Positions 1 to 64,000 of a stretch of 64,000 nt of DNA are shown here, piece by piece; the stretch's first letter is position 1, and the number at the start of each line of letters is the position of its first letter. The position numbers and the translations under genes were made by a program. This stretch comes from Halovivax limisalsi (GTDB taxonomy: Archaea > Halobacteriota > Halobacteria > Halobacteriales > Natrialbaceae): assembly GCF_023093535.1 (NCBI RefSeq), contig NZ_CP095757.1, positions 1,116,001 through 1,180,000 on the forward strand, given 5' to 3'. The notes beneath the pieces are model-generated. The model did not search any database and was not told where the DNA came from. It saw only the letters and a program-made list of their open reading frames with translations.

Positions 1-2
1 AG

Positions 3-1436
3 AGCGAGATCTTCGAACTGGCTGTCGAGTCCGCCGAGCGCATCCTCGAGTTCGACGCCTGCAACGTCGCGGAGGTCGAAGACGGCATGATCGTCCCCCG
101 CGCGGCGACCGCGCCGGAGATCGACGTCGACGTCTCGCTCGCGAGCACGGACGAGAGCATCGCCGGAAAGACCATCCGAACGGGCGAAAGCTACCTCGTC
201 GAGGATGTCGCGGCCGATGCCGAAGCCAGGCCGACCGACGCTGCCTATCGATCCGGCCTCTCGGTGCCGATGGGTGAGGACGGCGTGTTCCAGGCCATCT
301 CGACCGAACCCGGCTACTACGACGAAACCGACCGCACGCTCGCGGAGTTACTCGTCGCCCACGTTGGAAACGCCCTCGAGCGCGTTCGCTACCAGGACGC
401 CCTCACCGTCGAGCGCGACCACTTCGCCGCGCTGTTCCAGAATATCCCGGACCCGGCCGTCGAGTACTCGCTCGTGGACGGCGTTCCCCGGATCGAGTCC
501 GTCAACTCGGCGTTCGTCAGCCAGTTCGGCCTGGAACCGGACGAGGCGGTCGGCGAGTCGGTGCTCGATCGCCTGGTTCCCGATGGCGAACGGGAATCGG
601 CGCTCGGTCACTACGACCGGATCGCCGACGGCGACCCCGTCGACGCCGAGGTGGCCCGCCGGACCGACGACGGGATTCGCCCGTTCCTGCTCCGGAGCGT
701 CCCCGTCGCCTCGGCCGACGGCGGGCGGGGCTACCTGATCTACACCGACCTGGGCGAGCTGAAAGCCCGCGAACGGGAACTTCGCCAGCAGAACGAGCGC
801 CTCGATCGGTTCGCGAGCGTCGTCAGTCACGACCTCAGGAACCCGCTGTCGGTCGCCTCCGGCTACCTCGAACAGGCCAAAGCCACCGGGGACGTCTCGT
901 ACCTCGACGAAGTCGAGCGCGGGCACGACCGCGCGTTCGCCATCATCGAGGACGTCCTGACGCTCGCACGCGGCGGCAATACCGTCTCCGACCCGGAGGA
1001 CGTCGACCTCGCGACCGTCGCCCAAACTGCTTGGGGAGACGTCGACACGGGCGACGCCACCCTCGAATTACCCGTCGACCGCTCCGTTTACGCCGACCAG
1101 GGGCGGCTCCGCCAGCTCTTCGAGAACACCTTTCGCAACGCGATCGAACACGGTCGCCCGGACGAGTCGGCCGATCCCCTGACGGTGACCGTCCGGGAGA
1201 TCGAGGGCGGCTTCGCCGTCGCGGACGACGGCGTCGGCTTTCCCGACGACGTCGCGGACCTCTTCGAGTACGGCGTGACCACCTCGCCCGACGGCACCGG
1301 CTTCGGCCTCTCGATCGTCGCGGAAGTGGCCGAGGGACACGGCTGGGACGTCGAATCCGCGGACAGCCCGGACGGCGGGGCCGAGGTTCGCATCACGGGT
1401 ACCGACGAGCTCGCCCACCTCGATCTCGACGAGTGA
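3..1436 (+). CDS. Sensor histidine kinase, GAF-PAS-HisKA-HATPase (5' partial)
   Basis: The open frame runs back to the first bases of the window, so the start lies upstream; the ATG at 87 is internal to a GAF-like domain. The order is GAF (to about base 390), PAS (about 420-760), a short coiled linker, the phosphoacceptor helix with H-box SVVSHDLRNPLS, then a HATPase domain with N-box FENTFRNAIEHG and G-boxes DDGVGFPDD and GFGLSIV. No transmembrane segment is visible in the part present, so it is probably a cytosolic sensor. No response regulator is adjacent on the visible side. The signal it senses cannot be told. Confidence 0.9.
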   Translation, partial: SEIFELAVESAERILEFDACNVAEVEDGMIVPRAATAPEIDVDVSLASTDESIAGKTIRTGESYLVEDVAADAEARPTDAAYRSGLSVPMGEDGVFQAISTEPGYYDETDRTLAELLVAHVGNALERVRYQDALTVERDHFAALFQNIPDPAVEYSLVDGVPRIESVNSAFVSQFGLEPDEAVGESVLDRLVPDGERESALGHYDRIADGDPVDAEVARRTDDGIRPFLLRSVPVASADGGRGYLIYTDLGELKARERELRQQNERLDRFASVVSHDLRNPLSVASGYLEQAKATGDVSYLDEVERGHDRAFAIIEDVLTLARGGNTVSDPEDVDLATVAQTAWGDVDTGDATLELPVDRSVYADQGRLRQLFENTFRNAIEHGRPDESADPLTVTVREIEGGFAVADDGVGFPDDVADLFEYGVTTSPDGTGFGLSIVAEVAEGHGWDVESADSPDGGAEVRITGTDELAHLDLDE

Positions 1437-1544
1437 GTGCCGCACCGTCGTGGAACCGTGCCAGCGGTGACCCGGACCGACGATGGCTCGAGAGGTTGCG
1501 TCGATCTCCGACAGGTTTAGCACCGGTCCGTCCCCATCGAAACT

Positions 1545-2564
1545 ATGATCGACTGTCGGTCAGACACGGTGACGAAACCGGACGGGGAGATGCGCGAGGC
1601 CGCGTTTTCGGCCGAGGTGGGGGACGACGTCTACGGCGACGACCCCACCGTCAACGAACTCGAACGGCGGGCGGCCGAGCGCGTCGGGACGGAGGCGGCC
1701 CTGTTCGTCCCGACGGGGACGATGGGCAACCAGGTGGCGGCGTTCGTCCACACCGAACCCGGCCAGGAGGTGCTCGCCGACCGCAGGAGCCACGTCGTCA
1801 AGTACGAACTCGGCGGCCTCGCCCGGCACGCGGGCCTGCAGGTGCGCATGCTCGACGCCGATCCGCGCGGCGTTCCGACGCCCGAGCAGGTCGCGGCGGG
1901 CTACGTCGAGGAGGATCTGCACCGACCCGGAACCGGCCTGCTCTGCCTCGAGAACACGCACAACGCCCGGGGCGGCCTCGCGATCGAACCCGCCGCGATC
2001 GCCGCGGCGGCGGAGGCCGCTCACGAACGGGGCGTACCCGTCCACCTCGACGGAGCGCGCGCGTTCAACGCGGCGACCGCCCTCGACGTTCCCGTGACCG
2101 ACCTCATCGGCCCCGCTGATTCGGTCATGTTCTGCCTCTCGAAGGGCCTCGGCGCGCCGATGGGGTCGATCCTCGCCGGCGACGCGGACTTCGTCGAGGA
2201 GGCGAGACGCGCACGCAAGAGCTTCGGCGGCGGCATGCGCCAGGTCGGGATCGTCGCCGGACCCGGGTTACGAGCCCTCGAGAACGTCGACGACCTCGCG
2301 GCCGATCACGACCTCGCGCGAGCGCTCGCGGCGGGGCTCGACGAGATCGACGGCCTGTCGGTCGCCGAGCCGGAGACCAACATCGTGCTCGTCGACGTCG
2401 CCGGGACGGGCCTCGACGCCGCGGCTGTCACCGAGCGCCTGCGGGAAAACGGCGTCCTCGTCTCCGAATTCGGCCCCGAGACGGTGCGCGTGACGACCCA
2501 CCGCGATCTCGATCGCGACGACGTGGAGGCGGTCGTCGAGCGCACCAGTTCGACGCTTTCGTGA
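1545..2564 (+). CDS. ltaE: Low-specificity threonine aldolase family (PLP enzyme)
   Basis: A 339-residue fold-type I PLP enzyme beginning MIDCRSDTVTKP, the family's characteristic N-terminus. The family cleaves L-threonine or allo-threonine to glycine and acetaldehyde. The PLP lysine lies in FCLSKGLGAPMGS, and HLDGARAFNAA carries the conserved Asp that contacts the pyridine nitrogen. The length is normal for the family. A box-A-like TTTAG (about 1515) sits about 28 nt before the ATG, which fits a leaderless transcript. It stands alone; it could link to the threonine and serine/glycine metabolism encoded further along, but that is inference. Confidence 0.88.
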   Translation: MIDCRSDTVTKPDGEMREAAFSAEVGDDVYGDDPTVNELERRAAERVGTEAALFVPTGTMGNQVAAFVHTEPGQEVLADRRSHVVKYELGGLARHAGLQVRMLDADPRGVPTPEQVAAGYVEEDLHRPGTGLLCLENTHNARGGLAIEPAAIAAAAEAAHERGVPVHLDGARAFNAATALDVPVTDLIGPADSVMFCLSKGLGAPMGSILAGDADFVEEARRARKSFGGGMRQVGIVAGPGLRALENVDDLAADHDLARALAAGLDEIDGLSVAEPETNIVLVDVAGTGLDAAAVTERLRENGVLVSEFGPETVRVTTHRDLDRDDVEAVVERTSSTLS

Positions 2565-2708
2565 ACGCGCGGATTCCGTCGCCACGACGGCTCGGTGACG
2601 ATGTCGTCGGAGATGCGGGGCACCGCTCCGCAGGGTCGGCTGCGGTGCCGGTCGGCCGACGCGCGCGCGACCGCCGCCGAAGTCACCAGCATCCGGCGCG
2701 CCAGTCAC

Positions 2709-2837
2709 TCACTTCTTCATTCCGTCCTGGAACTCGAGGACGGTCCGTCGAAGGAGGAGGTACGTGAAGAATATCAGGACCAGCAGGATGGCGACGATGG
2801 CGAGGATCACCGGATCGTCCGGCAGGAATCCGAGCAT
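2709..2837 (-). CDS. Small single-pass membrane protein (42 aa)
   Basis: A short reading frame starts MLGFLPDDPV and ends FQDGMKK. It has one hydrophobic helix (about residues 9-29, ILAIVAILLVLIFFTYLLL) followed by RR, giving an N-out/C-in prediction by the positive-inside rule. The composition (acidic start, clean helix, basic cytoplasmic edge) is unlike the Arg-rich shadow frames nearby, which is the main argument that it is real. No family is recognised. It lies convergent to the threonine aldolase gene. Confidence 0.6.
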   Translation of the reverse strand: MLGFLPDDPVILAIVAILLVLIFFTYLLLRRTVLEFQDGMKK

Positions 2838-3451
2838 ACCGTCGGCTACAGGCGGCGAGGTCAAAGACGTTTCGACGCGCGTACTCGTCGCTCGTGCGCT
2901 TCCCGCGCGCCGGCGTCGTCACGGCGGGCCCGATCCGGCCCTGACCCGGTTCGGCCAAGTCCGGACGTGTCGGGCGCTCGACGAGCGTCTGACGGTGAAA
3001 GGCGAATTTTAGCTAGAGGTGGCTATAACTCCTCTCCACCCATCGTCTCGGATGCGCCCCGGCGAACCACGCCGGTGGGTTCGACCGGGGTTGGCCACGA
3101 CCCGGTGGCCGCCTGTCTGACATCACCTGCGGGCGCAGCCGGGTGCGCTGGCTCCCGTCCGCACCGCGCTGGTCATGTGACCCGCTCGGTCAGGTGCCCG
3201 CTGTCGCCCGCCACACCGGCATCCGATCACCATCTCGGGCCCTCCGCGGCGACCGTACCGTCCCGCCTTGCGAACCCGCCCTGTCCGAGACGACCGCCCG
3301 ACAACCGACCTCCCGATTCCACTCCCTTTCCGATTCCGAACCCGTTCGACTCCTGGCCCTCCCCGCTCCCGACATCGCCACGCGATCGGGTTGACTCCGC
3401 CACGCGCACGGCCGTCCCGGCGATCGGCCGGTCGGCTCTTTGGACCCGACG
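2838..3451. other. Intergenic region, no convincing gene
   Basis: About 610 bases without a credible gene; all open frames here have the Arg/Pro/Ser-rich look of noncoding GC-rich DNA. From about 3040 to 3430 the plus strand is noticeably pyrimidine-rich and poor in G. A small inverted repeat (AGAGG at about 3013, CCTCT at about 3029) is visible but unremarkable. Confidence 0.5.
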
Positions 3452-3961
3452 TCAGCGGTCGACGATGGTCGAGGCGATGGTCGACCCGTCGGGCTCGCGC
3501 TGTTCGATCGCGAGTCCGTCGTCCGTCCGCTCGACCGTCGCGAATCCGGGTCGATAGCCGCGCGGCTGGGCGTGACTCCCGGGATTGCACAGCACGACGT
3601 CGTCCGTTTCGACCAGCGTCGGCTGGTGGCTGTGGCCGAAGACGACCAGGTCCGCGTCGCGCTCGCGACCGAACATGGCCAGCGCGGTTTCGCCGCCCGC
3701 CGGCTGGTGGCGCACCGCGATCGTGACCCCGTCGGTCTCGATCGTGCGCTCGGTCGGCAGGCGATCCGCGACGCCGGGTTCGTCGACGTTCCCGGCCACG
3801 GCGTACAGCGGAGCCGAGAACGACTGGAACGCGTCGAGCACCGCCTCGGTCTTGAAGTCGCCCGCGTGGACGATGGCGTCGGCCTCGCGGGCGGCGGTCA
3901 GCGCCTCGCCTTCCAGGCAGTGGCCCTCGGTGCCGTGCGTATCGGAGAAGACGGCGATCAT
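3452..3961 (-). CDS. YfcE/MJ0936-type metallophosphoesterase
   Basis: A 169-residue calcineurin-like phosphoesterase. All the metal-binding blocks are visible in order: FSDTHG near residue 6, VHAGDF, AGNVDEPG (the GN-D block), and VFGHSHQP. The size matches the compact archaeal MJ0936/YfcE family, which hydrolyses phosphodiesters such as bis-pNPP in vitro; the natural substrate is generally unknown. The protein is acidic and soluble. It stands alone on the minus strand, divergent from the CDF transporter at 4125. Confidence 0.87.
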   Translation of the reverse strand: MIAVFSDTHGTEGHCLEGEALTAAREADAIVHAGDFKTEAVLDAFQSFSAPLYAVAGNVDEPGVADRLPTERTIETDGVTIAVRHQPAGGETALAMFGRERDADLVVFGHSHQPTLVETDDVVLCNPGSHAQPRGYRPGFATVERTDDGLAIEQREPDGSTIASTIVDR

Positions 3962-4124
3962 ACCGAACCGTTCGCCGGCCCCGCGGAGGATTCTTTCGGT
4001 CGATCGAAGCGACCGCTTCGTGGTTTCATCCCGCCGCGCGGCCCACCGCTGACGGGTCTGTACCGTCTGCCCCGCCGATTCGAGTCGCCGCCATTTTTAT
4101 TGCGCCGATCCGAACGAACTCCCG

Positions 4125-5072
4125 ATGGCAAGCAGCAGGTCGGTCGTGATCGCCGCACTGATCGCCAACGGCGCGATCGCCGTGATGAAGTTCGTCGGCT
4201 ACCTCCTCACGATGAGCCCGGCGATGCTCTCGGAGACCTACCACTCCATCTCCGATACGGGCAACCAGGTGTTCCTCCTGATCGGCCTGCGCTACGGCGC
4301 CCAGGAGGCCGACCGACAGCACCCGTTCGGCTACGGCAAGGCGCAGTTCTTCTACGCCATGCTCGTCAGCGTGATCCTCTTCGGCATCGCGGGCTGGGAG
4401 AGCGCCCGCCACGGAATCGACGCGCTGCGTCACGGCTCGCACGCCACGATGGGACAGACGCCGCCGCTGCCCGTCGTCGGCGCCGTCGACGGCGTCTACG
4501 TCAACTACGCCGTGCTCCTCGGGGCGATCGTCTTCGAGGCGTGGGCGCTGAAGAAGGCCTACGAGGGGATCTCCGCCCAGATGGACGAACACGGCTGGGA
4601 GACGATCCGCGAGGCGTTCCGGAAGACCAGCGACGTGACGACGCTCACCGCGCTCACCGAGGACGCGATCGCGCTGGCCGGCGCGGGCATCGCCCTCTTC
4701 GGCGTCTACCTCACCCGGGTGACGGGCAACGAGGTCTACGACGCCGGCGCCGCGCTGCTCATCGGACTCCTCCTGATGGGCTTTGCGATCGCACTCGCCT
4801 GGGAGAACAAGCGTCTCTTGCTCGGCGAGAGCCTCTCACCACAGGCCGAGCAGGAACTTCACGATATCGTCGCCGGCTCGGACGTCGTCCGCGAGGTCGT
4901 CGACTTCCGGACCGTCTTCTTCGGGGCCGAGGAACTGCTCGTGACAGCCGACGTCGTCTTCGAGCCCGACGTCGAGGCCCTCGACGAGCGCATCGCGGAG
5001 ATCGAGGATGCTCTGAAGGCTCACGACGACCAGGTGCGGCGCGTCTACCTCGAACCCGATACCGGCGCGTGA
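4125..5072 (+). CDS. Cation diffusion facilitator (CDF) family transporter
   Basis: A 315-residue CDF exporter. Helices start near residues 5, 58 (LIGLRYGA), 84 (MLVSVILFGIAG), 120, 177 and 205. The metal site of helix 2 is seen as SETYHSISDTGNQ and its partner in helix 5 as TALTEDAIALAG. A cytosolic C-terminal domain (about 225-315) has the ferredoxin-like DIVAGSDVVREVVDF region. The family exports Zn, Fe, Mn or Co by proton antiport; the metal cannot be assigned here. The T-rich box TTTTTATTG ending near 4103 is placed for a leaderless transcript from the ATG. Confidence 0.88.
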   Translation: MASSRSVVIAALIANGAIAVMKFVGYLLTMSPAMLSETYHSISDTGNQVFLLIGLRYGAQEADRQHPFGYGKAQFFYAMLVSVILFGIAGWESARHGIDALRHGSHATMGQTPPLPVVGAVDGVYVNYAVLLGAIVFEAWALKKAYEGISAQMDEHGWETIREAFRKTSDVTTLTALTEDAIALAGAGIALFGVYLTRVTGNEVYDAGAALLIGLLLMGFAIALAWENKRLLLGESLSPQAEQELHDIVAGSDVVREVVDFRTVFFGAEELLVTADVVFEPDVEALDERIAEIEDALKAHDDQVRRVYLEPDTGA

Positions 5073-5147
5073 GGCGGGAGGATCTCCCCCGAAGTCGGCG
5101 CCGACCGGGACGAACGCTTTTATCGATATAGAAACCTATCACCACGT

Positions 5148-7325
5148 GTGCCAGACTCGGCCGACTACCTGCGCTTCTTCCCGTACGACGAGCCCTACGC
5201 GAACCAGCGCGAGGCGATGGACCGGATCCACAACGCGCTGGTCCGGGGCCAGGACGTGCTCTTCGAGGGCGCCTGCGGGACGGGCAAGACGCTCTCCGCG
5301 CTCGTCCCTGCCCTGTCGGTCGCGCGCGAGGAGGACAAGACGGTCGTCATCACGACGAACGTCCACCAGCAGATGCGCCAGTTCGTCGAGGAGGCCCGCG
5401 CCATCGTCGAGACCGAGGACATCCGCGCGGTCGTCTTCAAGGGCAAGGGCTCGATGTGTCACATCGACGTCGGCTACGAGGAGTGCCAGACGCTGCGCGA
5501 TGCGACGCACGATCTCGTCGAGACCGAACGCGAACACGCGGACCTCGAACGTCGCCAGGAGCAACTGCTCGAAGAGAGCCAGGACGGCGACGGCGCCGCC
5601 GCGGAGGCGCGGGCGGCCGTGATGGACGAACTCGACTCGCTCGAAGCGGAGCTCGAGGACCTGGAGGATCGCAACGTCTGTGACTACTACCACAACAACC
5701 TCACCGAGCCCGGAGCCGAGGAGGACTTTCACGCCTGGCTCTTCGAGGACGTCCGCTCGCCCGAGGAGATCTACGAGTACGCCGAGAACCGCCGGCGCTG
5801 CGGGTACGAACTCCTGAAAGACGCCGTCGAGGGCGTCGATCTGGTCGTCTGTAACTACCACCACCTGCTCGATCCGGGCATCCGCGAGGCCTTCTTCCGG
5901 TGGCTCGGTCGCGAGCCCGAGGACGTCATCGCCGTCTTCGACGAGGCGCACAACTTAGAGGACGCCGCGCGCGATCACGCCAGCCGCGAGTGTTCCGAGC
6001 GGACGTTCGCGTCGGCGCTCGACGAACTCGACGACGCGGACGACCCGCGCGCCGGCCCCGCGCGAAACGTCCTCGAGACCTTCTACGAGGCGCTCCGGGA
6101 GACGTATGATGAATCCTTCCAGTTCGGCGATCGGGAGCGCGTCGGCGAGAACTGGCGCGACGTCGCCGTCGCGAACGACGACCGGCGTGACGACCTCACG
6201 CTCTCCTTCCTCCAGTCGTACTCGGGGCCGGGCATCGACGACGACCTCGAGGCCGCCGTCTCGCTCGGGCGCGACCTCGACGAGGAGTACGATGAGGCCT
6301 ACCGCAACGGCGAGCGCGAGACGCGGACGGAGTGTCAGACCCTGCGGGCCGGCCAGTTCGTCCGCGCCTGGATGGACGACGGGGCGTCAGCGGGCGTCTA
6401 CCCCGTCCTCGCGGTGCGACGCGACGATGGGACCGACGAGCTCTACGGCCGCGCGGAGCTCTACAGCTGCCTTCCCACGCACGTGACCGGCGACCTCTTC
6501 GACGCCCTCTCGGCGACGATCCTCATGAGCGCGACGCTGCAACCCTTCGACGTGACCGAGGCCGTCCTCGGGCTGGACGATCCGGTCACGATGGCCTACG
6601 GGCTCGACTTCCCCGCCGAGAACCGCCGGACCTACGCCGTCGAGACGCCGGCGCTCTTCGCGAGCGAGCGCGACGATCCGGACGTCCAGGACACCGTCGC
6701 GACGACGATCAGCAACGCGGTGCGGATGACGCCCGGCAACACCCTCGCCTTCTTCCCGAACTACGGCGAGGCCGAGCGCTACGCCGGGCGCGTCGACCCG
6801 CTGGTCGAGGCGACGGTCTACCGCGACGAACCCGGCGTGAGCGTCGAGGACCTCCGCTCGGCGTTCGTCGCCGACGAGAACGGCCTCCTGTGTACCTCGC
6901 TGTGGGGCACCCTCGCGGAGGGCGTCAGCTTCGACGGCGACGACGCGCTGACCGTCCTCGTCGTCGGCGTCCCCTACCCGCACCTGGACGAGCGCGCCGA
7001 GGCGGTCCAGGATGCGTACGACGCCGCCTTCGACGGCACCGACACCGGCTGGCGCTACGCCGTCGAGATCCCGACGGTCCGCAAGACCCGTCAGGCGCTC
7101 GGCCGCGTGCTCCGCTCGCCGACCGACGTGGGCGTCCGGGCGCTCCTCGACCGCCGCTACTCCGGTCGGGCCAAGGGAGACCTGGGCACCTACAGCGTCA
7201 ACGGCAGCTTCCCCATGCACGAGCGCGAGGAACTCCTCGATATCGAACCCCAGAAGCTCACCTACGCAATGGGCAACTTCTACGCGGACCACGGCGCCTA
7301 CGACGGCGATCCCCCGGCGCCGTGA
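5148..7325 (+). CDS. XPD/Rad3-family (DinG-like) SF2 DNA helicase
   Basis: A 725-residue ATP-dependent 5'-3' DNA helicase. Seen: Walker A GACGTGKT, DEAH box VFDEAHNLEDAA, motif III-like MSATLQPF, and motif VI QALGRVLRS. Four cysteines between motifs I and II (GSMCH, EECQTL, NVCDYY, RRRCGY) match the 4Fe-4S cluster position of XPD. The start is GTG at 5148; a GTG two bases earlier is out of frame. The box GCTTTTATCG (about 5116-5125) lies about 28 nt upstream, so the mRNA is probably leaderless. Its role is likely DNA repair or recombination. No partner gene is adjacent. Confidence 0.92.
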   Translation: MPDSADYLRFFPYDEPYANQREAMDRIHNALVRGQDVLFEGACGTGKTLSALVPALSVAREEDKTVVITTNVHQQMRQFVEEARAIVETEDIRAVVFKGKGSMCHIDVGYEECQTLRDATHDLVETEREHADLERRQEQLLEESQDGDGAAAEARAAVMDELDSLEAELEDLEDRNVCDYYHNNLTEPGAEEDFHAWLFEDVRSPEEIYEYAENRRRCGYELLKDAVEGVDLVVCNYHHLLDPGIREAFFRWLGREPEDVIAVFDEAHNLEDAARDHASRECSERTFASALDELDDADDPRAGPARNVLETFYEALRETYDESFQFGDRERVGENWRDVAVANDDRRDDLTLSFLQSYSGPGIDDDLEAAVSLGRDLDEEYDEAYRNGERETRTECQTLRAGQFVRAWMDDGASAGVYPVLAVRRDDGTDELYGRAELYSCLPTHVTGDLFDALSATILMSATLQPFDVTEAVLGLDDPVTMAYGLDFPAENRRTYAVETPALFASERDDPDVQDTVATTISNAVRMTPGNTLAFFPNYGEAERYAGRVDPLVEATVYRDEPGVSVEDLRSAFVADENGLLCTSLWGTLAEGVSFDGDDALTVLVVGVPYPHLDERAEAVQDAYDAAFDGTDTGWRYAVEIPTVRKTRQALGRVLRSPTDVGVRALLDRRYSGRAKGDLGTYSVNGSFPMHEREELLDIEPQKLTYAMGNFYADHGAYDGDPPAP

Positions 7326-7390
7326 CCAGGGGGCCGGAATGCGGTACGAGAACGCTCTTGTCGATGTCCCGGTGTCGGCTGATCCGGTCC

Positions 7391-7891
7391 TTACGCCGGT
7401 AACGTGACGCGGCTCACCGGCAACCGGTGCGCGCCGTCGAAGAACTCCAGTTCGGTGACGGTGAAGGTGATCGGGTCGATCTCGCGCTCGGCGAGGCGCT
7501 TCGCGGCCGCCTCGTCGCCCCCTCGGGCCAGCGTCACGTGTGGGACGTAGTTTTCGCCTTCGAGATCGGCCACGGGGTCGAAGACGTCGGCGAGCTCGGC
7601 GTGAATTCGTTCGAGGCCGGGGCTCTCGACGGCCAGGTAGACGACCGGGGCGGTGCCGACTGGCGGGTCGGCGAAGTAGTCGATCCCAGTGATCGCGGCC
7701 TCGACCGCCGGCGTCCCGTCGAGCGCCCGGTGCGTTCGCCGCTGCAGGGAGTGCGGGTCTGGGCTATCACCCAGTCGTTTCACCAGCAGCGAGTGCGTCT
7801 CCCGGACGCGGTCGAAGCCGTGGAGGTCGGGGTAGAGCGACGACGCGAGTTCGCGAACCCGCCCGGGAACGGGAACGTTGACGCTGTACAC
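7391..7891 (-). CDS. 2'-5' RNA ligase / cyclic phosphodiesterase superfamily protein
   Basis: A 166-residue protein of the 2H phosphoesterase superfamily. The two catalytic HxT/S blocks are seen as ETHSLLV near residue 33 and PHVTLARG near residue 118, about 85 residues apart as expected. Members open 2',3'-cyclic phosphates or ligate tRNA halves with 2'-5' linkage in vitro. The plus-strand helicase gene ends 65 bases before this gene's stop (convergent). The next gene upstream is the small membrane protein at 7968. Confidence 0.8.
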   Translation of the reverse strand: MYSVNVPVPGRVRELASSLYPDLHGFDRVRETHSLLVKRLGDSPDPHSLQRRTHRALDGTPAVEAAITGIDYFADPPVGTAPVVYLAVESPGLERIHAELADVFDPVADLEGENYVPHVTLARGGDEAAAKRLAEREIDPITFTVTELEFFDGAHRLPVSRVTLPA

Positions 7892-7967
7892 ACCGTTGCT
7901 GGGGGCGCTCGCTCAAAGAACGTGACGGTTCGCGGGTACGAGTGCGGTCGACCGATCCGCGTTCGCC

Positions 7968-8153
7968 TTAGAGGCGATCGAGGAGCCAGAGGACGATCAT
8001 GAGGGCGATCACGAGGACGATGACCGTGCTAACGATCTCGGCGACGAACCCGATCAGCGGATCGAGGATCTTGAGGGCGAGGTAGACGGCTATCAGCCCG
8101 AGGACGATCTTGAGCAGGTCCTCGACGTCGAGTTCGCCTCGTTCGAGTGTCAT
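7968..8153 (-). CDS. Small two-helix membrane protein, DUF7554-like
   Basis: A 61-residue protein from the ATG at 8153 (MTLERGELDVEDLL), or 70 residues if the in-frame ATG at 8180 is used. The downstream start is preferred because the acidic amphipathic N-terminus begins there. Two hydrophobic segments follow (LKIVLGLIAVYLALKIL and IVSTVIVLVIALMIVLWLL), ending with DRL. I recognise it as a haloarchaea-restricted small membrane protein family of unknown function; the DUF number is from memory. Confidence 0.72.
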   Translation of the reverse strand: MTLERGELDVEDLLKIVLGLIAVYLALKILDPLIGFVAEIVSTVIVLVIALMIVLWLLDRL

Positions 8154-8399
8154 AGCCTTCGATAGGTCCATCCGCCACAAAAACCCTCCGTTCAGCTAGC
8201 CGACAGTATCCGTGAGCGTCTCGCCGTTCACGGCCGGGCGAAACGTGCGCTGCCGATTGGATCCTGAGCCGGTTGGTGGCGCGTCCTCGAACCGATCGTT
8301 CGGCGTCGGATCGCCGGAGTCCGGCGACTCGACGGTGGTGTGACAGGTATTGGCACGTTGCGCAAGAGACTAATGGGCAGGGACAGTCACCTGAGGACG

Positions 8400-9608
8400 A
8401 TGGCCGCGTTGTCGGCCCGACTGGTGCGTCTGGTGTGCTGTGGGATGCTCGTCAGCACGCTCGCGATGGGCGCCGTTAGCGCCGGCTCCGCGGGACTGGA
8501 CGCCGAATCGACCGACGGCGGATCGCTAGTTGCTGGCCCGGATACCGACGCTATTGGCGGCTCCGACCGGAGCGCGTCCCGGGCCGACGCCGTGACGGTC
8601 GACGGCGGAACGCGGATCGTCGATCGCGAGGCGCCACGCCCGCTCGTCGACAACGAGTCGTCGCTCCTCGACGGCTTCGACGCCGTGGAGACGACGTTCG
8701 ACCTCGCCGTCGAGAACGGCACGGCCCACGTCGACGTCGTCTACCGGTACGAACTCGGCGACAACGAGTCGGTCGCGGCGTGGGAGGCGCTCCGGTCGAA
8801 CATCTCCGACAGCCCGGCGAGGTACGCGGAGGCCGAACGCGAGCGCTGGAACGCCACGCTCCGGACGGCGCGCAACGTGACGGACCGGGAGATGTCGATC
8901 TCGGCCGTCTCGGTCCGGACGGACGAGGTCACGACCCCGCGAAGCGCCGGAACGGTGACGTTCTCGTTCACCTGGACGGGGTTCGCCCGGGTGGAGACGG
9001 TGATGGTCGAGGTACAGGGGACGCTCTCGCAGTACACGCTCGCGGAAGGAACGACCCTCTGGATCAGGTGGCCCGAGTCCTACAATTACCGCGAGATCTC
9101 CCCCGGTCCGGACCACGTCCGCGAGACCGGGGTCGGCTGGGACGGCGCTCGCACCGAGTTCATCGACGACGAACCGCGCGTCGCCATCTTCCCGGCGACG
9201 AACGACACCGGATCGGAGCCGGCCCCGGCCGAGGGCGGGCGGAGTCCGCTCGCACTATTCTTCGTGGCGCTGCTGGTGCTCGGAACGGTCGCCACCGCCC
9301 TGTGGTGGCGCCGCGACGGCGCGGTCGACCGGCGACCCGACGAGCCGGTTCGTACCCCGCCCGCGGCGGCGGACGGCCCGCCGCCGGAACTGCTGAGCAA
9401 CGAAGAACGCGTCCTCGAACTCCTCGCGTCCAACGGCGGCCGGATGAAACAACAGGACGTCGTCTCGGCGCTGGACTGGACCGAGGCGAAGACGAGCCAG
9501 GTCGTCGGCGACTTGCGCGACCGGGGCGACGTCGAGGTGTTCCGACTCGGGCGCGAGAACGTCCTCGCGCTCCCCGACCGCGAGGAATCGAGTGAGGAAC
9601 GAATCTAG
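8400..9608 (+). CDS. Membrane-anchored HTH regulator with extracytoplasmic domain (DUF7345/DUF7343 type)
   Basis: From ATG 8400 the protein is 402 residues: a signal peptide (ARLVRLVCCGMLVSTLAMG), an extracytoplasmic beta-rich domain of about 230 residues, one membrane helix (LALFFVALLVLGTVATALWW), then a cytosolic winged HTH (NEERVLELLASNGGRM through LRDRGDVEVFRLGREN). In-frame starts at 8340 (GTG) and 8373 (ATG) would lengthen the N-terminus; 8400 gives the most normal signal peptide. The layout is a one-component transmembrane regulator common in haloarchaea. The signal and target are unknown. Confidence 0.78.
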   Translation: MAALSARLVRLVCCGMLVSTLAMGAVSAGSAGLDAESTDGGSLVAGPDTDAIGGSDRSASRADAVTVDGGTRIVDREAPRPLVDNESSLLDGFDAVETTFDLAVENGTAHVDVVYRYELGDNESVAAWEALRSNISDSPARYAEAERERWNATLRTARNVTDREMSISAVSVRTDEVTTPRSAGTVTFSFTWTGFARVETVMVEVQGTLSQYTLAEGTTLWIRWPESYNYREISPGPDHVRETGVGWDGARTEFIDDEPRVAIFPATNDTGSEPAPAEGGRSPLALFFVALLVLGTVATALWWRRDGAVDRRPDEPVRTPPAAADGPPPELLSNEERVLELLASNGGRMKQQDVVSALDWTEAKTSQVVGDLRDRGDVEVFRLGRENVLALPDREESSEERI

Positions 9609-9722
9609 CGCCTTCGGACGATCGAGACCCGTCGATCGATGGTGATGCGTCGTTCGATCCGGACGTTGCAACGTTTGCCGCCCGCACAGGCTTTAAGCCC
9701 CACCGGCACGTTGCCGGGTGTA

Positions 9723-9809
9723 ATGAGTCTCGGGTCGCGTCGTTTCCGCTCGCCCCCTGCGAGCGGCGCGTCCCCGCGACCGCGACGGCTCCCGCGGCGG
9801 CCCCTTTAG
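9723..9809 (+). other. Possible Arg-rich leader ORF / structured leader RNA upstream of argG
   Basis: The box GGCTTTAAG (about 9690-9697) is placed as a promoter for a leaderless ATG at 9723. The frame encodes 28 residues, 8 of them Arg, and stops at TAG 9807-9809. The RNA could fold strongly: CCGCTCGC/GCGAGCGG is a perfect 8-bp hairpin with a 5-nt loop, enclosed by GGTCGCG/CGCGACC, and GGCCC/GGGCC brackets the stop codon. It could be a leader peptide, a small RNA, or neither: Arg-rich frames are also what random GC-rich DNA gives. Confidence 0.3.
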
Positions 9810-9842
9810 GGCCACACTCACTCTCACCACTGTCTCCCGGCT

Positions 9843-9863
9843 GATGCTATTTCACCTAGCATC
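9843..9863. promoter_or_regulatory. Perfect 7-bp inverted repeat upstream of argG
   Basis: GATGCTA and TAGCATC flank a 7-nt spacer. It could be a protein-binding site or an RNA hairpin ending the upstream leader transcript; it is followed by CACAAAAATTT. No copy is seen before lysW. Confidence 0.35.
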
Positions 9864-9877
9864 GCTCGCACAAAAAT

Positions 9878-9941
9878 TTCAAAACCTCGGTTAGCTTGCC
9901 GTACAAACTTTATTTTCTAAAGTTAAAGCGGTGTATTTATA
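9878..9941 (+). promoter_or_regulatory. argG promoter with element shared with lysW operon
   Basis: Bases 9878-9907 hold a 30-bp element matching 24 of 30 positions with 12898-12927 before lysW; its core is GTTAGCNTGCNGTACA. A TTTATA box follows at 9936-9941, about 33 nt before the argG ATG, which suits a leaderless or very short-leader mRNA. The element sits about 28 bp upstream of the box, where an archaeal activator or repressor could bind. Confidence 0.7.
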
Positions 9942-9970
9942 CGTCCGCGGCCGATTCGTTCGGGTACGAC

Positions 9971-11275
9971 ATGACACGCGTTGCACTCGCGTTCTCGGGC
10001 GGGCTGGACACGACGGTCTGCGTGCCGCTGCTCGAGGAGGAGTACGGATACGACGAGGTGCTCGGCGTCACGGTCGACGTCGGGCAACCCGAATCGGAGT
10101 TCGAAGAGGCCGCGGAGACCGCCGAGGCGCTCGGCCTGGACCACGTCGTGGTCGACGCGACCGAAGCGTTCGCCGAGCTCTGTCTCGAAGCGGTCCGCGC
10201 GAACGCGACCTACCAGGGCTACCCGCTCGGGACGGCGCTCGCGCGCCCGGTGATCGCCGAGGCCATCCTCGAGGTCGCCGAGGAGCACGGCTGTACCGGC
10301 CTGGCCCACGGCTGCACCGGGAAGGGCAACGATCAGCTTCGATTCGAGGCCGTCTGGCGCGACTCGGACATGGAAGTCATCGCGCCCGTCCGCGAACTCG
10401 GGCTCACGCGCGAGTGGGAACAGGAGTACGCGGCCGAGAAAGGCCTGCCCGTCGAGGGCGGCAACGAGGGCGACTGGTCGATCGACACCAATCTCTGGAG
10501 TCGCTCCGTCGAGGGCAAGGAACTCGAGGACCCGAGCTACGTCCCCGGCGAGGAGATCTACGAGTGGACCGACGCGCCGTCGGGCGAGACGGCCGAGATC
10601 GAGATCGAATTCGAGGAGGGCTACCCCGTCGCCGTCGATGGCGAGGCCTACGACCCCGTCGCCCTCGTCGAGCACTTGAACGAGGTCGCCGGCGCGTACG
10701 GGGTCGGGCGCACGGACACGATGGAGGATCGCATGCTCGGCCTGAAGGTGCGCGAAAACTACGAGCACCCGGCCGCGACGACGCTGCTGGCCGCCCACGA
10801 GTCGCTCGAAGCCCTCGTCCTCACCCAGGAGGAGCGCCAGTTCAAGGACACGATCGACGCGAAGTGGGCCGAGAAGGCCTACGAGGGCCTGATCGACGCG
10901 CCGCTCGTCGGCGCGCTGGACGCTTTCGTCGCCGAGACCCAGCAGCGCGTGACGGGCACGGTCACCATCCGCTTCGAGGGCGGCCAGGCGCGCGCCGTCG
11001 GCCGCGACAGCGCGTACGCGGCCTACTCGGCCGAACACGCGTCCTTCGACACCGAATCGGTCGGGAAGATCGAGCAGGCCGACGCCACCGGCGTCGCGAA
11101 GTACCACGGCTTCCAGCGTCGCCTCGCGAACGAGTCGATCGCCGCCGTCGAGGCGGCCGAGGGGGCGAACGGGACCGAATCGCCGACGCTCGCGACGGAC
11201 GGGGGGGCGGCAGCCGACGACGCCACTACGGTCGAAGACGCCGCCACGGCGGACGACGAGACGACAGAGGAGTGA
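9971..11275 (+). CDS. argG: Argininosuccinate synthase
   Basis: A 434-residue enzyme that joins citrulline and aspartate using ATP, the penultimate step of arginine synthesis. The start MTRVALAFSGGLDTT has the PP-loop motif SGGLDT; the in-frame ATG at 9896 lies upstream of the TATA box and is rejected. The family body ends near residue 395. After it comes an acidic tail of about 40 residues (Asp, Ala, Thr, Glu) that bacterial ArgG lacks. argH starts 2 nt after the stop, so the two are co-transcribed and probably translationally coupled. Confidence 0.96.
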   Translation: MTRVALAFSGGLDTTVCVPLLEEEYGYDEVLGVTVDVGQPESEFEEAAETAEALGLDHVVVDATEAFAELCLEAVRANATYQGYPLGTALARPVIAEAILEVAEEHGCTGLAHGCTGKGNDQLRFEAVWRDSDMEVIAPVRELGLTREWEQEYAAEKGLPVEGGNEGDWSIDTNLWSRSVEGKELEDPSYVPGEEIYEWTDAPSGETAEIEIEFEEGYPVAVDGEAYDPVALVEHLNEVAGAYGVGRTDTMEDRMLGLKVRENYEHPAATTLLAAHESLEALVLTQEERQFKDTIDAKWAEKAYEGLIDAPLVGALDAFVAETQQRVTGTVTIRFEGGQARAVGRDSAYAAYSAEHASFDTESVGKIEQADATGVAKYHGFQRRLANESIAAVEAAEGANGTESPTLATDGGAAADDATTVEDAATADDETTEE

Positions 11276-11277
11276 GC

Positions 11278-12768
11278 ATGACCGGGGACGAGGCGACGAA
11301 CGGGGAACTCGACGCCGACGAGAGCGTCGTTCGCCGCGATCGCTTCAGCGGCGGCCCCGCGCGCGACTTTCTTTCCTCGCTGGCGGCCGACGCTCGCATC
11401 TTCGCGGCCGACATCGCGGTCGATCGCGCCCACGTCGTCATGCTGGCCGAGTGCGACGTCGTCGACGACGCGACCGCCGGAGCCATCCTCGCCGCCCTCG
11501 AGGAGATCGAGACGGCTGGCCACGACGCGCTGCCCGACGGCGAGGACGTCCACGAGGCGATCGAGACGGCGGTCGTCGACCGCGTCGGACCCGACGGCGG
11601 GCGGATGCACACCGCGCGCTCGCGCAACGACGAGGTCGCGACCTGCATCCGCTACCGCCTGCGCGAGGACGTCTTCGACGCGATCGAGGCGACGCTCGCC
11701 CTGCGCGAGGTGCTCGCAGAAATCGCCGAGGCCCACGCGGAGACGATCATGCCGGGCTACACGCACCTCCAGCCCGCCCAGCCGACGACCGTCGCCCAGT
11801 GGGCCCTGTCCTACGAGTCGACGGTCGCGCGCGACACGGCTCGCCTTTTCGACGCCCTCGGGCGCCTCGACGCCTCGCCGCTCGGCGCGGCCGCATTCGC
11901 CGGCACGCCGTTCGAGATCGACCGCGAGCGCACCGCCGAGTTGCTCGGCTTCTCGTCGGTCCTGTCGAACGCGACGGACGCGGTCGCGAGCCGCGACGTG
12001 CTCCTCGAGACGACGGGGGCGCTCTCGACGCTCGCGACGACGCTCTCCGGATTCGCCGAGGACCTGATCGTCTTCGCGAACCGCGGCTTCGTCGACCTCG
12101 ACGACGACTACGCCTCGACGTCCTCCATCATGCCCCAGAAGAAGAACCCGGACACGCTCGAACTCGTCCGCGCGGTCGCGGGCGACGCGGCGGCGAGCGT
12201 CCAGGGCCTCACGACGACGCTCAAGGGCCTCCCGCGCGCGTACAACCGCGATCTGCAGCGCGCGACGCCCCACGTCTGGGCGACCGTCGACGCCGTCACC
12301 CAGGCGACCGAGGTGGCCGCCGGCGCGGTTGCGACCGCCGACTGGAACGAGGACTCGCTTGCCGGGGCGGCCGGGGAGGGCTTCTCGACGGCGACGGGCG
12401 TCGCCGACCTGCTCGCGATGGCCGGCGTCCCCTTCCGCACCGCCCACGAGATCGTCGCGGAGGCGGCGACCGCGGCCGAGGTGGACGACGGTTCGATCCG
12501 CGAGGCGCTCGCGGACGCCGCCGAGGCGCACCTCGAGGAGTCGCTCGAGGAATTCGTCGACGCCGAGGCACTCGACGCCGCGCTCGATCCCGCTTCGAAC
12601 GTCGCGAGTCGCGACTCGGCGGGCGGCCCGGCCCCGGACGCGGTCCGCGACCAGCTGGCGGCCGTCGGCTCGTCGATCGAGGCCGATCGCGAGACGCACG
12701 CTGACCGCGTTTGCGTCGTCGAATCGGCGGCCGAACGTCGGCTGGAGGTGGTCTCGACCTATGTCTGA
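11278..12768 (+). CDS. argH: Argininosuccinate lyase
   Basis: A 496-residue fumarase/aspartase superfamily enzyme that splits argininosuccinate into arginine and fumarate. The signature SSIMPQKKNPD is seen, with the upstream blocks HTARSRNDEVAT and GYTHLQPAQPTT that carry active-site residues. The start ATG at 11278 lies immediately after argG. The N-terminus has a short acidic extension before RRDRFSGGPARDF. It ends the argGH operon; a GC-rich hairpin follows at 12813. Confidence 0.96.
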   Translation: MTGDEATNGELDADESVVRRDRFSGGPARDFLSSLAADARIFAADIAVDRAHVVMLAECDVVDDATAGAILAALEEIETAGHDALPDGEDVHEAIETAVVDRVGPDGGRMHTARSRNDEVATCIRYRLREDVFDAIEATLALREVLAEIAEAHAETIMPGYTHLQPAQPTTVAQWALSYESTVARDTARLFDALGRLDASPLGAAAFAGTPFEIDRERTAELLGFSSVLSNATDAVASRDVLLETTGALSTLATTLSGFAEDLIVFANRGFVDLDDDYASTSSIMPQKKNPDTLELVRAVAGDAAASVQGLTTTLKGLPRAYNRDLQRATPHVWATVDAVTQATEVAAGAVATADWNEDSLAGAAGEGFSTATGVADLLAMAGVPFRTAHEIVAEAATAAEVDDGSIREALADAAEAHLEESLEEFVDAEALDAALDPASNVASRDSAGGPAPDAVRDQLAAVGSSIEADRETHADRVCVVESAAERRLEVVSTYV

Positions 12769-12812
12769 GCGCGACATCGCCGGGCCGATGGCGCGACGTC
12801 AATCCGGACTAC

Positions 12813-12837
12813 GACCGCGGCGGGGTCGGCCGCGGTC
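12813..12837 (+). terminator. Possible hairpin after argH
   Basis: GACCGCGGC and GCCGCGGTC form a perfect 9-bp stem with a 7-nt loop, 45 nt after the argH stop. No T-run follows, so intrinsic termination is doubtful by archaeal rules; it may stabilise the mRNA 3' end. Confidence 0.35.
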
Positions 12838-12897
12838 CCCGCCGGGGGACACTATAAAATCGAATTGATATTCGACGCGTAATCGCGGCGGAAACCG

Positions 12898-12962
12898 TTC
12901 GAAACCACTGTTAGCCTGCGGTACAGATATATAATTAATCAGAGAAGTTCGACGAATTTATG
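12898..12962 (+). promoter_or_regulatory. lysW operon promoter with shared arginine element
   Basis: Second copy (12898-12927) of the element found before argG, 24 of 30 bases identical. A TTTATG box lies at 12957-12962, about 30 nt before the lysW ATG. The element starts 92 nt before the lysW start codon, against 93 nt for argG. A further TATA-like ACTATAAAATC at 12851-12861 and the inverted repeat TCGAAT/ATTCGA (12860-12875) may mark a second upstream promoter. Confidence 0.7.
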
Positions 12963-12989
12963 TACCCGTAGCCCCGACGTGGGAGTACC

Positions 12990-13154
12990 ATGACGACGTG
13001 TCCCGAGTGCGGGGCCGACCTGTCCCTGCACGACGACCCGGAAGCCGGAGAGATCGTCGACTGTACCACCTGCGGCGTCGAACTCGAAGTGATCGACACC
13101 GCGCCACCAGTCCTCGATCGAGCCCCCGAGCTCGAAGAGGACTGGGGTGAGTGA
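12990..13154 (+). CDS. lysW: Amino-group carrier protein LysW/ArgW
   Basis: A 54-residue zinc-ribbon carrier. It has CPECG near residue 4 and CTTCG near residue 28, and ends in the invariant EDWGE. The C-terminal glutamate's alpha-carboxyl is conjugated to the amino group of glutamate, protecting it through the arginine (ornithine) pathway. The acidic surface is expected: partner enzymes recognise it electrostatically. The gene overlaps argX by 4 nt (GTGA). It is too short to stand out except by motif. Confidence 0.93.
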   Translation: MTTCPECGADLSLHDDPEAGEIVDCTTCGVELEVIDTAPPVLDRAPELEEDWGE

Positions 13155-14062
13155 CCGTGAAGATCGGGGTATGCTACTCGCGCATCCGCGCGGACGAGAA
13201 GCTCCTGCTGTCGGAACTGCGCGAGCGCGGCCACGACGTTGTCAAGGTCGACGTCCGCGACCTCGAACTCGCCGTCGACGAGGCGCCCGAGATCCTCGCG
13301 GACCTCGACATCGTCGTCGATCGCTGTCTGGCGACGAGTCGCAGCGTCTACGTCACGCAGTTCTGCGCGGCCTACGGCGTCCCGGTCGTGAACTCTCCCG
13401 AGACGGCGACCGTTTGCGCCGACAAGGTCCGCACGAGCCTCGCGCTCGACGGCGCGGGCGTCCCGACGCCCGCGACGAACGTCGCGTTCACCACCGACAG
13501 CGCGCTCGAGGCCATCGAATCGTTCGGCTACCCGTGCGTGCTCAAGCCGGTCGTCGGCTCCTGGGGGCGCCTGATGGCGAAGATCGACTCGCGCAGCGCC
13601 GCCGAGGCCATCCTGGAGCACAAGTCGACGCTCGGCCACTACGAGCACAAGGTGTTCTACGTCCAGGAGTTCGTCGAGAAGCCCGGCCGCGACCTGCGTG
13701 TCGTCGCCGTCGACGGCGAGCCGATCGCGGGGATGGTCCGCTCGGCTGACCACTGGATCACCAACGCCGCGGCGGGTGCCGAGACGGCGCCGCTGGAGAT
13801 CGACGACGAGATCGCGGAGCTGGTCGCCGCGGCGAGCGACGCCGTCGGCGGCGGGCTCCTGGGCGTGGACCTCATGGAAACTGCCGACGGGTACACCGTC
13901 CACGAGGTCAACCACACCGTCGAGTTCAAGGCGCTGAACGGCTCCGTCGACGTCGACGTCCCCGCGGCGGTCGTCGACTGGCTCGAAGCCGAGGCCGCGG
14001 CGGAAGCGGCCGGCGACGCCGACGAGACGACTGACGGCACCGAACTGGAGGTGACCCACTGA
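13151..14062 (+). CDS. argX: Glutamate--LysW ligase ArgX (RimK-like ATP-grasp)
   Basis: A 303-residue ATP-grasp enzyme that attaches glutamate to the LysW C-terminus. The start is GTG 13151, inside the lysW stop. ATP-grasp features are seen: FGYPCVLKPVVGSWGRLM (nucleotide-binding lysine and glycine loop), YVQEFVEKPGRDLRV, and the metal-binding end GVDLMETADGYTVHEVNHT. The EVNHT sequence replaces the EVN.. ending of RimK. A short Ala/Glu/Asp tail follows. In haloarchaea this clade serves arginine synthesis, unlike the lysine-specific LysX; that assignment rests on context with the Arg genes. Confidence 0.93.
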   Translation: MTVKIGVCYSRIRADEKLLLSELRERGHDVVKVDVRDLELAVDEAPEILADLDIVVDRCLATSRSVYVTQFCAAYGVPVVNSPETATVCADKVRTSLALDGAGVPTPATNVAFTTDSALEAIESFGYPCVLKPVVGSWGRLMAKIDSRSAAEAILEHKSTLGHYEHKVFYVQEFVEKPGRDLRVVAVDGEPIAGMVRSADHWITNAAAGAETAPLEIDDEIAELVAAASDAVGGGLLGVDLMETADGYTVHEVNHTVEFKALNGSVDVDVPAAVVDWLEAEAAAEAAGDADETTDGTELEVTH

Positions 14063-15231
14063 TGGCCCGCGGGACGTCAGCCGCTACTGCCGACGACGCA
14101 GACGATACTACCGACGCCGACGACGTGACCGCCGATGCCGACGCCGCCGGGGCCGCGGGTACTGACGACGCGGCCGCCGAGACGGTCACCGCGAGCGTCG
14201 TCGGCGCCAGCGGCTTCGCCGGCGGCGAACTCCTGCGTCTGCTCGCCGGCCATCCCAACTTCGACATCCAGCAGGCGACGAGTCGCGGAAACGCCGGCAA
14301 GAGCGTCGGTTCGACCCACCCGCCGCTTCGCGGGACCGAGCTACGCTACACCGATCCGACGGAGCTGGAGTCGGTGGACGTGCTCTTCGCCGCGACGCCC
14401 CACGGCGTCTCGATGGGCCGCATCGACGAGTTCTTCGAGGTCGCCGACACGGTGGTCGACCTCTCGGCGGACTTCCGCCTCGATTCCGAGCCACAGTACG
14501 ACGAGTGGTACGACGGCCACGACGCGCCCGAGTACCTCGAAGCGGCCGAGTACGCCCTGCCCGAACTCAACCGCGAGAACCTGCCGGGCGCCGACCTGAT
14601 CGCGAGCGGCGGCTGTAACGCGACCGCGACGATCCTCGGGCTCTATCCGCTGTTCGAGCACGGGATTCTCGGCGACGATGACGCCGACGGCGACGAGCGG
14701 ATCGTCGTCGACGTCAAGGTCGGCTCCTCGGAGGGCGGCGCCGGCGGCGGCGCGGCATCGAGTCACGCCGAGCGCTCGGGCGTCGTCCGCCCCTACGCGC
14801 CGACGGGCCACCGCCACGAGGCCGAGATCGAACAGTGGCTCGGAACCTCGGTCTCGTTCACCTGCCACGCGGTGGACATGGTTCGCGGCGCGAGCGCGAC
14901 GAGCCACGTCTTCCCGGACGGCCCCGTCTCGAAGGGCGACCTGTGGTCGGCCTACCGCGCGTGCTACGAGGACGAACCGTTCGTCCGCCTCGCCGCGGGC
15001 GGCTCGGGCGTCTACCGCTACCCCGAGCCCAAAGCCGTCGCGGGGACGAACGTCGCGGAGGTCGGCTTCGAACTCGACCCGTCGAACGAGCGCGTCGTCG
15101 TCTTCGCCGCGATCGACAACGTGATGAAGGGCTCGGCCGGCCAGGCCGTCCACGCGGCCAACGTCGCGCTCGGCTACGCGGAGACGGCCGGCCTCGAGTT
15201 CGCGGGCTTGCACCCGGTGGGATCGCCATGA
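14062..15231 (+). CDS. argC: [LysW]-glutamyl-phosphate reductase ArgC
   Basis: A 389-residue NADPH-dependent reductase turning LysW-gamma-glutamyl phosphate into the semialdehyde. The Rossmann motif VVGASGFAGGELLRLL starts near residue 48. The catalytic Cys is in SGGCNATATILGLYP, the LysW-type version of the GCYPT block, and the active-site His is in the TGHRHEAEIE region. The first 45 residues are an Ala/Asp/Thr run with no counterpart in the core family. The start overlaps the argX stop by 1 nt and the stop overlaps argB by 4 nt. Confidence 0.94.
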   Translation: MARGTSAATADDADDTTDADDVTADADAAGAAGTDDAAAETVTASVVGASGFAGGELLRLLAGHPNFDIQQATSRGNAGKSVGSTHPPLRGTELRYTDPTELESVDVLFAATPHGVSMGRIDEFFEVADTVVDLSADFRLDSEPQYDEWYDGHDAPEYLEAAEYALPELNRENLPGADLIASGGCNATATILGLYPLFEHGILGDDDADGDERIVVDVKVGSSEGGAGGGAASSHAERSGVVRPYAPTGHRHEAEIEQWLGTSVSFTCHAVDMVRGASATSHVFPDGPVSKGDLWSAYRACYEDEPFVRLAAGGSGVYRYPEPKAVAGTNVAEVGFELDPSNERVVVFAAIDNVMKGSAGQAVHAANVALGYAETAGLEFAGLHPVGSP

Positions 15232-16247
15232 CCGCCGCGGAGACGCTGACGACGAACGAGACGCCGGTCGTGATCAAGATCGGCGGTGCCAGCGCGGTCG
15301 ATCCCGCGGGCGCGCTCGCCGACGTCGCCCACCTGTCGGCCAACGGCCGCCCCGTCGCGGTCGTCCACGGCGGTTCGACCGCCGTCGACGAGACGCTCGA
15401 GGCCCTCGGCGAGGAGCCGACCTACGTCGAGACGCCCGGCGGCGTCGTCGGCCGCTTCACCGACGAGACGGCGATGGAGGCGTTCACGATGGCGATGGCA
15501 GGGACGGTAAACACCGACCTCGTCGAGGCGCTGCAGAACGAGGGCGTCGACGCGATCGGCCTGACCGGCCTCGACGGCAAGCTGCTCGCCGGCACCCGAA
15601 AGTCGGCCGTCAGAGTGCTCGAGGACGGCACGAAGAAGATCAAACGCGGCGACCACTCCGGGACGGTCGAGTCGGTCAACGCCGACCTGCTGGAGACGCT
15701 CCAGGCTGGGGGGTACGTCCCCGTCGTCGGCGGCCCGGTCCTCGGCGCCGAGTCCGACGGCGGCTACACGGCCGTCAACGCGGACGCCGACCGCGCGGCC
15801 GCGGCGGTCGCGGGCGCGCTCGGAGCCGACCTCGTCGTGCTGACCGACGTCGCCGGGGTCTACGCGGATCCCGAGGACGAGTCGACGCTGATCGAGTCGG
15901 CGACGACCGAAGCCGAATTCCAAGCGCTCGAAGACGCCGCGGCGGGCTTCATGACGAAGAAGGTGATGGCGGCCCGGGAGGCCCTCGAGGGTGGCGCGTC
16001 GTCGGTCGTCGTCGCCGACGCGAACGCGAACGACCCGGTCCTCACCGCGCTCGACGGGGCGGGGACGACGATCACGCCCGGGGCGGTCGGACTGACGACT
16101 GCCGCCGACGGCTTCGAGGCCGCGACTGGCGGGCCCGGGACCGCTACCGACGGACCCGGGGACGGCGTCACCGACGATGCCGACGGGCTCGAGGCCGGCG
16201 CCACCGACGACGCAGTCGACGACGAAGTCGAGGTGAGCGAGTCGTGA
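15228..16247 (+). CDS. argB: [LysW]-glutamate kinase ArgB
   Basis: A 339-residue amino-acid kinase phosphorylating the side-chain carboxyl of LysW-bound glutamate. The start ATG lies in the ATGA overlap with argC. Seen: VIKIGGASAVDP (phosphate loop), VVHGGSTAVDE, and the nucleotide-binding region VVLTDVAGVYADPED. The kinase core ends near residue 285. The last 50 residues are a Gly/Asp/Glu-rich acidic tail. The next gene overlaps by 4 nt. Confidence 0.93.
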   Translation: MTAAETLTTNETPVVIKIGGASAVDPAGALADVAHLSANGRPVAVVHGGSTAVDETLEALGEEPTYVETPGGVVGRFTDETAMEAFTMAMAGTVNTDLVEALQNEGVDAIGLTGLDGKLLAGTRKSAVRVLEDGTKKIKRGDHSGTVESVNADLLETLQAGGYVPVVGGPVLGAESDGGYTAVNADADRAAAAVAGALGADLVVLTDVAGVYADPEDESTLIESATTEAEFQALEDAAAGFMTKKVMAAREALEGGASSVVVADANANDPVLTALDGAGTTITPGAVGLTTAADGFEAATGGPGTATDGPGDGVTDDADGLEAGATDDAVDDEVEVSES

Positions 16248-17401
16248 GCGGCTTCGTCTTCTCGCAAAAACCGGTCACGATCGAGTCGGGCGACGGCGTC
16301 ACGCTGACGGCCGACGACGGCACCGAGTACCTCGACGTCGGCGCGAGCTACGCGTGCACGCCCGCCGGTCACTGCCACCCCGACGTGGTCGGCGCGATCC
16401 GGGAACAGGCGAGCGAGCTGCTCTACGTGCAGGGGTCGTACCCGGTCGAGACGCGCTCGACCCTCAGGGCCCAGCTCGCCGCGCTCGCGCCGGGAGAGAT
16501 CGAGAACGTCTGGCTCTGCAACTCGGGCACCGAGGCCAACGAGGCGGCCCTGAAGTTCGCCCGCAGCGCGACCGACGGCACGAAGATCGTCGCCGCGCGC
16601 GGCGCCTTCCACGGCCGTACCGCCGGCGCCCTCTCGGCGACCTGGAAGCCGAAGTACAAGGCGCCGTACGAACCCCTGCTCGAGGACCACGTCGAGTTCG
16701 TCCCCTACGGCGACGAGGCGGCGCTCGAGGCGGCCGTCGACGACGAGACGGCCGCGGTCATCCTCGAGCCGATCCAGGGTGAGGGCGGCGTCAATCCGGC
16801 GCCCGCGGGCTACCTGCGGGCCGCCCGCGAGGTGACCAGCGAGACCGGCTCGGCGCTGATCTTCGACGAGATCCAGACCGGCCTCGGTCGCACGGGCTCG
16901 TTCTGGGCCTGCGAGAACGACGCGCTCGTCGACGCGCCGGTCGTCCCCGACGTACTGACGACGGCGAAGGGCCTCGCGAGCGGACTCCCGCTCGGCGCGA
17001 CGCTCTGTGCGGACTGGATCGCCGAGGGCGCCGCCTCGCACGGGTCGACGTTCTCCGGGAACCCCCTGGTCGCCGCGGCGGCGACGGCGACCCTCGACGT
17101 CATCGTCGACGAGGATCTCGCGGCCAACGCGGCGGCCGTCGGGGAGACGCTCGTCGACGAACTCGAGACGGCCGACCTGCCGATCGACGGCGTCCGCGCG
17201 GCGGGCCTCATGGTCGGCCTCGAGGTCGGTCGCGGGGCGAACCGCGTCCTGCGCGACCTCGCGCTGGAGCACGAGATCCTCGCGCTGCCCGCCGGGCGCA
17301 CGGTCGTCCGCCTGTTGCCGCCGCTAACGATCGACGAATCGCACGCGCACGCCGTCGTCGACGCGCTCGAAGGCACCCTGGAGGACCCCGCCGAATCATG
17401 A
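16244..17401 (+). CDS. argD: [LysW]-glutamate semialdehyde aminotransferase ArgD
   Basis: A 385-residue class III aminotransferase that makes LysW-bound ornithine. The PLP lysine is in LTTAKGLASGLPLGA; IFDEIQTGLGRTG carries the Asp contacting the PLP nitrogen, and CNSGTEANEAALK binds the phosphate. The start is GTG 16244 overlapping the argB stop. The length is typical. There is no long acidic tail, unlike its neighbours. Confidence 0.94.
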   Translation: MSGFVFSQKPVTIESGDGVTLTADDGTEYLDVGASYACTPAGHCHPDVVGAIREQASELLYVQGSYPVETRSTLRAQLAALAPGEIENVWLCNSGTEANEAALKFARSATDGTKIVAARGAFHGRTAGALSATWKPKYKAPYEPLLEDHVEFVPYGDEAALEAAVDDETAAVILEPIQGEGGVNPAPAGYLRAAREVTSETGSALIFDEIQTGLGRTGSFWACENDALVDAPVVPDVLTTAKGLASGLPLGATLCADWIAEGAASHGSTFSGNPLVAAAATATLDVIVDEDLAANAAAVGETLVDELETADLPIDGVRAAGLMVGLEVGRGANRVLRDLALEHEILALPAGRTVVRLLPPLTIDESHAHAVVDALEGTLEDPAES

Positions 17402-17426
17402 CGACGATGATCGGAGGTACCGACGC

Positions 17427-18791
17427 ATGACCGTGCCAACGAACGCGCTCGATACGCCGGCGGTCGCGACCGACGTCTCGCTCGAGACGGCCCGCGAGTT
17501 GCTGGTCGACATGGTCGCGACGCCCTCGGTCTCGGGCGCGGAGGACGCGGCCGCCGAGCGCCTTGTGGCATTCTTCGAGGCCCACGACCGCGAAGTCTGG
17601 CGCGACGAGGTCGGCAACGTTCGCGCGCCGGCCGACGACGCCGCGCTCTTTACGTCCCACGTCGACACCGTTCCGGGCGACGTTCCCGTTCGCCTCACCG
17701 CGGCCGAGGACGAGGCGGTGGCCGGGAACGACGCGGAGGCCGATGTCGACGAGGGACTCGACCTCGACGACGCGTCGACCGTCGAAGAGGCGGTCCTCTG
17801 GGGGCGCGGGAGCGTCGACGCGACGGGTCCGTTGTGCGCGATGGCCGTCGCGGCCGTCAGGACGGGTTGTTCGTTCGTCGGCGTCGTCGGCGAGGAGACC
17901 GACTCGCGCGGCGCCCACCACCTCGTCGCCGAGCGCGACGCCCCTGACGCGTTGCTCAACGGCGAACCCTCCGGCGCGAACGGCATCACGCTTGGCTACC
18001 GCGGGCTGGTGGCTGGCACGTACACCGTCTCGACGGCGTCCGGCCACAGCTCCCGCCCGGAGCCGAACGCGGTCGAGGACGCGACGAGCTGGTGGGCGGC
18101 CGTCGAGGCGGCCTGCGACGATGGCGTCTCGACCGGCGACGACACGGACGGCGAGCGCGCTGAAAGCGACGGACCGGGCGGCGACGATTCCGGCCCTGTC
18201 TTCGAGTCGCTGACGACGAAACCGATCGCCATCGAGGGCGGTCCGACCGCCGACGGCCTCGCCGTCGAGGCGCGCGTCGACTTTCAGGTCCGCGTGCCGC
18301 CCGAAACGACGGTCGATGCGGTCAGGTCGACCGTCGCGTCCGTCTCCGAGACGTTCGACGGCACGGTCGAGTGGACCGACGCGATCCCGCCGGTGATGGC
18401 GAGCCCACGCACGCCGGTCGCCCGGGCGCTTCGGACCGCGATCCGCGAGACGGGCGCCGACCCGCGGCTCCTCCGCAAGACGGGGACGAGCGACATGAAC
18501 GTCTACGCCGCGGCGTGGGACTGCCCGATGGCGACCTACGGCCCCGGCAACTCCGCGCTCGACCACGCCCCCGACGAGCGACTCTCGCTATCGAACTACG
18601 ACCGCTCGATCGCCGTCCTCGACGGCGTCGGCAACCGGCTCCGCGAGCGCGCGACCGACTCCGACGACGCCGACTCGCCGACCGAGGCGGACGGCGAGCG
18701 AACCGAATCGACCGCGCAGCACCCCACTACCGACGCGGATCCCTCCACCCCAGAAACTGACCCACGGACACCAGATACCGATCCCCAATGA
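17427..18791 (+). CDS. argE: [LysW]-ornithine hydrolase ArgE/LysK
   Basis: A 454-residue M20-family metallopeptidase releasing ornithine from LysW. Zinc-ligand blocks are seen: TSHVDTVPGDVPV, WGRGSVDATGP, and the catalytic glutamates in GVVGEETDSRGAHH. The body ends near RLRERATD. The last 45 residues are disordered (Asp, Thr, Pro, Glu). A clear Shine-Dalgarno GGAGGT (17413-17418) lies 8 nt before the ATG; it is needed because this is the only junction in the operon without stop/start overlap. The stop overlaps argF by 4 nt. The name lysK is used for the same family. Confidence 0.92.
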   Translation: MTVPTNALDTPAVATDVSLETARELLVDMVATPSVSGAEDAAAERLVAFFEAHDREVWRDEVGNVRAPADDAALFTSHVDTVPGDVPVRLTAAEDEAVAGNDAEADVDEGLDLDDASTVEEAVLWGRGSVDATGPLCAMAVAAVRTGCSFVGVVGEETDSRGAHHLVAERDAPDALLNGEPSGANGITLGYRGLVAGTYTVSTASGHSSRPEPNAVEDATSWWAAVEAACDDGVSTGDDTDGERAESDGPGGDDSGPVFESLTTKPIAIEGGPTADGLAVEARVDFQVRVPPETTVDAVRSTVASVSETFDGTVEWTDAIPPVMASPRTPVARALRTAIRETGADPRLLRKTGTSDMNVYAAAWDCPMATYGPGNSALDHAPDERLSLSNYDRSIAVLDGVGNRLRERATDSDDADSPTEADGERTESTAQHPTTDADPSTPETDPRTPDTDPQ

Positions 18792-19762
18792 GCTACCAGC
18801 CGAACGCAGACATGACCGACGCAACCGAGAACCCGACCGGCCCGACCGCCAGCGACCCCATCCACGTCACCGACGTCGACGACCTCTCGCGAGCCGACCT
18901 CGCGGCCGTCCTCGACCTCGCCGCGGAGTACAAGACGGCACAGGGGCGAGGCTGGACCCACGCCGATCTCTCCGGGCTGACGCTCGGAATGCTGTTCGAG
19001 AAACCGAGTACGCGCACCCGCGTCTCCTTCGAGACGGGGATGACCCAGCTCGGCGGCCACGCCGTCTTCCTCGGCGAGGACGACATCCAGCTTGGAAACG
19101 GCGAACCGATTCGCGACACGTCGCGGGCCCTCTCGCGCTACGTCGACGTGATCATGGCCCGCCTGTTCGACCACGCGGATCTCGAAGAACTCGCTCGCTA
19201 CGCGGACGTGCCGGTGATCAACGGTCTGACCGACGACGCCCATCCCTGCCAGACGCTCGCGGACCTGCTGACCATCCGCGAGACGGTCGGCTCGTTCGAG
19301 TCGGCCAGCGCGACCTGGGTCGGCGACGGCAACAACGTCGCTCAGTCGTTCGTCCTCGGGTGTGCGATGACGGGGATCGACCTCACCGTCGCGACGCCGG
19401 AGGGCTTCGGCGTCGACGAGGCGGTCCTCGATCGCGCCGCCGAACTCGGGACCGCGCCGACGATCGCGTCGGATCCGGCCGCCGCCGTCGACGACGCCGA
19501 CGTCGTCTACACCGACGTCTGGGTGAGCATGGGCCAGGAAGCCCAGCGCGAGGAGCGACTCGAGGCGTTCGACCCCTACCAGGTGAACGACGAGCTCCTC
19601 GCGTCGGCGCCGGCCGACGCGTCCGTCATGCACTGTCTCCCGGCCCACCGCGGCGAGGAGATCACCGACGCCGTCCTCGAAGGTGAGCGCTCGATCGTCT
19701 GGCAACAGGCCGAGAACCGCCTGCACGCCCAGAAGGGACTGCTCGGCTGGCTGCTGGGGTGA
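18788..19762 (+). CDS. argF: Ornithine carbamoyltransferase
   Basis: A 324-residue enzyme forming citrulline from ornithine and carbamoyl phosphate. Seen: the carbamoyl-phosphate motif FEKPSTRTRVSFE, the HPCQTLADLLT block, and the ornithine-binding HCLPAHRGEEI. The start ATG 18788 is in the ATGA overlap with argE; an internal ATG at 18812 is less likely. It closes the operon, supplying citrulline to ArgG encoded at its far end. Confidence 0.95.
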   Translation: MSYQPNADMTDATENPTGPTASDPIHVTDVDDLSRADLAAVLDLAAEYKTAQGRGWTHADLSGLTLGMLFEKPSTRTRVSFETGMTQLGGHAVFLGEDDIQLGNGEPIRDTSRALSRYVDVIMARLFDHADLEELARYADVPVINGLTDDAHPCQTLADLLTIRETVGSFESASATWVGDGNNVAQSFVLGCAMTGIDLTVATPEGFGVDEAVLDRAAELGTAPTIASDPAAAVDDADVVYTDVWVSMGQEAQREERLEAFDPYQVNDELLASAPADASVMHCLPAHRGEEITDAVLEGERSIVWQQAENRLHAQKGLLGWLLG

Positions 19763-19881
19763 GGCCGTCGTTACGGTGCCGTTGTTGCGAGGAAACGAGA
19801 TATTTCGGCCGCGTGGATTGTGAATTGAACGAAAGAATCCGGGCTATTTATATATCTATCGGCCGTTCGGCCAAAACGTAT

Positions 19882-19959
19882 ATGAGGATCCGCTTGCTCA
19901 TCGGAACGCTCCTGCTGATTTCGGTGCCGGTGTTGCTACTGGCGCTCATCTTCGCCTGA
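19882..19959 (+). CDS. Possible 25-aa single-helix membrane peptide
   Basis: The peptide begins MRIRLLIGTLLLISV and is one hydrophobic helix after two Arg. A strong TATA-like CTATTTATATATC (19844-19856) lies about 30 nt before the ATG. Between box and start is GGCCG-TT-CGGCC (19861-19872), a perfect inverted repeat that could be an operator. Promoter placement and pure hydrophobicity favour a real small gene, but nothing else supports it. Confidence 0.45.
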   Translation: MRIRLLIGTLLLISVPVLLLALIFA

Positions 19960-20126
19960 GCGTCACGGGGACGCATCGCACCGCAATCGGGCGTCGCTCC
20001 GCGACACCACCATCGGGGCGACGGCCGGCCCAGCCAGGGTGGAATCGAACGCGACCGAATCAGTCGAACCGCTTTCGAACGAACACACCGATACCGGCGG
20101 CTCCGCCGATGGACGGTATACGCCTA

Positions 20127-20236
20127 CCACTACAGTATGTCACACCTGCCACTACAGTGTATCACGTCTGCCACTACAGTGTGTCACGTCTGCCACTACA
20201 GTGTGTCACGTCTGCCACTACAGTGTGTCACGTCTG
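20127..20236. repeat. Five-copy 22-bp tandem repeat upstream of thrC
   Basis: Units start at 20127, 20149, 20171, 20193 and 20215, with consensus CCACTACAGTGTGTCACGTC plus TG. The last three are identical; the first two carry three and one changes. Each unit contains CACT-AC-AGTG, an inverted repeat. The period is not a multiple of three, so it is not a coding repeat. The array ends 14 bp before the thrC box A (CTTTTAGG, 20251-20258), a position fitting cooperative regulator binding, one site every two helical turns. Confidence 0.9.
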
Positions 20237-20281
20237 CCACCATCGCCCGACTTTTAGGCCGGCGGGCCGTCGACACAGCCG

Positions 20282-21547
20282 ATGACCCTCTCGCCGACCG
20301 CCGAGGCGCCGACGCCGCCGTCCGCCGCCGAGGATGGCGTCTGGCTCTCCTGTATCGACTGCGAAGCCTCGTTCGCACCGTTCGACGCCGTCCGCTACAC
20401 CTGCGATGACTGTGGCGGACTACTGGAGGTGCGCTACGCGTCGCCGGCGTCGCTGTCCGACTTCGAGGGATCCGGCGTCTGGCGCTACGCCGACGCGCTC
20501 CCGCTCGACGGTGGCGTCTCGATCCAGGAGGGCGCGACGCCGCTGTACCGCGTGCCCGACCTGGCCGACGACGTCGGCGTCGAGACGCTGCGGATCAAAC
20601 ACGAGGGGATGAACCCGACCGGCTCGTTCAAGGATCGCGGGATGACCGTCGGCGTCGCCGTCGCGCGGGAACTCGGGGTCGACCGCCTCGCCTGCGCCTC
20701 GACGGGCAACACCAGCGCCGCCCTCGCAGCCTACGGCTCGCGGGCGGGCATGGAGACGCTCGTCCTGCTCCCCGCCGGCAAGGTCGCGGCGGGGAAGGTC
20801 GCCCAGGCGAGCCTCCACGGTGCGCGCATCCTCGAGGTCGACGGCAACTTCGACGCCTGCCTCGACCTCGTCCAGGCCCTGGCCGACCGCGGCGAGGCCT
20901 ACCTGCTCAACTCGCTCAACCCGTTCCGCCTCGAGGGCCAGAAGACGATCGGCCTCGAGATTCTCGAACGGTTCCGCGCCGACCACGGCACGTTTCCCAA
21001 CCGGATCGTCCTCCCGGTCGGCAACGCGGGCAACACGGCCGCGCTCTACAAGGCGTTTCGCGAACTCGTCGCGGCGGGCGATCTCGCCGTCGACGAGGTC
21101 CCGAAACTCACGGGCGTCCAGGCCGAGGGCGCCGCGCCGATGGTCGAGGCGATCGAGAACGGCGCCGACGAGATCCGCCGCTGGGACGACGTCGAGACCC
21201 GGGCCACCGCGATCCGGATCGGCAACCCCGTCAACGCGCCGAAGGCCCTGCCCGGCATCCGCGAGACGGGCGGCACCGCGGTGGCCGTCTCCGACGTCGA
21301 GATCACCGACGCTCAGCGCGACCTCGCGGAGGCGGGGATCGGCGTCGAACCCGCCTCGGCGGCGTCCTTCGCCGGGCTGCGAAAACTCCGTGATGACGGT
21401 GTGGTCGGCGAGGACGAGCAGATCGTCTGTCTGACCACCGGCCACCTCCTGAAGGATCCCGACGCGGCCGCCGCGGCCGGGACCGACCCCGAACCCGTAC
21501 CGAGCGACCTCGAGGGCGTGCTCGACCATCTGGCCGAACAGCCGTAA
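20282..21547 (+). CDS. thrC: Threonine synthase
   Basis: A 421-residue PLP enzyme converting O-phosphohomoserine to threonine. It begins with a zinc-ribbon-like segment (Cys 24, 27, 41, 44) found in many archaeal ThrC. The PLP lysine is K117 in NPTGSFKDRG; LPVGNAGNTAALYKA binds the cofactor phosphate. It is single and monocistronic. The box A at 20251 is about 26 nt upstream, so it is leaderless, with the 22-bp repeat array just beyond. Confidence 0.93.
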   Translation: MTLSPTAEAPTPPSAAEDGVWLSCIDCEASFAPFDAVRYTCDDCGGLLEVRYASPASLSDFEGSGVWRYADALPLDGGVSIQEGATPLYRVPDLADDVGVETLRIKHEGMNPTGSFKDRGMTVGVAVARELGVDRLACASTGNTSAALAAYGSRAGMETLVLLPAGKVAAGKVAQASLHGARILEVDGNFDACLDLVQALADRGEAYLLNSLNPFRLEGQKTIGLEILERFRADHGTFPNRIVLPVGNAGNTAALYKAFRELVAAGDLAVDEVPKLTGVQAEGAAPMVEAIENGADEIRRWDDVETRATAIRIGNPVNAPKALPGIRETGGTAVAVSDVEITDAQRDLAEAGIGVEPASAASFAGLRKLRDDGVVGEDEQIVCLTTGHLLKDPDAAAAAGTDPEPVPSDLEGVLDHLAEQP

Positions 21548-21680
21548 CGTGGGCGGTGCCGCGCGGCGATTCCGCCCGCGGCCCCTTCGTCCCAGCCGCG
21601 ATGCGCCTGGCCGAACGCCGCCCGAAGTTGTGCCTCATCTTTTATCCGCTCTCGATGTGACGTGCGGTACGACACCGCTC

Positions 21681-22787
21681 ATGGAGATAACTCGCGTCGA
21701 AACGGTCCCGTACGGCATCCCCGTCGAAGGCTTTGCGGACTCGTACACCGAATTCGAGCGCTCGAACGCCGTGCTCGTGAGGATACACGCCGACACCGGT
21801 CACGTCGGTATCGGTGAAGCCTGCGCCTGGGAGCCGGAATTCTACGGCGAGACGCTCGAATCGATCGACACGACGATACGGAACTACGCCGCGCCCGCGA
21901 TCGTCGGCGAGGATCCCACCGATATCGGCCGCGTGTTACGGCTGGTCGACGAGCGACTCGCGCGCATCACCTGCGTGAAGGAGGGGATCGACCTGGCGTT
22001 GCACGACCTGGTCGGAAAGATCCTCGAGGTGCCGGCCTACACGTTACTCGGGGGGAAGTTCCGCGACAGCGTTCGGGTGGCCGCCGAGGTCGGACTGGAC
22101 ACGCCGGAGGCGATGGTCGACGAGGCGCTCGACATCCTGGGAGACGGGATCGAGGTCGTCAAGATCAAGGGATCGAGCGATCCCGACCTGGACGTTCGAC
22201 GCATCCGGGCGATCCGGGACGAACTCGGAGACGACGTTCCCCTGCGCCTCGACCCCAACGCGGCCTGGAACGCGACGGAGACGATCCGCGTCCTGCGGGC
22301 GGTGGAGGACTGTCATCTCCAGGTCGTCGAACAACCGGTTCCCACGGACGACCTCTCCGGCCTCGCTCACGTTCGCGCCAACAGTAGCGTCCCCGTGATG
22401 GCCGACGAAAGCATCTGGACCTCGGGTGACGCGGTGACGTTGTACGATTACGACGCCGCCGATCTCGTCAACCTCAAGATCGCCAAGACCTGCGGGCTCC
22501 ATCGCGGCAAGAAGATCGAGACCGCGGCCGAAGCGTTGGGGCTCGGCAGCATCGCGGGTACCGAACTCGAGCCGGGCATCTCGTCCGTCGCCAAGGTCCA
22601 CTTCGCCGCGTCCATGCGCGACCACCCGCTGGCGAGCGAGTTCACGGAACTCGTCCAGGTGGACGGATCCATCCTCGAAACCCCGCTGGAGGTCGTCGAC
22701 GGCGCCGTCGACGTACCCGATGGACCGGGATTCGGCGTCGAGATCGACGAAGACGCTCTGCAGGAGTACGCCATCGACGTCTCGTGA
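21681..22787 (+). CDS. Enolase-superfamily (MLE subgroup) racemase/epimerase-like enzyme
   Basis: A 368-residue protein of the muconate lactonizing enzyme subgroup. Expected catalytic pieces are in place: K161/K163 (KIKG), metal ligands D191 (LDPNAAW), E217 (VEQPV) and D242 (ADES), and the opposite lysine K266 (VNLKIAK). This two-lysine arrangement suits 1,1-proton transfer, as in dipeptide epimerases, N-acylamino-acid racemases or o-succinylbenzoate synthase; substrate cannot be chosen. TATA-like CTTTTATCC is at about 21641. Neighbours give no pathway. Confidence 0.82.
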   Translation: MEITRVETVPYGIPVEGFADSYTEFERSNAVLVRIHADTGHVGIGEACAWEPEFYGETLESIDTTIRNYAAPAIVGEDPTDIGRVLRLVDERLARITCVKEGIDLALHDLVGKILEVPAYTLLGGKFRDSVRVAAEVGLDTPEAMVDEALDILGDGIEVVKIKGSSDPDLDVRRIRAIRDELGDDVPLRLDPNAAWNATETIRVLRAVEDCHLQVVEQPVPTDDLSGLAHVRANSSVPVMADESIWTSGDAVTLYDYDAADLVNLKIAKTCGLHRGKKIETAAEALGLGSIAGTELEPGISSVAKVHFAASMRDHPLASEFTELVQVDGSILETPLEVVDGAVDVPDGPGFGVEIDEDALQEYAIDVS

Positions 22788-22895
22788 CGAGAGCGATCGA
22801 CGGTGTGGCGTCCGGTCGAACCGGTGTCGGTCGCCCGGCTTCCTCCGGGACGTATCGGAAAGTATTATAATTCCCCTGAAACTACCGTCGAACGC

Positions 22896-24068
22896 ATGTG
22901 CCCTCCCCACTCGCGCCGTAGTCTGATCGCCGCGTCGGGTGCCGCCCTCGTCGCGTCGTCACTCGCCGGTTGTCTCGGAGAACTGGGACCTCCGGGTTCC
23001 GACGGGAATGCGTCGGATCCGTCCGAGGCGAACCCGTCGCCGCAACTGCCGCCCGGCGTTGCCGAGGACGGAATCGTCAACCACGGACAACTCCGTTCGG
23101 CCCATCGCGAACGCCTCCGCGATAACGGGTTCGTGATCGATCTCGCGATGCGTGACGGATCGGATTCGTCGGATGAACCGACACCTGCTGTCGACGTGAC
23201 GGCCGAACGCGGTGAACATGGAATGTCGTCCGCCCTGTCCGGGACGATCGACACGCGCGACGGTGTCGAACAACTGGATCAGTGGGTGACGGAATCGCAC
23301 GGTATTACTCGCGTCGATCGGGGCGACGAGGTCAGATACCACGTTATCGATCGCCGCGGGCTCTCGATGCGGAGATACCTCGTACCCGACCCGCTCTCCG
23401 AGGCCATTGCCGACGGATCGTTTCGCGTCGAAGAGACGGTCGTTCGCGACGGTGCGACGCTCACGACGCTCGTCGCGACAGACCTCGATCCCGCTCCGTG
23501 GGGTGAGGACTCGACGGACGCCGCGGATCCCGACTCGGCGACGCTCGTCGTCGACGATACGGGCGTCATCCGCGAGGCGTCGATCGCACACCCTGCTGAG
23601 GAGGGGGCAGTCTCGTACGCCGTCGTCGAGGTCGGTCTCGAGGAGCCGGCCGAACCCGCCTGGACCGACGACGTGCCGGAGATCGCGTTCGCCAGCGTGG
23701 AGATCGACGTCGACGTTGTGGCCGAAAACCGCGCCGTCGCAGTCGAGAACGTCGGTGACGATTCCGTCCCTGCGGGTTCGACCGTGACGGTTACCGACGA
23801 CGCCGTCGACTATCAGTGGTCCCTCGACTCCCCGCTTCCGTCGGGGGACGTGCGGTACCTCTCGGTTCGAGACGGTGAACCGGTGAGCAGCGACGAGCAA
23901 CCATCCGAGGACGCGACGGAATTCGAGTCGCCGATCTCCGTCTCGGTCGTCTCGCCGGGCGGAGTGTCGTTCGCGAACGCGTCGATGGCCTGGTCGTCGG
24001 ATTCGGACGCCGCGGAGGACGGCGGCGCATCCGGGAACACGGCCGCCGGGAGCGGATCCGACGACTAG
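22896..24068 (+). CDS. Secreted lipoprotein, haloarchaeal, function unknown
   Basis: A 390-residue exported protein. The N-terminus MCPPHSRRSLIAASG leads into lipobox LAGC (Cys at about residue 28), and SRRSLI suggests the Tat route usual in haloarchaea. The rest is acidic and beta-rich with a Ser/Gly/Asp linker at the C-terminus. The ATG at 22896 is chosen because the TATA-like GTATTATAATT (about 22862) sits 30 nt before it and the signal peptide starts there. No catalytic motif is recognised. Confidence 0.75.
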   Translation: MCPPHSRRSLIAASGAALVASSLAGCLGELGPPGSDGNASDPSEANPSPQLPPGVAEDGIVNHGQLRSAHRERLRDNGFVIDLAMRDGSDSSDEPTPAVDVTAERGEHGMSSALSGTIDTRDGVEQLDQWVTESHGITRVDRGDEVRYHVIDRRGLSMRRYLVPDPLSEAIADGSFRVEETVVRDGATLTTLVATDLDPAPWGEDSTDAADPDSATLVVDDTGVIREASIAHPAEEGAVSYAVVEVGLEEPAEPAWTDDVPEIAFASVEIDVDVVAENRAVAVENVGDDSVPAGSTVTVTDDAVDYQWSLDSPLPSGDVRYLSVRDGEPVSSDEQPSEDATEFESPISVSVVSPGGVSFANASMAWSSDSDAAEDGGASGNTAAGSGSDD

Positions 24069-24191
24069 CCCGAACGCCGGCCCAACCGCCCGCCCGCGTG
24101 GACTTTTGATCGACGAATCGGCCGACGAAAGCATGTCTGACGGAGGGCTGACTGAACCTTTTGTTCCATCTTCCCGTAGCCACCGTTCCCG

Positions 24192-24515
24192 ATGCCCGTC
24201 CAGCAACACTCCACCACCCGACCCGCGGATGACGACCCGGCGGCCGCCGGCGCCGAGGGAGGCACCGTCCCGGTCGAGACGGTCGAGCGCGTCGACGAGT
24301 CGCCGTCGCCGCTTCCCGGCCAGATCGAGCGCGCCCGATTGCGGGCGCAGATTAGCGCCCTGGAGCGCGAGCTCGCGGCCCGCGAGCGTCGCCACGAGGC
24401 GATCGTCCGCCAGTACGAACTGATCCTCGAGGATCGATCGACGACGGCCGACGGCGACCGGCGACGGCCGGGTTCGGCGTCGCTCCTCGAGCGACTCTTC
24501 GGAACCGATCGATAA
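24192..24515 (+). CDS. Small acidic coiled-coil protein (107 aa)
   Basis: A disordered acidic N-terminal half, then a helix of charged heptads (about residues 45-80, IERARLRAQISALERELA onward) able to form a coiled coil, then a Ser/Arg tail with LLERLFGTDR. It has no membrane segment. The composition is clearly that of a real haloarchaeal protein. Family and role are unknown. It is convergent with serA, which ends 13 bases away. Confidence 0.65.
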   Translation: MPVQQHSTTRPADDDPAAAGAEGGTVPVETVERVDESPSPLPGQIERARLRAQISALERELAARERRHEAIVRQYELILEDRSTTADGDRRRPGSASLLERLFGTDR

Positions 24516-24527
24516 GGGGGATCGATC

Positions 24528-26108
24528 CTACGCCGAGAGCGTCAGGTAGCGCACGTCGATGATGCGCTCGTCGGCTTCGAGTTGCTCGCGCGCTTTTTCG
24601 GGAACCTCGGTGTCGACGTTGTAGACGGTGAGCGCCTCGCCGCCGATGGCCTCGCGCGCGTTGAACATGCCGGCGATGTTGACGCCGTGGTCGCCCATCA
24701 CGCTCCCGATGAGGCCGATGACGCCCGGTTCGTCCGTGTTTCGCGTGACCACCATCTTGCCGTGGGGAATCGCGTCGACGCGGTAGTCGTCGATGCGGAC
24801 GATGCGCTGATCGTCGCCGGCAAAGAGCGTGCCGTCGACGGTGAGCTCCTCGTCGCCGTTCGAGACGGTCACCGAGAGGAGGCTCTGGAAGTCCGCGGTC
24901 TGGCGGGTCTTGGACTCGACGACGTCGACGCCGCGGTCCTCGGCGATCTGCGGGGCGTTGACGGCGTTGACCTGCCACTCCAGCGGCGAGAAGACGCCTT
25001 CGAGCGCGCTGGCGGTGAGGAACTCGACGTCCTCCTCGGCCAGCTCGCCCTCGTAGGTCACCTCGACGCGCTCGATCCGCCCGTCGAGTAACTGCGTCGC
25101 GATGTTGCCCGCCGTCTCCGCGAGGTCGACGTAGGGTTCCAGCCGGCCGAACGCGGTCTCGTCGATCGACGGCGCGTTGAGCGCGTTCGCGACGGGTTCG
25201 CCCGAGAGGGCGGCGACGACCTGCTCGGCCGTCGAGGTGGCGACGTTCTCCTGGGCGGCCGCGGTCGATGCGCCCAGGTGCGGGGTGAGGACGACGTCCT
25301 CGACGTCGAGCAGCGGCGAGTCCGCGGAGAGGGGTTCCTCCGCGAAGACGTCGAGCGCGGCGCCGGCGATCGTTCCGTCGTCGACCGCCGCGGCCAGGGC
25401 GTCCTCGTCGACGATGCCGCCCCGGCCGACGTTGACGAGGTAGCCGCCGTCGAGCGCCGCGAGCTCGTCGGCGCCGATCAGCCCCTCCGTCTCGGGGGTG
25501 AGCGGGGTGTGGATCGTCAGCACGTCGGCGGCAGCGAGGCACTCGTCGAGATCGACGAGTTCGGCGCCCAGACGCTCGGCCCGCTCCGACGAGATGTACG
25601 GGTCGAACGCGACGATATCCATTCCGAGCGCGTCGAGCTTCTTCGCGACCTCCTGGCCGACCCGGCCGAGGCCGACGATCCCGAGCGTGCGGCCGTTGAG
25701 CTCCGTCCCGAGGAACTCGCTCTTGGCCCACTCGCCGGCCGCGAGCCGGGCGTGGGCCTGCGGGATCGACCGCGCGGTCGCGAACGTCATCGCGACGGTG
25801 TGCTCGGCGGCCGCGCGGACGTTGCCCTCGGGCGCGTTGGCGACGATGACGCCCTGGTCGGTGGCGGCGTCGATGTCGATGTTGTCCACGCCGATGCCCG
25901 CTCGCCCGACGATGACGAGGTCCTCGCCCGCCTCGAGCACCTCGCGGGTCACCTCCGTCCCCGAGCGGACGATCAGGGCCGAGGCGTCGGAGACGGCCTC
26001 CAGCAGCGCCTCGCCTTCGAGTTCGTAACCCGTCTCGACTTCGAAGCCGGCGTCGCGGAGGACGTCGAGTCCCGCGTCTGCGATGGGGTCGGTGACCAGA
26101 ACCTGCAT
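24528..26108 (-). CDS. serA: D-3-phosphoglycerate dehydrogenase
   Basis: A 526-residue long-form SerA. It oxidises 3-phosphoglycerate to 3-phosphohydroxypyruvate, the first step of serine synthesis. Seen: NAD-binding TLGIVGLGRVGQEVA, INVGRGGIVDEDAL, the catalytic His in LTPHLGAST, an intervening regulatory domain, and a C-terminal ACT domain (RNTDEPGVIGLIGSVM), the usual serine-feedback site. The start MQVLVTDPIA (26108) is chosen over in-frame 26180 because homologs start there and a box-A-like GTTTACC lies 26 nt upstream. Confidence 0.94.
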   Translation of the reverse strand: MQVLVTDPIADAGLDVLRDAGFEVETGYELEGEALLEAVSDASALIVRSGTEVTREVLEAGEDLVIVGRAGIGVDNIDIDAATDQGVIVANAPEGNVRAAAEHTVAMTFATARSIPQAHARLAAGEWAKSEFLGTELNGRTLGIVGLGRVGQEVAKKLDALGMDIVAFDPYISSERAERLGAELVDLDECLAAADVLTIHTPLTPETEGLIGADELAALDGGYLVNVGRGGIVDEDALAAAVDDGTIAGAALDVFAEEPLSADSPLLDVEDVVLTPHLGASTAAAQENVATSTAEQVVAALSGEPVANALNAPSIDETAFGRLEPYVDLAETAGNIATQLLDGRIERVEVTYEGELAEEDVEFLTASALEGVFSPLEWQVNAVNAPQIAEDRGVDVVESKTRQTADFQSLLSVTVSNGDEELTVDGTLFAGDDQRIVRIDDYRVDAIPHGKMVVTRNTDEPGVIGLIGSVMGDHGVNIAGMFNAREAIGGEALTVYNVDTEVPEKAREQLEADERIIDVRYLTLSA

Positions 26109-26274
26109 ACCCTCCCTCGCCGGCCGGCCGGGTAAACAGTTGCGAAGTGTGCAGTATTGACGGTGCCGACGGGGAGACAATTTCGCGACCGAACGAATCC
26201 GGAATTCGAGGCAGTTGACCGGTCCACGCGTCTGCGTCGGCGGTCACGCCACCCCTCCGGGCCGGTCGACCCGC

Positions 26275-27168
26275 TCACGTCGTGATCATGACCGCGCCGG
26301 CGACGATCAGTCCGGCGCCGAGGACGACGCCTTTCGTCACGCGCTCGACTCGGCGCAGGAAGACGGCCGCGAAGACGACCGTAAAGAGGGGTGCGGTCGC
26401 GACGAGCGAGTCGACGACGGCGATGCGCCCCTCGGCCAGGCCGAGGGCGGCCATCAGCGACAGCATCGCGACCGTCGTCACCAGCCCGCTGCCGGCGAAG
26501 TAGACGTACGTCTCGCGGGGTTTCTCGAGGAGCGAACGCTCGCGCGTCGCGAGCGCGTAGCCACCCAGCGCGACCAGCCCCGCGGTCTCGTTGAGGGTGA
26601 CCGCCTCCAGGACCGACAGCGGCGACTCGAGCATCCCGAACCGGCGCGCGACGTTGGCGAACGCGAAGAGCGCGGCCGAGGCGATCGGCCACCAGAGGTC
26701 GATCGGGCGCCAGCCGCTCAGGTCGCCGCCCTTCGAGCGAGCCAGCACGGCGAGCCCGGCCACCAGGATCACGACCCCGACGGCGGTCGCCGGGCCGAGC
26801 GGTTCGTCCAGCCAGACGAGCGCGATGAGCGTCGCGAACAGCGGCCGCGAGCTGATGATGGCGCTGTTGAGACTCGCCCCGACGCGGTCGACGCCGACGT
26901 AGATGGTGAGCCGGCCGAACCCGGACCCCACGACGCCGGCGGCGACGAACACGGCGAGAATCTCGGGCGTGAGGCCGTCGAACGCGGAGCCACCGGACAG
27001 CGCCAGGAGGGCGAGCCAGTAGATGGTCGAGTCGACGATGACGACCATCAGTGACGCCTGCAGGGAACCCCCGCCGCCGGCCATCCCTCGCTTGTCGAGG
27101 ATCGGGATGAACCCCCACAGCAGCGCCGGCAACACGGCCAGCGCGATCACCTCCGGGCCGATGGTCAC
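26275..27168 (-). CDS. DMT-superfamily (EamA) transporter
   Basis: A membrane protein of about 297 residues with ten predicted helices in two EamA repeats (first from IALAVLPALLWGFIPIL, second from DLWWPIASAALFAFANV). The start is taken as GTG 27168 (TIGPEVIALAVL), giving the family's normal length; the frame stays open far upstream without a good start. EamA proteins export metabolites such as amino acids. Its place between serA and serB makes a serine-related substrate conceivable but unproven. Confidence 0.82.
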   Translation of the reverse strand: MTIGPEVIALAVLPALLWGFIPILDKRGMAGGGGSLQASLMVVIVDSTIYWLALLALSGGSAFDGLTPEILAVFVAAGVVGSGFGRLTIYVGVDRVGASLNSAIISSRPLFATLIALVWLDEPLGPATAVGVVILVAGLAVLARSKGGDLSGWRPIDLWWPIASAALFAFANVARRFGMLESPLSVLEAVTLNETAGLVALGGYALATRERSLLEKPRETYVYFAGSGLVTTVAMLSLMAALGLAEGRIAVVDSLVATAPLFTVVFAAVFLRRVERVTKGVVLGAGLIVAGAVMITT

Positions 27169-27360
27169 GACGACACCGCCGGCGACGACTCCGACATACT
27201 GGGTCCAGGGCACTCGGGTGGGTAAGGCGTTGGGGTAGCGGCGGAATCGACGACCGCGGCCGGTCGAAACGCCGTCTGGAGGCGCGTCGCGGACCGTCGG
27301 TTCGGCGCCGCATTCGCCCGAAGGCCAACTGGTAAACCCCGGCCGTCCGAACTCGCCCGC

Positions 27361-28008
27361 ATGACACTCGTCGCCTTCGACTTCGACGGCACCCTCTCGG
27401 ACTCGGAAATGACGGTCCTGCTCGGCGAGCGCCGCGGCGTCGCCGACGAGATGGCCGCCATCACCGAGCGCGCGATGAACGACGAGATCGACTACGCGAC
27501 CAGCCTCCGCGAGCGGGCCGACCTGCTCTCCGGCCTCGATACTGCCGAGGCCGACGCCGCGTTCGATCGCGTCGAACTCCGCCCGGGGGCGGCCGGCGTG
27601 ATCGAGGCGCTCACCGACGCCGGCGTCACGACGGCGATTCTCACCGGCGGCTTCGAGCGCGGCGTCGAGAAAGCGCTCGCGCGCGAAGCCGTCGCGGTCG
27701 ATCACGTCGTCGCGAACCGCCTCCCTCGCGCGAACGGCGAACTGACCGGCGACGTCGAGGGCCCGCTGATCGAGGGGACGAAGGACGACGCCCTCGCCTC
27801 CCTCGCGGAGACGATTTCGCTCCCGCTCGCCGAGACGGTCGCCGTCGGCGACGGAGCGAACGACCTGCCGATGCTCGAGGTCGCCGGCCTGGCGATCGGA
27901 TTCGACCCGAAACCCGCCGTCGCGCCCGCCTGCGACCGCTCGGTCACGACGATGGCCGAACTTCGGGACCGCTTGGTCGCGCGGGGAATCCTGCCCGACG
28001 CCGACTGA
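27361..28008 (+). CDS. serB: Phosphoserine phosphatase (HAD family)
   Basis: A 215-residue HAD phosphatase completing serine synthesis. Seen: motif I DFDGTLSDSEM, motif II LTGGFERG, and motif III AVGDGANDLPML. The length matches archaeal SerB. The box GGTAAAC (about 27331-27337) lies about 27 nt before the ATG. Together with serA it covers two of three serine steps; the class V aminotransferase at 40454 could supply the middle one, though other candidates may exist elsewhere. Confidence 0.87.
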   Translation: MTLVAFDFDGTLSDSEMTVLLGERRGVADEMAAITERAMNDEIDYATSLRERADLLSGLDTAEADAAFDRVELRPGAAGVIEALTDAGVTTAILTGGFERGVEKALAREAVAVDHVVANRLPRANGELTGDVEGPLIEGTKDDALASLAETISLPLAETVAVGDGANDLPMLEVAGLAIGFDPKPAVAPACDRSVTTMAELRDRLVARGILPDAD

Positions 28009-28492
28009 GTGCCCGATCTGCGGGTGACTGAACGAGCGGGGCGTGCGCGGCTGCTTCGGCGACTGTAACGGCGGTTTCACCTATAGAAAGCGCCTGGGGT
28101 TACAGATCGGGCTTGTTCCCTCTTTGGCTGGAGCGAACAGAATTGCGTCCGGGCCCGACGCACGAGTAATAGCGGGCTAACTGACCGTGAGACGGTCTCG
28201 CAAGACGATCCGCTATCGGGAGCCGGTAGCGGGCACCAATCGTCTCGAGTAAGTGACCGTTACGCGCATTTTCGCTACTCTCTCAGTCGGTTGCCGATTC
28301 CGATCGAATGAGAATCGGGGGAGACGAGCATGACGGACCGAGATACCGGCGGTCAGTGCCCCCGACCGTGAGAGTCTGAGACAATCTCGCAGAGTCACGA
28401 ATTACTACTGATTGCACTCGGGGAAGATCCTCCCTAACGACGGTTTTTGATAGGGAAGCCCTTATTTACTCACCGTCGATTCGGTTTACTCG
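28009..28492. other. Intergenic region before the membrane-protein array
   Basis: About 480 bases, less GC-rich than the surroundings. I see no credible gene; a 61-codon minus-strand frame (28213-28398) has noncoding composition. Two imperfect copies of GACCGTGAGA followed by TCTCGCA occur at about 28183 and 28365. The CCTTATTTAC box near 28465 serves the next gene. Confidence 0.4.
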
Positions 28493-28918
28493 ATGATGTG
28501 GCAAGACTTCGTCTTCATGATCGGTAGCAGTCTTTCGATCGGATTTCTCGCTCCGACACTCAGGGACGCGAGCGCTCGCGTGCCCCTCGGGACGAGCGTC
28601 CCCTCGATGACGATCGGGATCGTCTACGGGATCACGTTCGCCACGCTCGGGATGACGTTCTCGTCCCTCGGCGCGTTCGTCACCGGCGTGATGTGGTCGC
28701 TCGTGGCGGTCGCTCGCTCGCCCGTCCCTGAGACTCCCGAACCGACGCGTCGGGAGCACCTTCGTATCGTCGGCGGGGACCTGGCGACTCGATTGACGAC
28801 GCGGCTCGAAACGCTGCCGGTCGTCGGCCCGTACGTCGCCGTGCTCGTCTCGACGGACGCTGGACACGCCGTCGACCACCACGCCCCCGACGACGAATCC
28901 GTCCAGCCGGCCGACTGA
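28493..28918 (+). CDS. Two-helix membrane protein, unknown function
   Basis: A 141-residue protein with helices at about 5-25 (FVFMIGSSLSIGFLAP) and 38-72 (IGIVYGITFATLGMTF through GVMWSLVAV), then a cytosolic tail ending DESVQPAD. The CCTTATTTAC box lies 28 nt before the ATG. A degenerate copy of its 3' end sits at 30721-30773 inside the paralog array, showing it flanked the array when duplication occurred. Family unknown. Confidence 0.68.
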   Translation: MMWQDFVFMIGSSLSIGFLAPTLRDASARVPLGTSVPSMTIGIVYGITFATLGMTFSSLGAFVTGVMWSLVAVARSPVPETPEPTRREHLRIVGGDLATRLTTRLETLPVVGPYVAVLVSTDAGHAVDHHAPDDESVQPAD

Positions 28919-28986
28919 GCGTCCCTTGCCCGCGCTCTTCGTGCGTCCGGATTTCCGCCGTTCGATGGCAGTGCATCGCCGGTCGA

Positions 28987-29691
28987 CTAGTCATGAGGTG
29001 GCGATCGTACCGGCTGTCGATGCTCTCGCAAGACCCTGCATCCGACCGAGAGACACCCTCCGAAGAGCGCGAGCGTGGCTGGCACCAGCAACCCGGCGTA
29101 GACGGTGGCATCGACGAGGCTGATGGAGACCGTTTGCCCGCTTTCGGGCAGGGTTTGTTCACCACCGGTCGGCAGGCGCCAGGTCGAAACCAGGGACAGG
29201 ACCGGTGCGAGCACGAGGTAGGCGGGGACGATCAACAGCGACCCCGCCGCACGGACGACTCGCGAGTCGGTTCGGACGCACTCGGCGACGGCGTACCCAG
29301 CGCCGACAACGATGCCGAACACGACGACCGTGTACACGGGCTCGGCCGACAGGCTGATAGCCTGAAATTGCACCGTACCGGACCCGGAACTATACTCAGT
29401 AACCGGCACCCCGCCGACGTGCGGCTCGGCCCCCAAGTTAACCAGCACCAGCCACACTGCTTCGGTCCATACTGCCGGCATCGGTTCGACGGTCCCCCAC
29501 CCGCTGGCTACCCGTCGCAGCGTTCCCATGGTGAGGCCGGCGATGAGCAGCGACGCCAGCAACGAGACGACGCCTGCAAGCAGCCCACCGACGACGGGAA
29601 CCCGATCCGACAGTGAATCGCTCGCCGACGTTTCGGTGGCTTCCTCCGCAGAGATGGCTCCGCCGTGACGATATTTCGGCGTTGGAGACAT
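28987..29691 (-). CDS. Multi-pass membrane protein, tandem paralog A
   Basis: A 234-residue protein starting MSPTPKYRHGG. About four or five hydrophobic segments are seen: VVGGLLAGVVSLLASLLIAG, YTVVVFGIVVGAGYAVAEC, LLIVPAYLVLAPVLSL and YAGLLVPATLALFGGCLSV. Paralogs B and C share the N-terminal TPKYRHG box, the GYAVAEC..TDS block and the C-terminal HRQPV/S. The start is fixed by that box and by a TTTATT promoter about 30 nt upstream. It is the most diverged of the three. Function unknown. Confidence 0.75.
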   Translation of the reverse strand: MSPTPKYRHGGAISAEEATETSASDSLSDRVPVVGGLLAGVVSLLASLLIAGLTMGTLRRVASGWGTVEPMPAVWTEAVWLVLVNLGAEPHVGGVPVTEYSSGSGTVQFQAISLSAEPVYTVVVFGIVVGAGYAVAECVRTDSRVVRAAGSLLIVPAYLVLAPVLSLVSTWRLPTGGEQTLPESGQTVSISLVDATVYAGLLVPATLALFGGCLSVGCRVLREHRQPVRSPPHD

Positions 29692-29775
29692 TACAATCTC
29701 CGACTGATGTGACACTAATAAATCTGCTGGCGGGCTGTCGTGTAGGGGGTCACGGCGAGAATCGGGTCCGACGTA

Positions 29776-29817
29776 CTCGCCGAAGCGACTGCTGTGACCC
29801 GATACTGGATGGCGCTC
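29776..29817 (-). pseudogene. Relic of the metX 3' end (copy beside paralog A)
   Basis: On the minus strand this reads ERHPVSGHSSRFGE, against [14 protein letters not shown] at the true MetX C-terminus. It lies just upstream of paralog A's promoter, exactly as metX lies upstream of paralog C. The stop codon position now reads TAC. It is best explained as a carried-over fragment of a tandem duplication. Confidence 0.75.
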
Positions 29818-29878
29818 GAGGCCATTTCGGAGTCGCAATCGACGTACGTACCTCGATTCGTTGCCGATGAACAACTGG

Positions 29879-30571
29879 TTATTCGCGAGGTGCCACTGAT
29901 TGGCGATGTTGGAGCCAGGCTCGACGCGCCACGGAGAGACAGCCGCCGAGCAGCGCCAATACCGTCGGTACCAGGATTCCGGCGAACATGGCGGCGTCGA
30001 CGGCGCTCATGGTAATCTCCTGCAACTCCGGTACCCTCTCTTCGCCGTCCATTGGCGGTTCCCACGTCGCGAAGACCGAGAGGGCGGGAGCGCCCACGGC
30101 GTAGGCCGGGACGACGAGTAACGCCCCGCCGATTCGCTCGAGGCGTGAGTCGGTGCTGACGCACTCCGCAACCGCGTAGCCGGCCGCGACGATGATACCC
30201 AGGAAAAATACAGTGTAAATCGGCGCCGCAGACATATTCTGGATCCGGTACGACCACATTCCGAAAAACGATCCAACATCTCCGCCAACGTTCAGTTCGG
30301 CTCCATGGTTCGACAAGAATAGCCACGAGGTTTCAGTCAGGACCCCGGGTGGCGATTCGATATCACCCCACGAATCCGCTCCACGTCGACTCGTCCACAC
30401 CATAATCACGGCGAAGAGCACATTCAGCAGGAATGCCCCTGCGCCGACGAGCAGGCCCCCGCGAACCGGGATTCGGTCGCGTGGCGTTTCGGTCGCGCCG
30501 TATTCTTTGCTCTCGTCTCCTAACTCCTCTGGAACCGGCTCGCCGTGGCGGTACTTGGGCGTGGAGGACAT
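29879..30571 (-). CDS. Multi-pass membrane protein, tandem paralog B
   Basis: A 230-residue protein starting MSSTPKYRHGEPVPEE. Hydrophobic segments include GGLLVGAGAFLLNVLFAVIM, YTVFFLGIIVAAGYAVAEC, GALLVVPAYAVGAPALSVFA and FAGILVPTVLALLGGCLSV. It is closest to paralog C, sharing for example the LLVVPAYAVGAPALSVFATW block. It has its own leaderless-type promoter (GGTTTATTGC near 30600). The start is 30571, not 30598, based on the shared N-terminal box. Function unknown. Confidence 0.75.
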   Translation of the reverse strand: MSSTPKYRHGEPVPEELGDESKEYGATETPRDRIPVRGGLLVGAGAFLLNVLFAVIMVWTSRRGADSWGDIESPPGVLTETSWLFLSNHGAELNVGGDVGSFFGMWSYRIQNMSAAPIYTVFFLGIIVAAGYAVAECVSTDSRLERIGGALLVVPAYAVGAPALSVFATWEPPMDGEERVPELQEITMSAVDAAMFAGILVPTVLALLGGCLSVARRAWLQHRQSVAPRE

Positions 30572-30654
30572 TACATTTTCCAAATTATGAAGAAGCAATA
30601 AACCTGCTGGTGGATGTCGAGTTCGGTGTCACAGCACGGTTCCCGTTCGACGTA

Positions 30655-30687
30655 CTCGCCAAAGAGGCTGCTGTGTCCCGGTGCGGG
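30655..30687 (-). pseudogene. Relic of the metX 3' end (copy beside paralog B)
   Basis: The minus strand reads PAPGHSSLFGE, against [11 protein letters not shown] at the end of MetX. As with the A copy, the stop is lost (GAGTAC for GAGTGA) and similarity fades upstream. It sits about 85 nt upstream of paralog B's start codon, the same relation that metX has to paralog C. Confidence 0.8.
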
Positions 30688-30720
30688 ATTGTCTCGGATT
30701 CGCCGTCGATGCCCGTGACG

Positions 30721-30773
30721 GGACACCAGTCGACACTCACTACGACGAGCAGTACGTCTGGTCGGTCGACTGA
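30721..30773 (+). pseudogene. Relic of the 3' end of the flanking 141-aa gene
   Basis: The plus strand from GGACAC through CGACTGA aligns with 28862-28918, the coding end of the gene at 28493, including its stop codon, with a few small gaps. Similarity continues past the stop (GCCCGC..TTCGT..CGGATT) into the paralog 3' ends. It marks the second breakpoint of the duplicated unit. Confidence 0.78.
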
Positions 30774-30834
30774 GTGCCCTCGCCCGCCTTTTCGTTCGAA
30801 CGGATTGCGGTCTTCGTCACCGGCGAACAACCGG

Positions 30835-31539
30835 CTACTCGCGAGTTACCGATTGTACCGGCTGTCGATGTTCGAGCCACGCCCGGCGTGCTATGGAGAG
30901 ACAACCGCCGAACAGGGCGAGTGCCGCCGGTACCAGGATACCGGCGTGGATGGTGGCGTCGACGGCGTTCACGGAAATGCCGTGAAACTCCGGTCCCACC
31001 TCGTCGCCGCTAGTCGGCCGGTTCCACGTCGCGAAGACCGAGAGGGCGGGAGCGCCCACGGCGTAGGCCGGGACGACGAGTAACGCTCCGCCGACGCGTT
31101 CTCTGGGCGAGTCGGTACTGATGCACTCTGCGACCGCGTAGCCAGCCGTTACGATGATTCCCAGCAACACGAGTACGAAGAGTGGACGCGCGGTCAAATT
31201 CACCACCTGCCGCATCGGGAGGGTGATCCCCAAGTTCGATCGGCCTGCGAATTGCAACTCCGCGCCAAGGGACCCGAGGACGATCCATGCGGACTCGGCA
31301 AGCACGTCAGGTGGTGACTCGAGGGACCCCCACGGGGAGGCACCTCGTCGGCTGGTCCAGGCCATCATCAGGCCGAAGAGCGCGCTCGTCAGGAAGGCGC
31401 CGGCGCCGACGAGCAGGCCGGCGCGAATCGGCATGCGATCGCGTAGCGAGTCGCCCTCGGCGTCCGTTTCGTCTGGATGCTCTCGTCTTTCCTCCTCGGG
31501 GACTGGTCCGCCGTGGCGATATTTGGGTGTGGAGGACAT
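30835..31539 (-). CDS. Multi-pass membrane protein, tandem paralog C
   Basis: A 234-residue protein starting MSSTPKYRHGGPVPEEE. Hydrophobic segments are GLLVGAGAFLTSALFGLMMA, FVLVLLGIIVTAGYAVAEC, LLVVPAYAVGAPALSVFA and HAGILVPAALALFGGCLSI. It lies 91 nt downstream of metX on the same strand with its own TTTATT box (about 31568). By position next to intact metX it is the copy that kept one ancestral flank. Function unknown. Confidence 0.75.
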   Translation of the reverse strand: MSSTPKYRHGGPVPEEERREHPDETDAEGDSLRDRMPIRAGLLVGAGAFLTSALFGLMMAWTSRRGASPWGSLESPPDVLAESAWIVLGSLGAELQFAGRSNLGITLPMRQVVNLTARPLFVLVLLGIIVTAGYAVAECISTDSPRERVGGALLVVPAYAVGAPALSVFATWNRPTSGDEVGPEFHGISVNAVDATIHAGILVPAALALFGGCLSIARRAWLEHRQPVQSVTRE

Positions 31540-31630
31540 TGCTATCTTCAACCAATGTGACAGTAATAAAGTTGCTGGTGGAACGCTACACTTGGGTCTA
31601 GACGCAAGCTTGCTTACGGTGGCGGCGTCC

Positions 31631-32866
31631 TCACTCGCCGAACAGGCTGCTGTGGACGGGCGCGGAGTGACGCTCGGGTTCGGTCTCGGTCCTGTCGTCG
31701 ACGTCCGAGACGGCGCGGCCGGCGACGCCGTCCGCGAGGAAGTCCCCGAGCGGCGGGTTGACGTGTTCGGGTTCGACGAGGAACGCGTCGTGGCCGTGCG
31801 TGGAGTCGACGACGTGGTGGGCGACGGGCGTGTCCGTCTCCCGAAAGCCCGCGGCCAGCTGGGCGGATTGCTCGACGGTGAAGTGCCAGTCGGCCTCGAA
31901 GCTCATCACGAGCGCCTCGCCGTCGAAGGCGGCGAGCGCGTCGGCGACGGAGTCGTGGCCCGCCGCCAGGTCGTAGTCGTCCATCGCGCGCGTGAGGAGG
32001 CAGTAGCTGTTGGCGTCGAAGCGCTCGACGAACGTCCGCGCGTTGTAATCGAGGTAGGACTCGACGTCGCGGTAGGGAAAGAAGTCCGCGGCGGGGTCCG
32101 GCGGGAAGCGCTTCTCGCTGGCCTCGCGCCCCGCCGACCGGCGGCCGAACTTCTCGCTCATCGATTCCTTCGAGAGGTACATGATGTGGCCGAGCTGGCG
32201 GGCGATCGCGAGGCCGTCGTCGGGATCCGGCCGGTCGTCGCCGTAGTAGTCGCCCCCGTTCCAGGCGGGATCGGTGGTGATCGCCCGGCGAGCGATGGCG
32301 TCGATCGCGAGACACTGCGCGTCGAGGCGCGCCGCGGCGGCGATCGGCGCGACCAGGTCGACGTCGTCGGGGTACCGGCGAACCCACTCCAGGGCGTTCA
32401 TCCCGCCCACCGAGCCGCCGACGACGGCGCGGACGCGCCCCACCCCGAGCTCGTCGAGGAGTCGACGCTGGGCGCGCGTCCAGTCGCCGACCGTCACCGG
32501 CGGGAAGTCGCTCCCGTAGGGTTCGCCCGTCTCCGGGTTCCTACTCGCCGGGCCGGTCGTGCCGTAACACGAGCCGGGGACGTTCGCGCAGACGACGAAG
32601 TACTCCGTCGTGTCGACGGCTTTGCCCGGGCCCACGGTGTCGCCCCACCAGGCGCGGGCCTGGCCGGCGGTCGACTGGCCCGCCGACCCTCGATCGCCAT
32701 CGCCTCGCCTGCGGGCCACGTGCGCGCTCCCGGTGAGCGCGTGACAGACCAGGACCGCGTTCTCACCGGTGAACTCCCCGTAGGTCTCGTAGGCGACCTC
32801 GAGCGAGGGGATGGACTCGCCGCACTCGAACGTGAACGCGCCGAGGTCGACCGTTTCGGCGCTCAC
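31631..32866 (-). CDS. metX: Homoserine O-acetyltransferase
   Basis: An alpha/beta-hydrolase-fold enzyme activating homoserine for methionine synthesis. Seen: the nucleophile elbow [14 protein letters not shown], the oxyanion/N-terminal block [11 protein letters not shown], and the late His in [10 protein letters not shown]. The start is taken as GTG 32866 ([17 protein letters not shown], 411 aa). The frame is open to ATG 33055 (474 aa), but that ATG lies upstream of the start point predicted from the box A at 33068-33075 and the extension is unlike a halophilic protein. A 59-codon frame (33042-32863) overlaps this GTG. Confidence 0.88.
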
Positions 32867-33042
32867 GACGGCCACCCCGCCGTCGGCCCCGGCCTCTCCA
32901 TCGACCGACCGTTCCGTCCCGTTCGGTACCCTGACTCCGGTGTCGCGGCCGCTGGTTTCCCTCGCGGTCGCCGTCCCCCCGCCGCCGAACTCGCTCCTGC
33001 AAGGATCCGCTCCTGCACGTCCGAGGCGCTCCGGCGTGTCAT
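32863..33042 (-). other. Possible upstream ORF coupled to metX
   Basis: ATG 33042 falls about where transcription from the metX box A (33068-33075) should start, so it would be a leaderless start. The 59-codon frame (begins [16 protein letters not shown]) ends in TGA overlapping the GTG of metX as GTGA, the arrangement used for translational coupling. The composition is Arg/Gly/Pro-rich and not obviously coding, so this may be chance. Confidence 0.3.
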
Positions 33043-33067
33043 GTATGCTGTGCATATAACCGTATAG

Positions 33068-33091
33068 ATTAATAACTGGCAGTTACGGCAA
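33068..33091 (-). promoter_or_regulatory. metX promoter with motif shared with metY
   Basis: Minus-strand TTGCCGTAACT (33091-33081) lies 5 nt upstream of the box A TTATTAAT. The same word with one change, TTGCCGTTACT, lies 6 nt upstream of the metY box A. It overlaps a small inverted repeat TAACT-GCC-AGTTA. Confidence 0.4.
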
Positions 33092-33169
33092 CATTCGCCC
33101 GTACCGGTCACAACGCGACGCTGTCGGCCACCGCGCCCACCGGCACCGGCCGCGCTCGCCGCGGATGAA

Positions 33170-33859
33170 TTACGACTCGGGAAACACGGCCGGATCCAGT
33201 GCGGTTCTGACCGCGTCGGGAACGCCGTCCGGTGGATCCGCGGGGATCGGCGGGAGGGTCCAGACCGGCCGGTCCGTCATCGACTCGAGGACTCCCGGGT
33301 TCGTCCGTTCGGCGGCGTCCGCGCCTTCGTACTCGTTCAGGACGATCCCGTGGACTGCGATGCCGCGCCGTTCGAGCGCCTCGACGGAGAGGGCGGTGTG
33401 GTTGAGCGTCCCCAGTCCCGACCGGGCGACGACGAGCGTCGGGAGGTCCAGATCGGCGACCAGATCGACGACCTCCCGGTCGCCCGCGAGCGGGACCCGA
33501 AGGCCGCCGATTCCCTCGACGACGCCGACAGACGCCGCGGCGAGTCCGTCGCGACAGCCGTCCAGCAGCCGCTCGTAGTCGATCTCAACGTCGACCTCTC
33601 GGGCGGCAACGGCGGGCGCCAGCGCCGGTTCGAGTCGCCGGAGGCAGGTCGCCGCCTCGTCCGCCCCGCAGGCGTCGGCGACGAAGCCGGCGTCGTCGTC
33701 CGGCGGATACCCCGTCTGGCAGGGTTTGACCGCCCGCGCGTCGACGCCGTCGGCCCGGAGCCAGCCGACGAGGCCGGCGGTCACGACCGTCTTCCCGACG
33801 CCGGTGTCGGTGCCGACCACCGCGAAATCCGTCCCCGAGGACGGTGCCCGGACGGTCAC
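33170..33859 (-). CDS. bioD: Dethiobiotin synthetase
   Basis: A 229-residue P-loop enzyme closing the ureido ring of dethiobiotin with CO2 and ATP. Seen: FAVVGTDTGVGKTVVTAGL (Walker A), KPCQTGYPPDDDAGF, VEGIGGLRVPLAGD, and GIVLNEYEG. The start is GTG 33859, overlapping the bioF stop by 4 nt. It is the last gene of the bioB-bioU-bioF-bioD operon. Confidence 0.92.
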   Translation of the reverse strand: MTVRAPSSGTDFAVVGTDTGVGKTVVTAGLVGWLRADGVDARAVKPCQTGYPPDDDAGFVADACGADEAATCLRRLEPALAPAVAAREVDVEIDYERLLDGCRDGLAAASVGVVEGIGGLRVPLAGDREVVDLVADLDLPTLVVARSGLGTLNHTALSVEALERRGIAVHGIVLNEYEGADAAERTNPGVLESMTDRPVWTLPPIPADPPDGVPDAVRTALDPAVFPES

Positions 33860-35070
33860 AGCAGTCCCACCTCCCTGCCGGCCGCCTCGAACGCGTCGAG
33901 ACAGGCCCGGATCTCCGCGTCTGTGTGGGTGGCCGTCGGCGTCACGCGGATGCGGCTGGTCCCGTCGGGTACCGTCGGCGGTCGAATCGGCGTGGCGACG
34001 ACGTCGCGCTCCCGGAGGCGCTCGCCCAGTTCGAGGGCAACGCGGCGGTCGCCGACGACGACGGGGAGGATCTGGGTTTGGCCCCACACCTCGTAACCCA
34101 TCGCCTCCAGGCCGTCCCTGAGCGTCTCGACGTGGGCCCACAGCCGTGCGGTCCGCTCGCCCTCCCGGGCGATCCGAAGGGCCTCGCGAGCGGCCGCGGC
34201 GGCCGGCGGCGCCAGCCCCGTCGAGAAGACGAACGACCGCGCCGCGTTGAGCAGGTACTCGACGAGCGTCTCGTCGCCGGCGACGTAGCCGCCCTGGCTG
34301 GCCAGCGCCTTCGACAGCGTCCCCAACTGGATCTCCACGCGGTCGGTCAGCCCCTCGCGCTGGACGATCCCGCCGCCGTCGCCGAAGACGCCGGTCGCGT
34401 GGGCCTCGTCGACCATCACCCACGCGCCGAACGCGTCGGCGACGGCGCAGAGCTCCGCGAGCGGCGCCACGTCGCCGTCCATCGAGAACACCGTGTCGGT
34501 GACGACCAGCCAGGCTTCGTCGTCGCTGCCGGCGCGCTCCCGGGCGGCCATTCGATCGCGCAGGTCGTCGGGATCGCAGTGGTCGTAGACGACCGTCGCC
34601 GCGTCGGCCAGCCGGCAGCCGTCGATGATGCTCGCGTGGTTCAATTCGTCCGAGAAGATGACGTCGGGCGACAGCGCCGCGATGGTGCCGACGTTGGCGG
34701 CGTAGCCCGAGGAGAACACCAGCGCGCGATCCGCGCGCTTGCACGCGGCGAGGTCGCGTTCCAGCCCGCGGTGCAGTCCCGTATCACCCGTGATGAGGCG
34801 GGAGGCGCCGGCGCCGGTGCCGACGCTGACGCCGCGTTCGGCGGCCCGACGGACGCGATCGTCGGTCGCCAGCCCGAGGTAATTGTTCGACGCGAAGACG
34901 AGGCGCTCCGTCTCGAACGTCGGCGCCGACCCCTTCGGATCCTCGGCGAAGCGCGCCCGCGCCTCGACCGTCGCCGCGGGATCGAGCTGGCGACGCAGAT
35001 TCGCGCGCTCGCGCTCGCGGAGCCGCCGGTCGAGGTCGAAGCCGCGGCCGGTCGTAGCGTCGTCGGCCAT
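33856..35070 (-). CDS. bioF: 8-amino-7-oxononanoate synthase
   Basis: A 404-residue alpha-oxoamine synthase condensing pimeloyl thioester with alanine. The PLP lysine is in TLSKALASQGGYVAG; DEAHATGVFG carries the Asp to the PLP nitrogen, and SNNYLGLA is the N-terminal signature. It begins at ATG 35070, overlapping the upstream gene's stop (ATGA). The DHCDPDDL and FSTGLAPP blocks are normal for BioF rather than Kbl, and context supports BioF. Confidence 0.93.
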   Translation of the reverse strand: MADDATTGRGFDLDRRLRERERANLRRQLDPAATVEARARFAEDPKGSAPTFETERLVFASNNYLGLATDDRVRRAAERGVSVGTGAGASRLITGDTGLHRGLERDLAACKRADRALVFSSGYAANVGTIAALSPDVIFSDELNHASIIDGCRLADAATVVYDHCDPDDLRDRMAARERAGSDDEAWLVVTDTVFSMDGDVAPLAELCAVADAFGAWVMVDEAHATGVFGDGGGIVQREGLTDRVEIQLGTLSKALASQGGYVAGDETLVEYLLNAARSFVFSTGLAPPAAAAAREALRIAREGERTARLWAHVETLRDGLEAMGYEVWGQTQILPVVVGDRRVALELGERLRERDVVATPIRPPTVPDGTSRIRVTPTATHTDAEIRACLDAFEAAGREVGLL

Positions 35071-36170
35071 CAGAACCCGGGCATCAGTTCCGCCGGCCCG
35101 AAGACGCCGTAGTCGCCGGCGCGGTTGCGCCGCACCGCGGCGTTCACGTAGCCGAGCGCAGGTCCGTTGACGTTCGCCTCCATGCTCGTCGCGTCGTCGA
35201 GCTGGAACGTGTTCGTCCCCCGCTCGCCGTCGAAGGTCCGGCCCGTGACCCGGACCGTCGTCGTGACCGGCTTCTCGTCCGAACGGACGTCGAGCACCCC
35301 GCCGACGGTGACGTCCTCGGCGTCGCAGATCCCCGCTCGTTCGAGCAGGACGTCGTCGGCGTGCTCCATGTCGTGGAACTCCAGGACGCCGTCGTGCTCG
35401 TCGACGAGCGCCTCGATCTCGGCCTCGCTCATCTCGCGGGCCGTCTCCACGTCGTAGCCGTCCAGGTGGGCGATGTCCTCGCGGACGGTGCCCCGGTTGT
35501 CCTCGTAGCCGGACTTGAGCCCGACGCCCCACCAGATATCGACCGATTCGACCTCGACGAACGATTGGGCGGCGAGGGCGGCCGCACCCGTGAGAAAGCC
35601 CGGCGTCGCACCCGCCCCGCAGACGAAGGTGATGCCGGCGTCGATCAGCGTCTCCTCGCGATCGTCGAGCATGCCGATGACCCGCGAGCGCTTGAGGACG
35701 TCGACGAGCACGCCCTCGTAGTCGGCCGCGGCGAAGCGCTCCGCGACGCGCGGGATGAAGTCGTGCTCCAGGTTCGGCAGCGCCAGCAGGACGGCGTCGA
35801 TCCCGTCGCTCTCGGCGATGACGTCGTCGATCGGCGTCTCCGTCGGCTCGCCCTGGCTGGAGGCGACGATTCCGGCGTCGTCGCCGGTCTGTTTGACGCC
35901 GCCGGCAGCGTCGTCGGCGGCGGATACCCCGCCGCCGTCCGTCGACGCACCGCCGTCGGTCTCGACGTCGGTATCGTCAGTCGGACCGCTCGCGATGTTC
36001 CCTTCGGTCGCCGCCAGGAGCTCCTCGACCGCGAGCCCGTCGTGATCGACGGCGACTCCGTTGCGGTCGCAGGCCGCGACCGGCGTCAGGCCGTCCTTGT
36101 ACTGTGCGACCTCGAGCGTTCGTCTGCCGATACCACCCGTTCCGAGTACGGCGAAGCGTGTGTCGTCCAT
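35070..36170 (-). CDS. bioU: Rossmann-fold oxidoreductase, BioU-like, in place of BioA
   Basis: A 366-residue NAD(P)-binding protein (VLGTGGIGRRTLEVAQ at residue 7) of the group often labelled saccharopine-dehydrogenase-like. It lies between bioB and bioF and overlaps bioF by ATGA. No bioA occurs in the operon, so the step from 8-amino-7-oxononanoate to 7,8-diaminononanoate needs an enzyme; BioU, known from cyanobacteria and with archaeal homologs, does this using its own lysine as amino donor. K160/S162 in DVLKRSR are candidate positions, unproven. Residues 61-112 are a low-complexity Gly/Asp/Thr insertion. Confidence 0.7.
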   Translation of the reverse strand: MDDTRFAVLGTGGIGRRTLEVAQYKDGLTPVAACDRNGVAVDHDGLAVEELLAATEGNIASGPTDDTDVETDGGASTDGGGVSAADDAAGGVKQTGDDAGIVASSQGEPTETPIDDVIAESDGIDAVLLALPNLEHDFIPRVAERFAAADYEGVLVDVLKRSRVIGMLDDREETLIDAGITFVCGAGATPGFLTGAAALAAQSFVEVESVDIWWGVGLKSGYEDNRGTVREDIAHLDGYDVETAREMSEAEIEALVDEHDGVLEFHDMEHADDVLLERAGICDAEDVTVGGVLDVRSDEKPVTTTVRVTGRTFDGERGTNTFQLDDATSMEANVNGPALGYVNAAVRRNRAGDYGVFGPAELMPGF

Positions 36171-36246
36171 CGTCTCTCGTGTCCGTCGATTTCGTGGTCG
36201 TCGATGTTGTAGCGGTTCTGTCGGTCGGCTTCCAGCGTGTCTCGAC

Positions 36247-37395
36247 TCAATCGTCGTCGGCGTCGGCGATGCTCGTCGCCGTCCCGACGGCCGTCTCGAC
36301 GCGTTCGGGGGTTCCGTCTTCGATGCGTTCGGGATCGTCGGCCTCGGCGCGCGCTTTGACCGACTCCGGATCGAACTCGTTGACCGCGGTGTTCGGTGCC
36401 AGCCCCGACCGCTCGATCACCTCGATGTCATCGCCGGGCGACTGGCCCGACGTGGTGAGGTAGTCGCCGACGAGGATACCGTCGGCGCCGGCCTCGAAGG
36501 GCAGGTGCTGCTCGTCCCGTTCGAGGTTGACCTCTCGCCCGCCAGTCAGGCGCACCCGCGCCTCGGGATGTAGCAGTCGGTAGACCGCGATGGTCGAGAG
36601 GAGTTCCTCGGTCGTGATCGGCGGCGAGTCGCCGAAGCGCTCGCCGAGCGGCGTCCCCGCGACGGGGTTCAGGACGTTGACCGGCAGCGAGGAGATCCCG
36701 ATCTCCTGCAGCGCGATCGCCGCGTCGATCCGGTCGGTCGGCGCCTCGCCCATGCCCAGGATGACGCCCGCACAGAGGTCCATGCCGACGTCCTTGGCCC
36801 GTTCGAGCGTCTTCACGCGGTCCTCGAAGCGGTGCGTGTCGACGATCTCGGGGAAGTACCGCGGGGAGGTCTCGATGTTGTGATTGTAGTGGTTGATCCC
36901 CTCCGCGGCCAGGATCTCCGCCTCTTCGCGCGTGAGGATGCCGAGGCTCGCGTCGACCTCGACGTCGGTCTCGTCGCGAACCAGCCGGATCGCCCTGATG
37001 ACGTCGTCCCACTCGTCGGGACGCCGGTCCTTCGAGACGCCCTTCTCCGCGACGACGATGCCGAATCGCTGGGCGCCGTCGCGCTCGGCCCGTTTCGCCG
37101 CGGCGAGGATCTCCTCGGGATCCAGGAAGCCGTAGGTGTCGATCCCGGTGTCGAAGTGGACCGACTGCGCGCAGAAGCCGCAGTCCTCGGCGCAGTTGCC
37201 GGCCTTCGCGTTGACGATCGAGCAGGCGTCGACGGTGCCGTCGCCGAAGTGCGCCCGGACGGCGTCGGCCGCCGGCGCGAGGTCTGAAAGCGGCTGGGCG
37301 ATCAGCGCCAGGCCGTCGCGTCGATCGAGCCGCTCGCCGGCCAGGACGCGTTCGACCGCCTCGTCGACCGTCCGGTTTCCAGTCTCGTAAACCAC
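36247..37395 (-). CDS. bioB: Biotin synthase (radical SAM)
   Basis: A 382-residue enzyme inserting sulfur into dethiobiotin. The radical-SAM cluster Cys are C68, C72 and C75 (NCAEDCGFCAQS). Other blocks are NHYNHNIETSPRYF, CAGVILGMGE and LPVNVLNPVAGTPL. The start is GTG 37395, with box A ACTAATTAGT about 28 nt upstream, so it is likely leaderless. About 45 acidic residues extend past the normal end. It is the first gene of the biotin operon, controlled by the operator overlapping its first codons. Confidence 0.94.
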   Translation of the reverse strand: MVYETGNRTVDEAVERVLAGERLDRRDGLALIAQPLSDLAPAADAVRAHFGDGTVDACSIVNAKAGNCAEDCGFCAQSVHFDTGIDTYGFLDPEEILAAAKRAERDGAQRFGIVVAEKGVSKDRRPDEWDDVIRAIRLVRDETDVEVDASLGILTREEAEILAAEGINHYNHNIETSPRYFPEIVDTHRFEDRVKTLERAKDVGMDLCAGVILGMGEAPTDRIDAAIALQEIGISSLPVNVLNPVAGTPLGERFGDSPPITTEELLSTIAVYRLLHPEARVRLTGGREVNLERDEQHLPFEAGADGILVGDYLTTSGQSPGDDIEVIERSGLAPNTAVNEFDPESVKARAEADDPERIEDGTPERVETAVGTATSIADADDD

Positions 37396-37416
37396 AGATG
37401 ACTGGTCGGTTGACGA
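37385..37416. promoter_or_regulatory. BirA-type biotin operator at the bioB start
   Basis: TCGTAAACC-N14-GGTTGACGA matches the known bacterial/archaeal BirA box (TTGTAAACC-N14 to 16-GGTTTACAA) in sequence, symmetry and spacing. It covers the bioB start codon and lies immediately downstream of box A (about 37418-37427, itself a perfect ACTAATTAGT palindrome), a classic repressor position. Confidence 0.8.
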
Positions 37417-37497
37417 ACTACTAATTAGTATCGATACGCCCGAACTAATTATATAACTGCGGGGCGCCGCACGCCGGCGGGAAGCGAGCCCACCCGA

Positions 37498-38883
37498 TTA
37501 CGTGCGTGACGAAGCCGACGTCGCCCGATCGATCGCGCGTTCGAAGTCCGCGAGCAGGTCGGCCGGATCCTCCAGCCCGACGGAGACGCGAACGAGATCG
37601 GCCGAGACGCCGGCGTTCTCCCGCTCCTCGGGGGTGAGCTGGCCGTGGGTCGTACTCGCCGGGTGGATGACGAGCGTCTTCGCGTCGCCGACGTTCGCCA
37701 GGAAGGAGGCGAGTTCGACCGACTCGCAAAAGCGCTTGCCGGCCTCGAACGCCGTTGGACCGGTTTCAGTGCCGCCTCCTCCACCTCGGTCACCACTGCC
37801 ACCGTCCGCGCCGGCCAGACCGAACGCGAGCATCCCGCCGTAGTCGTCCAGGTACCGCGTCGCGTTCTCGTGCGTCGCGTGGCTCTCCAAGCCGGGGTAG
37901 GCGACCCAGGCCACGTCCGGGTGGTCGGCCAGGTAGTCGGCGAGGACGGCGGCGTTCTCGCAGTGGCGCTCCATCCGGAGCGGAAGGGTTTCGAGCCCCT
38001 GGGCGGTTTGCCAGGCGTCGAACGGCGACTGGCCGTTCCCGAGGCTGCGAACCGAGCGAAAACGCGCCGCGGCGGCGAAGGGAGCGTCGGCGAAGTCCCG
38101 ACCGAAATCGACGTCGGCGTACGCCGGGTTCTCGCCGGCGAGTTCCGGGTAACGATCGGGGTACTCGTTCCAGGGGAAACTCCCGCCGTCGATGACGACG
38201 CCGCCGATCGTCGTCCCGTGGCCGTGAATCCACTTCGTCGTCGAGGACCAGACGACGTCCGCGCCGTGTTCGAGCGGTCGACAGAGCGCCGGCGTGGCGA
38301 ACGTGTTGTCGACGACCAGCGGGACGCCCCGATCGTGGGCGATCGCGGCGAGTTCTTCGAAGTCCGGTGTGACGAGCGAGGGGTTGCCGACGGTCTCGAC
38401 GTGGACGAACGCCGTGTCCGCGTCGATCGCCTCGGCGTAGGAGTCGGGTTCGAGCGTCGGGACGAACCGGGCCTCGATGCCCCGGCGCGACGCCGTCGAG
38501 CGGAAGTACGCGGTCGTGCCGCCGTAGGTGTCGCTCGAGACGACGACGTTGTCGCCGTGTTCGGCCAGCGGGAGCGTGATGGCGTCGAGCGCTGCCATGC
38601 CGCTGCCGGTCGCGACGGCGCCCGCGCCGCCGGCGAGGCCGGCCAGTCGGTCTTCGAGCGCCCGGACGGTCGGGTTGCTGATCCGCGAGTAGATGTGGTC
38701 CTCGCGCTCGAGGGCGTACCGCGCGGCGGCGTCGGCCGCGTCGTCGAACGTGTAGGAGGTCGTCTGGTAGAGCGGCAGCGCCGCGGCGCCCGTGTTCGAA
38801 TCGCCGTCGTACCCCCCGTGAACGCTCCGCGTGGCCAGTCCTGGACCGCCAGTCTCCCCGCGCGTTCCGTCGGCGTCGGTCAT
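37498..38883 (-). CDS. metY: O-acetylhomoserine sulfhydrylase (aminocarboxypropyltransferase)
   Basis: A 461-residue Cys/Met-metabolism PLP enzyme using O-acetylhomoserine from MetX. The PLP lysine is in WSSTTKWIHGHGTTIGG; ATGSGMAALDAI and SSDTYGGT bind the cofactor. A Gly-rich insertion (GGSGDRGGGGGTETG) lies about 100 residues from the C-terminus, where other members have a short loop. It is separated from metX by the biotin operon on the same strand. Box A CATAAATG (about 38908-38915) places the start close to ATG 38883. Confidence 0.92.
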   Translation of the reverse strand: MTDADGTRGETGGPGLATRSVHGGYDGDSNTGAAALPLYQTTSYTFDDAADAAARYALEREDHIYSRISNPTVRALEDRLAGLAGGAGAVATGSGMAALDAITLPLAEHGDNVVVSSDTYGGTTAYFRSTASRRGIEARFVPTLEPDSYAEAIDADTAFVHVETVGNPSLVTPDFEELAAIAHDRGVPLVVDNTFATPALCRPLEHGADVVWSSTTKWIHGHGTTIGGVVIDGGSFPWNEYPDRYPELAGENPAYADVDFGRDFADAPFAAAARFRSVRSLGNGQSPFDAWQTAQGLETLPLRMERHCENAAVLADYLADHPDVAWVAYPGLESHATHENATRYLDDYGGMLAFGLAGADGGSGDRGGGGGTETGPTAFEAGKRFCESVELASFLANVGDAKTLVIHPASTTHGQLTPEERENAGVSADLVRVSVGLEDPADLLADFERAIDRATSASSRT

Positions 38884-38907
38884 ATCTGTGGATTATATAT
38901 CCGTCTA

Positions 38908-38932
38908 CATTTATGCCCGAGAGTAACGGCAA
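38908..38932 (-). promoter_or_regulatory. metY promoter with motif shared with metX
   Basis: Minus-strand TTGCCGTTACT (38932-38922) lies 6 nt upstream of box A CATAAATG. It differs from the metX copy at one base and has nearly the same spacing to box A. Confidence 0.4.
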
Positions 38933-39053
38933 AAGCCGCCTGGCTAGCTATCACATCACACGCGTCGCGAACGGCGCGCCGACCGATCGCGGAGCGGTGA
39001 CGAATCAAGCGCCGAGGCCGTCGGCGTGCGAACCCCGGCTGTCAGTGGCCAAA

Positions 39054-40319
39054 ATGGACGACTTGATAGGCGCAGGGCGACAACGAGCGGGCGTGACCCG
39101 AACCGGTCGCGTCCGCGCGGTGCTCGCCGCCGTCGTCTTCACCGTCCTCTTCTCGCAGTTGCTCCTCTACCCGGGGATCGCGGACCTCGTGACGGAGCTC
39201 GGTGCCGAGCCCGGTACCTCGACCGAGGGCTCGGTCTCGCCGCAGCTCGACGCGAGCATGTGGTTCCTCGTCGCGGAGTTCGCCGGCTACGTCGCGTTCG
39301 TCGGCGTCTGGGGCGTCGCGAGCGACGCGGCGGGGCGGCGTACCCCCTTCGTCGTGGGGGCGGCCCTCGCGGGGGCGGCCGGCTACGCGGCCCTCGCACT
39401 GGTCCCGACGATCGGGTCGATCCCCTTCGGCGGCGTCCTCCTCTTGCGGGTCTTTCAGGGTGCGATGACGATCGGCGCGTTCTCGCTGACGATGACGATG
39501 CTGATGGACCTCGAGGGTGGCCACGGGACGAACATGGGCGCCGCCGGCATCGCAATCGGGCTCGGGGCGGCGCTGGGCGCCCCGATCGGCGGGCGACTGA
39601 CCGCCGTCGATCCGGTGGCCCCGCTGGTCGCCGCCGCAACCTTGCTGACGGTCGTCGGCGGCCTCGTGACGACCGTGCCCGATCGCGCGCCGTCGTCGAC
39701 GCGGGCCTGGCGGGCCATCATCCGGAGCGTTCGCGAGCGGCCGATCCTGACGCTGCCGTACGCCTTCGGCTTCGTCGATCGCATGACCGCGGGTTTCTTC
39801 GCCCTCGTCGGGACGCTGTACTTCCAGTCTGCCTTCGGCCTCGACCCCGCCGCGACCGGCCTCATGCTCGCCTGTTTCTTCGCGCCCTTCGCCCTCCTGC
39901 AGTACCCGATGGGCATCCTCTCGGATCGCATCGGCCGGACGATCCCGATCGTCGTCGGCTCGATCTGCTTCGGCGCGGGCATCCTGGCCGTCGGCGCGGC
40001 GCCGTCGGTCGCGACGGCCGCCGTCGCCATGGTTGGGGTGGGGGTCCTCGGGGCGCTGGTCTCCCCGGCGACGATGGCGCTCGTGACGGACCTGGCCGCC
40101 GCCGACGAGCGCGGCGTCGCCATGGGCGGGTTCAACCTCGCCGGCAGCCTCGGCTTCCTGGCCGGCTTCGTCGTCGGCGGCACGGTCGCCGGGTGGTGGG
40201 GCTACGACGCGGCCTTCGTGGTCGTCGGCGGCACGGAGATCGCCATCGCCCTCGTCGCGGTGCCGCTGTTCCTGCGATTGTCGACGGAGACGGAGGGGCT
40301 CTCCTCGCCGCAGTCGTGA
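39054..40319 (+). CDS. MFS transporter
   Basis: A 421-residue major facilitator with about 12 helices. The loop 2-3 signature is seen as GVASDAAGRRTP, and the matching motif in the second half as GILSDRIGRTIP. The start MDDLIGAG (39054) is chosen; the frame is open upstream but its sequence there lacks coding character. Drug or sugar specificity cannot be told. It is divergent from metY with about 170 nt between. Confidence 0.85.
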   Translation: MDDLIGAGRQRAGVTRTGRVRAVLAAVVFTVLFSQLLLYPGIADLVTELGAEPGTSTEGSVSPQLDASMWFLVAEFAGYVAFVGVWGVASDAAGRRTPFVVGAALAGAAGYAALALVPTIGSIPFGGVLLLRVFQGAMTIGAFSLTMTMLMDLEGGHGTNMGAAGIAIGLGAALGAPIGGRLTAVDPVAPLVAAATLLTVVGGLVTTVPDRAPSSTRAWRAIIRSVRERPILTLPYAFGFVDRMTAGFFALVGTLYFQSAFGLDPAATGLMLACFFAPFALLQYPMGILSDRIGRTIPIVVGSICFGAGILAVGAAPSVATAAVAMVGVGVLGALVSPATMALVTDLAAADERGVAMGGFNLAGSLGFLAGFVVGGTVAGWWGYDAAFVVVGGTEIAIALVAVPLFLRLSTETEGLSSPQS

Positions 40320-40453
40320 GTCGTCCTCCACTCGGATCCCCCATGCGTTCCAGTGGCGGACACCCGTCGAAGTCGGCGCGACCGCGGTGCGATAATCGTC
40401 AACTCCGCAAGGGCCATACGCCGGGAGCGTGGAACCGAAGGCAGGTGCCTCCC

Positions 40454-41566
40454 GTGACCGACCACCGCGAGTATACCGGCGACTATCCCGACAAGACGCT
40501 GTACATCCCCGGCCCGACCGAAGTGCGCGAGGACGTCCTCGAGGCGATGTGTGAACCCCAGTTCGGCCACCGCATGGACCGGATGACGGACCTCTACACG
40601 ACGGTCGTCGAGGACACGAAGGACTTCCTCGACACCGACCACCACGCCATCGTCCTCACCGCCTCGGGGACGGCCTTCATGGAGAGTGCGATCCAGAACC
40701 TCGTCGACGAGCACGTCCTCTGTACGACCTGCGGGAGTTTCTCCGAGCGCCAGGCGAACGTCGCCGAACGGCTCGGCAAATCGGTCGACACCCTGGAGTA
40801 CGAGTGGGGGGCCGCGGTCAAACCCGAGGACGTCCGCGAGCACCTCGAAACGAGCGAGATCGACTACGACGTCGTCACCTGCGTGCTGAACGAGAGTTCG
40901 ACCGGGGTGCGAAACCCGGTCGAAGAGATCGGCGACGTCGTGTCCGACTACCCGGATACCTACTTCGTCGTCGACGCCGTCTCCGCGCTGGGCGGCGATT
41001 ACGTCGACATCGACGCCCACGGGATCGACGTCATCTTCACCTCCGTCCAGAAGGCCTTCGCGATGCCGCCCGGACTCGCGGTCTGCGTCGTCAGCGACGC
41101 GGCCTACGAGCGCGAGGTCGAATCCGAGTCGGCCGCGTGGTACGGCGGCTTCCAGCGCACGATCGACTACTACGAGCGCAAGGGCCAGACCCACTCGACG
41201 CCCGCCATCCCGATCATGCTCGCCTACCGCGAACAGATGAAACACATGCTCGAGGAGGGCCACGCTGCCCGCGACGAGCGCCACCGCGAGATGGCCGCGT
41301 ACACCCAGGAGTGGGCGCGAGAGCACTTCGACGTGTTCCCCGAGGCGGGCTACGAGTCCCAGACGGTGAGCTGCATCGAAAACACCCGCGACATCGACGT
41401 CGCCGCGACCATCGAGGCCGTCTCCCAGGAGTACGACATGGTCTTCGCGAACGGCTACGGCTCGGCGCTCGGCGAACGGACGTTCCGCATCGGGCACATG
41501 GGCGAACACGACGTAGAGTCGATCAAGGCGTTGACGGACGCGATCGAGGACGTGGCGGGGCTGTAG
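40454..41566 (+). CDS. Class V aminotransferase (serine-pyruvate / alanine-glyoxylate type)
   Basis: A 370-residue PLP enzyme. It begins GTG-TDHREYTGDY, then YIPGPTEV, the family N-terminal signature. The PLP lysine is in IFTSVQKAFAMPPG and VVDAVSALGG carries the Asp. In archaea this clade includes broad enzymes acting on alanine/glyoxylate, and related proteins serve as phosphoserine aminotransferases; with serA and serB nearby that role is possible. It follows the MFS gene after about 130 nt. Confidence 0.87.
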   Translation: MTDHREYTGDYPDKTLYIPGPTEVREDVLEAMCEPQFGHRMDRMTDLYTTVVEDTKDFLDTDHHAIVLTASGTAFMESAIQNLVDEHVLCTTCGSFSERQANVAERLGKSVDTLEYEWGAAVKPEDVREHLETSEIDYDVVTCVLNESSTGVRNPVEEIGDVVSDYPDTYFVVDAVSALGGDYVDIDAHGIDVIFTSVQKAFAMPPGLAVCVVSDAAYEREVESESAAWYGGFQRTIDYYERKGQTHSTPAIPIMLAYREQMKHMLEEGHAARDERHREMAAYTQEWAREHFDVFPEAGYESQTVSCIENTRDIDVAATIEAVSQEYDMVFANGYGSALGERTFRIGHMGEHDVESIKALTDAIEDVAGL

Positions 41567-41620
41567 CCCGTCGTTTCAAGTGGCGGGAAGGCGTCGGACC
41601 GGGCACAGCCCCGCCGATCC

Positions 41621-41851
41621 ATGAAATTTCCGACCCCCGATCCGACGGAGTACGGAACGACGATTCTGGTCGTATTGGCCACGCTCGCCGTCCTCGAGTA
41701 CGTCGGCCTCTTTTCCGAGGGGAGCGGAACCGTCGACGTGCCCTATCTCGTCGGCGTGGGACTGTTGTTGCCGGTCGCGATGTACCTCATCTCGCTGACC
41801 GGAGCGAACGTCGCGTGGATTCCCGAGTGGAACGAACTCAATCGAGAGTAA
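41621..41851 (+). CDS. Small two-helix membrane protein (76 aa)
   Basis: Begins MKFPTPDPTEYGTTILVV. Helices are at about 14-30 (TILVVLATLAVLEYVGLF) and 43-60 (LVGVGLLLPVAMYLISL), and it ends in WIPEWNELNRE. The ATG lies 54 nt after the aminotransferase stop. The composition is convincing; the family is unknown. Confidence 0.65.
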   Translation: MKFPTPDPTEYGTTILVVLATLAVLEYVGLFSEGSGTVDVPYLVGVGLLLPVAMYLISLTGANVAWIPEWNELNRE

Positions 41852-41956
41852 CGACGGCGCCGGAGCCGGTTTCGCCCGCATCGGGCCGTAATCGCCGCTC
41901 TCGACCGAGCGCGAGATGGGAAGTGTTTATTGCGTGTACTCTAATCGGCGGGACGA

Positions 41957-43264
41957 ATGGAGATCGTGCATTGGGTGGGTGACGACGAGCGGCGCGTCGA
42001 GGTGTCTGCCGCCGTCGTCGCGAACCTGGTCCCGCTCGTCGGCGTCCTGGCGTTCGGCTGGCGGGCGGCGACGCTCGTGGCCGTCTACTGGTTCGAACTC
42101 GCGGTCGTGGGCTTCTGGGGGCTCGTCCGGGCGCTGTTCGCCGGTCAGCCGTCGGAATTCGATCGCAACGGTCTGGTCGTCGGAGTGCTCGCGGATCGGT
42201 CGGCCGCGCTTTCCCTCCCGTGGACCGGCGTCGGGATCCAGCTCTCGACGCTCCCGGTACTCGTCGTCCTCGGGCCGATGGTCGCCGCGATCTGGTTCGT
42301 GACGGGAGCCGTCACCGTCGGCCCGCTCGGGGACCGCGCGCTCGATCCGTCCGCCATCACGACGGTGACGTACGCAATCATGGCCATGTTCAGTATCGAG
42401 GGTGGTCGAACGGGGCTCGAGTACTTCTACCGCGGAGGCTATCGCGAGCACAGTGCCCAGACGGCGATCCAACCCATTTTCCTGCGCTGCTGCGTGTTGC
42501 TTTTCGTCGGGATGGGGACGTCGGTCTTCGCCGCTACGGCCGATCCGACGGTCGCTCGCGGTGAGTCGCTCTCTGCAGTCGATCCGTCGATCGCCGGCAG
42601 CGCGCTGGTGGTCAGTATCGTGCTCGTCAAGCTCGGAATCGATCTCGTCAGCGTCTACCGGGATCGATTGGCGACGTGGGGTGAATCACACGGCCTGGGT
42701 CACGTGACGGGTGCCGAATCGTCTGCGGGTAACGAGGACGACGCGGACGACGAGATCACCGCGATCGAAACCGTCCCGCGGACGGATATCCGAGTCCGAC
42801 CGCCGATCAGAGCCCGGTTGCTCGCGACCGCGGCCCACCTCCGCCGGTTTCCCGGCGCGTGGTTCATCGGGGTCTTACTCGGCTTGGGGGCGCTCCTGTT
42901 CGCCACGGGCAGGGCCTGGACGATCGTGGCCGGACTCGCCGTCCTGTCGGTGTTCGTCCCGCTCCTCTTGCTCCACCTCGATTACTGGCTGCGCTACGGG
43001 GGCGTCGAGTATCGTGTCGACGACGATTCGGTCCTCGCGTACGACCGTCTGTTCGACGATCCGCTGTGGCGCGTCGCGGCGTGGGACGAACGCGATGTCC
43101 GCGTCGAACGCGATCGGCTGGACCGGCTCTTCGGGACGGAGACGGTCGTGATCGAACTCGCCGATCGAGAACTTCGCTTGCCCGGGCTCCGGGACGCGAC
43201 GCCGATCCTCGACGTCTTCGCCCATCGCCGTCCGGCACAGGAGGCCGCATCGGCGACCACCTGA
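41957..43264 (+). CDS. DUF6498-type multi-pass membrane protein
   Basis: A 435-residue protein. The N-terminal two-thirds has about six helices, including VVANLVPLVGVLAFGW, ATLVAVYWFELAVVGFW and IFLRCCVLLFVGMG, the pattern of DUF6498. An acidic cytosolic loop follows (about residues 255-280), then two more helices (AWFIGVLLGLGALLF, VLSVFVPLLLLHLDYWL) and a C-terminal PH-like segment (VEYRVDDDSVLAYDR). Box A GTGTTTATTG lies about 27 nt before the ATG. Function unknown. Confidence 0.78.
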   Translation: MEIVHWVGDDERRVEVSAAVVANLVPLVGVLAFGWRAATLVAVYWFELAVVGFWGLVRALFAGQPSEFDRNGLVVGVLADRSAALSLPWTGVGIQLSTLPVLVVLGPMVAAIWFVTGAVTVGPLGDRALDPSAITTVTYAIMAMFSIEGGRTGLEYFYRGGYREHSAQTAIQPIFLRCCVLLFVGMGTSVFAATADPTVARGESLSAVDPSIAGSALVVSIVLVKLGIDLVSVYRDRLATWGESHGLGHVTGAESSAGNEDDADDEITAIETVPRTDIRVRPPIRARLLATAAHLRRFPGAWFIGVLLGLGALLFATGRAWTIVAGLAVLSVFVPLLLLHLDYWLRYGGVEYRVDDDSVLAYDRLFDDPLWRVAAWDERDVRVERDRLDRLFGTETVVIELADRELRLPGLRDATPILDVFAHRRPAQEAASATT

Positions 43265-43331
43265 CGGCTGCGATCGGTCGGCTCCGACTATCGCCACCAA
43301 AAAACTGCGGATACCGTTCGCCCGACGCCGA

Positions 43332-43691
43332 TCAGCCCGCGTAGGAACTCTCGCCGACGACGCTGACGAACTCGCCGCGACCGGTCGCGGTCGACGCGTC
43401 GAACTCCGTGATGCGCACCCGGACTTGCACGTCGACGTGCTCCGGCCCGACGCCCTCGACGTAGAGGCGCGTGTCGCCGATGTCCGCGACGCCGACGCCC
43501 TCGGAGCCGGCGGCCGTTTCGGTCGCGGCTTCGTCTCCCGCCGCTGCCGCGGCGCCCGAGCCAGCACCGTCACCGTCCACGGCGTGTTTCTCGTAGCGAT
43601 GGAGGAAGACGTTCACCTCGTCGCCTACGGTGAGCGAGGGCGTCGACGTTCGGAACGTCCAGCCGGCGAAGTACTTCTCGAAGAGGCTCAT
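43332..43691 (-). CDS. DUF7513-like small acidic protein (119 aa)
   Basis: Begins MSLFEKYFAGWTFRTS, then a beta-rich TVGDEVNVFLHRYE segment, an Ala/Gly/Asp/Glu linker of about 30 residues, and a second beta-rich part (ADIGDTRLYVEGVG through EFVSVVGESSYAG). The two halves look like a TRAM/OB-type strand pattern interrupted by the linker, which is inference. The start overlaps the stop of the antiporter gene by 4 nt (ATGA), implying co-translation. The DUF name is from memory. Confidence 0.65.
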   Translation of the reverse strand: MSLFEKYFAGWTFRTSTPSLTVGDEVNVFLHRYEKHAVDGDGAGSGAAAAAGDEAATETAAGSEGVGVADIGDTRLYVEGVGPEHVDVQVRVRITEFDASTATGRGEFVSVVGESSYAG

Positions 43692-45286
43692 ACCCTGGAC
43701 ACCTCCGTGGATTCGCGATCGATGGTGTACTCGCGGCCGAAGCCGGTAATCGCCGCGAGGACGAACACCGTCACCAGCAGCCAGCCGTGGAAGACGAAGG
43801 GGACGACCTCGACCGGGTTGACGACCATCGCATCGGTGAAGAACCCGAATTCCTGGGTGAGGTCCTGCATCGACGTGTACCCAACGAGGACCCCGCCGGA
43901 CCACGGGAAGATGTAGCCGAGCGCGGAGGTCTGTGCGTCGAGAATGTTCGCTCGGCGATAGCCGTTGATGTTGAAGCGCTCGCCGACCTTCGAAATGTAG
44001 GGGCCGATCGCGACCTCGGCGGCGGTGTTGATCGTGATCGTGGCGTTGATCAGCGCCGCCGAGCCGACCATCGTCAACTCGGCGTTGCGAACGTTCGTCG
44101 CCAGGCTGTCGAGCGACCAGTCGAGGACCGCCTGAAATGCGCCGCCGCGGATCATGATCTGGGCCGCGGCGATGATGAACAGGACCAGAATCGAGAGCGT
44201 GAAGAAGCCGGCCGCTCCCTCGACGAGGCTACCGGTGATGGCGGGATCCTGCGCGTCCGGAATAATCTCGACGAACGGCAGTCTCGAGAGGAGGTCGGCC
44301 TCGGCGACCGGCAGCCACTCGAGCAAGTCGATCACGGGGGCGTCGGCGGGGGCCTCGAAGTTCACGATGGCGCTCACGGACGTGAGACCGAGGGCGAGGT
44401 TCGCGACGATGGCGACGACAATTCCCCAGGAGATGGCCTCGATGATGTGGCGACCGGCCACGGCCATCACGATCACAACCCCCATCGAGAGCAGGTGGAC
44501 CAGGCCGATCGCGTTCGTCGCATCGTCCAGAATCGCCGCCGGGTCACCGGCGACGGTCGCACCGCTCATCATCGAGCCCGCGACGACGTAGCCCGCGAAC
44601 GCGACGAGCGCGGCGACGATGGCGTACTTGAATCGCGAGGCGACGACGCCACCGATGTCCGAATCCTGCGTGACGGCGCTGACGATCGTCGTGTCGCTCA
44701 CGGGGGCGAGGTTGTCGCCGAAGATGGCACCCGAGAGGATCGCGCCGAACAGGAGGACGGGGTTGGCACCGAGGACGAGGCCGGCGGGGAAGAACAGCGT
44801 GACGAACGCGATCGTCGTCCCGTAACCCGTCCCGATGCCCGTCGCGAGTAACGCGGCGAGAACGAACGTGATCGCGGGGACCAGCGCGCCCGTCACGCCG
44901 GCCACGTCGGCGAACCAGAGCAGTCCGCCGACGAACCCGCCTTCCTGCAACGTCTCTGCGAACATGCCCGCCCAGATCCAGGCGACGATCGCCGTCACGG
45001 CGACCGGCTGGGTCATCCCCTCGAAGATCGTACTCGCGTACTCGCGCCAGGACCCCTTCACGAAGAACATCCCGACGATCAGCCCGATCAGGATGCCGAG
45101 GACGAGTCCGCGCTCGCTCGAAATTCGCAGGAATGCGGTCTGGAAGATCGCCCACACGATGAAGAAGGCGATCGGCAGGGCGCTCATGCCGCGACCGCCG
45201 TAGAAGTCGATCGTCAGTTCACCGCTCGATTCGCCCAGGTCCCCCGCTAGTTCCTCCGTCTGTTTCGCCGGGTCGTCTTCGTTCAC
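43688..45286 (-). CDS. nhaC: NhaC-family Na+/H+ antiporter
   Basis: An integral membrane protein of about 532 residues with 11-13 helices. Conserved NhaC features are seen: LATGIGTGYGTTIAFVTLFFP, SGAIFGDNLAPVSDTTIVSA (the DN..SDTT block) and NATITINTAAEVAIGPY. The start is GTG 45286 (NEDDPAKQTEELAG); the in-frame ATG at 45325 overlaps the TATA-like GGATATATG and is unlikely to be transcribed. Expected to exchange Na+ for H+. The downstream small protein overlaps it and may assist it. Confidence 0.88.
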   Translation of the reverse strand: MNEDDPAKQTEELAGDLGESSGELTIDFYGGRGMSALPIAFFIVWAIFQTAFLRISSERGLVLGILIGLIVGMFFVKGSWREYASTIFEGMTQPVAVTAIVAWIWAGMFAETLQEGGFVGGLLWFADVAGVTGALVPAITFVLAALLATGIGTGYGTTIAFVTLFFPAGLVLGANPVLLFGAILSGAIFGDNLAPVSDTTIVSAVTQDSDIGGVVASRFKYAIVAALVAFAGYVVAGSMMSGATVAGDPAAILDDATNAIGLVHLLSMGVVIVMAVAGRHIIEAISWGIVVAIVANLALGLTSVSAIVNFEAPADAPVIDLLEWLPVAEADLLSRLPFVEIIPDAQDPAITGSLVEGAAGFFTLSILVLFIIAAAQIMIRGGAFQAVLDWSLDSLATNVRNAELTMVGSAALINATITINTAAEVAIGPYISKVGERFNINGYRRANILDAQTSALGYIFPWSGGVLVGYTSMQDLTQEFGFFTDAMVVNPVEVVPFVFHGWLLVTVFVLAAITGFGREYTIDRESTEVSRV

Positions 45287-45569
45287 GGTGTGACCACGAT
45301 AGTGACAATACCCAACGGTATACATATATCCTTGGTACTGTTTACTTTCAACAATTATCGGGTACTGCGGACGAAACGTCGCGGGAATACGGGTAATCCG
45401 CGCGACCAGAGACGGAATACAATCTAATTTTCACACCGCTACAGCTTCGACGACGTTCGTTCCGCAGTGGCATCGATATCCCCACTGCCGGCTCGACTCG
45501 CAATCGCTCTTCGCGAGCGACTTTTCCGAGGTCGCGGCTGCGCCGCGCCCGCAGAGAAATAGTTCTGCT

Positions 45570-45857
45570 TTATTGAATGTGGCCTTCCCGTCGGAGCTGG
45601 TCGGCCTCTGACTTCTCGTAGCGCCAGGTGATGTCGGCCTTCTCGTCCTGCCAGTCCCACGGGGAGACGAGCACGACGTCGTCCTCGCGGATCCAGATGC
45701 GCTTTTGCATCTTGCCCGGAATGCGGGCGGTTCGTTCCTTCCCGTCGGCACAGCGGACCGTGACTCGGTTGGCGCCGAGCATGTCCGTGACGGTCGCGAA
45801 CACCTCGTCGTCGTCGGGCATCCGGAGGTTCGTGCGACCACCCTCCTCGTCACTCAT
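45570..45857 (-). CDS. eif1A: Translation initiation factor aIF1A
   Basis: A 95-residue OB-fold factor. Seen: [62 protein letters not shown]. It binds the small ribosomal subunit at the A site during initiation. The start [10 protein letters not shown] at 45857 matches haloarchaeal homologs; a longer in-frame start at 45914 is rejected. It stands alone, with about 280 non-coding bases downstream up to the antiporter gene. Confidence 0.95.
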
Positions 45858-45973
45858 ACGCGCCGGTTCGGACTGGAACGGTTTAACTTTTGCAGGATGC
45901 GCCGCGGTCTGCAAGGGGGACCGACGCCCACTGCAGCACCCCCGACGGCTGCCGGATGCCGGGACTCGTCCAG

Positions 45974-46759
45974 TTAGGTGGTGAGGCGAAACGCGAGGCT
46001 GTACATCCGGCCGGTGTCGATGCCGTCACCCAGTTCGTCGCGCCGGCGCGTCACGTCCGCCTCGAGCGCCTCGGCCAGCGGGCCGTCGAGTCGCGCCGCC
46101 GACTCCCGGGCGAGGTCGGCGTGGGCGTCCAGCAGGTCGGCCGTCCACGGGACCGGTTCGAGCAGCGATCGCTCGCGCTCGAAGCGCCACCCGCGCGCCT
46201 CGAAACACGCCCGGAGGTGGGCGGCGGGGTAGAACGTGAGCGCCGGCGCCCCGTCCGCGAGCTCCGCGGCCGCGTTTTCCGCCGCGAAGAGCCCGCGCAG
46301 TCCGTCGTGGGGGATCGAGTCGTAGTCGTCGACGACCAGCCGGGCGCCGGGCCGGGCGACCCGGGTGAGTTCGTCGGCGATCGCGGGGACGATCGCGGGG
46401 GTGAGAACGTTGAACAAGGCGTGTGCGGTGACGATCGAGACGCTGTCGTCGGACAGCGGCGTCGATCGCAGGTCGGCTTCCAGCACGGCGGGCCGCTCGC
46501 TCTCGAATCGATCGCGGACGCCGGCGGCGTGGTCGCGATCGTCGGTGACGGCGACCACAGCGCCGGCCCCCGCCTCGCGGAGCGCGGCGGTCATGTTGCC
46601 GGCGCCCGCCCCGGCCTCGAGACACCGGGCCCCTGCGACCGGCACGTCTTCGATCGCCCGTTCGACGGTGGACGTCGGTGCCATGGCGTCTCTCGCGACG
46701 GGAACCCGGTAGCCGTTTCGGTTCCGGACGAGCCGGGATCCGATCGACACCCGACCCAT
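45974..46759 (-). CDS. Class I SAM-dependent methyltransferase
   Basis: A 261-residue protein from ATG 46759, or 236 from ATG 46684 ([10 protein letters not shown]); the shorter form starts closer to the fold. Motif I is [15 protein letters not shown], followed by VVAVTDDRD and a motif IV-like [12 protein letters not shown] long helical C-terminal half follows. The substrate is unknown; there is no clear rRNA/tRNA or quinone signature. It is divergent from the 59-aa membrane protein gene. Confidence 0.75.
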
Positions 46760-46819
46760 TCCGGGTCACCCGCCGTGAAGAATCAGCGTCTTTATTCGTC
46801 CGGCCCGGTCACTCGGCGT

Positions 46820-46999
46820 ATGATCGACAAGCTCGGAACGAGCGGCCTCGCCGGAATCGTCCTGTTGCTGGCCGGTCTCGCCGTTATCGCGTACTACCAC
46901 TGGCAAGTCGCCGTCGGCCTGGCGCTCGTGCTCGTCGGAATCGCCCTGATCGCGAAGGGGTTGATCTCGTCGGTGATGCGCTCGTTCGGGATGTTCTAG
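46820..46999 (+). CDS. Small two-helix membrane protein, DUF7470-like (59 aa)
   Basis: Begins MIDKLGTSGLAGIVLLLAGL. Two hydrophobic segments (LAGIVLLLAGLAVIAYY and VAVGLALVLVGIALIAKGLI) are followed by SSVMRSFGMF, a C-terminus I recognise from a conserved haloarchaeal small protein. Box A TCTTTATTC at about 46790 is 27 nt before the ATG. Function unknown. Confidence 0.75.
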   Translation: MIDKLGTSGLAGIVLLLAGLAVIAYYHWQVAVGLALVLVGIALIAKGLISSVMRSFGMF

Positions 47000-47046
47000 G
47001 CGAGCGCCCGGGAGTCGACGACGCCCGGTCCCGGTGTCGCCGGCGA

Positions 47047-49014
47047 TCACGCCTCGTTGTCGCCGGCGCGGTGCTCGCTGATGACCCGGTCGACCATCGA
47101 AGCCGTCTTCGAGCGCTCCCGTTCGCGGGCGCGGTCGTGCCAGTCGTCGATGGCGTCCTCGACGTCGCCCTCGCGGGCGACCGCGAGTTCGTCCACCTCC
47201 TGCATCGCGACGTCGTCGGCCGGCGCGACCGGGACGTCGGCCTCGAAGAGGACCCGATCCGCGACGTCCGAGAGGCCGCCGTCTTTGAGGACGACCCGCG
47301 GCTCGTGCGCGACCAGCCGCTCCGCCGTCGAGCGGCCGGCGCCGCTCGCGTCCCGGAGGTAGACGACGTCGTTCGGGGCGAGGCCGTAGGCCTCGTCGGC
47401 CTCGCGGATGGCGTCGCGCGTGAATTTCTCGATCACTTTTACGGGGACCAGCCCCGCCTTCTTCGCGGAGACGTCGGCGAAGTTCGAGTGGTCGAGCTTC
47501 CAGAGGGCCTTCATCCGCTCGACCTTCCGCTCGAGGGCCGCAACTTCCTCTCGCGCCTCGTCGCGCTCGCGTTCGAGCTGGTTCGCGCGGCGTTCGAGCC
47601 GGGTCACCTCGCGGTCCTTTCGCACCTCGCGGCGCGTCTCGCTCCGGGCGGTCTCGAGTTCGGCCTCCAGCTCCTCGATCCGCTCGTCGCGATCCGCGAG
47701 TCGGCCCTTCAGCCGATCGACGTGGGCGTCAAGGCGCTCGACCTGGGACTCGAGCGACCGAATGCGCTCTTCCTCTGGAGTGAGTTCGCGGGGTTCGTGG
47801 GTCGTCTCCTCGGCTTCGCCGCCCTCCTCGTCCTCGAGATCGGCGAGGACGGTCTCGACGGACTCCTCGCCGGAGACGACGCGGTCGATGACGACCCCGC
47901 GATCGATCCCCGGCGGGACTTTCGCCGCGATGCGCTCGAACTGGTCCTCGTGGTCGTCGACGGCGAACAGCGCCGCGGCGAGGGCGTCGCGCTGGTGGTC
48001 GTCGTCGTAGGGGTGCTCGCGCGTGCGGTGTTGTTTCTCGTCGATCGCAAGGTCCCGCGCCGGCGTCCAGGCCGCGGCGTCGAAGCTCCGGCGAAACTTC
48101 TCGACCGTCTCGGGGATCGGCGTCACGTCGGCGGCGACGATCACCGGCCGACCGCGCTCGACGATCCACTCGATCACGTCCGCGGTGTCGCTCGTGCGCG
48201 AACTCCAGACGTCGTGGACGTTGCCCTCCAGCGAGACGATGGCGACCGCCGTCGTCGTTCCCGGGTCGATCCCGACGACGACGTGATCGAGCCGCTTCGC
48301 GAGCGGCCGGAACTCGATGCCGTCCCGGCGCTCGCGCTCGATCTCGACCCTGACGTCGCCCGACCGATTCCCCGAGATCGGAATGTCCGCTGGCGTCGCC
48401 TCGACGGTGAACACGGCGTTGGCGAAGCCGCCGTAGGCCTCGCGGACCTCGCGCTCGTACGCGAGGTTTTCCTCCTCGAGGGTCGATTCGACCTCGCGTG
48501 CGCGCTTCCTGACGGAGCCGTGGATCCGGCGGGTGTAGCGATCCTCGCTCCAGCCCCCGCTGCCCGTCGAGCGCCCGCGGGAAACCTTCACGGTCGTCGT
48601 GTCGGTGAAGGCCGAGACCTCCTGGCCCACGTTGTGCGCGGCGAGCCGGGCCGCGGCTTCGGCCTCCTGCATCGGGTCGCTGCCGTAGGGGATCCCGTGG
48701 CGGGCCGCCACGCGCGAGAGCGGCTCCGGTTGCTCGTCGCCGGTCACCTGGACGAGCGAGGTTTCGGCGGGCAGCGAGCCGAGGAAGTGGACGAGGGCGT
48801 CCTTGTCCTCGGCGAGCTCGTACATGTTGTCGGTCGCGACGATGGCCGGTTCGCGATCGGCGATCAGCCGCCGGAGCTTCCGGTGTGAGACCACGTCGCG
48901 TTCGATCGAGTCGTCGCCGAGGATGACGAGCGCGTACGACGGTGCCCGTCCCCGAACGTCTCCCTGCTGGACGTCGACACCGAAGACGATCGCATCCAGC
49001 GCACTCGTTCGCAT
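47047..49014 (-). CDS. DUF460 RNase H-like fold protein with central coiled coil
   Basis: A 655-residue archaeal conserved protein. The N-terminal region (to about residue 220) includes IVATDNMYELAEDKDAL. The central RNase H/RuvC-like domain begins VVGIDPGTTTAVAIVSLEG (first catalytic Asp) and includes VIVAADVTPIPE and the DDDHQRDALAAALFA end (acidic cluster). A long coiled coil follows (about 420-510), then a basic/acidic C-terminal domain. It is widely conserved in archaea with unproven role; a nuclease function is inferred from the retained acidic residues. Confidence 0.85.
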   Translation of the reverse strand: MRTSALDAIVFGVDVQQGDVRGRAPSYALVILGDDSIERDVVSHRKLRRLIADREPAIVATDNMYELAEDKDALVHFLGSLPAETSLVQVTGDEQPEPLSRVAARHGIPYGSDPMQEAEAAARLAAHNVGQEVSAFTDTTTVKVSRGRSTGSGGWSEDRYTRRIHGSVRKRAREVESTLEEENLAYEREVREAYGGFANAVFTVEATPADIPISGNRSGDVRVEIERERRDGIEFRPLAKRLDHVVVGIDPGTTTAVAIVSLEGNVHDVWSSRTSDTADVIEWIVERGRPVIVAADVTPIPETVEKFRRSFDAAAWTPARDLAIDEKQHRTREHPYDDDHQRDALAAALFAVDDHEDQFERIAAKVPPGIDRGVVIDRVVSGEESVETVLADLEDEEGGEAEETTHEPRELTPEEERIRSLESQVERLDAHVDRLKGRLADRDERIEELEAELETARSETRREVRKDREVTRLERRANQLERERDEAREEVAALERKVERMKALWKLDHSNFADVSAKKAGLVPVKVIEKFTRDAIREADEAYGLAPNDVVYLRDASGAGRSTAERLVAHEPRVVLKDGGLSDVADRVLFEADVPVAPADDVAMQEVDELAVAREGDVEDAIDDWHDRARERERSKTASMVDRVISEHRAGDNEA

Positions 49015-49255
49015 CCGGTGTGGGTAGGGAGGCGAACGCGTTAAACCTGACGCGGCCGGCGATCACCGGACGCGGGGCGATCTCCATCCGCCGTTCGCCG
49101 GCGGTCTCGGCCGGCAGCCGAACGGTCTCTCCTCGCTGGTATCGCAGCGTCCCGTCGGCGCCGACCGCTGGCGCAGTGACTCGGCGCCGACCGCTCGTAT
49201 CGACGGTCGAAACGGGGGGAACGGCTAAACGGGTGTCGGACGAACCGATCGTCGT

Positions 49256-49924
49256 ATGGCCTCCGATTCGGATCGGCGACGGGAGGCGACGACCGTTCGG
49301 CCCGGTCCACCCACGATCGAACGGTCCGACCCGTCGCGAGGATCGGGTCGATCGACGACTGCGCGATCTGGACCGTCGAAGCCGGCGCGACCCGAGCGGT
49401 CGACGCCCGGCTCAACTCCCGCGCCGAGCGAACGGCCCGGCCCCGCACCGGTCCGGGAGTGGGTCGTCTTCGGCGCCCTCCTCTTCGCGATCGTCGGGAT
49501 CGGGATCGGGCTGCAGACCATGCTCCTCGACGCGATCGACGAGCGACTTCTCGTCGTCACCGCGTCGGCGGGGACGGCGGCGGGCGGCCCGGCCGTCAGG
49601 GAGGCGATCTCGCTGACGGTGCTTCGCATCCCGTCGATGGCGATCTTCCTCGCGGCCGGACTGGGCGCCGGATTCGGCTGGGGGTTGCCGTACCCCGACG
49701 GCGAAACGTACCAGATCGCCGGTGCGAGCACGGCCGCGGGAGCGGCCGTCTGCCTGTCGATCGCGACCGCGTTCGCGAGTGCCACCCTCGAGTCCGTCTC
49801 GCTCTCGATCGCGGCGTTCCTCGCGACGGTGCTGGTCACGGCGCTCGTCGTCGGACTCGTCGCGATGGCCGGCGCCTGGGTCGTGCGCCGCTACGTGCCG
49901 GCGGCCGTCGGGCCGCGGCGCTGA
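49256..49924 (+). CDS. Four-helix membrane protein with disordered N-terminus
   Basis: A 222-residue protein. The first 65 residues are a Ser/Pro/Arg-rich disordered segment, unusually basic for this genome. Helices follow: WVVFGALLFAIVGIGIGLQ, IPSMAIFLAAGLGAGFGWGL, TAAGAAVCLSIATAFASA and AAFLATVLVTALVVGLVAM. Residues LPYPDGETYQ lie between helices 2 and 3. Family and function unknown. Confidence 0.65.
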   Translation: MASDSDRRREATTVRPGPPTIERSDPSRGSGRSTTARSGPSKPARPERSTPGSTPAPSERPGPAPVREWVVFGALLFAIVGIGIGLQTMLLDAIDERLLVVTASAGTAAGGPAVREAISLTVLRIPSMAIFLAAGLGAGFGWGLPYPDGETYQIAGASTAAGAAVCLSIATAFASATLESVSLSIAAFLATVLVTALVVGLVAMAGAWVVRRYVPAAVGPRR

Positions 49925-49949
49925 ACCGGCTTCGGACCGTGCGGCGCTC

Positions 49950-50885
49950 TCACGCGTCCGGGTACGGGAGATCGAGTTCGTGACCGTCCTCGGGGACGAA
50001 CACCCGCTCTTCGGGACCGTCGAACACAGCCCGAGCCTCGGCCAGGTGCGCCGACGGATCGCCCGCGTACCGCGAGGAGAGGTGCACCAGCGCGAGGCGT
50101 TTCGCCCCGCAGCGATTCGCGATCTCGGCGGCGCCGCGCGCGGTCGCGTGGGCCGTCTCCGTCGCTCGCTCGGCGTTATCTGACGCGAACGTCGCGTCGT
50201 GGATCAGCAGGTCCGGGTCGTCGGCGACGGCGACCGTCTCCGCGCTGGGGCGCGTGTCACCGGTGTAGACCAGGCTGCGACCCGGCCGCGGATCGCCGAC
50301 CACCTGGTCGGGTTCGACGACCGTGCCGTCGTCCAGTTCGACCGACTCGCCCTCGTGTAGCCGGGAGAACTTCGGCCCGACGGGAACGCCGAGTTCCTCG
50401 GCCCGCTCGCGGTCGAAGCGACCCTTGCGCTCGTCTTCGATCAGCGCGTAGCCGAGCGAGCGCGTGTCGTGATCCGTCTCGAAGGTGCGAATCTCGTACT
50501 CCTCGCCGCGATAGGCGACATCGCCGGCGACGACTTCGCGAATCCGAAGCTCGAAGCCGGGACGCGTGTCGAGCGCGGATATCAGCGACCGAATCTGTCG
50601 GCGCGCGCCGCGGGGAACCGTGATCGAAAGCGGTCGCACCCGATCGTTGAAGTCGAGCGTCTGGACCAGCCCCGGCAGGCCGAGGACGTGATCGCCGTGG
50701 GCGTGCGTGACGAAGATGCGATCGATGTCGAACCCCGTCCCGTATCGCATCACCTGGCGCTGGGTCCCCTCGCCGGCGTCGAAGAGAAACGACTCGCCCT
50801 CGCGGGCGACCGCGATCGAACTCGGGTTTCGATCGACGGTTGGCACGGCCCCGCTCGTCCCGAGAAACGTCACGCACAAACTCAT
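49950..50885 (-). CDS. rnz: Ribonuclease Z
   Basis: A 311-residue metallo-beta-lactamase enzyme removing the 3' trailer of tRNA precursors. Seen: FLGTSGAVPT at the N-terminus, the zinc motif THAHGDHVLGLPG, the GPKFSRLHEGE exosite-like region, YTGDTRPS, and LVHLSSRY at the end. The length is typical. It is convergent with the membrane protein gene at 49256. Confidence 0.94.
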   Translation of the reverse strand: MSLCVTFLGTSGAVPTVDRNPSSIAVAREGESFLFDAGEGTQRQVMRYGTGFDIDRIFVTHAHGDHVLGLPGLVQTLDFNDRVRPLSITVPRGARRQIRSLISALDTRPGFELRIREVVAGDVAYRGEEYEIRTFETDHDTRSLGYALIEDERKGRFDRERAEELGVPVGPKFSRLHEGESVELDDGTVVEPDQVVGDPRPGRSLVYTGDTRPSAETVAVADDPDLLIHDATFASDNAERATETAHATARGAAEIANRCGAKRLALVHLSSRYAGDPSAHLAEARAVFDGPEERVFVPEDGHELDLPYPDA

Positions 50886-50942
50886 CGAGCGTGACTCGGG
50901 CCGGGACGGCTAAACCGTCTTCGAATCGGGGGGCCGATCCCC

Positions 50943-52016
50943 CTAGCAACTATTCAGCGTCGGCTGCACCGACGCGCCGAACGCGGCCGCGACGCCGTAG
51001 GCGATCTCGTCGGCGTACGCGCGCCGGACGTCCCAGGACTGGCTGATGAAGATGCCGTCGTCGCCCAGCCGGTTGACGAGCAGCTCCTCGTCGGTGAACT
51101 TGTCGACCGCCCGGACTGGGATCGAACAGCTCGGCATCAGCTGCTCGATCGAATCGACGAGCATCTGCTTGAACGCCATGCTGGCGTCCCCGCCGACCTC
51201 GATGCCGTCGTCGCAGAGTCCGTTGAAGCTGACGGCCGTCTCGAAGTCCCGGTCGGCCACCGTCTCGAGGTCCGGGAACGACGCCGGATCGATCAGCCGC
51301 GAGGGGACGTGATAGCGGGTAAACGAGCCACCGCCTTTTCGCCAGCCCATCGCCCGCCAGGTGGTGACCTTGGCGACTTCTCCGGCTACGTGGGCCTGCT
51401 CGTGGGTCTTCGGTTCGATCTGGCCCCCACTCGGCGCGAGGAAGATCTCGTTCGAGCCGTAGTCCGCGAGATGCTCGACGAAGCCGCCGTTTTTGCGGGC
51501 CTCGGTGGCCGATTTGTCGTCGACGACGCTCGCCGAGAGCGTCGCCTCGAACTCCGCGTCGGCCAGCGAGCAGCCGTCGAGGGGCTCCGGGCACTCCTCG
51601 TCCTCGACGCCGGGGAACTCCCGTCCCTCGAGGTCGAGTCGGCAGCGACCCTCGCCGCTCATCCGTACGAGGTCGTTCGGCGCCTCCGGTCGCTCCTCGA
51701 GGACCGTGTAGATGGCGTACTCGTCGTCCGTCCGACGCACGCGGAGCTGTTGGCCCTCGCTGATACCGAGTTCGTCGAGTACCCGCGGGTCGGCCGACAG
51801 TCCCGTCGGTTCCGCGGCCAGGTGATCCTGCCCGAAGGCGAGGTCACAGACCGTGCCCGTGACCTCGTCCTCGGCGTCGACGCTCGACCGGGTGGCAGCC
51901 TCGTAGCTGCCCACGGCGACGCCCAGCAAGGCGGGCGTCCCCAGCATACCGGCCAGCATCGCCCGCCTCGATGGTCGAAAGCGATTCGTCCGTCCGTTCG
52001 TATCGTTACCTGTCAT
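50943..52016 (-). CDS. Tat-exported poly-gamma-glutamate hydrolase family protein with altered motif
   Basis: A 357-residue exported protein. The start MTGNDTNGRTN (52016) leads to the Tat signal SRRAMLAGMLG. The C-terminal half resembles the PGA-hydrolase family (PghP/YmaC type): NEIFLAPSGGQIEPKTHEQA (residues 190-209), SFTRYHVPSRLIDP and AVSFNGLCDDGIEVGG. As I remember the family, the first block reads APHGG and the second SIHG; here Ser196 and Asn265 replace those His. It lies just after capB on the same strand (76 nt gap), suggesting trimming or binding of the polymer outside the cell. Confidence 0.7.
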   Translation of the reverse strand: MTGNDTNGRTNRFRPSRRAMLAGMLGTPALLGVAVGSYEAATRSSVDAEDEVTGTVCDLAFGQDHLAAEPTGLSADPRVLDELGISEGQQLRVRRTDDEYAIYTVLEERPEAPNDLVRMSGEGRCRLDLEGREFPGVEDEECPEPLDGCSLADAEFEATLSASVVDDKSATEARKNGGFVEHLADYGSNEIFLAPSGGQIEPKTHEQAHVAGEVAKVTTWRAMGWRKGGGSFTRYHVPSRLIDPASFPDLETVADRDFETAVSFNGLCDDGIEVGGDASMAFKQMLVDSIEQLMPSCSIPVRAVDKFTDEELLVNRLGDDGIFISQSWDVRRAYADEIAYGVAAAFGASVQPTLNSC

Positions 52017-52092
52017 CGTTGCTGTCTGGTGGAGTGTAACCGTCTCCTGCGGTGGTCGACTGCGGTACGGCGGTCGCACCCGTCCGGATCGC

Positions 52093-53685
52093 CTAGTCTC
52101 CCGTCCCTCTACCACTCTCCCCGTGCCCACCCTCCAACCCGCCGACGTCACGGCCCTCGCGCCGTGACGATGGCCCGTTTCGATTCATCGCTCGAGTCTC
52201 CTCGCCCCCGCTCGCCCCGGCCCCTGCCACCACCGGGTCCGCCTCTTCGCCAGCCTCGTCTCCGGTCCGCCGATCGCCGTCGCTCCGTTCCAGCGGCTGG
52301 TCCCGTCCCTCGGACTGATCGCTCCGGCCCCGGAACGACTCGCCGACGACGATGAGTTCTTCGACCGACACCTCATCGTCTTCCTCGCTTACGGAGATGG
52401 GTGCGGCCAGCGAGCCGCTCGATTCGTGAATCGTCGGCGCCGTCCGCTCCTGACGCGGTGGTTCGACTCGACCGGACACCGCGGCCGGATCGTCGATCTC
52501 CTGCTCCTGGCGCGGGGGTTCGGGCCGGTCGTCGATCTCCTCGAACGCCGCGGCCCGTTCCTCGATCTCCTCGTCGAGCGCGCGCATGAACTGGGCGACG
52601 GTGTTACCCATCAGGAGGAGCGGCCCGCCGTCCGCGAGCGCCCTCTCGAGCACCGTCCCGGCCATATCGGGATCGTCCGGCTGGACGTCGACCGGGAACG
52701 ACGCTCGCTTGGCGAACAACTCGGCGTCCTCGCCGACGACGACGGCCCGGTCGATCGCGTCGGCGTCTGCGAGCGCGTCCAGATAGGTGTGGAACGATGC
52801 CGTTCGCGCCCGCCTGTCCGGCCGGAGATACAGAAGCGGCGTGACGACGGTGCCGTCGGGGGTGAGCGCCCGCCGGATCATCTCCGTGCTCTCGACGTCG
52901 TTGACCGACGCCGCGTTGAACACCCGCCCGCGCGGGAGTTCGGTCCACTCGACGCGGTACTCGTCGAGCAAGGACTCCCGCAGGGGGTCAGCGAGCGGCG
53001 CTTCGTCGATGGCACGCAGCACCTCGTCGATCCCGTAGACGACCTCGGCTCCGGGGATCGATCGATGGGCCTCGGGTACGTCGACGTGGCTGACGGTCGC
53101 ACCGACGCACTCGAGTTCGCGTTCGAGGTACGCCCGCAGGTCGGGGTCGCGTTCGCCGTTGACGACGTGCGTGCCGGCCGGCACCGCCCGGGCGAACGAC
53201 CGGGCGATGGCACCCCGATCGCGCCCGAGCGTGTCGCGGTGGTCCTGCCGAACGTTGGTGATCACGAAGACGTCCGGCCGACCGAACGTCTCGTTCATCA
53301 GACGGGTGGTGTAGTCGGTGATCCCCTGGTTTTCGAGGACGAGCGCGTCGGCGGGTTCGTACGCTTCGAGCTCGCGCGCGTTCTCGTAGAGGGTGACGCG
53401 CTCGCCGCGTTCGATTTCGTGTTCCTCGCCCTCGTAGAGCGAGAGCGGATGGTTGCCGGTGATCTTCGCGTACGCGTCGTACCCGCGACTGTCGAGTACC
53501 TCGTAGATCCGCCGTGTCATCCCCGACTTCCCGCGCGTGCCCGAGACGACGATCTTGACGTCGATCTCCTGAAGGCGCCGTCGGTGGGCCAGCCCTGGCT
53601 GGAACTGCTCGAGCGAATATCCCTGCAATCGCTCTCGGACGGTCGATACGACCTTCGTCGCTCGATCGATGGCGTTGCGTGTCAT
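52093..53685 (-). CDS. capB: Poly-gamma-glutamate synthase CapB/PgsB (Mur-ligase-like)
   Basis: A 530-residue ATP-dependent amide ligase. The N-terminal helix is followed by KIVVSGTRGKSGMTRRI (P-loop, GTRGKS at 49-54), then YAKITGNHPLSLYEGEE, LENQGITDYTTRL, VITNVRQDHRDTLG and LLLMGNTVAQF. The core ends near residue 385; the last 145 residues are a disordered acidic tail containing two PPRQE repeats, absent from Bacillus PgsB (about 390 aa). It starts at ATG 53685 overlapping capC by 4 nt. Confidence 0.85.
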   Translation of the reverse strand: MTRNAIDRATKVVSTVRERLQGYSLEQFQPGLAHRRRLQEIDVKIVVSGTRGKSGMTRRIYEVLDSRGYDAYAKITGNHPLSLYEGEEHEIERGERVTLYENARELEAYEPADALVLENQGITDYTTRLMNETFGRPDVFVITNVRQDHRDTLGRDRGAIARSFARAVPAGTHVVNGERDPDLRAYLERELECVGATVSHVDVPEAHRSIPGAEVVYGIDEVLRAIDEAPLADPLRESLLDEYRVEWTELPRGRVFNAASVNDVESTEMIRRALTPDGTVVTPLLYLRPDRRARTASFHTYLDALADADAIDRAVVVGEDAELFAKRASFPVDVQPDDPDMAGTVLERALADGGPLLLMGNTVAQFMRALDEEIEERAAAFEEIDDRPEPPRQEQEIDDPAAVSGRVEPPRQERTAPTIHESSGSLAAPISVSEEDDEVSVEELIVVGESFRGRSDQSEGRDQPLERSDGDRRTGDEAGEEADPVVAGAGASGGEETRAMNRNGPSSRREGRDVGGLEGGHGESGRGTGD

Positions 53686-54863
53686 GGTGTTTGGCTCCGT
53701 GTACCCGTCGTGTCGATTGCTCGCCGGATGGTCGGTGGCGTGAGCCGTTCGAGCCGAATGAGGGCAAGCGCGCCGGCCGCGAGCCCGGCGAGGCAGAGGC
53801 CGACGGAGGCGATCGACGGCTCGGAGAGAGCACCGTCCGGCGACGGCTGGACGAAGAACCGGAGCCACCCCAGCACCGAGACGAAGAGCGCCGTCGAGAG
53901 CGCGACCGAGGCCGGCCGGTGGGCGGACGGAACCCGGTGGAGATTGTAGGCCCCGATGCCGGTCAGCACCCCGGTGAAGAACAGGTGGATACCCGGAGCG
54001 AGCGGGGCGACGATCGCCACCGGCAGAATCGAAAGCAGCCCGACGACGATCGAGAGCCCCAGCAGAACCCGCCCGTACAGCAGCGTTCGCCGGTGGATCG
54101 TCGTTATCGTCGCGTAGACGATCGCCGTCCCCGCGACGTAGAGCGGGACGACCATCGCCGATTGCAGCGAAAAGAGCGCGAGCAGGGGCATCGCGATGAT
54201 GCCGGCCAACCTGACGCCGTAACGGTGGTAGGCCCCTTCCGTCGCCGCGATTCCGACGGCGAATGCGGCAAAGAGGACGGTCGGCGGCGTCTCGAGCCCG
54301 GCCTCGATGTCGGCGATCGTCGCCCGGCGGAGGGCTGCGACGTCTGCCTCGGGTGTGAACAGGAAGGGCGGGACGATCCGGCCGAGGTGCGGTGCGAAGG
54401 AGATGTTGATGAGGGCGGCGCCGAGCGCGACGAGCCCGACGAAGGCGGCCACGCTCGCGATCAAATCGTCGATCCGATCGGTCCGGTCGTCGAGCTGGTG
54501 AAAGTTGTACGCGGCGACGCCCGGCATGATGCTGCCCATCACCGTGAGCGACGACAGCTCGACCGAGACGAGGCCGATGGCGGAGAGCACCCCGTAGAGG
54601 AGGAGCGGAACCGCGGCCCCGATCGCCATGGCCGCGAGTAGCAGTTGGCGGCCGAAACAGAACGTGCGACGTCTGAGTATTCCGACGCCGATGTACGCGG
54701 CTACGCCCGCCACGACGAACACCGGGATCGCCAGCAAGTCGTAGAGCGTGTAGACGGCAAACAGGGGGACCGCGAGGACGCCCGAGAGACGCAGCCCGTA
54801 CCACTGGACGACCGCGATCCCCATCGTGAGGCCGATGATGGCGAGGATGAGTGCGACGATCAT
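53682..54863 (-). CDS. capC: CapC/PgsC-like membrane protein, internally duplicated
   Basis: A 393-residue membrane protein from ATG 54863 (MIVALILAIIG), or 410 from 54914. Bacterial CapC is about 150 residues; here two CapC-like halves are fused. Matching blocks recur about 190 residues apart: YGLRLSGVLAVPLFA (22-36) and YGVRLAGIIAMPLLA (215-229); RRTFCFGR and RRTLLYGR; PGVAAYNFHQ and TGIGAYNLHR. It is the membrane partner of CapB in polymer synthesis and export. It is first in the operon; no CapA homolog is adjacent. Confidence 0.8.
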   Translation of the reverse strand: MIVALILAIIGLTMGIAVVQWYGLRLSGVLAVPLFAVYTLYDLLAIPVFVVAGVAAYIGVGILRRRTFCFGRQLLLAAMAIGAAVPLLLYGVLSAIGLVSVELSSLTVMGSIMPGVAAYNFHQLDDRTDRIDDLIASVAAFVGLVALGAALINISFAPHLGRIVPPFLFTPEADVAALRRATIADIEAGLETPPTVLFAAFAVGIAATEGAYHRYGVRLAGIIAMPLLALFSLQSAMVVPLYVAGTAIVYATITTIHRRTLLYGRVLLGLSIVVGLLSILPVAIVAPLAPGIHLFFTGVLTGIGAYNLHRVPSAHRPASVALSTALFVSVLGWLRFFVQPSPDGALSEPSIASVGLCLAGLAAGALALIRLERLTPPTIRRAIDTTGTRSQTP

Positions 54864-54914
54864 CGTACACGATCCGGTCCGCTCGTTCGGGCGTCTGGCG
54901 AGCGTGTCGACCAT

Positions 54915-55365
54915 CCCGGTTTCGAAGACGCGATACGCCGGTCACTGTTTGCCACCTCGCGACTAGTGCTGTGACGGTGGCGGAGACGCGCCGGAAGGGA
55001 CGTCGCCGACACTCGTCGGTGACGGAAGGCGGGCGGGAAACCGTGATGCGCCCGCGATGGGGACAACCCCGGCTCAGGGGAGATGGGAGTCATGCGCCCG
55101 GAAATTCATATTACTTGCTTATAGCTTTAACTAAAGAGATATTAAAATAATATAATAGGGTCAGGTCCATATGTATTATGCGGGAATATGAGATTGACAT
55201 CCAGTATCATGCAATGATATTATAATAACTAATTAACTGAAACAAAGAGCGTAGAATACCATTGATAGTGTACATTCTCACTCTCCTATTTTACAAAATG
55301 ATGGTCAGTTTGGATCGGATTTAGGTAGGTGGCGCTCGTAGTCCCGATCACAGACACGTCGCCTC
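54915..55365. other. Intergenic region with AT-rich island
   Basis: From about 55095 to 55320 the sequence turns strikingly AT-rich in an otherwise GC-rich window, with runs such as TTAAAATAATATAATA. It contains the inverted repeat TATCAT-GCA-ATGATA (55205-55219) and several TATA-like words. It separates divergent capC and the DUF7282-type gene, so it may be a shared control region or a remnant of transferred DNA. No credible gene is seen; a 14-codon frame at 55178 is too short to judge. Confidence 0.6.
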
Positions 55366-56565
55366 ATGTTCCCGGCACTCTCGATCGGAACGGTGAAGCG
55401 GTCGATCGCGCTCCTGGCCGTCGTCGGCATCGTCGTCGGTGCCGGGTTCGTCGTGGGGCAGGCCCCGGCCCTGTTCGGGGCCGAGGTCACCGAGGACCCG
55501 TACGCCTCGATCTCGTTCCCGGACCAGGACGGAAACGGTAGCGTCGTCACCGTCGAGTCCGTTACGCTTTCGGAAGGTGGCTACGTCGTCATCACGGACG
55601 AACGCGACACGGTCGTCGGCGTCTCCGACAGGCTGAGCGCCGGCGAGCACGCTAACGTGACCGTTTCGCAGGCCGACGACGTCGACCGGGAACTCGTCGG
55701 TCGCCTCACGGCCACGGTGTATCGGGATCGGACGGACGAGGCCGGGTTCGACAGGGATCCGGACGAGGGACAGGGCGATCGCCCCTACATCGTCGACGGC
55801 TACCCGGTCTCGGAGACGGCGACGGTGACCGATCCCGACCGCGACGCGACGGCCGCCGACTCGTTCGCTATCCGGTCGCTATCGGCCCCCGAACGGGCGA
55901 CCACCAACGGGACGATCAACGTCTCGGCCAACGTCACGAACCCGACGGGCGAGCAACTTCGCCAGTCCGTCGAACTGCGCCTCGGCGGCGACCTCTTCGG
56001 CCGCCAGGTGTTCGCGCTCGACCCGGAGGAAACCCGCGAAGTGACGTTCGAGGTCGACCCCCGAAACGTCGCGCCGGGCAACTACACGCTGGGGGTCTAC
56101 ACCGCCACCGGCGGCGAGCTCTCCGCCATCGAAATCGTCTACGACGGGCCCCCGCGGCTTTCGATCCTGTCGGCCAACGAGTCGGCGATGACGGTCGACG
56201 TCGGGGTGCCCGACGGCGGGTTCGTCGCCGTCGTCCCGTCGAACGAATCCGTCGACGCGGCGAACGTCTCGGCGAACGAAAGCGGGTGGGCCGACGTGAC
56301 GGACGAATCGGTCCTCGCGACGAGCGAGGAACTCGAACCGGGACTGCACGAGGGCGTCGAAATCGAGTACGACCTCGACGGGCTGGCGAACGGATCGACG
56401 AACGGTTCGACGGACGGGCGGGCGAACGAGACCGCGGATGACGCGCGGTCCCTGACGGCGATCGTCTACGCGGGGACCCCCGACGATCTCGACGCCGCCA
56501 CGCCGTACGATCGATCGGGCCATCTCGTCGCCGAAACCGTCGCCCTCCGCGAGGCCGACGAGTAG
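55366..56565 (+). CDS. Secreted or membrane-anchored DUF7282-type protein
   Basis: A 399-residue surface protein. One N-terminal helix (SIALLAVVGIVVGAGFVVG) is a signal or anchor. Then come a DUF7282-like beta domain (SISFPDQDGNGSVVTVESV, about 50-150), a CARDB-like adhesion domain (NGTINVSANVTNPTGEQLR through VAPGNYTLGVYTA, about 180-250), and a second beta domain (MTVDVGVPDGGFVAVVPSN). Many Asn-X-Ser/Thr sites suggest N-glycosylation. It is divergent from the PGA operon, so both may shape the cell surface. Confidence 0.78.
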   Translation: MFPALSIGTVKRSIALLAVVGIVVGAGFVVGQAPALFGAEVTEDPYASISFPDQDGNGSVVTVESVTLSEGGYVVITDERDTVVGVSDRLSAGEHANVTVSQADDVDRELVGRLTATVYRDRTDEAGFDRDPDEGQGDRPYIVDGYPVSETATVTDPDRDATAADSFAIRSLSAPERATTNGTINVSANVTNPTGEQLRQSVELRLGGDLFGRQVFALDPEETREVTFEVDPRNVAPGNYTLGVYTATGGELSAIEIVYDGPPRLSILSANESAMTVDVGVPDGGFVAVVPSNESVDAANVSANESGWADVTDESVLATSEELEPGLHEGVEIEYDLDGLANGSTNGSTDGRANETADDARSLTAIVYAGTPDDLDAATPYDRSGHLVAETVALREADE

Positions 56566-56630
56566 GCCTCGTTCGCCACCGATCCCGGCCGCGCTCGCCA
56601 CCGATCCGGGCCTCGTTCGCCACCGGTACG
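56565..56630. repeat. Three-copy 22-bp imperfect tandem repeat
   Basis: Units start at 56565, 56587 and 56609 with consensus GGCCTCGTTCGCCACCGATC plus two bases; copies differ at up to five positions. The array starts at the last base of the preceding stop codon and ends 69 nt before rfcC. It could be a slippage product or a regulatory array. Confidence 0.8.
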
Positions 56631-56699
56631 ACCGCCGGCGGTGAGCGGTCGGGCTGCCACGTCGACCAACCGACCGATTCTTACCGTCGCCGGCCCTAG

Positions 56700-57713
56700 A
56701 TGGCCTCGATGGACGCGCCGCTGTGGACGGAGGCCTACGCCCCGACCCTCGACGAGTTGCCGCAGGCCGACGCCCGCGAGATGCTCGGCGAGTCGGTCGA
56801 CGAACCGCTGAACCTGATCCTCCAGGGGCCGCCGGGGAGCGGCAAGACCGCAGCCGCCCGGGCGCTCGCCAGGGCGGGACACGACCGTCCCGATTCGGAC
56901 CTGATCGAGATCAACGTCGCCGACTTCTTCGGGCGCACGAAGACGGAGATCAAGAACGATCCGCGCTTCGAGGGCTTCCTCGTCGGCCGCTCGGACATGT
57001 CCAAGCGGGACATGATCAACCACGTCCTCAAGGAGTCGGCGAGCTACGCGCCCGTCGCGGGCGAGCACAAGACGCTCCTGCTCGACAACGCCGAGGCCGT
57101 CCGCGAGGACTTCCAGCAGGCGCTGCGGCGGATCATGGAGCAACACCACCGGACGACGCGCTTTCTCATCACCACCCGGCAGCCGACGAAGCTGATCCCG
57201 CCGATCCGCTCGCGGTGTTTCCCCGTGACGATGCGCGCGCCGACCAGCGAGGAGATCGTCTCGGTGCTCGAACCCATCGTCCGGGCGGAGGGCGTCGAGT
57301 ACGACGAGGACGGGCTGGAGTTCGTCGCCGGCTACGCCGGCGGCAACCTCCGGGAGGCGATCCTGGCCGCCCAGACGACCGCCGTCGACGCCGGCGAAAT
57401 CACGATGAGCGCCGCCTACGAGGTCCTCGGCGAGGTCGGCCTCGACGAGGAAATCTCGGGGATGCTCGACGACGCCGAGGCGGGCGAGTTCACCGACGCC
57501 AGGAAGACCCTCGACGACCTGCTCGTCGACGAAGGGCTCGACGGCATGGAGGTGCTCGACGCGATCCTCGAACGGGGGCGCAAGCGCTACCAGGGCGAGC
57601 GCCTGGCCGAACTCCACCGCCTCGCCGCCGACATCGAGTTCGACATGCAGGCCGGGACGAGCGACCGGATCCACGTCTCGCACCTGCTGGCGGAACTCGG
57701 CCGGGAGGCGTAG
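56700..57713 (+). CDS. rfcC: Replication factor C small subunit 2 (RfcC-like)
   Basis: A 337-residue AAA+ clamp-loader subunit. Walker A is QGPPGSGKT (43-50), the SRC motif with its arginine is IRSRCFPV (170-176), and a C-terminal RFC collar domain follows. The Walker B segment reads LLLDNAE (D129, N130) where active subunits have DE, so this subunit may bind but poorly hydrolyse ATP. Haloarchaea usually carry two small subunits and one large; this resembles the second small one. ATG 56709 is an alternative start. Confidence 0.85.
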   Translation: MASMDAPLWTEAYAPTLDELPQADAREMLGESVDEPLNLILQGPPGSGKTAAARALARAGHDRPDSDLIEINVADFFGRTKTEIKNDPRFEGFLVGRSDMSKRDMINHVLKESASYAPVAGEHKTLLLDNAEAVREDFQQALRRIMEQHHRTTRFLITTRQPTKLIPPIRSRCFPVTMRAPTSEEIVSVLEPIVRAEGVEYDEDGLEFVAGYAGGNLREAILAAQTTAVDAGEITMSAAYEVLGEVGLDEEISGMLDDAEAGEFTDARKTLDDLLVDEGLDGMEVLDAILERGRKRYQGERLAELHRLAADIEFDMQAGTSDRIHVSHLLAELGREA

Positions 57714-57884
57714 GTCAGCGACCGCCCACTGTTCGGGTGCGCGAACGGTCGACACCACGGACACCGAATCACGGTGTGGGCTGCCAACGGATCCGACGCG
57801 CTGTGCTCGTCCTGGCGTATACCCGGCGCTCGCCCCCGACATGTACGGGGCCACTCTTTTTCGCCGGGGTGATCGATCCCACGT

Positions 57885-58316
57885 ATGCCGACGCTCCTCG
57901 AGACGCGCATACGGAACCGGTTCTGGGTCGAACCCCACCACGCCAACAGCCTCGGGACGCTCCACGGCGGCAACCTGATGATGTGGCTCGACGAGGTGGG
58001 GACGATGTCGGCGACGCGCTTCGCCGGCGAGCCCTGCGTCACTGCCAGCGTGACCGAACTCGACTTCGAGCGGCCGCTGCACGTCGGCGACACGGCGCTG
58101 GTCGAGTCCTACGTCTACGACGCCGGCGAGACGAGCGCCGAGGTGGCGCTCCGGGCCTGGCGCGAGAATCCCCGGACGGCCGAGACCGAACGGACGACGG
58201 CCTCCTCGTTCACGTTCGTCGCGATCGACGAGTCGGGCGGCACCGTCACCGTCCCCGAACTCCGCGTCGAAACCGACGAGGGTGAAGCCCTCCGCGAGCG
58301 CGCCCGTTCGCGATAG
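57885..58316 (+). CDS. Acyl-CoA thioesterase (hotdog fold)
   Basis: A 143-residue single hotdog domain of the YciA/BACH type. Seen: HHANSLGTLHGGNLMMWLDEVG (HGG plus the catalytic Asp/Glu helix), CVTASVTELDFERPLHVGD, and VESYVYDAGETSAEV. Predicted to hydrolyse acyl-CoA; chain length cannot be told. It is monocistronic, 170 nt after rfcC. Confidence 0.85.
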   Translation: MPTLLETRIRNRFWVEPHHANSLGTLHGGNLMMWLDEVGTMSATRFAGEPCVTASVTELDFERPLHVGDTALVESYVYDAGETSAEVALRAWRENPRTAETERTTASSFTFVAIDESGGTVTVPELRVETDEGEALRERARSR

Positions 58317-58382
58317 AAAACCATGGTCCCGCGCGTTCGACGGCCGTCGCGGCCGCGCGCGGAGCGGCGGCCGCGTTCGCCG

Positions 58383-58604
58383 TCAGTCGAGGCCGTAGTC
58401 CTCGAGCGAGTGGTAGTGCTTCCACGCGCCGATGACCTCGTCGGTGTCGAACTCGAGCGTGCCGTCGACGAGTTCGAGGGTGACGGTGTCCTCCTCGATC
58501 GTGGTGTCGTGGAGGTGCAGCTCGATCTGGGCGTCGAAGTCCGAGACGTTGACCATCAACTCGCCGTTCTCCTGGAGTCGCTCGCGCAGCGTTTCTGCTT
58601 CCAT
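58383..58604 (-). CDS. Small acidic conserved protein (73 aa)
   Basis: Begins MEAETLRERLQENGEL and ends HYHSLEDYGLD, with a beta-rich middle (LMVNVSDFDAQIELHLHD). The composition is strongly haloarchaeal and the C-terminal SLEDYGLD is familiar from conserved hypothetical proteins. It has no membrane segment or metal motif. Convergent with the thioesterase gene. Confidence 0.7.
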   Translation of the reverse strand: MEAETLRERLQENGELMVNVSDFDAQIELHLHDTTIEEDTVTLELVDGTLEFDTDEVIGAWKHYHSLEDYGLD

Positions 58605-58805
58605 TGCGTCCCTATATCGGTCGGACAACCCAATAAAGCCACACTCCGCTCGGTAGGAGAAACGGTAACAGTGCCTGTCAGTCGGATCGATTTTCGGGCT
58701 GAACCGGGGCGCTTTCCGATGCCGGGGTGTACCGCAGCGCCCGAAACACGACGTCTTCCTTCCGATACCCAACATACATACTCTCGGCAACGAAGCACCA
58801 TATCG

Positions 58806-59291
58806 ATGACAGCTGAGGTGGACGAATCGGCGAGGATAGTCGATTCCGGCGTCGGGTACTCGGAAATCCGGGAGTTCGTCACCGTCCACGATTCGGAGAT
58901 CGGTGACGGTTGTCGCATCTACGAACGGGCATCCCTCAAGAAGTGCCATCTGGCGGACGATATCGACGTCAACGCGGGAACGTACGTCGAGAACGCCGAG
59001 ATCGGGGAGGCAGTCCAGATCGGCCCCAATTGCAGCGTCGTCGGGGTCACGCACGATCTGGGAGCGCGAGGAATGGAGTTCAGAAACGACGTCTTCGAGC
59101 GGATCATCCTCCACGAGGGGGTCTTCGTCGGCGCCGGTGCCGTGGTCGGCCCCGGCGTCGAAATCGGTGCCGGGACCGTCGTGGCGGCGGGCGCGACGGT
59201 CACTGACGAAATCGGGGCTGGAAAGATCGTCGTCGGATCGCCCCCGTCCCAGCGGATCGTCGATCTCCGCGAGTGGATGACGAGATCCTGA
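58806..59291 (+). CDS. Left-handed beta-helix (hexapeptide) transferase-like protein
   Basis: A 161-residue protein made of hexapeptide repeats from residue 15 (VDSGVGYSEIREFV..VHDSEIGDGCRI) through VFVGAGAVVGPGVEIGAGTVVAAGA, ending with GSPPSQRIV. The pattern fits sugar or antibiotic O-/N-acyltransferases that form trimers; the HDLGARGMEFRND loop may carry the catalytic His. The stop lies 3 bases from the convergent tRNA methyltransferase gene. An acceptor cannot be named. Confidence 0.8.
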   Translation: MTAEVDESARIVDSGVGYSEIREFVTVHDSEIGDGCRIYERASLKKCHLADDIDVNAGTYVENAEIGEAVQIGPNCSVVGVTHDLGARGMEFRNDVFERIILHEGVFVGAGAVVGPGVEIGAGTVVAAGATVTDEIGAGKIVVGSPPSQRIVDLREWMTRS

Positions 59292-59293
59292 AT

Positions 59294-60334
59294 TTACGCA
59301 AGCACAAGCACGTGGCGAGTCAGCGAGCGGTGGACGCGTCGTTCGAACGACGCCTCGATCGCCCAGCCGGCGTCACGCGCCGCGTCGGCCCAGGGCCGAT
59401 CCGCGACGAGGACCGCGCGATCGGCGACGCGACGGGCCTCCGCGAGCGCGCCCGCGACGAGGTCGGCGAGTCCGTGCGTCTCGATCTTCGACTGCCGGCC
59501 GTACGGCGCGTCGAAGACGACCGCGTCGACGGCGTCGTCGGCGAGGGGCAGCTGCGTTCCGTCGCCGCGCGCGACGTGCCAGTCGCCGCGGTCGACTCCG
59601 ATCGACGACGGTTCCTCGCCATCGAGGAAGTGCGCCAGGTTCTCGCGCGCACCGCGGACCATCTTCGCCTGCGCGTCGGTCCCGATCACGTCCGCGCCGA
59701 CGAGGCCCGCTTCGACGAGGCCGCCACCCGTGCCGCACATCGGATCGAGGATCGTCCGCCCCGGACGCGCGCCCGCCAGGTTCGCGGTCGCGCGCGCCAG
59801 CAGGGGGTCCATGCTCCCCGGCTGGAAGAACGGCTTGTCGGTCGGTCGGCGGTCGCCGAAGTCGCGAACGCTCTCGGCCGCGAGCCAGCCGAGCGCGCAG
59901 ACCGAGACGTCTTCGGACGCCCGATTCGGGTCGTCGCCGGCTTTCCTCGCCGAAAACGCCGCCCGCAGCACGTGATCGGGTTCGTCGAGGTCGACGTCGA
60001 ACCCCCGGTCGACGAGCACCCGCCCGAGCGCGCGCTCGGCCGCGGCGGAGTCGACGCCGCTCGTCCCCTTCACGTCGCGCGCCCGGACGGCGACCGACCC
60101 CTCGCGGTCGAGCGGTGCCGATTCCAGGAGCACGCGCGCGCTCTCGACGTGGGCGTCCGTCCGGCCGACGACCTCGCTCGCCCGCTGGGTGTAGGCGAGT
60201 CCGCGAACCCGCTCCCGGGAGATGGCGCTCGCCAGGGCGAGACCGGGCGCGAGGGTCTCGACGCCGGTCGCGGCGCTCGCGGCCTCCGCGCGAGCGAATG
60301 CATCGTCCTCGCCGCCCAGTTCGAGGAGGTACAC
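59294..60334 (-). CDS. trmG10: tRNA (guanine(10)-N2)-dimethyltransferase
   Basis: A 346-residue enzyme methylating G10 of tRNA. The N-terminal half is a THUMP-like RNA-binding region; the C-terminal half is a Rossmann methyltransferase with TILDPMCGTGGGLVEA (motif I) and FDAPYGRQSK (motif IV, DAPYG in place of DPPYG). The start is GTG 60334 (YLLELGGEDDAF), matching the family N-terminus; the frame remains open upstream without a better start. Confidence 0.88.
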   Translation of the reverse strand: MYLLELGGEDDAFARAEAASAATGVETLAPGLALASAISRERVRGLAYTQRASEVVGRTDAHVESARVLLESAPLDREGSVAVRARDVKGTSGVDSAAAERALGRVLVDRGFDVDLDEPDHVLRAAFSARKAGDDPNRASEDVSVCALGWLAAESVRDFGDRRPTDKPFFQPGSMDPLLARATANLAGARPGRTILDPMCGTGGGLVEAGLVGADVIGTDAQAKMVRGARENLAHFLDGEEPSSIGVDRGDWHVARGDGTQLPLADDAVDAVVFDAPYGRQSKIETHGLADLVAGALAEARRVADRAVLVADRPWADAARDAGWAIEASFERRVHRSLTRHVLVLA

Positions 60335-60528
60335 ACACGTGCGTGGCGCTGGGCGGGCTATGAGCGTACCGCTTCGGTACCCGAAGCGACACTGTACTGT
60401 CGGCAGACCGATACGAACGCGACGTTCCCTCGCACCAGCACCGATGCCGGAACCCGGCAAAACCGCCCGACGAGCGTCTGACGCCCGTCGTACACAGTCG
60501 TTCTGCCTGACCGATCAGCGACGGTACC

Positions 60529-60544
60529 AACCTTTATAAAGGTT
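60529..60544. promoter_or_regulatory. Perfectly palindromic promoter of tbp
   Basis: AACCTTTATAAAGGTT is a perfect 16-bp palindrome with a TATA core. Its centre lies about 31 nt before the tbp ATG. A symmetric TATA box could bind TBP in both orientations, towards tbp and towards the divergent trmG10, or serve as a repressor site. Confidence 0.65.
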
Positions 60545-60567
60545 AAATACGTCTTTTTAAGCGACCA

Positions 60568-61128
60568 ATGACGGATCCGAAGGACACCATCAACATCGAG
60601 AACGTGGTGGCGTCGACCGGCATCGGGCAGGAACTCGACCTCCAGAGCGTCGCGATGGACCTCGAGGGGGCCGACTACGACCCCGAGCAGTTCCCCGGTC
60701 TCGTCTACCGCACCCAGAATCCCAAGTCCGCGGCACTCATCTTTCGCTCCGGGAAGATCGTCTGCACCGGCGCGAAGAGCACCGACGACGTCCACGAGAG
60801 CCTGCGCATCGTCTTCGACAAACTGCGCGAACTCCAGATTCAGGTCAACGAGGACCCGGAGATCGTCGTCCAGAACATCGTCACCTCCGCGGACCTCGGC
60901 CGCAACCTCAACCTGAACGCGATCGCGATCGGGCTCGGTCTGGAGAACATCGAGTACGAACCCGAGCAGTTCCCCGGCCTCGTCTACCGCCTCGACGAGC
61001 CCGAAGTCGTCGCGCTGCTGTTCGGCTCGGGTAAGCTCGTCATCACCGGCGGCAAGAAACCCGAAGACGCCGAACACGCCGTCGACAAGATCGTCTCGCG
61101 CCTCGAGGACCTCGGCCTGCTCGAGTAA
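60568..61128 (+). CDS. tbp: TATA-box-binding protein
   Basis: A 186-residue TBP of two direct repeats (NVVASTGIGQELDL.. from residue 12 and NIVTSADLGRNLNL.. from about residue 103). Each contains EQFPGLVYR and an SGK[IL]V[CI]TG strand. It recruits TFB and RNA polymerase at box A. Many haloarchaea have several TBPs; only one is in this window. The short acidic end EDLGLLE is typical. Confidence 0.97.
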   Translation: MTDPKDTINIENVVASTGIGQELDLQSVAMDLEGADYDPEQFPGLVYRTQNPKSAALIFRSGKIVCTGAKSTDDVHESLRIVFDKLRELQIQVNEDPEIVVQNIVTSADLGRNLNLNAIAIGLGLENIEYEPEQFPGLVYRLDEPEVVALLFGSGKLVITGGKKPEDAEHAVDKIVSRLEDLGLLE

Positions 61129-61180
61129 GGCGACCCACCCCTCGGCTACTTCTCTCGCCGGCTCACGGGCCACCGCTCGA

Positions 61181-63760
61181 TCACTCGGCGGGGTCGCCGA
61201 CCTCGTTCGAGGACCGCTGGTCCGCCAGCCCGCCGCTCGATCGGCTCCAGCCAGCCCACAGCCACAGGAGGCTCGGGAGGACGAACACGGAGAGGACGAA
61301 CGACGCGGACAGCGCCAGCGCGACGATGATCCCGAACGATGTGAACTGCGGCTCGGGAACCAGGATCAGCAGGGTGAACGCCCCGGTGGAGGTGACCGCG
61401 CTGCCGAGCAAGGCGCCGCCGGTGCCGGTGACCGCCTCGCGCAACGCCGCGCTCGCGTCGCGCCCGCGTTCGAGTTCGTGTGCGAACCGATCGCTGACGT
61501 GGATGTTGTAGTCGATTCCCAGCCCGATCGTGATGCTGACGAGCAGCGCCGTCAACATGGTCAGCGGCTGCTCGAGCAGCCACATGCCGCCGATAACGAG
61601 ACCCAGGGTGAGGACGATCGGGAGCACCGTCACCGCGCCGAGGGTCGCGCTGCCCCGAACAACGCGATAAACGACCGTCAGCAGGACCAACACGCCGAGC
61701 AGCGCCAGTCCCATCGTCAGGACGATCCCGTCCGTGATCGCGCCGAGTTCGGCCTCGTTGACCGTCCCCACGCCGACCGCGGTCGTCGAGAGACCGGACT
61801 CGGCGGCCATCTCGTCGGCGATCCCGTTCATCGCATCCGCCCGGTCCGAGCCGAAGGTCGACCGGGCGGGGACCATGACCAGCATCGAGGCGTAGGTCCC
61901 GTCGTCGGTTCGCTCGATGACCTGCGATGCTTGCTCCGGTGCGACGGTGTAGAACGCGTCGTAGAGCGCTTCGAGATCCCGATCGGGGACGTCGTCGCCG
62001 TTCTCGTCGGCGGCCGCGAACCGCTCCGCGAAGTCCGGGTTCTCGGCGGCGACCGCCCGCATCGCCGACAGCGGCGAGACGACGTGGACTGCCTCGCCCT
62101 GCCGGAGGACGACGTCCGCGTCGGCCGACTCGGCGGCCTCGTGACCCGTCGCGACGGCGGTCATCGCCGCGGGCGTGGCCACGCCGTCCTCGCCCTCGAT
62201 CAGGATCTGGGTGAAGCCGCTCCCGGCGGTATCTCCGGTGAACCCCTCACGATCCGCCTGAAAACCCGACTGGGCGAACGTCAGCCGTTCCGCGGCCTCG
62301 GTCTGATGGGCTTCGAACGCCATCGGGCCCGGCAGGTTCTCCTGCCACTCCGGGACGTCGTCCAGGTCGGCCTGCTGGAACGGCTCCTCCTCGAGGTCGA
62401 CGAACGCCGCGCCGCCGGCCAGGCCGGCGACGAGGGCGACGACGATCACGGGGATCGCCGCCCGTTCCGCGGCGGTGACGCCGGCGCCCAGCACGCGCTC
62501 GAGATAGCGCCCCTTTCCGAGCGCCGCGCCGCGGCGGTCGAACCCGAACCGCTCCCAGAGCCCGTCGACGCTCACCTTCAGCGCGGGAACGAGCGTCGTG
62601 AAGACGACGAGCGACGCGACCACGCCGAGCGTGATCGCGATCCCGAGGTCCCGGACCAGCGGGACCGGACTGGTGAGGTTCGCCAGGAATCCGATCGCCG
62701 CGGTGATCGTCACGAGGCCGAACGCGACGGCCACCGCGCTCGTCGACCGTGCGAGCGCCTTGCGGATGCCCTCGTCGGGTCCGCGCTCCTCGCGGTAGCG
62801 CATGAAGACGTGGAAGCCGAAGTCGATGCTGATCGCGACGATCAACACCGGCACGATCAGCGACGTCATCTGGGAGAGCACCCCCAGCCAGCCCATCAGC
62901 CCGATCGTCCAGGCCAGCGCCGCGATCGTCCCGACGAAGCCGAGGACCACGTCCGTGACGTCGCGATAGGCGAAGCCGAGGACGATCACCAGCAACAGGA
63001 GGATCGGCGGCAGAACCAGCCAGAGGCTGTCGCCGATGAACTGCTGGTTGAGGTCGGCCAGGGCGTACTGCCCGATGGTGAAGATCTCCGGGTCGTCGTA
63101 GCCGTCGGCCGTCTCGTAGAGCACCCGCTGGACGCCCTCGGGCGCGCTCGATCCGAACTGGCCGTCGCCGGTCGCCTCGAACGCGATCGTCATCCGCAGT
63201 CCGTCGGCCTCGGTGCTGCCGGACTCGTACGAGGCGGGCAGGAAGAACCGGGTCGCCTCGCCGCCGGTGAACGTCTCCGCGACGGTCGCCTCGACCTTCC
63301 GGTCGCTCGCGTCGGCCAGCGCCGCCCGTTGGGTCTCGAGATCCGCGTTCGGATCGCCGGCCAGTTCCCGGGCGACGACGTTCGCCGGACTCTCGAAGCC
63401 GCCCTCGGCCAGGTTCTCCGCGACGACCGATTCCTCCGCGACCGCGAGCTGGTACTCCAGCACGGCCGCGAGGGCGTCCCGGCGCAGGACCGACTCCTCC
63501 TCGTCGCGGACGTAGACGTCGACGGTCGCCGTCGCGTCGTCGGCCGACTCGTCGCCGTAGCGCTCGCCGATGTACTCGGCGGCCTCGTACACGTCGGTCG
63601 ACCCCAGCGCGTCCTCGTCGATCCCCTGCTGGGCGCCGCCCGAGTCCTGGGCCACGCCGGCGACGACGCCCGCGGTCACCAGCACGAACAGGACGAGCAC
63701 CAGCCGATTGTGCGTCGTGACGCCCGACGTCACTCGGTCGACGGCCGCTCGCACACCCAT
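61181..63760 (-). CDS. RND-superfamily (MMPL/SSD) membrane transporter
   Basis: An 859-residue protein with 12 helices in two halves, each with a large outside loop (about 40-215 and 450-650). The helix-4-like core LIVPVLIVAISIDFGFHVFMR and its repeat ALLVSITIGLGIDYNIHVSDR carry the conserved Asp typical of proton-driven RND proteins; both halves keep GFAYRD/VYRVVRG-like edges. Related proteins export lipids or hydrophobic compounds. The N-terminus (MGVRAAVDRVTSGVTTHNR) is normal. The substrate is unknown. Confidence 0.87.
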   Translation of the reverse strand: MGVRAAVDRVTSGVTTHNRLVLVLFVLVTAGVVAGVAQDSGGAQQGIDEDALGSTDVYEAAEYIGERYGDESADDATATVDVYVRDEEESVLRRDALAAVLEYQLAVAEESVVAENLAEGGFESPANVVARELAGDPNADLETQRAALADASDRKVEATVAETFTGGEATRFFLPASYESGSTEADGLRMTIAFEATGDGQFGSSAPEGVQRVLYETADGYDDPEIFTIGQYALADLNQQFIGDSLWLVLPPILLLLVIVLGFAYRDVTDVVLGFVGTIAALAWTIGLMGWLGVLSQMTSLIVPVLIVAISIDFGFHVFMRYREERGPDEGIRKALARSTSAVAVAFGLVTITAAIGFLANLTSPVPLVRDLGIAITLGVVASLVVFTTLVPALKVSVDGLWERFGFDRRGAALGKGRYLERVLGAGVTAAERAAIPVIVVALVAGLAGGAAFVDLEEEPFQQADLDDVPEWQENLPGPMAFEAHQTEAAERLTFAQSGFQADREGFTGDTAGSGFTQILIEGEDGVATPAAMTAVATGHEAAESADADVVLRQGEAVHVVSPLSAMRAVAAENPDFAERFAAADENGDDVPDRDLEALYDAFYTVAPEQASQVIERTDDGTYASMLVMVPARSTFGSDRADAMNGIADEMAAESGLSTTAVGVGTVNEAELGAITDGIVLTMGLALLGVLVLLTVVYRVVRGSATLGAVTVLPIVLTLGLVIGGMWLLEQPLTMLTALLVSITIGLGIDYNIHVSDRFAHELERGRDASAALREAVTGTGGALLGSAVTSTGAFTLLILVPEPQFTSFGIIVALALSASFVLSVFVLPSLLWLWAGWSRSSGGLADQRSSNEVGDPAE

Positions 63761-63956
63761 ACTTGGCAGGGCATTTCGAGCGGTTCTACTTACGTGAATT
63801 GGTTGACGGATCGGCTCGACGGTGGTGACGAGGGGCGGACGCGATCGGGTTTCAGCGAGATGGAAGTGGATCGGTCACGCGCCAGCGTACGAGTGGCTGA
63901 TCTACTTCAATTCCCTCCGTGGCGCACCTGTCGCTCACGAATAGTTCGCGACAGGA
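63761..63956. other. Spacer with 8-bp hairpin next to tRNA-Gly
   Basis: No gene is seen. CCTGTCGC (63927-63934) and GCGACAGG (63948-63955) form a perfect 8-bp stem with a 13-nt loop, one base beyond the tRNA 3' end. It could help tRNA 3' processing or end the transcript. Confidence 0.4.
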
Positions 63957-64000
63957 TGCGCCGGCCGGGAATTGAACCCGGGCTATTAGCTTGGGAAGCT
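63957..64000 (-). tRNA. tRNA-Gly(CCC), 3' portion
   Basis: On the minus strand the sequence gives the anticodon loop TTCCCAA (anticodon CCC), a T-arm CCGGG-TTCAATT-CCCGG, and an acceptor 3' strand CCGGCGC plus discriminator A. CCA is not encoded. The D-arm and 5' acceptor strand lie beyond the window end. Confidence 0.88.

Follow-up and report, generated by a model that had tools for sequence, protein, structure and literature searches.

A BioU ortholog in the place of BioA in the biotin operon of Halovivax limisalsi and other haloarchaea

How do haloarchaea that carry bioB, bioF and bioD make biotin without bioA? In a 2018 survey of the 31 species of Halobacteria in KEGG, bioF was found in 18, bioD in 14, bioB in 19 and bioA in 0, and possible bio gene clusters were named for Methanococcales and Thaumarchaeota only (PMC6138646). 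Biotin prototrophy is reported for Natronomonas pharaonis, and auxotrophy, together with a BioYMN transporter, for Natrialba magadii (PMC3403918). The same question is raised by the window analysed here (the whole stretch of 64,000 nucleotides from Halovivax limisalsi, contig NZ_CP095757.1, positions 1,116,001 to 1,180,000), in which an oxidoreductase gene lies among the biotin genes. We estimate at about 0.9 the probability that this operon makes biotin via BioU, which replaces BioA, with repression by BirA as a probable part of the scheme.

The second gene of the biotin operon

Four genes were identified on the minus strand, in the order bioB-bioU-bioF-bioD:

36247..37395, minus strand: bioB, biotin synthase, 382 aa, GTG start (TIGR00433, 338.5 bits, cut-off 225; Radical_SAM and BATS)
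35070..36170, minus strand: bioU, 8-amino-7-oxononanoate carboxylating dehydrogenase, BioU ortholog, 366 aa (NF047886; PDB Slr0355; Foldseek 6k37)
33856..35070, minus strand: bioF, 8-amino-7-oxononanoate synthase, 404 aa (TIGR00858, 411 bits, cut-off 426)
33170..33859, minus strand: bioD, dethiobiotin synthase, 229 aa, GTG start (TIGR00347, 111 bits, cut-off 83.3)

TIGR00858 is the top match of bioF among all families, with a score slightly below the cut-off. The initial annotation had described these four genes as one biotin unit without bioA, and all four are indeed present, although the interval given for the unit (35070-37395) spans bioB and bioU only and leaves bioF and bioD outside. A 4-nt overlap, proposed for the last three genes, exists between bioF and bioD (GTGA), but the bioU stop and the bioF start share a single nucleotide (TGATG). 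The gap between bioB and bioU is 76 nt. The bioB-bioU-bioF-bioD synteny recurs in haloarchaeal loci, named records included. Genes for metX and metY (window 31631-33055, 37498-38883) flank the operon. The same flanking genes occur in a congener (G030, L190), and another genome (G029, L191) shows metY, bioB, bioD and metX.

The oxidoreductase gene encodes BioU, as judged from its sequence and fold, from both active-site residues, from its place in the operon and from the class-wide pattern in which it accompanies BioD while BioA is missing. The protein matches NCBIfam family NF047886 (E 1.2e-98, 330 bits), and its sole match in a PDB sequence search (phmmer) is Slr0355, the BioU of Synechocystis (E 4e-82), with ~49% identity across 264 aa. 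The equivalog cut-off of NF047886 (600 bits) is not reached by this or any other haloarchaeal copy seen. It appears to be drawn around cyanobacteria, and is an annotation threshold rather than a functional feature. An AlphaFold2 model, built from an alignment of 44 relatives, has a mean pLDDT of 81. With this model Foldseek places the five BioU crystal structures on top (TM (target) 0.94, rmsd 1.6-1.7 A, E ~1e-38), followed by a tier of D-amino-acid and meso-diaminopimelate dehydrogenases (TM ~0.5, E ~1e-10). The BioU-like identity proposed in the initial annotation is therefore upheld by family, identity and fold. We also looked for the combination of a bioA gene in the genome and no match to the BioU fold, and neither half of it occurred.

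Shared with BioU of Synechocystis sp. PCC 6803 (Slr0355; PDB 6ir4, 6itd, 6k36, 6k37, 6k38) are the fold, the Rossmann glycine motif, the sacrificial lysine, His233 and about half of the residues over 264 aa, and both proteins stand in for BioA. Residues G10, G12, G13, G15 and D35 of the Rossmann NAD(P)-binding motif are invariant in the 44-sequence alignment. Unlike the haloarchaeal gene, which sits in a bioBUFD operon, the cyanobacterial gene lacks bioB, bioF and bioD in the fetched flanks of 79 of the 80 loci closest to Synechocystis, the set to which our cyanobacterial comparison refers. Haloarchaeal BioU also form a clade of their own, split from cyanobacterial BioU by one fully supported branch in a midpoint-rooted tree, which gives no direction or age of transfer between the domains. 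A further difference from the Synechocystis protein is a variable disordered linker in most haloarchaeal copies:

35883..35990, minus strand: low-complexity disordered linker of bioU, residues 61-96 (pLDDT < 50; length varies in relatives)

This is the 50-residue low-complexity insertion that had been called unusual. The insertion is real, but it is common in haloarchaea: between the same alignment columns the interval is 52 residues long in the window protein; haloarchaeal BioU have 13-89 residues there (median 39) and cyanobacterial BioU have 12-13. Three divergent haloarchaeal BioU (L038, L040, L043), the shortest at 332-335 aa, cluster together in the tree, apart from the other haloarchaea.

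BioU, BioD and the absence of BioA across haloarchaea

The expectation that BioA is missing and that the oxidoreductase occupies its place agrees with a search of the genome (99% complete), in which no BioA was found above the cut-off, the best match scoring 216 of 405 bits, and bioU lies beside bioB, bioF and bioD. Five proteins match BioA below threshold (one of acetylornithine/LysJ type, one diaminobutyrate, two ornithine-like and HemL). These are more readily accounted for as other class-III aminotransferases. The ArgD/LysJ-type aminotransferase is encoded within a 757-codon open frame of the window (about 15128-17398; L001:364-2634). Its first 376 residues have no Pfam match and probably represent merely an unbroken reading frame upstream.

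Distribution among genomes gives the best functional evidence for BioU. BioA (SAM:AON aminotransferase, TIGR00508) would act at the same pathway step as BioU, but it is a PLP aminotransferase with an unrelated fold. Using curated profile cut-offs, we identified BioA above its cut-off in 0 of 392 haloarchaeal genomes sampled across the class, and in all six control genomes. In the same sample, BioU is encoded in 150 genomes, BioD in 151 and BioB in 177, and BioU and BioD occur together in 150. The sole BioD genome without BioU (G294) is an exception because its assembly breaks the operon: bioD and a truncated bioF lie where contigs end. One genome that seemed to have BioU without BioB (G058) was rejected as such, since bioB is present in two pieces. 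The Fisher value for the association of BioU and BioD is 2e-110, which is descriptive only, as species are not independent. The replacement of BioA by BioU appears to hold across biotin-making haloarchaea. In the sample, no BioU was found in the same phylum outside the class Halobacteria.

A bioB gene without bioU occurs in 28 of the 392 genomes, and all 28 also lack bioD. In those inspected (L193-L212) bioB stands alone or, rarely, with bioF, an arrangement that suggests salvage of a late precursor; such genomes probably reflect either this salvage or decay. Some species of Halovivax, and of several other genera of its family, lack bioU and bioD jointly. One genome (G297) has two BioU genes (L161, L173): a bioBUFD operon holds one of them, and the other is paired with bioB, with neither bioF nor bioD nearby. 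The bioBUFD cassette is also found on plasmids of Haloferax, Natronococcus, Natrinema and Haladaptatus (L219, L220, L227, L228), a location that suggests horizontal spread among haloarchaea.

Two other identities for the second gene were considered. Public records of haloarchaeal relatives, those on plasmids among them, name the product 'transcriptional regulator' or else 'hypothetical protein', and the former would make it a regulator of the biotin operon. Pfam detects no DNA-binding domain in the window protein, however, and the fold is that of a dehydrogenase. Fold and family rule this identity out, leaving it scarcely any probability, and we regard the public naming of the gene as a misannotation. 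It is also very improbable that a generic oxidoreductase, such as a meso-DAP or L-amino-acid dehydrogenase, lies in the operon by chance and that a class-III aminotransferase does the work of BioA. The second tier of Foldseek matches and the five sub-threshold aminotransferases are what this reading could draw on, but the E values separate the BioU structures from the next family by a wide interval, the five aminotransferases score better to other families than to BioA, and the presence and absence of BioU and BioD are nearly identical over the 392 genomes.

The gap left by the 2018 survey, in which Halobacteria had bioB, bioF and bioD without bioA, is explained by BioU, because BioU matches BioD class-wide. 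In Haloferax mediterranei, HFX_5076 is bioD, HFX_5077 is bioF and HFX_5079 is bioB (PMC10779274). We infer that HFX_5078, between bioF and bioB, is the expected BioU. A literature search for archaeal BioU and for HFX_5078 returned nothing; Sakaki et al. (2020), which lay beyond its reach, may list haloarchaeal homologs. The kind of enzyme and its mechanism are already known from cyanobacteria, and the present finding places the enzyme across a class of a second domain of life.

Active-site residues and the proposed reaction

Two residues of the window protein align with the active site of Synechocystis BioU:

35691..35693, minus strand: codon of K160, which aligns with the sacrificial Lys124 (K124A chains 6itd and 6k37, compared with 6ir4)
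35361..35363, minus strand: codon of H270, which aligns with His233 (H233A chain 6k38)

The mutants were taken from the PDB titles (6itd and 6k37 as K124A, 6k38 as H233A). In the alignment the K160 column holds alanine in both K124A chains and lysine in 6ir4, and the H270 column holds alanine in the H233A chain. The initial annotation had named K160 and S162 as candidates for the catalytic site. Alignment to Synechocystis BioU places K160 opposite Lys124, in favor of the former, whereas position 162 is serine in all haloarchaea and threonine in all cyanobacteria examined. Neither K160 nor H270 varies among the 44 aligned sequences. The lysine is kept in all 153 distinct BioU proteins (90 haloarchaeal, including that of the window, and 63 cyanobacterial), in 188 of 188 intact BioU loci, and also in four named plasmid copies (Haloferax larsenii, Natronococcus occultus, Natrinema thermotolerans and Haladaptatus). 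Neither serine nor any other substitution was found at this site in any BioU gene fetched. At the level of sequence this settles that nothing points to a lysine-free version of BioU in haloarchaea that would use a free donor. Conservation of the lysine is expected of any ortholog, and by itself is no proof of a suicide mechanism.

BioU carries out the NAD(P)H-dependent conjugation of 8-amino-7-oxononanoate (AON) to its lysine amine; the conjugate is then carboxylated, and the carbamate of diaminononanoate (DAN) is released in an NAD(P)+-driven step that leaves the lysine irreversibly changed (PMC12915131). The same scheme is the best explanation for archaeal BioU because the fold, the lysine and the histidine are conserved, although the reaction steps and the single turnover are carried over from the cyanobacterial enzyme. 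In Halovivax, biotin would be made from a pimeloyl thioester, which BioF would convert to AON. In BioA's stead, the K160 amine of BioU would condense with AON, with reduction by NAD(P)H. Carboxylation of the AON-K160 conjugate and NAD(P)+-dependent oxidation would then free the DAN carbamate. This would leave BioU without its lysine amine and limit each protein to one turnover. BioD would close the ring and BioB would insert sulphur. BioW was not found in the genome, and no BioC scored above the cut-off, with generic methyltransferase scores only; in Synechocystis, BioC and BioH are reported to be missing too (PMC7133116).

Archaeal BioU could instead be a multi-turnover enzyme, with K160 serving transiently alongside a free amine donor or with re-amination of the spent allysine form. 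At several positions haloarchaea and cyanobacteria have each fixed a different residue (S162 versus T, R163 versus S, C184 versus T, A186 versus C), some of them close to the lysine and to the GxGATPG loop, so the chemistry could have shifted. We nonetheless consider multiple turnover unlikely, as the lysine and histidine are unvarying in both groups, no haloarchaeal copy does without the lysine, and the operon holds no conserved gene that is a candidate for regenerating the enzyme. The class-wide match of BioU with BioD moves many Halobacteria to the likely biotin makers. Under the preferred reading, in which each BioU acts once, a suicide biosynthetic enzyme would now span two domains of life. 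Genetically tractable Haloferax would then be hosts for studying how cells can afford to spend one protein on each vitamin molecule.

A putative BirA-box-like operator at bioB

The bacterial BirA box has the consensus TTGTAAACC-N14/15-GGTTTACAA. A BirA box is said to have been reported for some archaea by Rodionov and colleagues in 2002. We identified a similar site at the start of the operon:

37387..37414, minus strand: BirA-box-like inverted repeat GTCAACC-N14-GGTTTAC, the right half of which overlaps the bioB start codon (GTG GTT TAC)

Only two sites of this pattern occur in the 3.9 Mb genome, and a reversed-pattern control gave 0. The second site (G000:C1:2859783-2859810; L225:1501-1528) is upstream of a gene for a bioY-like membrane protein, which is followed by a gene for an ABC ATPase. 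By eye, the membrane protein sequence is read as BioY (NCBIfam gave no family hit), and the ATPase gene is consistent with bioM. Also encoded is a BirA (G000:C1:2326644-2327354) with HTH_11 and BPL domains, which scores under the TIGR00122 cut-off (58.7 bits versus 70).

Across haloarchaea, the strict pattern is present in 57 of 74 BioU-linked bioB promoters and in 13 of 21 other bioB loci, and in none of the shuffled sequences. Each of these 70 matches has a spacer of exactly 14, although 12-17 was permitted. The inverted repeat (GTNAAC..GGTTTAC), a BirA with an N-terminal HTH, and operator-like sites at both a bio operon and a bioY-like gene are shared with the bacterial BirA (Group II biotin protein ligase) system. 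By analogy with bacteria, the biotin operon is probably repressed by BirA at this putative operator, and BirA bound to the palindrome over the bioB start would probably act when biotin is high.

In contrast to the bacterial system, the haloarchaeal operator overlaps the bioB start codon, and because of this the first BioB codons read M-V-Y-E. With the right half-site lying within these codons, the operator and the N-terminus of the protein constrain each other across haloarchaea. The same operator is carried by many of the bioB loci in genomes that lack bioU and bioD.
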